DNA from: Lagopus muta
Lineage: Eukaryota; Chordata; Aves; Galliformes; Phasianidae
Length of the DNA stretch: 64,000 bases
Reading direction: 5' to 3'
Assembly: GCF_023343835.1 (NCBI RefSeq)
Contig: NC_064437.1
Location: 9,203,001-9,267,000, forward strand
Shown here: piece after piece, positions 1-64,000 of the stretch
Numbering within the stretch: position 1 is the stretch's first letter
Layout: each line of letters starts with the position of its first letter
Position numbers and translations under genes: made by a program
Notes under the pieces: generated by a model
Told to the model about the DNA's origin: nothing
What the model saw: only the letters and a program-made list of their open reading frames with translations
The model's database searches: none

Positions 1-977
1 AATGTGTTTCCCACTGTGAGCTAATTCTTCCATCAATGAGATAATAAAATAGCGAAGATTACATATGTGCAGAGTGATGGACATACTTGACCAGGCTGGG
101 AGGGATGTAATTTATACAGCAGTGCAAGTGCTGAGAGATGTTGACTATCCAGGTGACAGGCTGCAGCGGGAAATGGTTCTTATTTCTCTCTGCACTGCTC
201 CCTTGAGCTCAGTGACAAATGACTGCACTGACTTACATACTTGGAGAAAACCTACTAATCGAGCTGAAAGTGTAGATCACTTGAAAACTTTGTGCATCTG
301 AATGCTCCCGCAGTAGCTGTACGTGCCCACAGTGTCTGTTGTGTCTTGGGGATGACCCTTTTGTTAGTTCTGTTTGCATTATGTGTAGTGCTGTACAACA
401 GGGTCCCTAAATTCAGATTAGGCACACTTAACTTCCTTGAAATGAGATCTAGATATTGATGGAGGAATTCATAGAGGACCCTGTGCTGAAGTGCTCTGAG
501 CATTGTAGATAATATTGACAGGAAAACCGTGCTAAACCCTTTATTCCATGCTAGCAGATAAAGATTTTGAAATCTCGTTTGTTAATAAAACTTTGTGAGT
601 GTATACACTTAACGAAAGGATCTTTGCCATGTCATGTGCACGGTGTATCCTTGTGCCTTGGTTGTGGGAGCAGGATGTTTCCCTGGGAAAGATTGAAGAG
701 ATGGGAATATAATAGGAAAAACAAAAAAGCAAATTAAAAAACTGATCTTTGGATTACTTACTTTGGACTTGCTGGTGTTTGAGGAGGCAAGCATGAAAAG
801 CTCAGATAAATATCAAGATGAAAGGTCCATGGAAAGCCATGCTCTGAAAATAGCCTTTCAGCATGCTGGTAGCCAGTACCCTAGGAGCTCTGTGGCAGAT
901 TTAGTCTCTTATATGAAGTATTTTGCTCCTGTGCTTTATTCAAGGAGATACTGCAAAGCAATATGCTTCCAATGGTG

Positions 978-1046
978 GTAGAATCGTGAAGGTTGGAAAA
1001 GACCTCCAAGATTGTCTAGTGCAACCACCAACCCGTCGCCACCATG
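978..1046 (-). mobile_element. CR1 LINE 3'-end fragment
   Basis: The + strand reads GAATCGTGAAGGTTGGAAAAG followed by a degraded CTCCAAGAT..CTAGT.CAACCACCAACCC. This is the reverse complement of the CR1 3' terminus. It is short, diverged and lost past about 1046, so it looks like an old 5'-truncated copy. Confidence 0.7.
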
Positions 1047-4000
1047 TGGTAGCTGTTCTTATGGAAGCCATTAATACAATGCTGTGGTTATCAGACAGGA
1101 GGGCAGCAAGACACAGCTGCCGAGATTAGCATCAAAATCTCAGTTCCACAGCTAGGAAGCACTAGGTCTTCACAGAACAACACAGGAAGTTTGGCTTGTG
1201 TCACCTGCAGTTTTAGCAGAAATAAGGGCTTATTGAGGATGATCATTTTTTAAGATGGAAAAGATAAATGGAATCTCTGGTCACCTGCATGGCGCCAACC
1301 AGAAAATCTTACGTGCCGAGCCAATGACAAAGGCAGTAAGTTGTGTTGGGTTTTGTTGATGGTGTCCTTGCTACCAGTGTAAAGTCAGTGGTGCAGACAC
1401 TGTGCTGTTACTCAGTGGACTGTAGTGAGACCACGTGCGACTAGTTAAACACTACTCTAGTTTACCACATGTCTCCAATTTATTGCTACTTTCTATGAGA
1501 AAATGTACAAAGGAAGAAAACAACAAGCAAGCTGAGCTGGATTGGCTACTAAGTGCAGATTGATTGTGAAGTTTATTGGTTGTTTCCTCAATAGTGCCAA
1601 ATCAGCACCTGATGTAGAAACAGTGAGCGGTTTGAAAAAATTCTAATTAAAACCAGGATGGAATTGAGCATTTATAGGGGTTCAGCACGTAAGTGGTCTT
1701 TTTCCTGTTGGATAAGAGCAGTACATAGGAATGATCCAATTGCCAAAGCAACATTTGTTGAAATTGTAAAATATATTTTACAGCACATTCCCTCATGAGA
1801 AGGAATGAGGAGAGATGAAGTTGTTTCCAGCACCATAGCTTACAAAGCTGGAAGTAAAAGTTTTGCTTGTGCTGGGATTTCCAAATGTTTTATATCTTGA
1901 GCCAGTTTATAAGATGGGTCTTGTCTTCTGGCTGCTGTCTTGTGATGCCAGTTGCACCCCTGCCCTGTGCTAACCTTGGAAAGGATAACAAGTTCAGAAT
2001 AGGCATTGCAGAAAGCGTGTGAAAAGCGAGAGCTTAATTCAGAAGAAGCTTATGTAGTATGTACAAGTGTATGTATGTATGAAGTATATTGTGGGTATGG
2101 ATAAGCATGAACATATGAATAAGCTAGGTATAGTGCTTGCCCGTAACTAGAATTCTTACTTCTCAGCAGAGTTTGCTTTCAGGAAGGTAAATTGAGGAAG
2201 AGAGGACAAACCTGGAAAGCAATGAGCAGAAAGTAGCTGAGCTACTTCCATAGCTGGTTCATGTTTGGGCATTTGAATTCTGCTGTATCTGTTGTATTTA
2301 GGATACTTCTCATATAGTACCTGTTATCTTGTGAATCTCTGAACCATTATTACTTGCAGCTCCTCAAAGAACATTTTCTTCTGGCTAGCTTCCTGGTACA
2401 TCAATCCATCTTGAATAAATCACCTGCTCTTTATACTCAGATACATATGTTTTCCTGGTAGAGCATGGAGCTCTTCCCAATTTTCCAAACATCTTGTACA
2501 TCAAATGTTGAACTTAAAGCACAGGTCAGCTCTGAAAAGCAGCGTTTTAAAACAGCTCCTCTTGTTCTGCTGATCTGCTTCTTCAGGTGGCCAGAGTCAG
2601 AGCTATAAATAAGCTTCTGCCTGCTAGCCACATGGGTCTAATTGAAGAGGTGTATGCAGATTTTCAAAAGCTACTGATTTCTGTCAGGTTTTGGTGGGAG
2701 TCTGTGTGTAAGTGCCATTGGTGCTCCTGAAAAATCTTCTCCAGCCTGAGTAAGTAAAAGGAAGAAATTTTCATGTTGTTTCAGAATTGCTCCTCTGGGT
2801 TTCTAAGGGGACGCTGGGGTTGAACAAGTTCAGCTTAACTCCAGAAAACCAGTCTCTGTTTTTAAGGATGGCATTGAGAACATCCTCTTTTCCTTGTACA
2901 TCTAGCCCATACAGCAACTGATTTAACTAATAACGTCCAGTGGAGAGTGAGAATCCAGGAGGTCAGCCTCCTCACGCGTAAGGGTTTCCTGATGTAAGAC
3001 CCGTTTCAGTGTGTGCTTTTGCTGAAGTGTGCAGAATCAGATTTCCAGCTAAACGAAAGGCCACCAATTGGTTTGTTCCAAGATCAGCTGCATTTATCTG
3101 TAGTTTCAGAGGTGAGGCACAACCTTCCAGGCGACCTCCCCGACAGCCTACGTTTCACTTAATAAAACAAGTTAAGGAAGGTTTGAGGCAATCCTTTAAG
3201 GTCAGTTGAACTTTCACTGGAAAATACGAGTGCTGGCAAGTATATGCAATATGTAATGCAAAATGTTTAGGGTGTGGGGAAGAAGTGTAAAGGAGCCATA
3301 CCACAGTGATGAGCTTGGCTAGCAAAGAGACTTGAAACAAGTTCCTCAGCAAAAACACCCTGGGAGATGGGTTAAGAATTTAGGGGATTGGTAGAATGTT
3401 TTTGTTACCCCCAAGGGGAAAAACAGGAGATCAAAGCCCAAATTCACTTAAGAATGCTTTCTTTGAAATGTATCTATAAATTATAGCACATACTGCTGGC
3501 ATCTATTGTAGTCTTTGGTATTTACTTGAGTGTATACTGTGAATTCACAGTACCCGGATTTGGCTTGTTAGTGTGTAAAAATAAATGTTGGTGAAGGCAA
3601 CATTGCAGATTCTCAAGTTTCCTAATAGCAGTGTTGCCTCTTCTCTGTTTTCCCCTGGCTTTGTGCCTCATCCTGTGACCATGTGTCCCAGGCACCACCT
3701 ATAGAGGGATTCTTTGAGGGGCTGCTGGTAGGGTTTGGCGCTCCCCCCTTGCCACCTCTCACCGTTACTGAGCTGCCTGCTGTGGCCGTTATTTCCTTGG
3801 TCAAGGCAGAGTGGGATGTTGCTCCCAGGGGAATCCACAGCTGTTACCCCTCAGTCAGCAGAGTAGCTGCTGAGGCATGTCACCCTTGGCTTTTAGCTCC
3901 CCATCCCATCTCTGCTTCCTAGCTCATCTGGAGCAGCAGGACTCCTGACTGCTTGGCATGGCACAGCGTTACCCACGGCCGTCCTAAACTCTGCTCCAAG

Positions 4001-6460
4001 CTCTTTCTTCCTCTCCAGCCTGTGGTTTTAAGTGTTGCATTTTAGACACCTCATTTGCTTTGCTGCCCAACAGAGATTATGTCGTTTTTTTGGCACAATT
4101 GGATTAAACTAGCAGACCTGGATAGCTTCCATTGGCATTTCAGGAGATTTGCTGTAAGGCAAACCTGTGACATTTGTACCTTCCTAAGCTTGCACAACCA
4201 GGGCGAGAGCTGCAGTTGGGGTCCTGACCTCAGTTACTTAAGCCCCTTTCTCCCAGGAGCGTTCATCACTTTAATCACAGAGTCCTAAATAATCAGTGGG
4301 TAGCCTGTAATTAGGGGTTGTGTCCTGGACTCCTGCAGCCTGCTCCCGGTGTGCTGAGCACTGCGGATTTTGATTTCCCGTTTCCCCAAAGGATGTTTGA
4401 TCTCAGATTTACACTTCAGAAAATTAAGAAGGGTACAGTACCTCCGTCCCCTGGCAGCCTTCCTGCTTTCAGTGGTAGGTGCCTTTCTTTTCTTAAGTGT
4501 CTCAGTTCTGCAGCGATTGACACATTTGATTTAAGAGTTAGATTTATAGACTGATACTCAGGCTGAAAGTCAGCAGCTCCAGGACTGCATAAATCAGCCT
4601 GTCTCAGGGACTAATACTTCCTTATTTATAATTTCGACAGGAGATGGAATTCTTTCTCAATTCTTTACATTTCTTTCAGATGTAATCGACCACCCTGTCC
4701 TTTGGTTTAAAGCTATGTGACTTTGCCACAAATAGAGGGAGGGGAAAGTAAGCCCGGTCCAGGAATTGCTATGCTATAAAAGCTCCATATTGTATGCTCT
4801 TGGACTTTGCTTTCTCCCAGCTTCCTTCAAGCCCACACAAGAGATGGACTTGAGGTTTTTTTGGCTTTCTTCCCCTCCCCCCTCCCTGCATACATACTCT
4901 GACCTTTTAGAAAAATAAATAGAAGATAAAGAAGGACCTGGAATGTTGCAGAATGTGTGTATATTTTGCTCTCTGTTGTTTTCTGCTGGGATTAGTTGTT
5001 TACAATGGGAGAGAGAGGGAGGGCAGAGGAAGGGAGGTCTGTGGCCTTAACTGAAATTAGTGGCATTTCAGAGTGATCTTGTTAGGTGGTCTGCAGTTTA
5101 AAGACCTAAATCCTTGTAATCCCCCCATGCCTCCTTGGCCACTACTCCTTTTGCTCTTGTTCTCTCACTTTCAGAAAAAAAAAAGAAAGAAAAAGCCCGA
5201 ACCCGAGTCGGCCTCTGTGTCTCTCAGATGCAGGCTGTGCATAACGTACGCACATGCACAGCCGTACTCACACACTCACTCTCATATGCTTCCATTCGCA
5301 CGTTGTACCTGTATAACAAATTAATGTCTCAGCTAGCCGACATCTACATCTGTTACCACTACAGGACTGGGCTTGTAAAATGCTCTCTCTAGAATGCAGA
5401 CACACACACCGAATATTTTTATTTATTTTCTGAAAAACGCTCAGCTGCCAGACTTTCAGCTTGTGATTGCACTTAAAACAAATTCAAATTGAAATTTCAG
5501 CCATAAATCAAATGCCCCAAATTAGTTCCTCTTGTGGGTTTGAACATGCTCTTTGGATTTTAAGGTCAGAAGATATCCGTTTTCACGGTGCTGAAAAGTT
5601 TAAAAATATACTACGTTTTAGGAGAAGAAATAAATATGGTTTGCATTATAAAGCAGTACATCAAATATGTGCGTATGCGCACACACAGCGTGGTCAGTGA
5701 AGTTGAATGCTGTCAGAGCACCTTTGAGGACTAATAGCACCTAATTGTTAAGCGAGGCAGGAAACACGGTGGCTGTTTATCCAAGGAGGATGCGGAAGAT
5801 TGTCTTGAGATGTGATATTTATCCTCTAAGAGAATAAAAGTTTATCCCTTACTCTTCAATTTAAATAAAAAAAAATAGTAAAAATTAAATAAACACACAA
5901 AATACTTATCTTGGCAGACTTTATAACATACTTTTTCGGGAAAAAAAAAGGCATTTACAAGTGGTTTCAAAATGGCTGTGTTACATCTGTCAGCGGGTAA
6001 AGGGAACACCCACAAATTGTGTTTTTATCTCATGAAGTTTTGTTCCACTTGAGCAATAAAAGCCAGATTCACTGCTGGTGTGTGCGACTGGGGTAATCCT
6101 AGCGCTGAGCATGGCTCTAAAACTTGTGCATTTGGTTGTGTTTATAAGTTTGAAGAAACTCCTGGGGTGGCGGAGTCTTTTGTTTTTGCTTGACGCTGGC
6201 ACTGGGGAAGGGTAGGTTTGCAAGCACCTGGCACGGCCACGTTTGCCTTGGTTCCCTGGGCTGTCCTTCCAACAAATGGTTTGGCAGGAAAGCCCCTTAT
6301 CTTTGATGTTAATGTCATCAGCACTTTCTTGGTTACAATGCTGTTCTTTCCCCAAGAGTTGAAAAATGATCCCAAGAAGGCTTGGGACGTACAACGTGCT
6401 CCAGCCTGAGCTCCAGAAAACAGCTTAAAGTCAGAGATCTTAGCACACCCAAGGCTCTTA

Positions 6461-6592
6461 GTATCATAGAATCATTCCGATTGGAAAAGACCACTGAGAT
6501 CATTTTGTCCATCCGCCACCCTATCCCTACCATGCCCACTTACGCCATGTCACTCAGTGCCACATCGCCACGGTTCTTGTGCTTGGAAGCAG
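6461..6592 (-). mobile_element. CR1 LINE 3'-end fragment
   Basis: It begins with the typical ATCATAGAATCATT terminus, continues through GGTTGG-like and AAAAGACCACTGAGATCAT text, and reaches the CACTCAGTGCCACATC...GGTTCTTG segment, all antisense to CR1. It is a 5'-truncated copy about 130 bp long inside an EIF2B3 intron. Confidence 0.88.
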
Positions 6593-8183
6593 TGGTAGAT
6601 GGTGGGAACCTACAGATCGCAGGGAAATGGTTCTAAGTGATCAAAGAAGGCCCTTTGGAGCGTACTTTTTGGATAGGGGCACTTTCAGTGGGCAGTGAGT
6701 AATCTCTCCTGTCGCCTTTGCTTGGATGGCACCAGCACAGTGGCAGCAGTGATGGGCAGTCCTCCCTCTACCAGTTCATTTTCCAGCCCAGTCGTCGACG
6801 CTGAGCGTTCTCCCAGCAAATGCTGTTGCACAGGATGATGGCTGGAGTACATGGAGCTATTGGAAAGAAGCAGCTGGTGACAGTGTGAGAGCAAAGGCAG
6901 ACAGGGGTCTGCTGTGTATCTTTGCCGCTTTTTATCTTATTAATATGTTAGTAAAAACCTTGCCAAGGCAACCTGAGCTGGTTACTTGGAGCATAATTGC
7001 TCATATTGCCTCCTTATAGGTCAGGGGAGGGGGAGTTGAAGCGAGTTAAAAGAATGATTGTTCAGAGGGGACAGTCTGCTCAAGGGAAGTCATAACTGCT
7101 AACCACCGTGGCTGAGGTCCGGTTTTATTGCTTTTACTCCTGCGGAATTAATGCCGTGTTTGTGATGCAGGTGGTTTCTGCTCTGACTCACATGAGCAAC
7201 AGAATTGTTATATATTTAATGGCAAATTCTGTGTACCAGATAGTGGCAACGTGTGAGTAGGAAAAGAAGGAGGAATTAATGTTAGGATTGGCAGTCTGGA
7301 GTGAGGACTGACCTCCTCTTTGCTTTGAGGAGCACAGCTGGCTCTGCTCAATACAAAATTGAGGCTCGGGGGGCTCTCGGTACCAATAGCCCTCTGTGCT
7401 ATTAGTTCAAACTCCAAAATAGCTCTTCTGTTGATGGGCCAGCTTGGTGGTGCAGCACGGCAGCGTTTTGCTGGTGCAGTGAGCAATGGTGAGACCCATG
7501 GCCATGGCTGTGGGTGTCACAGGAGGGATTGAACTGCAGAGCTCAATGCAGAAAGTCACTGAAGACAAAAACTTGAGAAAGAAATCAGCTGTTTGACTGA
7601 GGGTAGCACAAATAACCACAACTGTTGTAATATACATTAGCAGAAGTGCTGGGGAGGAAATATGAAATGGGACAGGTACCTCCATCTCTGTTATGTATCT
7701 CACTCACGGCTTTCTCTCCACCAACCGATTTCAAGGTGTGCAATACTTACTACTTTTAGGCACTTGTTAGCTGAATGCCTTCATATTCTCTGTCCTTCGA
7801 TGATTTCTACCCATCTTTGCACATGTAAACGTGAGGAAACAAATAATTTGCAGCATAGCTGTTTTTTCTCCATAGCTTTGCAATAAATTGTTTGTACTAT
7901 TTAACATCACTCATGGTGCTGAGTGAGCACACATCATGGATATTAGTTAAGATGCACAATTACAGTTTTACTGCCTGGAGAGGCAAAGACCGGTGCAATA
8001 ACTCACTTACATCTCTCCATATCTTTGTAGAGGAGTTATGGAGCCAACATCTGGACTCTGAATTTCCTTCCTAACTGGATGATCAAATCATGTCAGAGGT
8101 TTATTAGCTATCCCAGTGGATACCTTTGTTTTGTACCTATCATTTTAATCATTTTCTTGTTCTACCTTGTGCTTGTGTTATAG

Positions 8184-11100
8184 GTGTTGTCTTCAGGGCA
8201 GTGTTATTTGTAATAACGCTGTGATAGAGAAGGGTGCAGACATCAAAGACTGTTTGATTGGAAGTGATCAGAGGCTGGAAACCAAAGGTAAGTAGAAAAG
8301 CTGTTTTTATGATGCATTTGTAATTAGTTTTTAGAATTTCCTCCTCGAGATTTTCCAGCCAGTAAACAGTGACAGTTTTGCAGTGTGGTGTCCCTTAAGG
8401 TTAAGATTTGTTTTTCATGGAAAGTGCAGCTTGCTGGCATGAGAGTAGTTCAGGGACTTGCTCTTCAGAAGTTGGCAGAAAAACTCTGTTGTTACTATAA
8501 AGAACAAGACTGGGTGCTGAGACAGTCTTTTCCCAGAGGCCACAATTAGGTCAGCTTGGAGTTGTCCTCGGCAGAAGGAACTGTCATTTTGACAAGTAGT
8601 TTTTGTCAGTGTTAGGGGTGATGCAGTCAGTAAGTGGTGGCACAGACATCCTTCTTTTTGTGAATGCTAGCAGCCACAGGTGCCAGCGTGTTCCCATCCA
8701 CCCTGCTCCATGCAGGAGCTCAAGATGGAATGTCATACTGGAAGCTGCCGTGCTTAGTAGTAAATACAAGGGCAGTTAGACTCAGATCTGTTTTACTGAA
8801 ATGAAATGCTTTTTGGGGTTTCAGAGAAGTTACACTATGCGGTCCCAATTTGGGCAAAGTTAGGCTATCCAATCAAGCTGTGAGTGGTGAGGCTCAGCTC
8901 AGTAACCGCCTAAGTGGAACTGTTGATTTCCTGCCCTAAGAGATAATGGGCAGGAAATGGCTGTCTCAGTGACTGCATCCCAAGCAGAGGGCTTTTTAAT
9001 GAATATTTATGGTTGGGGTTTGGCAGATCCCTGCTCTAGGGTGTGGACTGAGGACAACAGTGAGTTCCTTTTCAGGCTCCATGTGAAGTTATTTAGTCAG
9101 ATCAGGATTTGTTTGCTTGTTTTGTCTTTATAGTATATGGGTGGTTTCCCAATTGTGAGTGTCCTGATGAAGAGCAGAGTTTGCACTTCATGTGGTATGG
9201 TGTAACCTATTGCCAGCTATGCATACGCAAAATTTTTCTTTTCATTTGAAACTAGAAGTAAGAGACTCATGAAAACAAAATGTTGGTCCTGCAATTGCAA
9301 GTCTCAGATGCTGCAGGAAGCACCCAGTCAGCGTTATGCACGCTCTGGTCTTGGTCCTTGTGTCCCACACTTTCTGCTTACCCATGGCTTTGTCCATCGC
9401 ATCAGTTGTAATCATTGACCCTTGTGGGTTCACTGCCCTCCTATCCCTTAAGATACATACTGTTCATGATGCTCTGCTCGTGCCTCCTTCTGAGCATGAA
9501 TCACTAGGAGAGCTAAATCAGGTCATGTTTGTTTATTAATCTAAAACTTGAACTATGAGGAAACTATGAGGGTGTAGATTTAGCTAATTTACTACGCTCA
9601 ATTTCTTCAGCAGATCATTTCAAACAGAAATATCGCACTTTGCCCTCACTCATATCTTTTTGGGTAGTCTCTTCCACCATGCAGGTCCCAGTCTGGTTGA
9701 TTCTGGTATGAAAACCATTCTTTCTTCATTATTGTCCTTATCATCTTTATCTGAACATTTTTCAGGATCTGTCAACATAATTCTGTGATTCTATGATAAC
9801 ATATTTGGAAGGAGAGGAGCAGAGCTGGAACCTGTGGTTCATTTACTCATTCTCGCAGGGCCACGTGCTCACCTCTCCAGAGCACTTCTCATTGAATCTG
9901 TGGGCCCTCCAGTTAAACTATTCAGGAACGTATGACTGATGTTAGCAAAGACACTCAGGTAGATTATGAATGACAAATATGCCATTATGCCAAGCAAGAA
10001 AAAATAATAACAAAGCCTCAGTTCATTTCCCTGCCTCAGTTTCCTAACCGTTTTGGAATTTATTTGGGCTGGGGGTCAGGTTCTCCTTGGTGGTCTGGGA
10101 TCTGTCTGTGAAGTTCATGACTTATTTCCTGAACTGCAGAGTCTTTCCAGCCCAGCATGTTTCTTCTGACCTTGCCTGGTCCCACAGTAAACTGGGCCCT
10201 CTCTTTTTCACTGTGAAAGCATGCCATGACTTCCTTTCCCCTGCCCAAGACTTCCTGTATCTTGTGCCAAGCTTTTGGTGTGGCCCCGTAAGTCTGTTTC
10301 CATATTCCCACTTTCATCAAGATTTTGGCTATGTTGTTCTGTTTGGTAACTTTTCCTTCTTCAGACTCTAGCCTTCACAGCCAGGTTACGAAAAACTGGT
10401 TCTGTTGGGTCACAGCCACCTTTTGTTGCAAGCTGATCGCACCTCAGCAGACGTAAGCAGTAGCAGCTGGCTGTTGACCCCAGTCTGGGAGTTACATGCT
10501 AGAAACCTCAGCAAAGCTGCATACACCTTCCCAGAAACATTAAAGAAAAAGAAAAAAAAACAGCAGTTCCTTATTCCAAAGCATCAGCCAGGATTCATCA
10601 AAGGTACAAAGATCCCCGCATCATCCTGCACACCCCAAGCAAATCCCACAGTTGACTTTGCTGCGGAACTGGCTGCGTGCTCCCAGTTCTGCTGTACAAG
10701 TCCTGGTCTCGCTGCCCAGGCAGCTCAGGGTACAAGAGCTCTTTGAGCCACTGACCTCCTTTCATAACCTGAACCATGGAAGCAGGATGGCAGAAGAACA
10801 GATACCACAAATGATAGGCAAAAGTAACTCGAACCAGCTCTCGCCCTTTTCCTTCTACGGAAGAGGCAGGGGCATATTTAGGGTGGTCTAAATGGCACAG
10901 CTGGGAGTAATGGGATTGAATTAAACACAATTTAGGTTGGATATCTGAAACATTTTCCTAATGATGTGGTCTGGTCGGCTGTGGGATAATCTCCCTGGGG
11001 ACGTGGTGGGAGACCTCATCACTAAATAATAGGCTTGGCAAAGCTCTGGACACCTAAATAAAGGGAGTGAGTGCTCCACCACTGGTTTTTGGTGTAGATC

Positions 11101-14100
11101 AGATGCAGCCTATTAATTTCAAGCTAAAAAGCGAGTTAGAGACAAGGGGGGGCAGGTAGCTGTCAGCAATGACTACAGGCCCCATCACAGCACTGGCCAG
11201 ACACGGTACTTTTTAAGTGCCTCTGTTAAAGTCATGATGTGGAGTTTTATTAAACTTCTGGATTTGCAAGCCGTGCCTCCTGAGAGTCATGCTATTCTCT
11301 TCCTACTGCTTTTATTACCATGCTTAGGAAGCATCCACTTCCCTTCCTCTTTGATAATTTAAGAAATTTGCTAGTGGAGAATTAACAGACAGGCGACCTC
11401 ACCCAGATAGCAGTTTGGAAAACATGTTGGTACCTAAGAAAAAGGAGGCAATTATTAAAGGGGTAGGAAATGGCAGGCGGCAGTTCTGAAAGGGCTTAAT
11501 TGCACAGAGCATTCAGTCACTGTTTCTAAGACAGTTACTGTAATTGCACTCCAGCCTTTTTGATGAACCTGCTTTCTTCAAAGCAAAATAGAGAACAGAG
11601 ATGGTAGAGAGGCACTCATAGGATAAAACTAGCAAAACGGACTCAAAACTCACCACCTGAGCCCTCACTTTCATCTCTGGTGTCCCTGGGCAGGCATGTT
11701 TTGTGTTCGCTGACTGTGCAGGAGCCAATGTCATTTAGGGACAGCTCGAGTCATTGTACACCCAGAAAGGGTATTACAGCAGTGTTATTGCCACAAAGTG
11801 TATTTGCAGAAAGGGAAAAAGTCTCTCAGGATGCTGATGTAATCTTAGCTTGGCATCCCAATGCGTACTTAGTAGCATTATCTCCCTGACCAAGATGTAG
11901 GCTGAGACTTCACTCTGCTTATTCTGGTGCATTTTCAGTGCAACCATATATTTTTATTTTCCTTGGTGCCACGATGCAGTCAGCACCCAGAAAGTGCTGT
12001 CGAGTGCGTGCTGAACGCAAGGCTGTTCCATAGCCCTGATCCCTGCCTTCTTTCAGCTTGAGTCTGAAACCTTAATTACTGTACACTGTGCAAGAAACAA
12101 GATCCTTTCTGTGGCCTTTCTGCAACATTTGTCATCTTAGTGCTTCACAGCTGTTAACAAGCTCATTTTTACCTCCTCAGCGTGGACATGGCTGATTTTT
12201 GCTCCTATTTTAGAAAGGCCTGAGAGTCAGAGTTGCTGTTTGTAGGCCCATTCATTCTGACTGCCCAACTTAAGTGCTGAAGCAGCATGTTACATGTAGC
12301 ATCTCCTAGCAATTACATTTTAGCCGTAGCATTTACATTGTAAATGTTGGGATGGAGGATTCAGTCTACTGAGGGGAAAAAAAAAAAGAAAAAAGAAAAG
12401 TTTTTTTTATGTGATCATGTTGGCCTGTGCTTGGGTCGTTAGCAGCTCCAGGGACTAAAACTCCATTATAGAGCTTCTGCTGTTCCAGCTGATGGGAACT
12501 GACAGTAGTGGGTCATCCTCCTTAAGGGGAGCTGGATTTGGAGTGAGGCAAGAGGAACTTTGCCAGGAGATTTCACAGATGCCCATGGGTGTCAGCAGCC
12601 TGAAGATTCACTCCTGGTGCAGGGGGAGGAGGCTGTAGTTAACGTAGGCTTTACTGCTCCTGCCTGCAGCATCATCCTTTGGGCCCCAACCACAGCACCT
12701 ATTTCCTATCTGATCCTGACTCCTGCCTCACTGCTCCCCACTATGGCTTTGTCCCAGAACGAGTCTCATCTCATTCCCAGTCTTTGGTTCTTCCTCCGGT
12801 CTCTGTTTTTTATCTCTTACTTTGTTATGCCTAGCCACACACCTGTCTCCTGTGCTCTCATTGTAGATGCTATTTCCAGTCCCCCTGCAAAACAGTCCCA
12901 TGCTCCATTTCCCATCTGGCACTCCATCCCTGACTGCTTTGATCTCTTTCTGTGCTGCTGTTGTGCCCAGGTGGGATCATTCTGGGCACTGGAGGGAAGC
13001 AGTGCTGTGCTGAATGCTGGTCCCAGAGCTGGGACACAAGCTGAGGGAAGTCCTGCATCAACCCTGCACATCCCTAGTTGAGAGCACTCAGGAGAAGTGG
13101 TCTCTGGAGCTTTTAGCTGCCCTCCTGAGAACATGTGCAAACAGAATTTTTTTCCAGAGGCTTATCACATAGCCAAAAGTGTGTGGTTTCTCACAAGAAC
13201 AGAAAAAGGCACATATCCAGTAGGGACTGGCTCCCGTTTCAGATCATTTTTCAAGTCTTGTTCCAAGCTCGCAGTCCTAGGACTTCTCAATGAAACAGAG
13301 TAAGATTGTTTTATTTTAATGAGGGCCAAAGAGCACATTTTTCTCTTAATGCCATCCTGTGCAGGCAGGTACAGTTTGTGGAGCCTCTGCATACGAATGG
13401 GTGACTGCTTGTAAGGATGCCTCACTCCAGCCAAGATTGAGCAAGACAGGGACAGGAAGGGATTGATGGGCTTTCTGATGTCCTTGCTGCGTTCAAGTAG
13501 AGCTGTGTCTGCTGTTGCAAGATGCTGGGTACCTCCTGGTGAAATCTTGGGGAACTGAAAATACTTAGCATGACACAAGTTTGGGATCAGAAAGCATGCT
13601 GCAGTGCAGATGGGAGTTACGAAAGCTCACAAAGAACAGACACAGACTAAACAGTGCACACATGTATGTCGTGCACAGAGGTGCAGGATGATCTGGAAAG
13701 GAGGAATGGTATAAATTCAGAGGGAAATTATGAGGTCCTTGTGACTTGTTCCCTAGAGTGGTTTAACTACTGAATGTCTCTGACAAAGATATCAGTTGGC
13801 AGTTCAAATAGGCATCTCTTAAAAAGTCACCTTTTTTGCATCAGTGACAATTTCTAGGTGATCCCAACAAGCCTGCTTTCCAAGCTGTATAAAAACTGTT
13901 TGTGAGTTCTGGTCTTCGTGGTGGCATAAAACTCCTCTAGAATAACCCATCAGTGATGTTTTGTCCTTCCCTCTGCTGCTGGCGACTGTCACACTGTCAC
14001 TTGAGCACTGTGTCATTCCCAGCCAGGAATGCTTGAACAGGTTAAGGGAACTCCTGTATTCACAGCGTGTTGATTGTGATGTGTACCCATAAGGCAGCAG

Positions 14101-17100
14101 TTTGTAACCGTGTAGAAATATTTATACATGCTCCATGCAGAGAAAATAACCTCTTGTGCTCTGCTAGAGCTCAGCCACATAAAAGAGCCAGGAAGGACAC
14201 CCCAATGGATGCCTGAGAGAGGAAGGGAACCTCTGCTTGTGACCAGCACAGTGGGCAGCAGTCTCCAGGCAGATGTGGCACTGCTGCCATCCTAGTGGGA
14301 AGTGTGGATGGAGGCCTTCAGACTGACAATTCTGAGATCCCTAGTGCTTGCTGTGAGAGAGTGATGCCCCTGTGGGAGCACATCCAGCAGTGTAACCCAG
14401 TCTCCTTCTTCAGTGATGGTTAGGACACAGTGCTGGGGCTGTGGGTGTTTCCCTGTCCCCAAGGAGCTCACTGCTGTGCACATCTCTAGTCCTTAGTCTC
14501 ACTTTTCTCTGACGAATGTGTCTCCTAACACCCTGAGCAATCACATTCCCGTACCTCAAGCAATCACTTTTCCCAGTTCCTTCACCCCACCCTGTCCATC
14601 TGCTCGAAGCCGTGGTAAACTCTTCTTTCTTCAAACACTGAATTCATTGTTGCCTTTACTTTACATCCCAAGATGTAACCGTTTCTCTGGGTGGATATGA
14701 GGGAGAAGGGGTTAATACCTGATCTAGTGCAAGATGGCCCTGCCCGTGGCCAGGGATTGGACTGGATGATCTTTGAAGGTCCCTTCCAGCCCAAACCATT
14801 CTGTGTACAATACTGGTGAGAGAAGCCTCAGCTGCCCCACGCGAGCACAGGCACTGCACATGGGTGTTTGCTGGGAGTAGTGTTCAAGGGTGGGATCTCC
14901 GAGAGCGGATCTCCATCTGTTCTCTGCCTGGAGCCTGGGTTGGGCTCCCAGCTGCTCACCAGAGCTGATGTGCCTGAAGCTCTCACCAGTCCCATTCCCA
15001 GTGCCCTGGGCAGAGTTGCACATCCCTCCCTGGGATGCTTACAGGGAGCATCACTCCAGAGCCCCTCAAGCACAGCTGTGTGCTTCAGTGTGAGGCTCAT
15101 GTGACACTCGCAATCTGTGGGACGCTGCTGGCCTTTGGGGCCACAGTACAGTCACCCCAATCACCAGCGGTCATGTAAGTATGTGGCGTAGCTGGGAAGA
15201 GAGCAGGCCTTGACTGGAAAGCCCCAGTGCTCCATAAACACAAACAAATCAGCCTCCATCACCTGCTTCCCTTCTTTATCTCTCCATGTAATTTAAAACA
15301 CCCTCCAGCCTCCCAGAGTCAAGCTTCAGCTGCTTCCCATCCCCTTAAGCCCCTTTAGTTCCTCTCCCCCCACCAACCTGGCTGCCTTTCCAGGGCCAAC
15401 CATCGCTGCAGAGACAAGTTGCTCCTCTCTCCCACTCTCTGATCCTTTCTGTCCTGGGTGAATGTGGTAGGAGCCACCCACGGTGTGTTTTCGTGCATGC
15501 GTTTCTGCAGGCACCCCTCCCCCTGCCCGGTTTTTAAGTTAAACTATCTCTTGCTTTAAAGAGAGCAAATACACAGCAGTGGCTTTCATCACTGCTGTAT
15601 AATAGAGCAGTAATTCTGTGCCAGGGACTGTTTTCTATTTTATTTTAAAGGGTTTATAAAACAGTGTATGTAATTGAGTGAGTAAACTGAACGTTTTCTG
15701 GAGCCCCTGAGGGCTGGAACTTCGTGGTGGTCCTGGGCCTAGGCCCTAACCTTTTTTTTTCTTCCTTTTTTTTTTTTTTTTCCCTGCCTTTCCCCTCCCT
15801 CCCCTCCTCCTTTACAACCCAGCGTTGCCACCAGCAGCAGCAGCAGCAATCTGTCTGGGGCTAATTGAGCAAACAGCAAGGAGATGCTTTCACATGGCTT
15901 TTAAAGGAATGCTCCGGCATCCCCTTTCTGTAAGCAGCTTCGCAGGAACCTGCCAGGAAGGCTGTGCCGTGCAGGGAGGGCAGCGTTGGGCTGCAGCCCC
16001 CGTCCCGGTGGTGGGGTTTGTGCTGGGCTCTGCAGTCATTTCCGCCCCTTTGTTTATTTGCATTGCAATTTGTTTTTAGCCAAGCACCAAAGGCTCTGCT
16101 GCTCCCCAGCTCTCCTCGTGTTGTGCGTATGTTTTTAAGGGGCTCAGCATACAGTATGTGTAAACACACGTCTTCCTAAGCAGGAATGCATCTATAACGA
16201 GTGACAGGTTTTTGATTTACGCTCAGTAAAATCTCCGTGGACGCTGGGTTCAAGCACCCAGGCTGACTTGGGGCTGGGCTGCGTCAGCAAGTTGAATCAA
16301 AGTGCTAATCAGGAGGTTGAATGTGTTGATCAGCTCTGGATTTGCTTAGCACCAGATGCTCCCAATCTGAGAAGATCTAGTTGAACATGATTTAAGGTTG
16401 CAGAGTCCAACTTGAAGGCTTTCTGAAAGTCCTTTCTCTAATCCCTCTTCTTTCTCTGCGGGCTGAATGCATCTGTAACCCTGCCAGTGTCAGATAAAAG
16501 GCAGCCTGGTAAGAAATCCCTAATGGGGAGCTGGGGAAGGAGAAGGGAGCTGAACAGTGGAGCATGGGAGGTACTTCTGCCTCCTCCCCCCTGAGTTTCA
16601 GGCAGAGTTTCTGCACGAACTGAGCTTGCTGATACCAGCCAGAGCCACTGGCAACTGGCAGCCAGGGCTGATAATGAAACGCTATCCACAGCTCTGCTCC
16701 TTGGCACCCACGGTGGAGTCTGAATTCCCTTTCCTCTGTAAGCAGGGCTTTGGGAAGGGAAGAGGGAAGCAGGGTGAATCCTTATCTGCCTATCACATCC
16801 CCCTGGGGTGCGGAATCAGGCTTTGTTTCTAGCAAAACCATTCCCTTTATCACTTAGAAACTTTCTCGTGGATTTGAGGCAGGCACATTCATGTGTTTCC
16901 TTTTAGCCCGTGCAAGGAGAAATGAGTTTGGTGGTAGCAGTGACACGCTGCATGTGCCAGAATCTGGGCCATGTGGATCAGGAAAGGGCAGGATAGGAGA
17001 TCAGGGAACACGTGCTGCATCAGCTCAGTAAGCTTGCTGCTGCCTCAGTTTCCCCACCTGTAAAATCGGAATGCTCTTATTCATCCTCTTTTGAAAAGCA

Positions 17101-19217
17101 TCTTGAGTTAATCAGATGGAAAATGCAAGATACCAGAAGAAGGCTACAAGCATGTCGGTGCAAAATACAGATAGTTGGTACCACCTCTGCAACAAAGTAT
17201 GCGACGGGGCCCATCCCAGATCTGCACGTTCAGTGCAGGATGCTGTCTGAAATGAAGCAGAAAGTTCCTTATTAAAAGGTATTGCTACAGATAACTCATA
17301 TATTGAACCATGAATTGACATGGTTCTTCTTGAGCTTAGGTGAAGGCATGTTTAATCTGCAGAGGCATAACGTAATTACTCTCGCTGGATGCTAGCCAGA
17401 GTCTTATTCACATCACAGAAATCAACATGATAGGTAGTCTGCTTGGAGGAGGTTCAGGAATGGAGTCACAGAAGTTGCTACAGGGCCTGTTTGAGATATA
17501 TTGGGAAAGTTGTTGGGGGTGAGGAATGTTACAGCAAGAAGTGCTGCAGGTTGGATTTGAGGTACCTTGGCAGAGCTGTGTGGGGTCCAAGACGGGAGGA
17601 GAGAGGAGCTGAGGGCTGGACTTGGGGCTATTGGCAGAGCTGTGCTGGGGAGATTGTGTGGTGCTACCTACATCACGCCTGTGCCTGGCATGCGTTCAGA
17701 CAGTCCCTCATTTTCCCGAGCTGCATCCACCTCTGTTCATCGTGCCCAGTGCTGGAGCCCAGGCTTCAACTTCCAGCTCCAGTTTTGAGACCCAGGACGT
17801 TTCCATGAGGCTCCAGGATTAATTATCAGTTGTCACTAAATGCCCTGAGCACAGGAATAAATTACTCAATCTGATGCTGAAAGTAAGAAGCATCTTTTTG
17901 TTCTTATTTTGTTGTTATTTTCACAAAGGATCTCTGGAAGGCAGTCTTGTGGCTAACCCAACTCTGTCCTGCAAGCAGAGCAGACAGCAGGATCCGCATG
18001 GTGCTGGGGTCAGGGCCATAGCAGGAAGTTATCTCGCTGCAGTCCATATAACTCCTTGAAGTTTGCAGAGCAGTTTTTAATCAAACCACTTCTGGAGTGA
18101 CGGTTTGCATGGTGCAAAGATAATGTCTTGAGCTCTAAACCACGGGAAGCATCATGTTAGCTCGGCCACTTTGGGAACTGCCAGTAATTGCTTTATGCAG
18201 CCGAGGGCAGGGTAGCTGTTGTTTTGCAGCACTCTTGCAAAATCTGCTCCCCTGAGGGCAGGCATTTTAGGTGGGTAAATAAAACACAACTGGTTATTTC
18301 CTTCATCCTTGGCCATCTACCCCCACTGCTGTGCAAGGTGTTGGAGACAACACGGTGTGCCTGAGCACCTTGCAGGCCTCGATGATTCACCCCAGGCACC
18401 CTGGATACCAGAGCCAATTGTTATTCTGAATGTACAGAAGTGGAAAAGGGGGATGGAGAGCCTTGGGGCACGGTTCAAAGCACCTGAACTTCGCTTGAAT
18501 GGGTGTCCAACTCGCAGGGAGTGGTTCAGATTCACCAACTCTGGCCATACCCCGAGGACACCCACTTGGAGCACACAGGCATTGTGTCACGCTCTGAGGC
18601 CACATGCTTGGGTTTTTAGGCTTTTCAGTTTTGTGTTTTTATTATTTTGGCTCTAGATGGCTTATTTGCAGTCTTTCCCTGACAGGCTGCTTTTGCATTT
18701 TAAACGGAAGGCTCTTTTAGTACAGTGCATGAACAGTGCTGGGGCAGGGACTGGCACGTTAATGTGTCCGCCAAGGCTGGGAATAGGCAGAGGAGTGACC
18801 TTGTAGCTCTGTGTAGCTCCACGCTGGATGTGGATGGTTCTTTGCATGGGCCCAGAGGTACACCTGTCAGCAGCAGCTGTGACTTCCGTCGGGCCACTGT
18901 TGTTTGGTAGTGACACATACATGTGAAAACTCTCATTAGAGAAACCTCCTAATGTTTAGTCAGTTGTTTAGGCTTTTGCCATGTGTGTGGGATGCTGTCT
19001 GAGAGATGCTGGAGACCAAAAAAGGGCAGCGAATCTGCGCTCAAGTTCCCTAGGATCTGCTTTTCTCATTTATTTTAAAGATGCAGATTTAAAAAATGCA
19101 AGGTCTGAAACACTGCTGCAAAACTCAATTCCTCTTCTTTTCCTCCCTCTCTCTCTCTTTTCAGCCAAACATGTTAATGAAGTCATTGTGGGCACTGAAC
19201 AGCTGATGGAGATATAA
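8184..19217 (+). CDS. EIF2B3: EIF2B3 C-terminal exons, eIF2B gamma subunit (partial)
   Basis: This is the 3' end of the gene for eIF2B gamma, a subunit of the guanine-nucleotide exchange factor that recharges eIF2 with GTP in the cytosol. Two exons are visible. The penultimate one, 8184-8287, follows a TTATAG acceptor and ends at a GTAAGT donor; it encodes [19 protein letters not shown] and onward to DQRLETK. The last one, 19165-19217, follows TTTTCAG and encodes [17 protein letters not shown] then TAA. Apart from a few substitutions these match the human C-terminus ([33 protein letters not shown]) as I recall it. The first base of exon 8184 completes a Gly codon, fitting human EEGSNIQ. The repeated hydrophobic pattern belongs to the left-handed beta-helix acyltransferase-like domain. 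The splice phase (1) agrees between the exons. The N-terminal nucleotidyltransferase-like domain lies outside the window. Confidence 0.95.
9781..9798 (+). mobile_element. possible CR1 3' terminus
   Basis: The text ATTCTGTGATTCTATGAT matches the short tandem octamer that ends avian CR1 copies. Nothing clearly CR1-like is visible upstream, so this may be only the tail of a very decayed copy, or chance. Confidence 0.35.
10925..11060 (+). mobile_element. old CR1 LINE 3' region
   Basis: TTTAGGTTGGATAT followed by a decayed relative of the CR1 3' body is seen: a GTGGGATAATCTCCCTGGGG segment, the GGTGGGAGACCTCATCACT equivalent of 'GTGGATGCCCCATC', and AGGCTTGGCAAAGCTCTGGA. The copy is much more diverged than the one at 20.8 kb and lacks the terminal octamers, suggesting an older insertion. 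Confidence 0.55.
14726..14815 (+). mobile_element. CR1 LINE 3'-end fragment
   Basis: CCTGCCCGTGGCCAGGGATTGG leads into the diagnostic GGACTGGATGATCTTTGAAG, CCCTTCCAGCCCAAACCATTC and the TCTGTG terminus. It is a short, fairly well-preserved sense-strand CR1 end in the last EIF2B3 intron. Confidence 0.85.
15751..15781. repeat. T-rich low-complexity tract
   Basis: Two runs of T (9 and about 18 bases) are separated by CTTCC and followed by a pyrimidine-rich stretch to 15820. It is simple sequence with no coding signal. Confidence 0.8.
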
Positions 19218-19360
19218 CCCAAGTAGGTTTTAAAGATGATTTTATGGAAGCCGGCAGCAGAACCAGATGTTCAGCATCGTAAGATCATCCGCGCAGATCA
19301 GTACTGGCATGGTTTACCCTGTCACTGCTCCTTTCCTGTTCAGCTTTGTATTTATGTCTT

Positions 19361-19366
19361 AATAAA
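19361..19366 (+). terminator. EIF2B3 polyadenylation signal
   Basis: A canonical AATAAA lies 144 bases past the EIF2B3 stop codon. It is followed within about 25 bases by the GTGTGTCCG stretch, a plausible GT-rich downstream element. This gives a short 3' UTR ending near 19385. Confidence 0.8.
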
Positions 19367-20829
19367 GAAGTATTTACAGAGCCGTGTGTCCGCCAGCCCT
19401 TCCCCCCTCATTGGGATGCACGGGGTTTGTGCCGGCTGATATCGCTCCCTGCCCCGGCGAACGCACTGTACTTTTCCAGCAGAAGGGGAGCTGGGACCAC
19501 ACAGACTGTGCCTACTCGAAAGAATGACTTTGCCGACCCCGCTGCGACACAGGCCGAGCCCCGGATACCGGGAGAAACCACTCGGGATGCTGCCTGCACG
19601 TCCTCAATGCGGCAGGTGGGCAGCAAAGCACAGTGTGGGCTGCTCTGCGTAGCCCTTCGCCAGCCTTCTTCTCTCTTCTTGCAATGCTGCCCCATAGCAC
19701 AAAAGCATTGAAGCTGCAGCCCTGCTCCACTGCGATGCAGCTGAGGAGGTCGGCACCCGTTTGCTCCAGGGCTGAGTGAGGTCCGTTACTTGGAAATGCT
19801 GCCCAAAAGCAATGCGAAGGGGCTGGAGGGAAAGTAGGGCATAAGCAGTGGGACTGTGTTTTGTTTTGATGGTTCCTTTGCCGTTCCCAACCCCGGACAG
19901 GAGGTCCGTCCCCGTGTCCAGGCTGTATGTATGTGAGATGGGTCGAGAGCGCTAATGTGAAACGCACAGCCTTGTGGTCAGGGGTTGTGCCAGGATTGTA
20001 AAGCACCTGGAGGGGATTGAAACACAAGCTGTTCTTTAACATTTGTAAATTGGACACAAGTTCCTACCTAAAAGCTGTTTATTGGAATCTGGTAGGATTC
20101 AACGGGGACATTTATCTGAGCCTGGCAGTTTGGCATCCAGAGGTGCTTACAGCAACTGGCTGGAATGAGATTTCATTAACTGCAGTGATAAATTTTAAAT
20201 GTGTGCTTCATGGGCACCAGCATCCCCTGAGAAAAATTACAGTTTCTTAGCTAATTTGACAGAAGAGGGATTATAATCCAGACATTCCCAGCGTTTCATA
20301 AACAAAAACCGAACTCTGAAGGGCTGGATGGGAATAGAAAGTATTCTATTTTCTGGTTTCTAAGATCCATCTTAACTTCTGAAATGTCAGTGTCCTCTTC
20401 TTTAGCAGCTAGAGCTTTACCTCCTTGTGTCTTAATTACAAGGTAACGTCTCACTCGAATCCTTTTGTCTAGGTAATTTAAACAGAGGGTGGGGGGCTCA
20501 TTACTGTGTCGGTTAGAATTTAGCATTAATTTAGTGTTCCCTGACACTTGAAAACCTGGCCGGGATTTGAGGCATTTTCTTTTCCTTTTTGCCTTTTACG
20601 ACCTGCAGGTGTTTGGTGTGAGATAAAAGTAGATCCCAAAGTGAGATTTCGCAGCACAAATTATCAAAGTGAAGATTCACTCTTGATGTAGTCTACGTGT
20701 GTGGCAGTAATTACGAAAAATAATTCGGGATAATAGGGCCTTCAGGAATCCCAAGATGGGCACCAGGTTAACCCTTCCTCATCTCACCTGGTCTCCGGGC
20801 TGCTGCCATCGTCAGATGAGCAGAGGATG

Positions 20830-21045
20830 GGTTGGATATTTGGAACAGTTCCTTCTCAGAAAGAGCAGCGATGCAGTGGCACAGGCTGCGCAGGGAGGTG
20901 GTGGGGTCACCGTCCCTGGAGGTGTTCAAGAACCGTGGGGATGTGGCACTGAGGGACGTGGGCAGCGGGTGTGGTGGGGTGGGATTGGACTGGGTGATCT
21001 TCAAGGGCTTTTCCAACCTTAAGGATTGTGTGCTATAGGAATGCG
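20830..21045 (+). mobile_element. CR1 LINE 3' region
   Basis: The GGGTTGGATATTTGG start, the GTGGCACAGGCTGCGCAGGG segment, GGTGTTCAAGAACCGTGGGG, GATTGGACTGGGTGATCTTC and CTTTTCCAACCTTAAGGATT together follow the CR1 3' consensus in sense orientation. At about 215 bp it is the longest and best preserved sense-strand CR1 in the window. It lies 1.5 kb past the EIF2B3 end. Confidence 0.92.
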
Positions 21046-22306
21046 TGCAGACTGAGTGAGAAATGCTACAGTCTTCAGGAGAAATGGAGAGGTGACCTCA
21101 GAAATGCATTTCTGTTCCCAGGCTGTTTGGGGAGCAGCTTTGGTCCCAAGTCATGCAGGCATTCACGGAGATCTGACTTGCGCTGCTGCTCTCCAGCTTT
21201 GAGAGCAGTTTGTGCCCTTGCTTCGCTCGGTCGGGTCCCAGCAGGTGAGCCCTGCAGCCCATGCCATCACGGAGGTATGAGAACCAGGGCAGTGCTCGGT
21301 GGGCACTGATTCTGAAAAGATGGAGCTTCCCAGCTTGGTAGGCGGCGGTGCTTTGTGGACAGGCCTGAAGCCTCCTGGCAGATGTGCGGCTGGGTGGATA
21401 TGAGAAGGTTGCGCATTGAGGGCTGATGGCTGGCTCCAGTCCCTGCCCGTCCTCTGCTGCTGGGACATTTCTGCCTGGGGGAGCTGGCACGTGCTGATTT
21501 CGGCACAGCTGTGCTGAGTCTTGCTTGGGTCAGCGTGGCCGGCTTGGTGGTTTGTCCTGCCTGGTTCATCGACCTCCCTGGAAGATCTACAAGGGAAGGT
21601 GGTGGCCTCTCCTGTTTGTCCTGCTGCGGGTTGCTGCCAGCCTAGCCCCAGCCCTTGTGGATTTATCCCCTCCTTCTCGCTAACTGTGGGTGTCAAGGGC
21701 TTGGAAGTTTGGAGGGGAGTCCAGGAGGTCCAGCATGCCTGCCCCTGAGCCGCACAGCATCTGAGGTTCTCTGGGACCCGGCAGAGTGACTGCTTTAGGG
21801 CAGCATCCATTTTCACTCCGTGCCCCAGGAGCCAAGGTCCACAGACACACCGTGCCGCCCAGACGGGCCGGCAGACGAGAACTTCCTTCCAGGCCCAATA
21901 GACAGACATTTTATATACGATAAAATGCATGTATATATAAATATGGAAGGCGAGAGCTTGAGAGAGCTGGGGTCTAAATAAACTTGTATGTTTAAGGCTT
22001 TTAAAATGCTAATGTTGAATTTCAGGAGAGGGGGAAAAGCAAAGGGGTTCCTGGACCAAACACCGAGACAGCTGATGAGCTTGGATCAGTGCCTTTATAA
22101 TTCAAGGAAAATGGGATAGTTTGGGAAGGAAAAAGGGATTTTCTTGTTTTTGTTTTTAGTGGAAAATAAAAGAAGCTGCCTTCTTATTTGCCTCCCTCCC
22201 CCACCACCAGAGCAGCGAGCGACTGGTGTTGTATGCATAAGCTATTCCTTTGTGCAACATCTAAATGGTTAATTGTGTTTGAGGAAGATGTACGGGCGAA
22301 TGGAGG

Positions 22307-22315
22307 GACCACCCA
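22307..22315 (-). promoter_or_regulatory. GLI consensus match upstream of PTCH2
   Basis: GACCACCCA, the exact core GLI-binding 9-mer, lies about 6.3 kb upstream of the PTCH2 start codon in an AT-rich island (22140-22445). Patched genes are known transcriptional targets of GLI. Chance expectation for a given 9-mer in 64 kb on both strands is about 0.5, so the match alone is weak evidence. Confidence 0.4.
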
Positions 22316-24217
22316 GCAAGAGACAGACAAGAAAGAGCGATCTCTGAAATGTTTAACCAGAGAGAGAGCAAAGTTGTTTAAAAATATTTAATTTACAACA
22401 TTCCACACTGCTGATTATAAATTGGCCGTCCAAAAACACTGCTGCGTGCGAGGAGGGATCCAGGCAGCATGAAACAAATTCTTGTGATTGTTTTTCCTAT
22501 CTTCCTCCGTCATTTGGTTGGGGGGTTTAACCCTGCGGCGGGGCAGGGGGGCTGGTGGCAGAGACCACGGCCAGCACCGTCCCCAGGGCTGGCAGCTGGG
22601 AGTGGGGTGCAGCTCCTGGGGAGCTGGAGAGGATGAGGAGAAAGGAGCGAGTGGTGATGTTGGGATGGGGATGGGGTGGCTGGTGGTGGTGCGATGGGCA
22701 TGTTTGGGATGGCCAGCTGGTGGAACGCAGCCATCTGCCTTGCAAAGACCCCAGCAGCTCGTTGCATCGGTTTCGCTCCAACTCCGGGATCCCCAAAAAT
22801 GGTTCCCTGCTGTATTATCAGGCAGAGAAAGCTGGGAAGCCTGGCAATGGCTGGGGAGAGAGAATGGGCTGATGGTGGCTGGGTTGTGTTGTCCGTGGGA
22901 TGTCCTCAATGCTGCAGTGCTGCCCACAGAGCGTGGGACAGCTTGGTGGCCGTGTCGCTCAGCCATTGCCAGTGGCAATGGGACGGAGCCAGGGCCGGGG
23001 CCCTTGCAGGGTCATTGAGCAACAGCAGCGTCTCCTCCCTGCTCTGGCCCTTCTGCAGATGACGTTTGGTGCCGGGTGCCTGCAAGAAGGGATCCTGCTG
23101 CCTCTGCTCCGCAGCCAGCAGCAAGGCAGTCTCACTGCTGCTGCTGCAGGCTGCCCCAGCATAAATGAGGCAGCAGGGTTGTTAGGTGGGTTTGGCCGCT
23201 AGCCCCCGTGGCGAGCTCGGCTCTTGGTGGCTGAACCAGTGCAGGCCCTGCCAGCCCCAACCAGTGCCGGGAGCGAGAGTGCACACAAAAGTGCCTGTGT
23301 CCTCCTGCCAGCAGCTGGCCCCATTAAACCATGCCTGCTTCCCATGCAGTGGGGCGCTGGCCCTGGGACCCCAACCCATCCTTCTCTGCTCTCTCAGTAT
23401 CTTCCATCGCTGCATCAGGATGGGACCGAGCAGCCACAGCAGAGCATCCCCACAGCGGGACCCTCCTGCGGCCCAGCCCGAGCAGTGGGGCCGGTGTCAC
23501 ATCCACTTAGAGGGCTCTGAAAATCCCTCGACCTGACACCTTGTTAAATACCCACCAGGGGTCACAGTTCCTGGGTTTCTTTTTACTGCTTTTCCTTCGC
23601 CCTGCTGCGACGTTTCGGTTGGCAGGAACTCCCCTGCGCTATTAGGTATCTTTCGGGGAACAAGAAACCTAGATCACTTACAAATTAATTTGGAGTTAAA
23701 CCTACAGAAAATGAGAAACATGCTGCTTTGCAGGAGAGAGCTCTTGGCCGGTGATCAAGAAAAATACATCCAACCCGCCTGGTTCGATGCGTTCGAGGTG
23801 GCCAGGGAAGGGGCTGTGCTCTCAAGGTACCCTCAGCCGTGTTCGGGCACGCGTTAATGGGGCCGTGGCCTTTCCTCCCAGTTAAAACCATAGCAAACAA
23901 ATGGGAGAACCTGCTCCCTTCCTCCTGGGGGGCTCTGGAAGCCAGCGCTGGGGTCCAACTGGCTCATACCTGAGGACAGTGCCCAGCCATGGGGCCACTC
24001 AGCACCTCACCCCAGTGCTTCCCACACTGGGCAGCACCCTAAACGGGGGGGACCCCTCGCCCCACGGCGGCTCATCGGGGTCTACCTTGGGGACCCTATG
24101 GTGGGTTGGGGCAGAGGGAGCAGCCCCCATGCTGGCTCCCAGAGGGTGGCATTGTGTCTGCGGCACAAGCGGCTGTGCTGGGAGGGGGCCGAGGGGAGGC
24201 TGGGGCGGGCGGAAGAG

Positions 24218-24233
24218 CAGTGATAAGATAAAA
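24218..24233 (+). promoter_or_regulatory. paired GATA-type motif
   Basis: CAGTGATAAGATAAAAG contains overlapping TGATAA and AGATAA cores in an otherwise very GC-rich stretch. An AP-1 consensus (TGACTCA) follows about 140 bases later near 24369. This is a possible enhancer element by motif only. Confidence 0.3.
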
Positions 24234-27164
24234 GGTCCGTGTTCCCATGCCGAGGGGCCGGGGGGGCGCGGGGCGAGCGCCGAGGCCACCCAGGTTTCAA
24301 GCGCTCGGCCTCGGCGCCTGACCCCAGCACATTCAGAGAGCACTTCCTAAATTTGTCTCCTGTGTTCCTGACTCACAAGCAATTTCCTCACCCATAAAAC
24401 GGCGTCGGCATGAAAGGACCGGCCAGGACACCAATTACTTGTCACCGTTTTACCACCCCGCTGCTCACCACTGTTTGTGGTGCCCGGCCAGGGTCTGCCT
24501 CCCTGCACCCCAGTTTGCCCTGTACACCATTGGATGCTTGGGGTCCCGCGGGGAGCGGGAAAGTACAGCAGGGTACAGGGATGCCCTGCGCCCCAGGAAG
24601 AGGCGTCCCTTGTCACAGCGCTCCCGGGTGTCCCAAAGGCATTTCCCAGGATGGGAGCGGAGGGGAAGGTGCTGTGGGCCCTTGGAGGGGCTGAGCACGA
24701 CCAGGACCCCCAGGACCCACATCCCAGAGCGCTGTGCCTGATTGTCCCCAGTGTCCCCAGCGGCCACCCTGCCCTCACCCCGTGGCCGTGAGCTGAGGCT
24801 TTGCCCAGGGCCCAGCCAGCGCTACCAGCGGCCACCACGCCACATCAGCCGCTAAACGGGTTTTATGGTGGGATTTAGGGACTTTTCTGCCGGGTAATTG
24901 ATTTGCCCAGGCAGTAAAAGATCAAGGCCGGTGCTCAGGCGGTGGCTCCTGGCTTCTGCCCGCCGTGTGGGCCCGGCCAAGCCTGCAGGCCCCGACATGG
25001 CAACACGGTGTGGGGCGCGGGGCCGGTCCCTCCCAGAGCCCCCCTGCGGCCCCCCTGCACCTCCTCCCAACCCCACCACCAAACAGCCCCCAAAGGAGAC
25101 AAAAGGGGCTGTTTGGGGACCTGCCACCTGCTAGTCCCCATCCTACAATACCGCAGTAAAGAGGCACCAAACAAAGGCCTTAAAATCCTAAAGGGGCCCA
25201 TTCATTAGGGTGACAAAGGGGGAAAGAACTACATTATCATAATTAATCCCGGTGCTGGCGGTGGGTGGCAGGGCCCTCTGTCTTCCAAGGTGGTGTGGGG
25301 ACGGCCGGTGTCACCACATCCACACGCTATTGTGCCTCGTGGCCTGGCGGGGCTTAGGGGGTTCTTAAGCTCTGTAAACACCATGGGACCCCCACGGGGT
25401 TACGGTGCTCCCTCTGTCCCCTCCCCAGTCAGGGCTGTCTGCCCGCATGCTGTGCTCCCCAAAAACACAGGGGCTGAGAGGGGTATGGCTGTGTCACATT
25501 GGTGCTGCTGCCCCGGGACAGCCAGGTACTGGAGAAGGGGGCTGGGATCCTGCTGGCTCTGGCGCCGTCACCACGTCCTGTGGCATCACCCCAGGGCTTT
25601 CCCTGGATTCAGGGATGGGGCTCCATCCCTTCCCCACTGGCACCACTGCCCTGTTTGAATGGACCTGTCAGCCTCTGGCCTGGGGACCCCCTCCATCCCA
25701 GAGATCTCCCAGCTGCCAGGGAGCTGCTGGAAAACTGAGGCACAGTGCAGCACGCAGAGGTGCCTGGAGGGCGGGGGGCTGTGGATGCTGCCCCTCTCAT
25801 CCTGCTCTCCTACAGCATCCCTTTGGGTCACACCTTTCCTCTGGGCACACGGCACCCCTGGGGGACACAGCACCCCTGGGGACACCTCCTCCCAGCCCTC
25901 ACTGCTGCACAGGACACCCCAACACCTCCTTCATCCCACCATGGCCCCTGGGAGCCTGCATTGAGCAGGGGCCCACAGCCGGGCGGGCTGAGCTGGCTTT
26001 GCAGAGCACCATCTGGTTTCCAACTAACAAACGCCCGGCTCTGGCTCCCAGCAGAGGAGTTGCTGCTGTGGCTGTTTACAGCTCTGAGGTTCTGGCATGG
26101 CCCCACTAAGTCCCCTCTGCCTTGCCCCAGGCTCCATGTCCCTGTCCCTTCCCTACCTCCCTCTCCCCAGGCTCCTTGGAGCCGCACCTCCAGGGCTGCC
26201 TGCTGGGGTGTCCTTGGGATTCCCCAATCCCATTTGCACCATAGAGTGGAACAGCCATATGGAGACACCCCCTCTCCGGATGTCCCCGCTCCCATCCCTG
26301 CTCAGCCTCCCACTGCATCCCAGTGTCTCACTGGGGCATGGCTCCAGGGTGTCCCCAGTGTGGGGACGGAGCCCTGGGCCCCCGCCTCACACCCAGGGCT
26401 GGGCTCCCGCAGCCATCCGTGCTGCAGAGCCTCAGCGCAGGGTGGGGGCTGTGCGGAGCCATTTGCCTTTAATTGAATTTATTTGTTACAACCCCAAACA
26501 ATGTAAAGCAGGCTTCTCCCAGGCTCCAGCTGCCTGGCTGCCCATTAAAATACCATCTAGAACAGCAAATCCCCCCTCCCGCCTTGATATAAAACAGCCG
26601 GTCAGCACGAAGCGGCAGGCGCAGCCTCCCCATGCGTGAGCCTCTCCCCCGAGGCCGGTGGCCCATGGGGCTCAGGACACAGCCCACGTCCCCTCCGGGT
26701 GGCTCTGGAGGACACAGGGGTGACGCAGAGCTCGCGGCACTGAGCAGACCCAGAGCTGCCAGAGACCATTGCTGCGGCGTCAGGGCACGGTCCTGCCTGC
26801 AGGCATTTTCCAGTTGGGTTCCATCCCTGTATGGGGTTTGAGATGCTCTAAGAGGACCCAGGCCACAATGCTCAGATCCATGCCACTGTACCGTTCAGCT
26901 TTGGCACCCCGGTGCTGCTGTGGGTGAGCCTGGATGGGGCTGAGGATGCCATCCCCGATGGGCTCAGTGGCCATCCCGAGGGTTTGCCAACCACATCTGT
27001 GCCATACATCAGTATGGTCCCAGGTAGAAACAACCAGTGACAAATAGGTGATGGAGAACGGGGATCAGAGGACACCGTGGTGCCACACCAAACAGTGGAA
27101 CTCTGTTTTACTTTCTAAAAAGAAGCAGCTGCCCAGCAGTAGTACCGGTCCACCGAGGAATAGG

Positions 27165-27260
27165 AATGGTGGAGCTGTTAATAGCAATCAGGCACAAGAA
27201 GTGCTGAATAGCTGTTTCCCTTCTGTATTTGGGGGACCGCCAGATGCTACAGGCCTATCG
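27165..27260 (+). mobile_element. possible CR1 reverse-transcriptase fragment
   Basis: Translation gives QEVLNSCFPSVF, which resembles the 'aevLNeffaSVF' segment just N-terminal to the CR1-type reverse-transcriptase domain. Flanking residues do not extend the match clearly, so it is a decayed internal fragment at best. Confidence 0.35.
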
Positions 27261-27699
27261 CGGGACGTGGGAGAAACCCTTTCTGTGCTCCTGGTGCCCA
27301 GCACAGCTCTGTGGCTGCAGTAGGGTTGCCCCAGAACCTGGAGTTAGGGTTTTCCGGAGTTATTGCTGGGGTTTCCCCCTATTTTGGGCCACTAAAGGGA
27401 TGCCTGGAGGAGCCCAGATGTTGGGAACGCCGCAGCCCTTATGGGATGATGTTCTATGTGGGTTTGCCCCCAGCAGCTCTGCAGGTTCCCAGTGAGAGCA
27501 ACACTCCAACGGAGACCCCGGGAGGGTGCAAAATGAGCAGAGATCCCATAAAGCTGGTGCAAATCCCTATTGCCCCACAAATCACTGCTGGCATTTACCC
27601 TTCCCCCCCTGCCCCCTGATAGGGGGCGATCTGCCCTGCTTCCAGCCCAGGGCCGTTGAGGTCGGATGTGCATAGCTGGGGATTGGGCAATGCTCTTGG

Positions 27700-28200
27700 G
27701 CAACCCCAAAAAGCAGAGTACCCCCTGTCCCCCATGGAGGAGCACCCAGCCCTTGGGGGGGGGGGGGTGGGAGCGGGAATGCCCACCCCTTGGGGTGCAC
27801 ATGAAGGGCACGCAGCCCCTCGGAGGTGGGCAGTGCATATGGGGGGCCCCCCTGCACCCTTTCTTGGGGAGAGGTTATGAGAAGATGCACGGCCCCATAG
27901 GCGACTATGGGGGAGAGACTGGAAGGCAGCTACTTGGGGGATAAGCAGCCCCTGGAGAGAATGCTCATCCCTTGAGGCACCCGTGGGGGTTGCCAATACC
28001 CCCTACGGGGTGTGCGTTACCCATCCTTGCAGGGGGCACCTCTGGGGGCCGTGCCAATCCTTGGAGGCGGCAGCTATAGGGCGACGCCGTCAGGTTCGCT
28101 ATTAGGACGCCCATCCCGCGGGGCACCCGTGCGGAGGCCGCCTACCCTTGGCGGGGGGCAGCCGCGGGCTACGTACGCCTCCTTAGAGGCGGCTGCCGTA
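27700..28200. repeat. degenerate G/C-rich repeat block next to the PTCH2 CpG island
   Basis: Related short units recur, centred on palindrome-like CCCTTGGGG / CCTTGGAGG / CCTTAGAGG cores, with GGGCACCC, TGCCCACC and TATAGGGCGA..GCCGT side motifs. Two closely similar segments are GGCGGCAGCTATAGGGCGA (about 28067) and GGCGGCTGCCGTAGGGCGA (about 28189). A run of 13 G lies at 27755-27767. It reads as a decayed minisatellite. No coding sequence was recognised. Confidence 0.5.
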
Positions 28201-29900
28201 GGGCGATGCCGTGGGGCCGGCTGTGGGGATGCCCACCCCGCGCCGCTCCGCTCCCCCCCCCTCCCCGCGGCGGGGCCGGGCGGTGCGTTGCGGTGATGGG
28301 GGGGGAGTGCGATGGGGGGGAAGGGGGGGGAGAACCCGGCGGGGGGGTTCCGCCGTGTGTGGCCGCCGGCGGCGGGCGCTGCCGTTGCTTAGCAGCGGCG
28401 ATGGGCGCTGCCGCGGCGGCGGCGGCCAATGGGAGCGGCGGCGGCGGCGCGGCCCCGGCGCCCCCCGCCCCCGCCCTCCCCTTTAGAGGCGCGGCGGGCG
28501 GCCGCCGGCCCAGAGCCCTCCGCACCGGCACCGCCGCTCCGCCGCACACCCGCGCCCTCCGCGCCCTCCGCGCCCATGGGGGCCGACGCCGCCTCGCTCG
28601 GCCCCACATAACGGGGCTGCGCGCCCCGCACAGCCGCCCCGCCATGCCGGCCGAGCCCCCCCGCTCCGCTCCTCCGCGAGCCGCCGCCGCCGCCCTCCGC
28701 AAAGCGCTGCCCGAGGTAAGCGGCGAGCATCGCCCGCTCCGCCCCGCACCGCGCCGTGCGGGTCCCCCCGCTGAGCGCCGCCGCTCCCCGCAGGGCCGCG
28801 GGGCCCCGCTGTGGCTGCGGGCCCGCTTCCAGGCGCTGCTCTTCGCGCTGGGCTGCCGGATCCAGCGGCACTGCGGGAAGGTGCTGTTCGTGGGGCTGCT
28901 GCTGTTCGGGGCGCTGGCCGTGGGGCTGCGGGTGGCCTCCGTCGAGACGGACATCGAGCACCTCTGGGTGGAAGGTAAGCTGCCTTGCGGGGCGGAGTGT
29001 GGGGCTGAGCCCGCGTGGGATCCGCGCACGTGTGCCGGGAGCTGAGCGCGCTCCCACGCGTGTTTGTCTGTTTGCTTTCTCGGTTGGTTGGTTTTATTTT
29101 TTCTTTCGCTGTTTTCCCCTCTTTCTCGCGGAGCATCTCCACGTCCCGCCGTCGGGTACGAGGTGCGGAGCGCTGCGGGAGGCTCAGCCCGGAACACATC
29201 CCCGCTCCCATCCCTTTGTGCCCCCCGCGGCGCCCGGCCCGCTCCCGTCCCACCGGGGGGGCCCCGCGGGCGCAGCGCCGGGGCAGATGTTGCCGAGCGG
29301 AGGGTGTCAGCCATCTTAGCGCGGAGCTGCCTCCTCCCCCACGCCCCGCTCCCTGTGTGGTCCTCGGCTCCTCTTGGATTCGGTTCAACAATAGAAGCAA
29401 CTTTGCTCTCCCACCCCCTTTTTTTTTTTCCTTTTTTTTTTTTTTTTCCCCTTCCTCGGCGCTCGGCTCTCCCGCACAGCCCCCACCTGCTCCCCGCACC
29501 CGCGTGGCGCTCCTCCCGCACCGCACCATCCATCGATCCCCCCTTCGCTGCGTGGTGCGGCGGTGCCCGGAGCGCTCCCGCCGTTCCCACTGAGGCCGCG
29601 GGGGTCTTCGTGCTTCTTTGAGGCTGCAGCCGGGGAGGGCTCGCCGCTGTCGTGGGGGAGCAGAACTCGGAGCGTGTTGAGATTGGGAACGAGCCGGGGT
29701 GGCGGCGGCGGCGCTGCGTTCGTTCCTTGCGGTGGAGCGCGTCCCGGTGCCGTCGGTGCGGGCTCGGAGCGGTTCGGTGCGTGGGAGCTCCCAGCAGCCC
29801 CGCGTGTCAGCTCGCCATCCGTCGCCGCTCCGTGTGTCCGCAGCCGTCCCTGTCCCGAGGCCGTGGGCTGCGTGCCACAGGTGGGCTGCGTGTCACAGGT
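28060..29900. promoter_or_regulatory. CpG island over PTCH2 promoter and first exons
   Basis: Very high GC and frequent CG dinucleotides extend from upstream of exon 1, across exons 1 and 2, and into the start of intron 2. This is the usual promoter architecture of Patched genes. No convincing TATA box is present. The transcription start is probably a short distance upstream of the start codon at 28644. Confidence 0.7.
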
Positions 29901-32900
29901 GCAGGAAGGCACACTGCGTCGTTGCATCCTAAGTTTTGTTTGCGTGGGGTTTTTTTGTGCTTTTTTTTTTTTTTTTGGTGTTTTTTTTGTGCTTTTTTCT
30001 TTTTTCTTTTTTTTCTTTTTTTGGACTGCTGCTGGGATTTCACTGCAGCCTCTTCCCCGGTCGTTATGCGGGGTGGATGCGTTTGTTGCTGTGCTGCCGG
30101 ATCGCTGTGGGCAGCGTGGGGCTGGCGGAGAGGAGTGACCCCAAAGCGGCTGGAGGTGTGGGATGCTGGGAGCTGGGTTCTGCGCAGAGGCGTCTGCAGG
30201 GACGCGGTCTTCCCGTTCTGTGCAGCGCTGAAGGGGCAGAAGGGTGTGTGTGGGGAGTCCTGATCCCATTGCTGGTGCCCCAGCTCAGGAGTAAGGTAGC
30301 TGAGGATCAGTGCCCTTTGGGAGCTGCTGGTACCTTCTCACCTGCCCGCTATGGACAGGTGGTGGATTGCAGCACAGTGATGCACCCAGGCAAGGCCCAG
30401 CTGGGACTGTTCCTGTTGCGGGAGGATGTGGATGGAGCTGTGACCTGTGGGGACACAGCATCACTGTCCCCACAGAGAGATGGATAGGACAGCCATTTGG
30501 GGCTGGGGGAGGCTGTGCCCCCCATAGGGGAATTTTGCAGCCTGGGTGCATCCCTGGCCGTTGCATCCCTTATCCTGGCTTAGGGCTGTCTCAGCCCTGT
30601 GGGCTGGGAGATGCTGGTGGTGCCTGCAGGGTTGCTGCATGCTCCACATCCCAACTTGGGAGATGGGAAAAGGCCGTGTGTCACCCCATAAATTGGACTC
30701 TGCTGTGGAAATGTTCAATTAGGTTCCTCCGAAGCAATTAGCCGCTCGCAGGCTTTGAATCCCTGTCTCGCAGCGAGTGTTGGGTTACCTCGAGACACCT
30801 GGCAGCTGTTCCCGGCTCTCCCAGGGCGCTGTGGGGCCGGGGAGGCAGAGCGCTGGGTGGTGAATGGCGCTGCCTGATTTATGGGGCTGAGGGCTGGTTC
30901 AAAGGAAGGCCGGGTTAATTCCTAACCGGAACAGCCCCGCGCTCCCACAGCACCAGAGCAGACCCCGTTCCTTTCCCAGAGGGGTCAGGGATACCCTAAA
31001 TGTGCTGCAGGGCTGAGGGATGGAGGTGGATGTGTGGAACAGGGGTGAAAGGCATTTCCCTCCCTGTTTCCACAAAGATGAGATGATTATTATACATACA
31101 TATATACATATATGTATTTTATTTTATTTTTTTCCCCTAGCCTTCCCTTGTGGCTTTCGTCCTTCCCTGACCTCTACCATAGGGTTTGGCACAGGATGCT
31201 GTCCCCCCACCCCCAGCACCCAGGGAGATGGCACCCACGGAAGGAGGGGGGGGTTGGCTCCAGGCAGCGGAAAGCCACAATAAAAGCTGAGAGTGGGGAT
31301 GAAAGGCCCTCCCCACCCTTCTGTGCCCTACGGCAGAGAGAGCTGTGCCTGCAGCCCCGCTTCCCACGCTGCTGTGGGACCCGGGGGGGTGGGGTGGGGG
31401 CTGTGTGGTGCCTGGGTGGGCATGGAGAGAGGTGGGTGGTCCTGCTGCTGCCGGGTGGGTTTGGGGGGCAGGAGGTGCCCACATCCCTGCTCTGTGCCCG
31501 GGTGGTGGCACTGGTGTCAGTGTGTGGGTTGAGAAGAGGTCCCCATTGCAGCTGCGCGGTCCCTCCTGCATTCTGTCTCGGTCTGGGACCCTCTACCCCA
31601 TCTGGGCATGGGGTTAGGGTGCAGCCTTGGGACCCCAACCCCGAGTGCTCGGACCTGCACACTGCTGCTGTGGGGTGCTGGGTCGGTGCTCCCGCTGTCC
31701 TAAAATCCAGCAGTGGGCTCTGTGTACTCGCTCTGAGCCAGCCCTACAAGCACCGTTCCCGGGGGCTTGCTGTTCTCGGTTCAGCGGGGGCTGCCTCCGT
31801 GTGTTTCCCTTTGGGACGCTGTTGGGAGCTCCCTTTGCCTTCCCCTTTCTTGTTGGTGCGCTCAGCTTTTATTTTTTTGGGTCTGGAAACTTTTGCTAAT
31901 TAACCAAAAAGTCCCGGAGACCTCAGATGGCTGCGGTGATCAGCGTGCGTTCATTTCGCTTCGCTTCTCCACTTACACATTTCTGTTGCCCTGGATGGTT
32001 TGGGGGCTTTTCCTTTAAACTCGTCCGTATCCGCGGCGCTCGGAGGGGACTCTGCCCCGTTGGGGAGGGGGCGGCGCGAGGGACCCAGAAGAGGGTTTTA
32101 TTCTCTGCCTCTCCCTCGGGCCTGGAAAAGTGGTCCGAGTTCAAAAAATTCATTTCTTGCCTGAATGAAGCCAGCAATGTGGAAAAATTTCACCATTCAG
32201 CGCGGGATGAATGTATGTTTCAACCACACATTAAGTGACATTAGCAAGCAGTGGAGTGCCTAATGTGGCCATTTTTCACAGCAGCCAACAGAGGGGGTGA
32301 TTAGCATAATTAGTACAGGCAGCCCCATACATATGGAAATGGCAAATGCCTAAATGCCAACACCAGTGGAAATTTATGTCAATGCTGACAGGAGTCTGAG
32401 CGCTGAATGGTCCCCGCCTCAATCCCCGCTCCCCCTTTTCGGGGGTCGCGCTGTCCCCTCAGTCCTGGCCGCGCTGGGAACGGATTTGGGGGTAATAAAG
32501 ACATTAATTTGGCTGCGCCATAAACAAAGCCGGCTCTCCATCCGTGGCCTCAAACCGGCCCTTTGCTCCTGATTTTTTTTTTTTTTTTTTCTTTCAATTT
32601 TTGCATCCCCTGTGCTGGGTTTTGGTAGCAGAACCCTCTCCCTTGCTGCGTTTACTTCGGGAGCGTTCCTATGGGGTCGGAGTGGGGCTGCCACCCCGCG
32701 GGGGCACGGGGCCGTGTTGTGACAGGACGGGGCCGCGGGGCTCCTCGGGAGGCCGGGACAGGTAAAAATGGCTCTTTCAGCACGCCCTGAGCGAGACTTC
32801 CTCCAGAGCAGCATGGGTCCTTTCACAGCTCCCTAATCCAGCTAATCCGCCCCACAACACTCCCAAGGTGGCCTCTGGCTGCTGCGTGCCTGGCGGCACG

Positions 32901-35900
32901 GGGATGGCGCGTCCCTTCCCTGCGTGCTGCAGGACCCCCGGCCGTGGGGTTATGTGGGGCAGTGCTCCGGGGGGGGGGGGGGGGGGGAGGGGGAGAGGAA
33001 TCCCATACCCCTTGCCCTCTTTTTTGGAAGGGGTTTCATGTATGGATCTGGAGCATGGTGATGATGATGTGTTGTGTCCATACTATTGTGATGGCACTGC
33101 GAGTGCCTCTGGTTGCACAGAGGGGGTGTGGATATGGGGATGCTGTTGGGGGGTGGCTGTTCCTGGAGGAGGGTCTTGGTGTGATATTCCTCATCCGGGT
33201 GCTGCTCTCTATCTCTGCCCTATAAGGGAGCCCTTTGCTGGTGGTATGGCTGGGGCAGAGCTGTGCCAGACCCTGTGCCACACAGCCCTGGGCCTCTCTT
33301 CTGGGGGCTGAGCGAGGATGTGCTCGCTGCCTGCTGCCCTGCTCACCTGAGCAGTGACAGCTTCTGGCAGTGCCCACCTGCAGCGTGGTGGTGCCAAAAC
33401 TGCTGGTGCCTAAGTGTCTACCCACCCTTGGGGACACAGCATGTCCCCTTGGGGACTCTGTAGCAGTGCATCTTTTGAGGGGTCGCTGCCTTTCTGCAGT
33501 GCTTTCCATCGTCTTCCTCGCTTTTCTGCCCTTTGGCTGTGGCAGTTCAGTGTGGGTCTGTGTTCCCGTGCTGATGTGCCTGTCTGGGGCCTTGGCACGG
33601 GGTCTGCTGTCCCCAGACCTTCCAACTGATGTCTAAGGAGGGTGCTTGGACCTGTGGCTCACCATGGTTTGGGGGAAGACACCACCCACGGTAGTTCTTT
33701 GGGTTCCTGTTCCCTGTCTGGTCACTCCCTGGGGCACAAACTGGTGCCTCCAGCTGTGGGTGAACCACTACCGGGCTGTGGGGAGCTTGGAAGGGTGGGT
33801 GGCTCAGGCAGGGTGGCCAGGGAGGAGGCAGGGAGGCTCCTGCCCTGCCCTATAATCTAGCAGTGGATGCCATAATTATGGGAGGGCTCCCACAGCATGG
33901 CCCATGCGCAAGGCCTCCCGCAGTGCTGGGACCCCTCTAGGTGCCCACTTGGCTACCGTGTCCCCCCCATGTGTGCCATCACCCCCAGTCTCCGTCCCCA
34001 TCCCGTGGTACCCAAAGCCCCGTCCATGGCGCAGGGGATGCAGCGCGCCCCAGGAGACATCCATCCCTCTGGGGGAGGAGGGTGGGATGCTCATCGCAGT
34101 GCTGGGTGTCTGATTGGAACCAGAGGGCCCTTTGCATGAACGAGCTGAGGGCTCCCTTTGTTAATTGGAGTTTTTAAAACAACAACAACAACAACAACAA
34201 AAAAACCTCCAAAATTTACATCCAGGTCCCCATAGCCGCGCGCTCATTGTTGCTGTCATGGCGTTCTGGCCCCCTGTGCTCGGTGTGGGGCGTCCTGCTC
34301 TGTTCCCAGCCTGGGGACGGCCGTGTGCCCGTTTGAAGTGTCCCTGGCAGCCCGGCGCACGCTGCCGTGTCTTTTCATGTTGCTCTTTGCTTAATTAGGG
34401 TGTTGGAATTTGAGGCTTCCTCACTGCCTTTGAAGCTTGCTGACGGCTCGCAGTGCCCTGTTCCAAATTAACACTAATTACAAGGGACGGCTTTTTATTT
34501 TCTCTCGATTTTTTTTTAAATTTTTATTTATTTATTTATTTATTTTGTGGAAGGGAGGAGGGGGCATCCTCTATTCCCCCCCCCCCCCCCCCCGGGCTGT
34601 GGGACCCCATGCCCCCCTTCCAGCACCATCCGCCCATCCATGTGGGTGGCACAACTGAGATCAGAGCAGCGGTGCACCCCCCCCCCCCCCCCCCCCCCCC
34701 CGCCCCGACCTCCCACCCTGCTGGGAAGGGATGCTTCCCCCCGCGGCACCCTCCCTCCCCATGTCCCCAGCCCTGGGCGCCGACGTCCCCTCTGTCACAC
34801 GCACACAAAGGCCACAGCCATGCCCCCCCTCACCCCCTCCTCCCATTGCTCCCCCAGTCCTGGCACAACCTCCATTGCAAATGGCATCTGATGGACACCA
34901 GCTGCTCCTCAGCCAGGCCAGGAACAATAAAGGCACCCCCCGCCCAAAAAAGAAGGAAAATATAACAAACAACAACAACAAAAAAGTCAACCCATATAAT
35001 AAGTCATTAAAAGGGGAAGATTCTGCTGCTTATTTGTGGTCTTGCTCTGGCCTCCTCAGTGCTGGCGGGGGTCCAGGCCTGCCGGGCTCCGGCTTCATGC
35101 CCAGGGAGTGTCCTGGTCCCGGCATGGATGAGAACTGCATCCCGGCACCGGGATGTGTGGTGTCCTCAGAGGGTGGCACCGGGCTGGGGGCTTCATCTCG
35201 GGTACCCCGTGAGTTGGGAGCAGAGTGCTATGGGGTCTGCAGTGTATGGCTGGAAAAAAAGCCAGTGTGTTCTGCTGGGAAAGTTGGTTGCTGAAACTCT
35301 TGTATAGCATTTAAGGATGGCTTCCTGTGCCTTGGAGGTGCCAAAAGGGCCCCCGGTGCCCTTTTGTCCCTCTGTCCGCAGGTGCTCCCAGAGCAGCTCT
35401 GTTGGTCAGTCTTCTGCTCCAGGTGGGAGTGGAGGGGATGTGTAACGTCGCCTTCCTGCTGCCCACGGGGATTTTCCAGGAAAGGCAAAGCCAATGAGCT
35501 GGCAGGACAGACGGGATGAATGCGTGCTTTTGGGGTGTGAGCGCATGGAGGTCAGCAGCTGGGAGACCCCCATGGCAAGACGTCCCCCGGGTTTGGTTGC
35601 ACCTGGGGACTGTTCACATCCCTAGGTGTCTCTCGGTGGGTGCAGTGCTGAGACAGAGTGTCGGTGGCCCCAGTGTCATGGTCTCCTCCCATCCCGCAGC
35701 GGGCAGCCGTGTCAGCCAGGAGCTCCGCTACACGAAGGAGAAGCTGGGCGAGGAGTCCGTCTACACATCCCAGATGCTGATCCAGACCCCGAAACGCGAA
35801 GGAGAGAACATCCTGACGCAGGAGGCCCTGCAGCTCCACCTCGAGGCGGCCTTGGCTGCCAGCAAAGTGCAAGTCTCGCTGTACGGAAAGTGAGTCCTGC

Positions 35901-38900
35901 TCCAGATGGGGTGTCAGAGACTCCTGCTGTGCCCTGCGTCCCCCTCACACCCTCCCGTGGCACTGAACCCATCCTCAGATTCTCCTCCTGTTGCAGATCG
36001 TGGGATTTGAACAAGATCTGCTACAAGTCAGGAGTCCCCATCATTGAAAATGGAATGATTGAGAGGGTGAGTCCTGAGCGTGGCGCTGAGTGGGTCAGTG
36101 GGGGCACTGGTGCCATGGGACTCCCATCCCTGGCCATCTGCCCACTGAGAATGGAGCAGCAAATAGTAAAAACCCACCTGCTGAGAGTGTGCAGCTCTCC
36201 AGCTGCATGTAGGGCAACTGGGGCCGGGATGGGAGGTGGTGGTACAGGCATGTGCACAGGGCGGTGGCACAGCGCATCCCTCCAACCACTGCCACTCTTC
36301 CTCCTGCAGATGATTGAGAAGCTGTTCCCCTGCGTGATCCTGACGCCGCTGGACTGCTTCTGGGAAGGGGCCAAGCTGCAGGGAGGCTCAGCCTACCTCC
36401 CGTGAGTGTATGGGGGACACTAGTGGGGGCCCTGGTGGCACATCCCCGTCACCCCCAGCCCTGGAATGGGGACATGGGGACAGCGAGGTGCAGGTGCATG
36501 GGGCTGCTCGCTCCATGCTCGTCTCCCCGCCCTGGGTGCTTTTTGGTGGGGCCTGGGGAGGCCCCCTGCATTCCTTCTGTTTACAGCCGTGTTTGTCCGG
36601 GAGAGCCCGGGCAGCCTTGTGCATTGTCAGCAAACGCAGCCCCGCGCTTTCTCATGCTAATGCCGCTCTGAAAGCTGCCCGTTGCCAACCAGATGAAATA
36701 GTGGCCTTATTCAGGGATCGGAGGAGGGGGAAGGGGCCTTGGCGTGCCCAGCCAGCACGGGGGGGGGCGGGGGGGCGGACTGTTTGGCCCCCCCTTAGAC
36801 CCTGGGACTGTGCATCCCAGCCTGGCCGGCAGCGAGCGTGGCACCAGTGGCGCTGTCTGCGCTGGGACTGGCATCGTCCCTACGCTTGGGGACAAATCAG
36901 GGATTCTTGAGGATCTGGATCTGGACAAGGGGTGGCAGCAGGGCACCTCCCTGCAGCGGTACCCATGGGGCAGCCCCGGGACTCTGTCCCCTTTTTAAGG
37001 CTCTGAGGGGTGAGCAGGGAGGGAGCTGGGAGAACAAAGCGTGGCAATCTGTGGAAAGACAAAAGGATTTGCCCTGGCTCAGTGAAGCAAGCAGAGCAGA
37101 TAAAAGGGGCTCTCTTTGGAAGTGGCAGCGGCTCCAGTTGGTATGTGGGAATCTGGAGCACCCGGCTCCGGCCCAGCCAGCCTTCATGAATCATTGGGCT
37201 GCACTTCTCCCCAGAGCCCGCACTTGCTCTGGGCTTTCTCTTTCCCTTTTTGCAGCTCTGGATTGGGTTAGTTGGCTTCTTTTAGTCTGTCCTCTCTCAA
37301 AGAACTACTGGGGCTGGGAGCCTGGAGCGGAGCATCCTACATAGACAGCAGAAAAGCCCCATTTCCTGAACTCCCATCCTTGCTCCGTACCCCGACCCTA
37401 TAGCAGACCCCAAAACCTGAGAGTAGAATGGGCCAACATCCCCTCCCCACTCGCTCTATCAAGATGTTATCCGCGGGCAGTAATCGCGCTGACTGCTTGC
37501 AGGGAGCGGGGCGCGCAGGGCCGCCTGCCCCCCTTTGTCCCAGCCTAACAGGATCAGGCACGCTGCTTGACTCAGGGCACGGCCCGCTGCGCCGGAGCTC
37601 AGGGACACTGCGGGATGCATCAAGGACCGATGCTTCCCCCCCAGCCCTGCTGTCAGGGATGTCGGGGTGCTGACCCCATGCAGTGAGGTCTGGGGTGGGG
37701 GGTTTCAGTGTCGCCCCGTGCTGCTTTCTCCGCAGGGGCCGTCCTGATATCCAGTGGAGCAACTTGGACCCTCTGCAGCTGATGGAGGAGCTGGGGCAGT
37801 TCACATCCCTAGAAGGTTTCAAGGAGCTGCTGGATAAGGCTGAAGTGGGGCAGGCTTATATGGAGCGACCCTGCCTGGACCCCCAGGACCCCCAGTGCCC
37901 CTCCAGCGCCCCCAACAAGCAGAGCCAGCAGGTGAGTGACAGCCCATTGGGATTGGGGTGCAACCAGGAGGGCTCACCATTCTCTGCCCACGTCTGACAC
38001 TGCCTTCCCTCCTCCGGCAGAGCCCCGACATCCCGGCGGAGCTCTCTGGGGGCTGCCACGGCTTCTCCAGGAAGTTCATGCGCTGGCAGGAGGAGCTGAT
38101 TTTGGGCGGCACAACCAAAGACTCCCAGGGCAAGCTGCTAAGGTAAAGGCTGCAGTGCAGGATCACTGGGCACAGCATGGGGTCCTGTAGTGGTGGTGTT
38201 CTCATCCAGCACCCTAGGGAACACTTTGACAAGGGGAACAGTGCTTTGGAGCGAGGCTGGGGATAAGAGGGACAAATTCTGTGGAACTCTGGGGGGACCC
38301 AGGACACAGGGTGCTGCAGCTCTGATCCCAGCAGGATGTGTGTGTGTCTCCCCAGTGCCGAGGCCCTGCAGACAATGTTCCTTCTCATGAGCCCTCGGCA
38401 GCTGTTTGAGCACTTCAAGGATGACTATGAGATCCATGACATCAGCTGGAGTGAGGAGAAGGCAGGTGCTATCCTGGAGGCCTGGCAGAGGAAATTCGTG
38501 GAGGTGGGCACCAGGGACAGCTGCCTGAGTCTCACATGGCCATGGGTGCCAGCGCCATGCTTGTGGTCCAACGGGTCCCCAGGCAATGCTCGCCCTCTGT
38601 GTCCTGTTATGGGGTGACGTGTCATGGCTCTGTCTAATGGGATGTATGCCCTGCAGCTGGCGCAGGACTCCATCCCACCCAACGCCACACAGAACATCCA
38701 TGCCTTCTCCACCACCACACTCAACGACATCATGAAGTCCTTCTCTGATGTCAGTGCCATCCGGGTGGCTGGGGGATACCTCCTCATGGTGTGTATACTC
38801 CCCTCTGTCCATCTCCTGCTCCATCCCTCCCTGCCCACTGCCTCCTTGTTAACTGCTGTGCTCCTCCAGCTGGCCTATGCCTGTGTCACCATGCTGCGCT

Positions 38901-41900
38901 GGGACTGCTCCAAGTCACAGGGTGCCGTGGGCCTGGCCGGGGTCCTGCTGGTGGCCCTCTCTGTGGCCTCTGGCTTAGGGCTCTGCTCACTGCTCGGTAT
39001 CTCCTTCAATGCAGCCACCACGCAGGTAGATGCTGGGGGAAGAGCTGTGGGTCCCCTTGTCCCAAGTGGTGGCTGTGTCCCCATGCTGACACTGGCTGCT
39101 CTCTGGCAGGTGCTGCCCTTCCTGGCCCTTGGCATTGGTGTGGATGACATGTTCCTCCTGGCTCATGCCTTCACTGAGACCAGCCAGCACATCCCCTTCA
39201 AGGTGAGCACTCAGCCCAGCCCTGGGATGCCCCACTGTTCCTCACAGTCCCTTGTCACTGTGTCCCTCTGTGTCCTGCAGGAGCGGACAGGAGAGTGCTT
39301 GCGGCGCACGGGGACCAGCGTGGCTCTCACCTCCATCAGCAACATGATTGCCTTCTTCATGGCTGCCCTGGTGCCCATCCCCGCCCTGCGTGCCTTCTCA
39401 CTCCAGGTATGCTCTGCACCCACTGGGGAGTGGTGACCCATGCTGTGGGGTGGGAAGAGCCTGGTTCTGACATGTCCCTCTGCCCGCAGGCAGCAGTGGT
39501 GGTGGTGTTCAACTTTGCCATGGTGCTGTTCGTCTTCCCTGCCATACTGAGCCTGGACCTGTATCGGCGGGAGAAGCGCCGCCTCGACATCCTCTGCTGC
39601 TTCTACAGGTAGCAGATATCTGCCAGGGATGGACCCTCATGTCCCACCCAAAACAGCCCCATGGGCAGCCCTGCTCATTTCCTCACCACCTCCTCCTTCC
39701 TCTTCCCACAGCCCTTGCTCCTCACGGGTCATCCAGATCCAACCCCAGGAGTTGGCCGATGCCAACGACAACCATGCCTCCCACCCGTCCCCCTACGGCC
39801 ACCCCGGCGTGGCCACCAGCACTCAGATCACCACCACCGTGCAGGCCTTCACCCAGTGCGACCCCTCGGGCCACCACATCGTCACCGTCCTGCCACCCAC
39901 CTCCCAGGTGTGCACCTCGCCCGCCGTGCTGCTGCCGCCTGCCGACCCGTTGGGCTCGCAGGTCTTCACCCCCTCCAGCTCCACGCGGGACCTGCTGGCC
40001 CAGCTGGACGAGGCTAAGGGTGGGCGTGAGTGCGTGCCGCTGCCCTTGTGCCGCTGGAGCCTCTCCGACTTTGCCCGTGAGAAGTATGCCCCGCTCCTGC
40101 TGCGGACCCAGACCAAGGTGAAGTTGGGTGGGGGTGTGAGGTTGTGTGATGCAGCATGGTAGAGTGAGACGTTGGTTGACCTGTTGTCCCCACAGGTGGT
40201 GGTGGTGGTCCTCTTCTTGGCACTGTTGGGACTGAGCCTCTACGGCACCACCATGGTGCATGACGGACTCTACCTGACAGACATTGTGCCACGGGACACC
40301 AAGGCTCACGCCTTCATCTCAGCCCAGTTCAAGTATTTCTCCTTCTACAACATGTTCATCGTCACCAAGGGTGGCTTCCACTACCCGGGTGCCCAGGCCG
40401 CCCTTCTCAGCCTGCACCAAGCCTTCAGCACTGTCAAGTACGTGGTGCGTGAGGGCAACCATGACCTGCCCAAGATGTGGCTCCACTACTTCCAGGACTG
40501 GCTGCGAGGTAAGGGGCATCCCCAGAGCTTCCACCCCAACCTTTATGCCAAGAAATACCTTCCCAAATGCATTGCATCCTCTGGAGCCCCAGTGGGTGGG
40601 AGGATCCCATGGTGTCCCCATGGTGCCCCCAGGGATGCTCACCCCATGCTTTGTCCCTAGGGCTCCAGGCCACCTTCGACAGGGACTGGCAAGCCGGCCG
40701 CATCACCCATGATAGCTATCGCAATGGCTCTGAGGACGGGGCACTGGCCTACAAGCTCCTCATCCAGACTGGCAACAAGAAGGAGCCATTCAACTTCAAC
40801 CAGGTGCTTGGGGATAGAGCTGGGGATGGAGCAGTGGGGCTGGGGATGGAGCAGCGGGGCTGGGGATGGAGCAGTGGGGCTGTATCCTGAGCTGTGCCCA
40901 CCACTCTTCTAACCACCATCCCTGCCACCCCCATAGTTGACCACACGGCGGTTGGTGGATGAGAATGGCATCATCCCCCCAGACACCTTCTACATCTGCC
41001 TGACGGTGTGGGCCAGCAACGACCCCCTGGGCTTCGCTGCCTCTCAGGCCAACTTCTACCCACCGCCGCCTGAGTGGATCCATGACAAGTACGACACTAC
41101 GGGCGAGAACCTGCGAAGTGAGTGAGCGCCTAGCGAGGTCCCCGTGGCCCCAAGCATCCCCTGGCATGGGGACGCTGCTCCCTGCCCCTTGAGAAACCCC
41201 CAGCATCCCTCATCGCATGGGCATCCCGTGATGGAGATGTATCCTGCATCTTCTTGCTCTGCACTCTCTTTGCCCTACACCCCAAGCATCACTCTGTACC
41301 CCCAACTCCTTGTCCCTAGCCTTGTGATACTCATAGAATCATAGAGTGGAATCATTAAGGTTGGAAAAGACCTTAAAGGTCGTTCAGTCCAACTGTCCAC
41401 CTACCACCAATATTGCCCACTGACCATGTCCCTCAGTGCCACATCTCTATGGTTCTTGAACACCTGCAGGGACAGTGACCCCACCACCTGCCTGGGCAAT
41501 GCCCAGCTACTCGAGTGTGCCCAGGCACATATCTTGACTGCATTCATGTGAAGTTGATTTCCTCCACGCTACCCTATGCTCTCCTCCTCAGTCCCAGCAG
41601 CCCAGCCACTGGAGTTTGCCCAGTTCCCCTTCTACCTGAGCGGGCTGCGTCGCACAGCCGACTTCGTTGAGGCAATTGAGAGCGTGCGAGCCATCTGCCA
41701 GGAGGCGGCCCAGCGCCATGGCGTGCTGAGCTACCCCAGCGGCTACCCCTTCCTCTTCTGGGAGCAATACATCGGCCTGCGCCACTGGTTCCTGTTGGCC
41801 ATCAGCATCCTGCTGGCCTGCACCTTTCTCGTCTGCGCCCTGCTGCTGCTCAACCCCTGGACGGCCGGTATCATCGTGAGTGTGTGCCCCGGGTACCTGC

Positions 41901-43851
41901 TTCTTGGGGATGGATGCCCATGTGGAGGTGGCGGTGGGTGGAGGACACCTGTAGCGGGAATCGGAAATAAAATCATAGAATCATTGAGGTTGGAAAAGAC
42001 CACTAAGATCATCTAGTCCAACCATCAACCCATCCCCACCATGCCTACTCAACACGCCACATCTACCCTGATTTGTAAGGATATTCCTTGTGAAGGGGGT
42101 GGAGAGCATCAACCAATAGATGGCAAAAGAGACACCCCAAATTGAGCAGGAAGAGACAATAGGTTGAGGACACAATCATCCTATTATGGTTGGGTTGGGC
42201 ATGGTGTGCACTGGAGCACCCCCTCGCTGACCCCTCTGCTCCCAGGTCTCCATCCTGGCCATGATGGCGGTGGAACTGTTCGGCATTATGGGGCTGATGG
42301 GCATCAAGCTGAGTGCCATCCCTGTGGTCATCCTCATCGCTTCAGTTGGCATCGGTGTGGAGTTCACTGTCCACGTGGCCCTGGTGAGCAATGGTAGACC
42401 CCTGCCTGTCCATGGGGCACCCCGATTCGACCCCTGGACCCAGTGTCCCCCTCACCCCATCAGGATGAGCCCTCCGTAATCCTCCCACCTTCCGCAGGGC
42501 TTCCTTACGGCAGTTGGGAGCAGGAACGTGCGCTCAGCTGCTGCCTTGGAGCACACCTTTGCCCCTGTGATGGACGGTGCCGTCTCTACCCTCCTGGGCG
42601 TCCTCATGTTGGCCAGCTCTGAGTTTGACTTCATCATGAGGTGAGGGCTGGGCACCCCATCCGGCAGTGCTGGGTCACAGTGGGGCTGGGGGGGGCAGTG
42701 AGCCCACTCAGCCCTCTGCCCACCTACTTGCAGGTACTTCTTTGCGGTGCTCACCATCCTGACACTCCTGGGGCTGCTCAATGGGCTGGTGCTGCTGCCT
42801 GTCCTGCTATCAGTCATCGGGCCACCCTCTGAGGTATGACTCCCATCCCATGCCCACCTGTCCTAATGCCCCATTGCTCTGTGCCCTACCTTCGCCCTAT
42901 ATCCATCCCTGCCTAGCCCAGTCCTGATGTCATCCCACACACACCTACCTCAGCCTTCCCCTCACCTAAGCCTCACTCTTGCTTTTTACTCTATTCCTTC
43001 TTTGCCCCATATCCAGTTGTCCTATCCCTGCTTGACCCCATCTCTGTGTGTCTCTGACACCCCTTACACTATCTCCTCTCTCCCTAGGCATCTCCTGTGG
43101 ATAATGGCCCCCGCCTGCCCCCAACAGAGCCGGTGCCCCCGTGCCTAGGCCCTGGGGGTCTGTACATCCGCCGTGCCCCCGCCTGGCCCGCTGCCTTCAC
43201 TGATACCTCAGACACAGAGTGCTATGGCGACGGTGTGGGGCCAGGCAGCCCCCAGGGACCCTTCATTGTGCCCCCTGCCCCGGCACACATTCTGCTGGAG
43301 GCTGGCAAGGACCCCAGCTTTCCCCGCATCACTGTGAGTGTCTCCATGTGTCTGTGTGGTGGTCGGATGGAGCCGAGGGGCAGAGACGTGGGGGTTGGCA
43401 GGGTGGTGCCAGAGGGATGCTCAGCCACCCCCACCGTGCTCCTCCTTAGGTGCTGAAGCCCTACAAGGACAGCCCGGAGGTCCAGGGGAAGAAGGAGCAG
43501 CCCGTCCCCCAGCCTGCAGCTTCACTGCCTTTCGGGGAGCCGTGCCCCACACTGGCTAGAGACTACCCACACCCCACAGCACTGCCTCGGCCGGGTCAGC
43601 CCTGCTCCTCCAGTGCCTGGCCAGCCCCTCGGGCCCCCCTGCCAGCCTACAGCACCCACCTGCAGGGCCCCGCCGGCAGCTACACCACAGTCACAGCCAC
43701 TGCTTCGGTGACGGTGGCCCTGCACCCCACGCTGCCTGGCTCCTACCCCAGCTTTGGCACCGAAACGGACAGTGTGGAGGAGCCCAGCACCATGCCTGAC
43801 TCCTTTGAGATGCAAAGCCTGGGACGCCATGGGGCAGGCACCCGGCGCTAG
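28644..43851 (+). CDS. PTCH2: PTCH2, Patched 2 Hedgehog receptor
   Basis: A 12-pass RND-family membrane protein that binds Hedgehog ligands and restrains Smoothened. Coding exons: 28644-28715, 28794-28974, 35700-35889, 35997-36066, 36310-36401, 37736-37931, 38021-38142, 38356-38503, 38657-38788, 38870-39025, 39110-39202, 39281-39406, 39490-39608, 39712-40117, 40196-40508, 40661-40803, 40937-41117, 41592-41875, 42246-42383, 42498-42640, 42734-42833, 43088-43333, 43450-43851. All have GT/AG borders and compatible phases; total 4053 nt, 1350 aa. Visible are membrane segment 1 (about residues 53-72), a sterol-sensing domain (about 400-560) with GIGVDD (Asp465, Asp466), a second-half GIGVEF (Glu1047), and sequons NAT and NGS in extracellular loops. 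From memory human PTCH2 has about 1203 residues; the extra length lies mainly in the C-terminal tail. PTCH2 is preferred over PTCH1 because of the gene neighbours and closer recalled sequence match. Confidence 0.96.
29948..30021. repeat. T-rich low-complexity tract
   Basis: About 74 bases of nearly pure T are interrupted by single G or C bases in PTCH2 intron 2. It could be a decayed poly-T or poly-A element tail, but no adjoining retroposon was recognised. Confidence 0.8.
31433..31441 (+). promoter_or_regulatory. GLI consensus match in PTCH2 intron 2
   Basis: TGGGTGGTC is the exact reverse complement of the GLI core GACCACCCA. It sits about 2.8 kb downstream of the PTCH2 start codon. Intronic GLI elements in a Patched gene would fit the known negative feedback of Hedgehog signalling. 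The evidence is motif only. Confidence 0.45.
32130..32540. promoter_or_regulatory. AT-rich island in PTCH2 intron 2, candidate enhancer
   Basis: A block of balanced composition stands out in a GC-rich intron. It includes GCATAATTAGTAC (homeodomain-type TAATTA core), CATATGG, ATTAAGTGACATTAGC and several AATG/CATT motifs, with no repeat signature and no sustained reading frame. This profile is typical of vertebrate conserved noncoding elements, but conservation itself cannot be seen here. Confidence 0.4.
32969..32987 (+). repeat. G19 homopolymer run
   Basis: Nineteen consecutive G are followed by AGGGGGAG. It is likely to form G-quadruplex structures and to be length-polymorphic or sequence-error-prone. 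It lies in PTCH2 intron 2. Confidence 0.9.
34178..34203 (+). repeat. (AAC)n microsatellite
   Basis: AAC is repeated about seven to eight times and runs into an A tract. A shorter, similar AAC tract occurs at about 34963-34985. Confidence 0.9.
34525..34701 (+). repeat. TTTA microsatellite and C18/C25 homopolymers
   Basis: A TTTA array (about 34525-34545) is followed by a run of 18 C at 34576-34593 and a run of 25 C at 34677-34701. All are within PTCH2 intron 2. Proline- or glycine-rich frames read through here are artefacts of the runs. Confidence 0.9.
40809..40882 (+). repeat. 20-bp minisatellite in PTCH2 intron 16
   Basis: The unit GCAGTGGGGCTGGGGATGGA occurs at 40831, 40851 (one base different) and 40871 (partial), preceded by a degenerate copy. 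Its G runs could form G-quadruplex structure in the pre-mRNA. Confidence 0.85.
41331..41545 (-). mobile_element. CR1 LINE 3' region in PTCH2 intron 17
   Basis: ACTCATAGAATCATAGAGTGG, GGTTGGAAAAGACCTTAAAG, CACTGACCATGTCCCTCAGTG, CACATCTCTATGGTTCTTGA and a CACCTGCAGGGACAGTGACCC block together give the CR1 3' end in antisense. It is about 215 bp long and well preserved, located between exons 17 and 18. Confidence 0.95.
41967..42070 (-). mobile_element. CR1 LINE 3'-end fragment in PTCH2 intron 18
   Basis: AAAATCATAGAATCATTGAG, GGTTGGAAAAGACCACTAAG, ATCATCTAGTCCAACCATCA and the CCCCACCATGCCTACTCA segment are CR1 antisense text. The copy fades after about 42070. Confidence 0.92.
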
Positions 43852-44016
43852 GTGAGCTGGGGGCACAATGCCCACATCCCCCTCCTTGTTCTTGCCAGCT
43901 GCCCAAACAGTGGCCTAATGCTGCAGAAGCGCTACTGGGTGCAGGTGCTGTTGCATAGCATAGGGATACAGTTTGGGTTCTGAACTCCCAGCTGAACTCC
44001 CGCTGTCTCCCCACAG
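43852..44016 (+). other. probable PTCH2 3'-UTR intron
   Basis: The PTCH2 stop codon TAG is immediately followed by GTGAGC, a good splice donor. A pyrimidine-rich TCTCCCCACAG acceptor lies at 44006-44016. A 165-bp intron starting right at the stop codon would be spliced from the 3' UTR without changing the protein, and the junction is too close to the stop to be expected to trigger nonsense-mediated decay. The alternative is an unspliced terminal exon. Confidence 0.5.
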
Positions 44017-45215
44017 GTCACCAGCTCCATGGATGGAACCCAGGCTGGCAACTCCCAGCATGGAACAGAAGGTGCAGAGCGGGCTCGCCCGTGTTGTGCT
44101 GCTAATCGCCCTAGCGGCGATGCTCCGGTCTCAGCCGAAGAGGATCGGCCCCCCACGGCCCCACACCCAGGCTTGACAGGGCAGGCTGGCGTTCCTATGC
44201 AAGCTATGTGCAGGCCGTGCTGTGCCAACAGGGCCGTGTCTCCCTATGTGCCTTGGGGTCGCCCTGTGCCTGTGCCCCCCAGAAATGGAAGCACTAACTC
44301 CCCATCTGTTTCTGGAGCTGCTGGCACAGGGGCGCAGAGCCCAGCCCTCTGCTCTGCCACCTCCCTTCATGGGGCCACTGCCTGCTCCCCGTCACCTCCT
44401 CCTGGGACCCCCCCGGCCACCTGCTGGGCTGCCTTTCCCTGGTGCCCCCCTGCCTGATAAGGCAGGTACCCCAGAGCCGTGGGCAAGGCCCAGGGTAGGC
44501 ATCCCCCACCTTTATTTATTTGCAAAGGGAAACTATCTATAGAGAGATATATATTTTTAAGCTTATTTTAAAAGATTTATTTCTCAGCCAAGGGCCTTGT
44601 CAGGCTGCTTGGGGTGGGGTAGTGAGGGGCTGCCCCATGTTCCCCCATCCTCTCTGTGCCTCAGTTTCCCTACCAGTGAGCACAGGAGGGACAGAGCTGG
44701 GGGATGTGCTGGGGAGCCTATTGCTGCCAGCACACAGGCAGGATTTGGGGGAGGGAGAAGGGGTCCTTGGGGTGCTCCTCGCTGTGCCAAGCCCCTGCGA
44801 TGTCCCACAGTCACAGCTCTGCCCTGTGTAGGGCACTCACACTGCCACTGGGCTCATCCAGCTGGGAAAGCAACTTTCTTGCCCCATGTCCACGCAATGG
44901 GGCCATCTCCCCCTGCCAACCCCCCTCCCCATCCCGGGCACCATCCACGCCGTTACCCAGCACTTTAACTCCAGCGGTGTTGCTGTGCCCACTGCCCTGG
45001 CCCCCTGACACTGCCGCTGTGCTGGGGTGGCCCTGGGGTCCTCGTCCCCGTGCCAGGCGTGGGCACGGTGGGCAGCCCCCCCTCCTCCCCCCCAACCACG
45101 CCATCTAAGTTATTTATATCAAAGAGAGCAAAGGTTTATTTTTGTAGTTTGTACAGGCGGTAGTGGGGACTGAAGGTTTATTTTTAAAGAGTAAATATAT
45201 ATATTATATATAAAT
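44017..45215 (+). other. PTCH2 3' untranslated region (estimated)
   Basis: There is no coding continuation. AT-rich blocks at 44510-44585 and 45110-45215 contain several TTTATTT elements. There is no AATAAA; the best polyadenylation hexamers are variants (AGTAAA near 45189, TATAAA near 45207), followed by a GCTGTGTCTG GT-rich stretch. The end point is therefore approximate. Confidence 0.55.
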
Positions 45216-45590
45216 TATCCGCTGTGTCTGACCCTGTCTCCTGGGGGGCACAACTCCGGGGGTGGATGAGATATACACAGCTGTGCGTGCAATGGGCTGT
45301 GCAAAGAGGGCGGGGGTGGTGATGGGGATTTTGCAGCCCAGGCAGTGCTGGGCTTGAGTCTGGGAGCTGCCTCATGCCACGCTGAGGCCCTTCTTCGTCT
45401 CTGCCACGCGGGGGCCCTGGTGCACTCCTGTAGCACAGTCCTGCTGCCAGCGGAGGGCAGCACCGCCTCGGAGAAGGATGGGACCTGGATGGGATAAGGT
45501 TGAATGGGGGCTCATCCTGTGCCCCCATCCCATCCTTCGGATGTCCCGTAGCCCCGCACCGGCATGATCCTCCTATCCTGCCCCTAATCT
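45216..45590. other. gap between PTCH2 and BTBD19 3' ends
   Basis: About 375 bases separate the estimated PTCH2 end from the BTBD19 polyadenylation site. No gene or repeat is recognised. Weak polyadenylation at the PTCH2 end could let the two transcripts overlap. Confidence 0.5.
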
Positions 45591-45610
45591 GTCAAGTGGG
45601 GGAAAAGCGC

Positions 45611-45616
45611 TTTATT
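45611..45616 (-). terminator. BTBD19 polyadenylation signal
   Basis: TTTATT on + is AATAAA on the BTBD19 strand, 124-129 bases past the BTBD19 stop codon. It gives a short 3' UTR ending near 45590. Confidence 0.75.
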
Positions 45617-45638
45617 GCTGCTCCAGGAGTGCTCAGCA

Positions 45639-45727
45639 CCTCCTGCCCCCTGGAGCAGCAGTGCTCCAGGGGGCAGGAGGGAGGCCCTCCTGCCCCCTGG
45701 AGCAGCAGTGCTCCAGGGGGCAGGAGG
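45639..45727. repeat. two tandem perfect hairpins in the BTBD19 3' UTR
   Basis: Each copy is a 19-base arm CCTCCTGCCCCCTGGAGCA, a GCAG loop and the exact reverse-complement arm. Copy 1 is 45639-45680 and copy 2 is 45686-45727, a period of 47 bases. A degenerate partial copy precedes them (about 45617-45638). The block starts 13 bases past the BTBD19 stop codon and ends 23 bases before the polyadenylation signal. Confidence 0.95.
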
Positions 45728-45739
45728 GAGGCACAGGCC

Positions 45740-48700
45740 CTACTTGCTGTGTGGGTCCAGGTGGCGGTGGTGGTTGCGGGGCCGCGTGCCGTGCCGGGGT
45801 CGACAGAGGTGGGGGGGCACCCCGCTTCCACACCGCAGTGCATGGGACCGCCAGGCTGCTGCGATGCTATCGACCTGCCCAGACGGGGACAACAGTGTGG
45901 GTACCCCAAACCAGCCCCATGACATCCCCAAGAAGCAGCGGGGCACCCCACAACTCACTGGGATGAGCAGGTCACGTTGATTTTGGCTTTCCAGCGTTGC
46001 CAGCTCGCTGGGTGCCAGCAAGGGCAGGCGCAGCTCCTGCACAGGCAGAGCGGCCACCTCAGGTACCGGGCGCCCCAGGACTGCCTGTAGGACATTAGGG
46101 ATGGATAGATGGAGCAGACACTGAGGGGTTTTGGGAGAGCACCACCCCGCCGTGCCACACTCACCGAACTGACATGCGCCCACTCCCGCACAGCTTGCAC
46201 CAGGTCCAGCTCATCTGCAGCCAGGTGGTCGCTGCGCAGCACCCGTGCCAGCACCGTGTCGGAGAGCTCGTGGAAGCCCCGTGTCTGCACCACTGCCTGC
46301 GAGTGCACTGCTTGAACCAACACCACCTACAGCCCTCACACCAACCCTGTCTGGCACCCCAGCACCCCCCCCGGCCCATCCCCAGCCTGGCTTCCAGCAC
46401 CTTCTCCCAAAAAACCCATTTCCTCCCCAGCTCCAGTCCTACCATTCTCGTGGCCCCATTCCCCTGCCCCACACCGTGTCCCTGTTTGCTCCCTGTTTCC
46501 CCCTGCAGCCATACCATGGTGTAGCTCTCAATGAACGCCAGGCAGTGCTTCTGGAGATCTGCCTGCCCGTAGGTCACTGCAGCCTGTGGAACATGAGGGA
46601 CACCCGTGAGGGTCCCCAGGGCAGGAGGGACCCCTCCCAAAGCCCCTCTTGAGACTCCTCCCCATGCTACCAGCCCTGAAGTGCTCTCAGACTCAGGTAA
46701 GAAGAGCAGCCCCATGCACGGTGCCAGCACATGGGGCAAGGCACCCGCTCTTAGCCAGCCCATGGCAAAGGGTTTGGTGGCTCCAGTCAGCCCCAGTTAC
46801 AAGCAGAAACATCCAAGCTCTCACAGCCACTCAGGGACATCACCAGGCTCTGGGTGGACATGAGGTTGCCCACAGTCATCTTTTCTCACCTAGACGCAAG
46901 GTTGGCACGCGGCCCTTTGAGGTGTACCCCATGCGCCACCACGCAGACTGCCCTGTTGTCACCATTCCCTGCTGCAAAAGGAATCTGGGGGGGCTTTTAT
47001 CCTCTCCCAGAGTAAAACTTACCCCTAGGCTGACTCTGCCCATTATTGTACCCTTCTCAGGTCATCGTAACATGCCCTCATCCCCAGGCAGAGACAGCCT
47101 GTGCATGTGGGGTACAAGAGATCTTACAGTGTCACCTCCCCCGCAGCCTTGACTGGGACTGGAGCTAATGCAAGCCAGTAGGGCAGAGCGAGATGTTTAC
47201 TTCAGGTTTGTTTTGTTTTGGGGTTTTCTGATTCTTTCCTCTGAGCCCAATTTAGCTCTGTTTACAGGGTGGTCAGGTACCACGTGGGATGGGAGCTTCT
47301 GCACCAGGGCCAGCATCTCACCCAGAGGCATCACTTTGGTCATGGCTGTAGGGTCAGTCCTGGGGGCATGGGGTATATAAATCATCTCCCATCCTTGTCC
47401 TAGGAGCACGAGGCAGCAGTCCCACCAAGCAGTCATGGGGCCTCCCAACTACTCCTGAGTGGCCCAAATCTCAGCAGAGTTTTGGGAAATGACCCCAAAA
47501 TCCATCCTGGGGAATTCTATCTGACCCTGTGGAGAGGAGCATGGTCTTGGGGCTGTGGTGGCCCACACCAGTGTGATGTCCTCAGGGGACAGGACAGTTG
47601 CTGAGTGGGAGGGGAGGAAAATCCTGCCCCATCAGCCAACTCAAACTCCAAAATAGCAGAGTTATTTTTACTCTCTGTGACGCTCCTTGGGAAGTTGTCA
47701 CTGTTTTTTCCCCAGCACCCCAGGCTGATCCTCGCCCTGCAGGTGGCCCATTGCCCACATGGGGGACCTGAGCACCATCCCTGCTGGCCACATCAGAGCC
47801 AGGTGCCACTTACCTGCAGGGCCTCGCAGACCTGCTCCACACTCAGCGTGTTCTTAATGAACTCCACACAGAGCTGTAAGGTGAACAGGAGAGAGTGAGT
47901 GGCCAGAGCAGGGGACCCCACCGCCATCCCTGTGATGTTCAGCATCCCCTCGGCCCCCCGGACACAGAACATTGGAGAGGGGTGGAGGAGCCCCATGGGG
48001 TTCTGTAACATATTGGATGGGCTGAGGGGAGAAGTTTTGTGGCAGAGCATGTGAGCAGAGATTCAGCTATGGTGAGAGCCTGCAATGATCAAACCCAGGC
48101 CAACTGTGTATCCTGAGGAAGGTGACCCAACTCCAGCCATGATCCAGTACTGCCATGAGGACACTGTCAATGTCCCCAGCTGTGAATACTGAGTGACCCC
48201 AGCTCTCCCTGCTTGGAGAGGAGCATCTGTGGCTGCAGTCCGAATGCAGCTGGGACACAGCCAGATGGATTCCTTCCTGCCCACCCCAGATGCCTCCCAC
48301 ATGGGGACACGAGCCATGTGGAGACAGAGGGCAGGGCCCTGGGAAACCCAAAGTGATGTGATCTGTGGGGAGGAGCCATTTGCTGGAGCAGAAGGGCCCT
48401 GAGTCACCCTGCAGCTGGGGACAGAGCCAGGGGCTTCCCCAGCTGTCACTTGATCCCCACCTTCACACGCATCTACTGATGAAGGAATTGCTCTGGGGAT
48501 GCCCTTGCTGGATGATTGCAAACCCCCAGCTCTACACCTCACACTTCTGTCCACCTGGTGCCATGGCTGGGGTCTTGCTGAGCATGTCCTTGTGAGACGT
48601 GGGGCTGCTCTGGCAGCTCTCACATCCTCAACAAACTCCTTCCCCACTGCACTGCTGAGGGAGGGGAAGTCCGGGTGTGAGGTGCAGGTCACGCGATAGG

Positions 48701-50968
48701 CCCAGCCGTAATCCAGGAATGGCTCTGGTGACGCGTCCCAGCTGCCCAAAGAGCTCCCTCCCCTTGTCCCACTTCCCATCCATCTGCCTGACTGCATCCC
48801 TAACGGAGCCCATCAGCTCCCACTGCTCCACTTTGCTTTCTGCTGCCTCCCCAAGGCCTCCCAGCCCGCAGCAGCCCCAAAGGGTGCCCAGTGCTCCCCA
48901 GCGTGGGACTTTCCCAACAGCATCCTCCTGACACAGCCAGAAGGCACCCGAAGACACTGGGGCTTTCCTATTGCCCTTCATGGGGTGGGAGATACGTGAT
49001 CCTCTGTCCTGCCATGGGGTTTTCCCAGCTCTGGCTGTACTGGCGTGCTCCTCAGCATAGCAGCATAGAGGACTCACTACCCCAAGTCTAAGCAGGGTCA
49101 TACCTTGCAAAGGTCCTGCAGGCCGTACTCCACCGATGAGGTCAGCACCTCTAGCACCTATAGCACAAAATCATAGAATATCCCAAGCTGGAAAGGACCC
49201 TCAAGGATCAGAAGCCAATTCCTGGCTCCACAGCAGACCACTCAAATTCTATGTCTAAGAGCACTGTCCAGATGCCCCTTGAACTCTGGCAGCATAGGGC
49301 CTTGATCACTGCCATGGGGAGCCTGTTCTATGCCCATTGCCCTCTGTTGCAGAATGTTTTCCTGATATACCAATACATACTAGGCATAGCAGCTCAGGGA
49401 GCACAGGGATGCATCCCCCCTTTCTCTATGAAAGTTCTGGGCTATGAATGTATGGGAGAGGAGCTGCTGCAAGATAGAACAAAAACAGAGCTCCCCCTCT
49501 CTGATATCCCTGTCGCACACTCATGGTTGTCCCAGGCCACCTGGGGAACAGGGTACACTTGACACCTCACAGTGCTGTGCTGAGGCTCCACATACTCACT
49601 GCACAGATGGCCATCCATCCCTTGGAGCAACAAAGCTCCCCTCCACCCATTAATTTCCCCATGCATTCCCCCATCCCCACTCACAGTATGGCTGTTGAGG
49701 GTGACGCTGTTAGTGTAGAGGAACTCAATGACGGCTAGGAAGACTTCTGGCTGCACATTGCCCAGGATGAAGGGTCCCTGGGCTGGAACGCTGCTGAGAG
49801 GATCCTCGTTGCTTGTCAGCATCCCCCGGAACGCCTGGCAGCGGCATGCCAGCACACAGCGATGTGCAAACACCTGCTGCTTCTCCCGGCCCACCACGAA
49901 CGTCACATCACTGCTGGGGAGAGGGGATCATGAAGGACAGAGAAAACACCAATCCCAGGGCTGGGACAGGGCACAAGGTGGTGGGTTTATTGTAGGGCAT
50001 AGGGTTCCACTGCCTCCCTGGTTCCCCCAGCCCCACGGTCTTTGTGCAGTTGTGCTGGCTACAGTCCTGTTATCTCCTCATCCCCTGTTCTGCTCTTCTC
50101 CAGTCCCAGTAGGGCAACAAACCTGTCCCTCATGGTGACCCACTGCAGGTGAGGACACCTGGCCCATCCCAGGTCTGGAGATCTGAGCAGCGCCATATGA
50201 GTCCTCCATAAATCCAACAGCAAAGTGGACTGAATAAAACTTCTCCGTGGTTGCAGTTTACAGGGGAAGAAAGAGGAAACGGAATGTGGGGTGTAGGCTG
50301 TGAGATGGAGATTACAAGCCACAGAGTGCAAGATCTAGGTGCAGGATGAAGGTCAGCAAGCACAGGGTGCAGATTTTGGGTTGCAGAATGCAGAAGGAAC
50401 GCCGGTAGATGCAGAGTGCAAATTTCACAGTACAAAAGCTGGAGGATGCATGGTATAGGATGCGATCTGAGGATGGCCAGACCTCCACAGCAACTTCCCT
50501 GGCACTGGAGTTTGTGGGGTTTTCACTGGGATTTCTCTTCTGGGTGGCCAACACAGGATTTCTTGTGATAATACTGATGCTTCTGCCAGGCTTCGGCATG
50601 AGACGGGCAAAGGGGACCACACACGTTGACCACCCAGCACTGCTCCTGGCAGGAACACCGCCAGGGCCCCCGTGGGGCTGCCCCCTGCTCCATGGCCATG
50701 AGGTGTCAGCAGAGATAGCGAGAGGAAGCGCGGCTGAAGCCAAGATGGAGCAGGAGCAGATAGAGGAGGGGGGAACGGCCCAAGAGCCGTGCAGAAGTCA
50801 TGCACATCCCATAGGCTGCCAGGAGCTTCCCAGGGGAATGCCGGAGGGGAAGATGGCGGCAGCCAGCCTTCCCCCTCACCTGAACTGGGGGTTGTTGACC
50901 AGGGAGCGGAGGGCAGCGGTGAACGCGGCCGCCTCGCCATGCAGCCGGGCCGAGCAGGAGCGGGCCAT
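45740..50968 (-). CDS. BTBD19: BTBD19, BTB-BACK domain protein 19
   Basis: A BTB/POZ protein without kelch repeats; the molecular role of BTBD19 is poorly known. Eight coding exons on the minus strand: 50880-50968, 49685-49910, 49104-49157, 47814-47873, 46515-46583, 46165-46296, 45959-46084, 45740-45874. Their sum is 891 nt, 296 aa, against 291 aa for human as I recall. The start MARSCSARLHGEAAAFTAAL precedes RSLVNNPQFSDVTFVVG, which begins the BTB fold (about residues 20-125, including FAHRCVLACRC and FLAVIEFLYTNSV). A BACK region follows (about 130-235, with CVEFIKN, HCLAFIE, TRGFHELS and WAHVSS), then a basic, histidine-rich tail ending DPHSK. All junctions have GT/AG signals with matching phase. 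The gene is tail-to-tail with PTCH2 and head-to-head with DYNLT4, as in the mammalian locus. Confidence 0.93.
49168..49400 (-). mobile_element. CR1 LINE 3' region in a BTBD19 intron
   Basis: AAAATCATAGAATATCCCAA, GCTGGAAAGGACCCTCAAGG and ATGCCCCTTGAACTCTGGCA are typical antisense CR1 text. It begins only 10 bases upstream (in BTBD19 sense) of the acceptor of exon 3, so its terminal octamer abuts the splice site. Relative to BTBD19 it is in sense orientation. Confidence 0.9.
50628..50636 (-). promoter_or_regulatory. GLI consensus match in BTBD19 intron 1
   Basis: GACCACCCA is a third exact GLI core in the window, 332 bases downstream of the BTBD19 start codon. It is motif only and could be chance. 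Confidence 0.25.
50850..50860 (+). promoter_or_regulatory. YY1 initiator-type motif, candidate + strand start
   Basis: AAGATGGCGGC is the full YY1 consensus in the orientation usually found just after a transcription start. It is in BTBD19 intron 1, about 20 bases past exon 1, on the strand of DYNLT4. It may mark the DYNLT4 5' noncoding exon, which would then overlap the BTBD19 5' end. Confidence 0.4.
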
Positions 50969-51951
50969 GGGGAGGACGGCGGAGGAGGAAGGCGGGGAGG
51001 AGGCCGGCCTGGGGAGGAGGCCGCAGCGTCACGGCCCATTGCTAGGGAAACAGGCAGGCGGGCAGCTGGGCTGGGAGAGGCACTGGGGCCGAGTAAAGGG
51101 GAGGCAAGCGGGGGAAGCCCACCCTTGAGCTGCTCTGCAGCCCTTGGGTCTGCATAGGAAAGCAGTGGATGCAAGTGGAAGGAAAGGACAGCCAGAGCCC
51201 AAGGAGCAGAGTGCAGCTGCCGGCGTGCTTGGCAGCACGAGCCTGCAGTGAGCTATAAATACCTTCAGCAGCAGATAGATACACAAAGGCCGTCTCCACT
51301 TTCCCTAAATAGATCTGCAGTCGGGGCAGACAAAGGCGCATTGATGGGGCAGCCGGGGCGTACCAGCAGGGCTGGGCTCCATGCAGGGAGAAAACTCCAC
51401 TTGGCTTCCAGGCAGAGCTGTTGCAACTTGGGGCATGGGTGCTCAGCTGCCCCACTGTTGTGCTCAATGGGTGCCCTGGGAGTCCTAGGAGAAGTGGCAC
51501 TTGGGGATGATATCTGGGGCAAAAACATCAAACCTTGGTGCCGCTCCCAGCAGAGTTCACACAGCTTTTCTCCATCCGTTGCAGTGGATGCTCACGAGGT
51601 GTTTTTTGGGGTGCCCAGGAGGAGAAGCCTATATCACAGGGCACTGTGTCCCTAGTCTGGCTGCAGTCCAGGCTGCAGCTGGCAGCAAGCTGTAGGGGAA
51701 ATGGGACAATAGGGCAGTGCAGGCAGCAGGAAACAAAGAGTTATGGTGCCAAGGGGAGTTTCAGCGTCACGTAGCAACCCTTCTTGCTCCAGGAGCTCAA
51801 CAAGCTGCAACCCAGGGGAGAGGTGGGTTCTGGGCAGCTGAGGGGCAAATGGGAGTAGAGGATTTGGGGGGGGCAAGAGGGGGGGTTGGAGGAGGGGCTT
51901 CTTGCCCAGGGCAAGGGTCTTAGAGATTCTTCTCCCCTCCAGACCACCTGT
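50969..51951. promoter_or_regulatory. BTBD19/DYNLT4 divergent promoter region
   Basis: A 983-bp spacer between the two start codons. The left 100 bases are GC- and CpG-rich (BTBD19 promoter side). Near the right end a CTCCCCTCCAG acceptor-like sequence ends at 51942, ten bases before the DYNLT4 start codon, suggesting that DYNLT4 has an upstream noncoding exon. No gene was recognised in between. Confidence 0.5.
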
Positions 51952-52629
51952 ATGGCTGAGCAGCCATCCCTAGAACTGGCAGCATCCACGCGGGTGATGG
52001 CTGTAGACGGCACTGAAGCCCCTCATCCCCGAGCCATCCACCGTGGCTCCCACCCCACAGCCCCAACACGGGGCCCAGAGGAAGGCAAAGCCCCACCGCT
52101 GCTCTCCCGCCGCAGCTCCATGCTCAGCACCCTGCCAGGCCCCCCAGGCAGCCGCCGCAGCTCTCTGGGGGCAGCTCCAGGGGGAAAGAGGCCCTCCATG
52201 GGACCCTGGCTCCTCCACAGCCGTGTGAGTTTCTCAGGGCTCCCACTTTTCCAACCCATTCCAGAAACCCACCTGGAAAACACGTACAGGATGGGGCCGG
52301 AGGAAGGCTGCAGGTTCAACGCAGGGCGGGTGCAGCGGGTGCTGGAGGGAGTCCTAGCCAGGGTGCTGGGGGGCACAGCCTACAGCCCCCAGGGCAGCAC
52401 GGTGCTGGTGCAGAGCCTGGCTGAGCTGCTGCGGGGCCGGGCAAAGGAGGTGGTGCCACCCCGCTACAAGCTGGTGTGCCAGGTGCTGCTGGGCCAGCAC
52501 AGCCAGCAGAGCATGCTGGTGGCCAGCCAGGCACTTTGGGACCCTGAAAGCGATAGCTTTGCCTCTGCTTCTTTCTACAATGCCTCACTCTTTGCTGTTG
52601 CTATAGTGCATGGGGTTTACTTTGAGTAA
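51952..52629 (+). CDS. DYNLT4: DYNLT4 (TCTEX1D4), Tctex-type dynein light chain 4
   Basis: A Tctex1-family light chain linked to dynein and to protein phosphatase 1. The single coding exon gives 225 aa (human about 221 aa). The start at 51952 (MAEQPSLEL) is chosen because a splice-acceptor-like sequence lies just before it; an in-frame upstream ATG at 51886 would add 22 residues. Residues 1-100 are low complexity with basophilic phosphosite-like RRSSM, RRSSL and KRPSM. RVSF at 91-94 is the PP1-docking motif known from the human protein. Residues about 115-225 form the Tctex domain, with PPRYKLVCQVLLG, ALWDPESDSFASASFYN and the C-terminal SLFAVAIVHGVYFE. Human matches recalled include RVSFSGLPL and the terminal FAVATVHGLYCE. 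Confidence 0.93.
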   Translation: MAEQPSLELAASTRVMAVDGTEAPHPRAIHRGSHPTAPTRGPEEGKAPPLLSRRSSMLSTLPGPPGSRRSSLGAAPGGKRPSMGPWLLHSRVSFSGLPLFQPIPETHLENTYRMGPEEGCRFNAGRVQRVLEGVLARVLGGTAYSPQGSTVLVQSLAELLRGRAKEVVPPRYKLVCQVLLGQHSQQSMLVASQALWDPESDSFASASFYNASLFAVAIVHGVYFE

Positions 52630-52681
52630 AGGTCGCCTGCCCTGACCTGTGCTCAACCTGCAGCCCTACACGACTAGTGCA

Positions 52682-52687
52682 AATAAA
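52682..52687 (+). terminator. DYNLT4 polyadenylation signal
   Basis: A canonical AATAAA (within AAATAAATAA) lies 53 bases past the DYNLT4 stop codon. The transcript would end near 52705. Confidence 0.8.
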
Positions 52688-52709
52688 TAACTTTGCATCA
52701 CGCCTGACT

Positions 52710-53335
52710 TTTATTGCATAGATCCAATGATGGCACAGGCAGAGATGCCCCAGGGTGTGGTGGCCTTCACCACCATAGTTTTCAAGACAACCCAAACTAC
52801 AGTAAACAACTCCAAATTCGGACTCTGCTTCCTTTTCCCCCAGAGGTCAGTGCAGGCAGCAGCCCAGGGCTGGACAGGGAGGACACGGAGCAGCCCATAA
52901 CCTTTCCCACACTGCAGGCTGCTCCCAGGAAGAGGTAGCAGCAGGGCAGGAGGTGACAGATCATGTTCAAAGCAAGGCTGCAGAGCAGGATTAAGTCCCT
53001 CCTCTTTCCTGGCTTCACTCCCAGTTCACATCCCATTGCATCAGGCAGTGCAGAACATCCCACAGCCCTCAGCTGGGAGTCACTCCCCCTGCTTTCCCCA
53101 GAACTGATACACTGAGGGATCACGTATCAGCAAGAGGCAGTCTTTCTTCCAGTTTCTACCTCAGCATCCAGACACTCTACCAGATCTCATCACCTTGCCT
53201 GCTTCCCCCACATCTCCATTTCCCTCACCTTGACAGCACTAGGCAGCAGCCCTGGATGCTCTGCTCCACAGCCTTGAGAAGCCACAAACATTTTATGACC
53301 TAAAACCCAACACCAAACAATATGAGAACAGATTG
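52710..53335. other. gap between DYNLT4 and PLK3 3' ends
   Basis: About 630 bases between two convergent genes. No exon, RNA gene or repeat was recognised. TTTATT at 52709 is AATAAA on the minus strand, a possible distal PLK3 polyadenylation site. Confidence 0.6.
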
Positions 53336-53927
53336 CTTTTACACAAATAAAGTTTTAATGAGGTAAGTCAGGGACAGGGGAGCTGCACATGGACAGACCA
53401 AGAAGAAAATAAATAAATTCCATATAAATAAGATGCATAAATAATCCCACCTGGCAGAGACTGCCTTGAAACAGGAAATCTGCCCTTAGCTTACAGCCAT
53501 ACAAGGGTTTCTCGAGGCAAGCCCACAGATCCCTTCCCCCTGCCCTCTACCAAACCTCAAGTTGTACCAGACAATTCAAAACTGGGGGGCAGCCGGAGCC
53601 CAGCTCAGCCCCCCTCCCTAGTGTAGGGGTTGTGGAATGGCACAAGTCAATCCATGCAGCCCTGGCAGGGCAGGCATCACCCTACAGCCGTCGGTCCCTT
53701 GGAGGGCATCTGCTCTACCCTGCAGCACCAAGCCTTGAGCTCACGGCCATGCAGAGAGAAAGACAGTGATTGCCTACAGCCAGGGAGCAGCATGGATGTC
53801 CAGACCCGCTGCCAGGGCCACATTCACGTCTTAGATCAAAGTCCAGCTGAGCACCACAACACCTCCCATCCCATGGGAGGGCAAGAGGAGACCATCTACG
53901 TCCTGAGAAGGTCTCCAAAGCCCCATG
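53336..53927 (-). other. PLK3 3' untranslated region with AU-rich elements
   Basis: It follows the PLK3 stop codon on the minus strand. An ATTAAA polyadenylation hexamer (TTTAAT on + at 53353-53358) would end the transcript near 53336. On the mRNA strand 53407-53447 contains ATTTATTTATTT plus two further TTATTTAT elements, i.e. overlapping AUUUA motifs of the class that destabilises immediate-early mRNAs. Confidence 0.6.
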
Positions 53928-59409
<5,482 letters not shown>

Positions 59410-59493
59410 GGCTGCTCCTCCGCCACCGCCGCGCCCCGTACACGTGGCCCCGCCGCCACCGCGCGCTGTCGTTGCCGCGCCGGGGATCCCGCC

Positions 59494-59521
59494 CGGCTTT
59501 ATCAATGGGCGCGATGACGTC
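59494..59521 (-). promoter_or_regulatory. PLK3 core promoter: CRE plus TATA-like box
   Basis: A perfect palindromic cAMP-response element TGACGTCA lies at 59514-59521. Eleven bases downstream in PLK3 orientation is a GATAAAG TATA-like box (59496-59502). The start codon is 85 bases further on, so transcription should begin near 59470. The surrounding 58780-59640 is CpG-rich. CREB/ATF control would suit the known immediate-early, stress-inducible behaviour of PLK3. Confidence 0.6.
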
Positions 59522-59639
59522 ACCCGCACGGCCACGCCCACCTCGCCCGGTCTCGGCCACGCCCCCGACGTGCTCTTAAAGGGGCAGCGGCACGCAACAA
59601 GGTGGGAGGTGTGTGGCTGTTGCGGGGCGCGCGGAGCCA

Positions 59640-61880
59640 CATGTGGATCTGAGTGGGATTACAGAGCCGTAAGTTGGCAACGGGTCTTGACTTCTTGGAC
59701 GTGGGTCCCAAAGCCCCCTCACACTGAATGTGGTGGGTCAGCCCACCCAAGGCAGGGCGCTGGAAACATGGGACAGTGGAAGGAAGAGGTGAGCCACGCT
59801 GTCCTTTGGGCAGACAGCCTTCTGGTATGCTTTGCCCTGGTCTGTGCACAGCCCTGTGCCCCAGGGGCCTTCATGCTGTCCCCTGTGACTGCACACAATG
59901 TCCAGTTCAGGATTGGGGACACCAATCCCCCAGCTGATCCCCCAGCACCATGGGTCTGAGTTTGGCAGTGCTGACCCCATGCACATTGGTGACTGCCAGG
60001 GCAGTGTGTCACCAAGGTGTTATTCTGTAATGACCCTAAGGAGGACACATCCCTGTGTAATCCAGAATAGGCCAAGGAGGAATGTGGGGCAGCAGGAGTG
60101 GCCAGAAACCTGTGTACCCTCCATCCTGGGTCATCAGTGTTGCAAAAGCCCCTGTAAAGCAGATCCTGCTGCCCTCTCCCTGCTCTGGGGGACTGTGTGC
60201 ATGTCTCTCGTTCCTCGTCCCTCAGTTTCCCCTCTGCTCCTTTGAGGCAGCTCCGGGCTCCACTCACTGATGCTTGTTGTGCTCCCAGGCATGCTGAAGA
60301 TTTGACACGATTGATTCTGTACAACCAGCGCCCTGCATCCTTCAGGGTGCTGCAGGCAGACCGAACAAACCCGTTTTGGGGGGAGAGTTGAAGTGATCTG
60401 AATCTGCTTGCTTTTTTCTCAGGTTTCAACCTTTTGCAGAGGAAACACATTGCCCACGCTCTGCCTGGCAGCAAACACAGGTTCTCCCTTTGGGGAAACA
60501 GATGGTTTCCACCAGGGCCCCCAGGGCTCTCTGTGTGCGGTGGCGTCACGGGGCACCTCTGGTTTTCTGACGGAAGCCCCAACACGGGGCTCCCCAGGCA
60601 GAGCTTTTGGTGGCAACGCGGGGGCGGGGGCACCTGGGGATGCAGGGAGGCCCCAAGGCCCTGCAGGGATTGACTGCGTGGTCTCCTGATGAGAGCAACA
60701 ACTCCAGGTGGGCTCAGGGACTTGAGCGGGTGCTTGCATTCCCCCATATCCCTCCACACCCCCACCGTAGGATGGAAGGAGCTCAGGATCTGGTCCTCTT
60801 CCACTTGCAGCTCAGCCCTGCATGATGCATAAGGGCAGGAAAGCACCACAGATGGGTGTTTTGCCATGCCGGTAGGAAGAGAGCATGGTGTAATGGCAGC
60901 AGTCTGGAGAAGGGGAGCTCTGAGGCCACCTCTCGCCTGCCTGCAGCTTTTTGATTGGAGATATGGGAAGAACAGAACCTCTTTAGAAAGGTTCCCCCTC
61001 CCTCCACCCCCCTCAAGGACCCCTGTGATGATATGCTCAGTGGCAGCAGGAACTGGGAAGCAAAAATGTGTAGCTGATGCACAGTGCACCTGGGTGTAAG
61101 AAGGACCCTGAAAGAGGGGGGCTGCCCAGGGTTTGTGACCTTCTCAGGGGTAGGGTCTTCCTCCTCCCTTGTCCCTCTCACCGGACAGATGATGGGGCTG
61201 CAGCTGCTGAGGAGGAAGAGGAGGTGATTGAGCGGGGGAAGGAAGCAGGGTGAGCTGCTGGGGGTGTGCAGAGGGCAAGCTGCAAATCCTTCCTGCAAGG
61301 AGATGTAAAAGGACCTAGATCCCATTGAATTAAGGAAGCACTTGGACTTGGCTGTGCAAATGTGGCCCAAACTGGGAAGAGGAGCAGAACCCTCCTTGCC
61401 CCCAGGCTTCAGCGGTGTTTGCCATGTGCCTCAGTTTCCCCAGCTCCTTGGGGCTCTGAGCACACACACACTTTGGGGTATGGAATTCCCTCTCCAGCAC
61501 TGCTTTTCCTGTGGGTTGTGCTGCTGTGTCCAAGTCTGGCACCTCCTTCCCGTCCGGGGAGCTGTGAGGGGTGGAAGAAAATTGTAAGGACCTGAAAGGT
61601 TGTCCCTTTGGTCCTTATCCCATGAACATGTCCACCCACGGCAGGACTGGGGGCTGCACCCCACACACAGGTGGCACCGGACGGGACGGGTCCTGTCCCC
61701 CTCCCTGGGAGAAAGGGATCAGGCAGAGCCAGAGTCCCGCAGGAACTGAGGGTACAGAAGGCGCTGATGGAGCACACAGCCTGTGGGGATGGGGCGAAGT
61801 TGGAAAGGGTTCTGCAGGGGGAACGGATGGGGAGGAGTGTTTGAGTATGGGATTTTTGGGGTGGGCGGGAGAGTGGATGG
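59640..61880. other. PLK3 to LRR-gene intergenic spacer
   Basis: About 2.2 kb of mid-GC sequence without recognised gene or repeat. On the minus strand it carries an unusually long open frame (59719-61089, 456 codons) with no recognisable domain. The composition is low in TTA, CTA and TCA on the + strand over this interval, which may explain it. The frame is discussed under findings. Confidence 0.55.
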
Positions 61881-62250
61881 GATGTAAGGGGCGGAGGGGC
61901 GGCACAGCGCTACCGGAGGGCTCGCAGTGTTAGGAGCCCGGGGAGAGGGGACGGAGCAGAGGAACCGAAGGCCGAGCACCGCTGGGCCGGGCCCGGGGGC
62001 GGTCGGGTTCCGGCGGGGCCACCCCGCGGCGAGGCGGAGCCGGGCGGCGGCGGTGCAGCGGCGGGGAGCGCGGAGCGGCCCCGGGAGCATGGGGCGGGCG
62101 GCGGCAGGTGAGGGCGGCGGCTGCGGGGCGGGGGGACCGAGAACCGGGAGGGAGCAGCGCGACGGGGCAGGGACGGGGGTGCGGGGACAGAACGCGGTTA
62201 CGGGCGGAGGGACCGCTCCCCGTGCTGATCCCGCAATGGGGTGCCCATCT
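61880..62250. promoter_or_regulatory. CpG-rich promoter of the LRR membrane-protein gene
   Basis: A GC-rich, CG-rich block surrounds the 19-base first coding exon. There is no TATA box at a convincing distance. The 5' UTR start cannot be fixed from sequence. Confidence 0.55.
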
Positions 62251-63412
62251 GCTGTGCCCTCCCACAGGCACCGTGCCCCTGTTATGGGGCGGCCTCCTGC
62301 TCGCTGCCAGCCTCGCCCTAGAGCCGGCACCGCAGAGTTGCAACTGCACCCATCCCCTGGACTTCCAGGCGTTCCGCACAGCTCCGCTCGCCGAGAGCTG
62401 CTGCCTCAACTTCACTGGATCCAATGTCACCCACCTGGACTGGGGAGCGCTGGTAGCGGTGCGAGGGCTGCGCCAGCTCTACTTCTCACACTGCAGCATC
62501 ACAGCCATCAGCAACGCCCAGGGAGTCCCCCCGGCCTTGGAGGTCTTGCACTTAAGTCACAACCAGTTGGAGAGCCTCCCCAGAGGCTTTCTGGAAGATG
62601 CCCCTAATTTGAAGGTCCTCTATCTGGATGGGAACCAGCTCCAGGAGCTGCCCACATCCTTCCTGAAAGCCTCCACCCAGCTCCAGGAACTCCACCTGGG
62701 GTTCAACGCACTGACCTCCCTCCCTCCCACCCTTCTGCATCCATCCCTGCTGCAGCTGCAGCTCTCCAACAACAGCTGGGAGTGCAGCTGTGCTTTGCTG
62801 GATGCCCTGCAGGGCACCCCCAGCCTGCCCGCCCAGCTCACCTGCCATACACCGGAGAGGCACCGTGGTGCAGAGCTGCAGAGCATCCCACGGGACGAGC
62901 TGTGCCAGCAGCACCAAAGCCTCACCGCCCTCTTCATCTGCCTGCCTCCCCTCCTCATCCTCGCAGCCATCACCTGCTGCTTCTGCAGGAGGAAAAGGAA
63001 AACCAATTACAGCCTTGGGAGCAGCCACACCTCCCCAACAGAAAGGGGCAACGTGCCCGTGTGCCCCGAGCCGCACCGCTACGTCCCCTATGAGCCAACC
63101 AGTGCCCCCTCCAAGAGCGAGGGGAAGGTGCTGCGGGGCAGCCGGGTGCTGCTGCAGCCCCCCGAGGAGAGCAGCAGGGACCTCTATGAGGAGGTGGAGA
63201 TCCAGGTGGGATCCCATGTTCCAACCTACGATGAGCAGCGGGACAGCCCTGAGACAGAGGGGGACACAGTGAGTGTCACCGACGTGCTGAAGGACTCCGC
63301 TGACCGCGAGAAGATCTACATGAACCAGTCGACCAACTATTACAACCTGGTGCCTGGCATCGAGCTGGAGGACTCGGACAACCTGGAGTATGAGAACATC
63401 GAGCTACACTGA
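62089..63412 (+). CDS. LRR type I membrane protein with tyrosine-rich tail, unassigned
   Basis: Two coding exons: 62089-62107 (MGRAAA plus one base, GTGAGG donor) and 62268-63412 (CCCACAG acceptor); 387 aa. A signal peptide (about 1-24, VPLLWGGLLLAASLA) precedes a Cys-containing N-cap, four or five leucine-rich repeats (about 70-172, e.g. LEVLHLSHNQLESLP, LKVLYLDGNQLQELP), a WECSCALLDAL C-cap with further Cys to about 219, and one membrane span (about 224-246) followed by basic RRKRK. Sequons are at Asn32, 54, 59 and 174. The 140-residue tail has nine tyrosines: YEEV (313), YMNQ (357), YYNL (364), YENI (381, within LEYENI). This suits a surface receptor that recruits SH2 proteins such as Grb2. 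Architecture recalls LRRC25 (MAPA), but I see no clear sequence match and give no symbol. The gene-level call is firm; identity is not. Confidence 0.85.
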
Positions 63413-63990
63413 TGGGTAGCTGGGCTGGGATTTGGGATCTGGCTGGAACATACTGGTGGCTGTGGGGATACACAGACCAGTCTGCCATTTCTTGCACTGG
63501 CTGTTTGCAGAGCTGCACCCCCAAATTGCCACCCCTCCTGCTGCATTCCCCTACATGTGCCCCATGCTTGCACTGGGCAGGGCACAGGGGGTTTTCTGTG
63601 GGCTGATGGCATACTTGGACACAAGGCAAGGAGAGGAGGTGGGGCTGTCCCATCTGTACAACAGCACTGTGTGCACCAGACCCTCTGAGCAGGTTCTCTG
63701 TCGTCTCTGCATCCAGCTGCATCCAGCACAGCTCTGCTGCTTCCCAGCCTACACAGAATGGGACCCAGGGACAAGAAATGAGATCTGCTTACTGAGTCCC
63801 ACATGGGCAGCCTGGAACAGCCCTGCCTGCTCCACCAGCACACCCTGCCGTGCCCACTGCATTGTACACATGCACACACGCATGTGTGAGCACTGGGCAA
63901 AGGTGGGCTCGACTGGGGCCACGATAGCAAAGTGCTCATGGGGTGCAGCCTTCCCTGCCCAATGCAAAATAAATCATTGTACTCCTGGCA
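63413..63990 (+). other. LRR-gene 3' UTR with AATAAA
   Basis: Noncoding sequence from the TGA stop to a canonical AATAAA at 63968-63973, followed by a CAGTGTGGCTG GT-rich stretch at the window edge. A TGCACACACGCATGTGTG alternating patch occurs near 63870. The transcript probably ends at about 63990. Confidence 0.75.
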
Positions 63991-64000
63991 GTGTGGCTGC

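Follow-up and report, generated by a model that had tools for sequence, protein, structure and literature searches.

A leucine-rich repeat receptor gene between PLK3 and BEST4 in Lagopus muta, with tail tyrosines strongly constrained from sharks to birds

Several described systems approach, in design, the receptor analysed here. In excerpts of PMC6107485, LRRC25 (MAPA) is a protein with leucine-rich repeats (LRRs), one membrane span and tyrosine motifs that include YENM and a 'closet' ITIM-in-ITAM, and excerpts of PMC3528668 describe a fish thrombocyte receptor, G6f-like (G6fL), that carries an ITAM together with a YxN motif, an ITAM being defined there as two YxxL boxes 6-12 residues apart. 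A further element is the YXXQ consensus through which gp130 recruits STAT3 (PMC4007646, excerpt). Here we report a genuine cell-surface receptor gene in a 64,000-nt stretch of Lagopus muta DNA (the window), whose 387-aa product is a type I membrane protein in which a compact, capped LRR ectodomain is joined through one span to a tail rich in tyrosines.

The gene lies on the plus strand, with a first coding exon at 62089..62107 (MGRAAA and the first base of codon 7, the start of the signal peptide), a GT-AG intron of 160 bases (62108..62267) and a second coding exon that holds the remainder of the protein and the stop codon (62268..63412), the latter evidenced by 150 related proteins. Splicing 62089-62107 to 62268-63412 yields exactly 387 aa, and the stork orthologue (P0004) begins with MGRAAAG, the same start as exon 1. 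The row closest to the window, P0002, has apparent intron sequence at its start and so is not proof of a spliced transcript. To judge by its sequence, the AATAAA at 63968..63973 (plus strand) is likely to be the polyadenylation signal. The 387-aa product, LRR ectodomain and single span proposed in the first-pass annotation are borne out by this exon join, by a Pfam LRR_8 match (6.9e-18) and by hydropathy. The ectodomain (residues ~29-222; 62333..62914, plus strand) comprises a CxC..CC N-cap, LRRs and a C-terminal cap (C179, C181, C199, C219), and eight of its cysteines are at least 98% conserved in an alignment of 151 rows. The span (residues ~225-247; 62921..62989, plus strand), placed by hydropathy, has CCFCRRKRK at its inner end and basic residues immediately inside the membrane, ahead of a tail of ~140 residues. 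At least two cysteines occur at the membrane border (residues 238-250) in 145 of 149 rows, and CCFCRRKRK is a candidate palmitoylation site. The AlphaFold2 model, built from an 89-row alignment, has a mean pLDDT of 74.1 and a pTM of 0.58, with a confident LRR core (block means 85-98 for exon-2 residues 21-170, 62-78 for 171-220) and a tail mostly below 50, except for a weak helix spanning 336-357 in exon-2 numbering (protein residues ~343-364).

Gene order in Lagopus muta runs PLK3 (minus), the LRR receptor (plus), BEST4 (plus) and then a minus-strand gene region. PLK3, the divergent upstream neighbour, occupies approximately 53931..59409 on the minus strand (limits taken from open frames), and its kinase and polo-box exons (Pkinase 4.8e-10, POLO_box 4.5e-13) confirm the adjacency to PLK3 noted earlier. 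Its first-exon frame gave 0 matches against PDB sequences and two frames of the PLK3 region had no Pfam match, the identity being settled by other exons. The minus-strand region beyond BEST4 contains two SNORD38 and one SNORA35, and we take it to be RPS8, the host gene of SNORD38; an Rfam scan of the 64,000-nt window returned 0 matches. On the plus strand, a Patched/sterol-sensing domain (39095-39415) and a Tctex-1 domain (52327-52599) belong to genes that we take to be PTCH2-like and DYNLT4-like, an arrangement presumably matching the mammalian gene order around PLK3. Elsewhere there are only hints of the PLK3-BEST4 position, in orthologue rows named bestrophin or best4; these are from goose, two lizards and catshark (P0003, P0038, P0057, P0085), and the goose row continues into bestrophin sequence. 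Such rows represent either fusions made in annotation or transcripts that read through into BEST4 downstream.

A protein database search with the product, in which the 7994 candidates sharing most words were scored, found 213 homologues at E<=1e-3. Among the best 120 of these, which are listed, one row is 93% identical, named birds are 65-77%, turtles 46-50% and squamates 39-48% identical, and crocodilians, amphibians, coelacanth, sharks, rays, sturgeon, gar, bowfin and teleosts are also present. A tail-only search with the turtle orthologue gave 97 matches and added lungfish, Xenopus and the chimaera Callorhinchus. On sequence similarity, the orthologue group spans birds, crocodilians, turtles, squamates, amphibians, lungfish, coelacanth, and ray-finned and cartilaginous fishes. 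Its members are called 'uncharacterized' or si:ch211-106k21.5 in the database, or bear clashing names such as SLITRK, chondroadherin-like, vasorin or toll-like receptor. The first-pass annotation could assign the protein to no named family with confidence; the database searches identify an orthologue group, si:ch211-106k21.5. No paper was found for this name or for five LOC names in open-licence full texts, a collection without subscription journals or supplementary tables, and literature searches on LRR/tyrosine-motif receptors lost in mammals and on PLK3/BEST4 synteny returned none on this gene, as judged by title or start of abstract.

A tree built from 47 rows out of the 151, with a midpoint root only, supports groups of birds, birds plus alligator, turtles, squamates, frogs, cartilaginous fishes and ray-finned fishes. 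It departs from the species relationships in placing cartilaginous fishes inside the lobe-finned part (81/81) and coelacanth outside it, and in not uniting the amphibians, but broadly it follows the species and is consistent with vertical descent. The Alligator row (P0061) is fast-evolving, with an end branch of 0.8, its tyrosines nonetheless kept, and the end branch of the window bird, 0.27, is long for a bird. The Gavialis row (P0090), a model of 285 aa without the span and first tail block, could reflect either an error in gene prediction or a gene in decay. When the Lagopus muta genome itself was searched (108 of 220 candidates scored), the other matches listed were confined to the LRR part and span, reaching no further than residue 250 of a query of 380 aa. 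With the tail alone as query, the same genome yielded nothing else at E <0.1. As far as this search scores, the gene appears to be single-copy, with a unique tail.

No mammal name occurs among the best 120 of the 213 product matches or among all 97 tail-search matches. For each of the 24 rows without a species name the nearest named row is non-mammalian (70-93% identity), and three rows without a readable species (P0110, P0251, P0252) match fish and frog rows best (76-88%). The database does contain mammals, as the LRRC25 matches demonstrate. The absence concerns word-based searches of a protein database, not mammalian genomes, and suggests, without proving, that the gene was lost in mammals. 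A search with an LRRC25 query listed the best 120 of 125 matches, which are from placental mammals wherever a species is shown and are mostly named LRRC25, the rest being hypothetical or unnamed. Among the matches listed, LRRC25 is thus seen only in placental mammals and the LRR receptor only in non-mammals, a mutual exclusion that is possibly coincidence.

The tail was compared across the 151 aligned rows, those gapped at a site being set aside for that site. Conservation is concentrated in two plus-strand blocks: residues 301-318 (63149..63202), containing RDLYEEVEI, and residues 341-387 (63269..63409), containing Y357, Y364, Y365, Y381 and a DSD at 375-377. Columns conserved to at least 97% number 7 of 18 in the first block, 16 of 47 in the second and 28 of 194 in the ectodomain, with 0 of 52 in residues 248-300 and 0 of 21 in residues 319-340. 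Tyr313 (YEEV; 63185..63187) is tyrosine in 146/149 rows and YEE[V/I] in 144/149, the rows without it being three bird models with no alignment at that position (P0030, P0037, P0059). Tyr357 (YMNQ; 63317..63319) is kept in 147/147 rows, Tyr364 and Tyr365 (YYNLVP; 63338..63343) in 146/146 each, and DSD in 145/145. Tyr381 (YENI; 63389..63391), the second half of a long-spaced ITAM-like pair, is kept in 142/145, the exceptions being two snakes and a goose model that is fused to bestrophin. In both snakes (P0060, P0063) Asn takes its place, so that half of the pair has been lost naturally. Five of the eight scored tail tyrosines of the window fall among the 23 of 138 columns conserved to at least 97% (hypergeometric p=0.003), and the remaining tail tyrosines vary (254 in 66, 278 in 84, 281 in 31 and 327 in 8 of 121 rows).

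Identity to the window over residues 341-387 is 91% in emu and 77-79% in turtle and gecko. Xenopus, lungfish, coelacanth, gar, teleost, white shark and Callorhinchus reach 61-79% over this block, against 36-45% in the ectodomain, and every one of 10 comparison rows has the block better conserved than the ectodomain. The loss of tail tyrosines in other birds that would have refuted the earlier reading is not seen for the tyrosines themselves: of 23 named bird rows scored at Y381, 22 keep it, and only the bestrophin-fused model does not. The alignment shows strong constraint on tail tyrosines and spacing from sharks to birds. Across the linker (63188-63316), the distance from Tyr313 to Tyr357 is 44 residues in the window bird and P0002; of the remaining rows scored, P0092 has 39 and all others have 51-75, over 145 rows in all; the linker was probably shortened recently in the window bird's lineage.

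All the motifs listed by the first-pass annotation are present in the window's protein: YEEV at Tyr313, YxN at 357, 364 and 381, and LEYENI at 379-384. That list did not include Tyr365, Y357xxQ, DSD 375-377, the cysteines at the membrane border or BEST4 as a neighbour. Its almost ITAM-spaced pair is also correct, with 13 residues between the YYNL and YENI boxes, and Y364xxL-x13-Y381xx[I/L/V] is present in 139/145 rows, the second box ending in V in 61 and in I in 54 of 115. Since the published gap is 6-12 residues, the pair is ITAM-like at most. A hydrophobic +3 residue is highly constant at three sites (Y364xxL 146/146, Y365xx[VILM] 146/146, Y381xx[ILV] 142/145). Y357xxQ is found in 129/147 rows; most of the exceptions are cartilaginous fishes, with YMNK/YMDK, and geckos, with YMNH. 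The three YxN motifs, all in the window, prove not to be a family feature: Y357xN occurs in 73/147 rows (among other birds, in only 3 of the 24 named rows that were scored), Y364xN in 88/146 and Y381xN in 87/145. The motif list of the first-pass annotation describes the window bird's own version, the ancient constraint lying in tyrosine position, hydrophobic +3 and spacing. A PDZ-binding C-terminus was considered and rejected, the last residue being variable (S, H, C, R, Q, T).

Our main reading, to which we give a probability of about one half, is that the protein is an ancient SH2-docking receptor of jawed vertebrates, phosphorylated by Src-family kinases, with a long-spaced ITAM-like pair and adaptor-like sites. 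The small capped LRR ectodomain would bind a ligand or partner, and clustering would lead Src-family kinases to phosphorylate the tail tyrosines, upon which Y364xxL-x13-Y381xx[I/V] could recruit a Syk-kind tandem-SH2 protein or two separate SH2 proteins. By their motifs, Y313 (YEEV) would serve Src-family docking, Y357 (YxxQ) STAT3-type docking and the YxN sites, where present, Grb2-type docking, in keeping with SH2 preferences for YEEV and YxN. Receptor and LAT-like scaffold would be combined in one chain, which the membrane-border cysteines might anchor in ordered membrane. The near-invariant tyrosines, the kept x13 spacing, the high conservation of the two tail blocks, the membrane-border cysteines, the precedents of G6fL and gp130, and a tail largely without confident structure in the AlphaFold2 model speak for this reading, and the earlier proposal of a receptor with a tyrosine-signalling tail gains support from the retention of the tyrosines across jawed vertebrates. 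The receptor may have an immune or blood-cell role. Against the reading stand the YxN tyrosine of G6fL, which was dispensable in a reporter assay (PMC3528668, excerpt), a 13-residue gap outside the ITAM range, Asn at Y381 in two snake rows and, for the YxxQ part, its loss in cartilaginous fishes and geckos. The invariant DSD and the weakly predicted helix at ~343-364 suggest constraint beyond tyrosine docking.

The main rival, which we consider rather unlikely, is that the tyrosines of the tail serve mainly in trafficking, as signals of a recycling adhesion or scavenger protein, YEEV, YYNL, YNLV and YENI/V being read as YxxPhi signals for clathrin adaptors and the DSD acidic cluster, with Ser376, as a CK2-type regulator. 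YxxPhi motifs would also fit sorting signals, and DSD admits the CK2 reading; moreover, the +3 hydrophobic is steadier than YxN, and DSD is present in every scored row. However, the conservation of the last block far exceeds a four-residue signal, several sites at fixed spacing are probably more than sorting requires, and YEEV with its flanking acidic residues resembles kinase/SH2 sites. Much less probable is an inhibitory ITIM receptor or plain LAT-like Grb2 scaffold, for which the window offers its three YxN motifs and a LEYENI that, as the first-pass annotation stated, fits the ITIM pattern. That pattern, [S/I/V/L]xYxx[I/V/L], occurs in only 28/144 rows, namely 22 named birds including the window, five unnamed rows nearest birds and P0062, nearest a lizard; it is absent from all 72 scored rows assigned to non-birds, and YxN is missing in 40-50% of rows per site. 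'ITIM' as a family feature, being almost confined to birds, and 'LAT-like' as a family trait were accordingly rejected; such a function could be, at most, an addition found largely in birds. That the receptor is the bird counterpart of LRRC25, which shares its design (PMC6107485, excerpt) and aligns by profile (hhalign) over N-cap and LRRs with a probability of 97% (N-cap alone 87.9%), is very improbable and was rejected as orthology, because the tail does not align (1.5%) and LRRC25 reaches at most 42.7 bits against the product in BLASTP (115 of 120 LRRC25 rows matching), while other LRR proteins encoded in the bird's own genome match the ectodomain better, with scores up to 73.2 bits (loci pre-chosen as good LRR matches), with nothing convincing found in the Lagopus muta genome by the LRRC25 row named lion (P0128; best E 0.08) and no overlap between the rows listed for the two groups.

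A bolder extension of the docking-receptor reading, tentative and on balance doubtful, is that jawed vertebrates ancestrally had an LRR immunoreceptor, represented by this gene and lost on the way to mammals, which combined in one chain a recognition-type LRR ectodomain, a long-spaced ITAM-like module, a YxxQ of STAT3 type and adaptor sites. If this is true, mammals do without such an immunoreceptor or cover its role with unrelated receptors such as LRRC25, and loss of the gene in fish, frog or chicken would reveal what mammals may have given up. A tail near-fixed since the shark-bird ancestor, in a gene without name, studied function or mammalian match found, marks a gap in vertebrate signalling, and the fixed Y-x-x-L-x13-Y-x-x-[I/V] provides a test case for longer spacing in ITAM-type signalling.

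Among known proteins, fish si:ch211-106k21.5 and the unnamed LOC orthologues are the same protein as the window's, with full-length similarity, both conserved tail blocks and the tail tyrosines kept. The nearest solved LRR folds in a Foldseek search are the ectodomains of GPIb-alpha, LRRTM2 and the Nogo receptor (2.9e-06 to 6.9e-06), a similarity that on the predicted model appears generic. LAT and other transmembrane adaptors also have membrane-border cysteines, and several SH2 docking tyrosines to which the tail tyrosines would correspond, but LAT has almost no ectodomain, whereas the LRR receptor has a folded LRR domain and inconstant YxN. LRRC25, named earlier as nearest in design, does share the layout of short LRR ectodomain, one span and several tail tyrosines, as far as the excerpts of its description go, but it is ~305 aa long, its tyrosines differ in order, tail homology is undetectable and the window's protein has no YENM. 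G6fL, in the excerpts describing it, also places an ITAM and a YxN site within one receptor chain in fish, but has Ig domains rather than LRRs outside the cell, and its tyrosines lie 12 apart (Y515, Y527) against 17 here.
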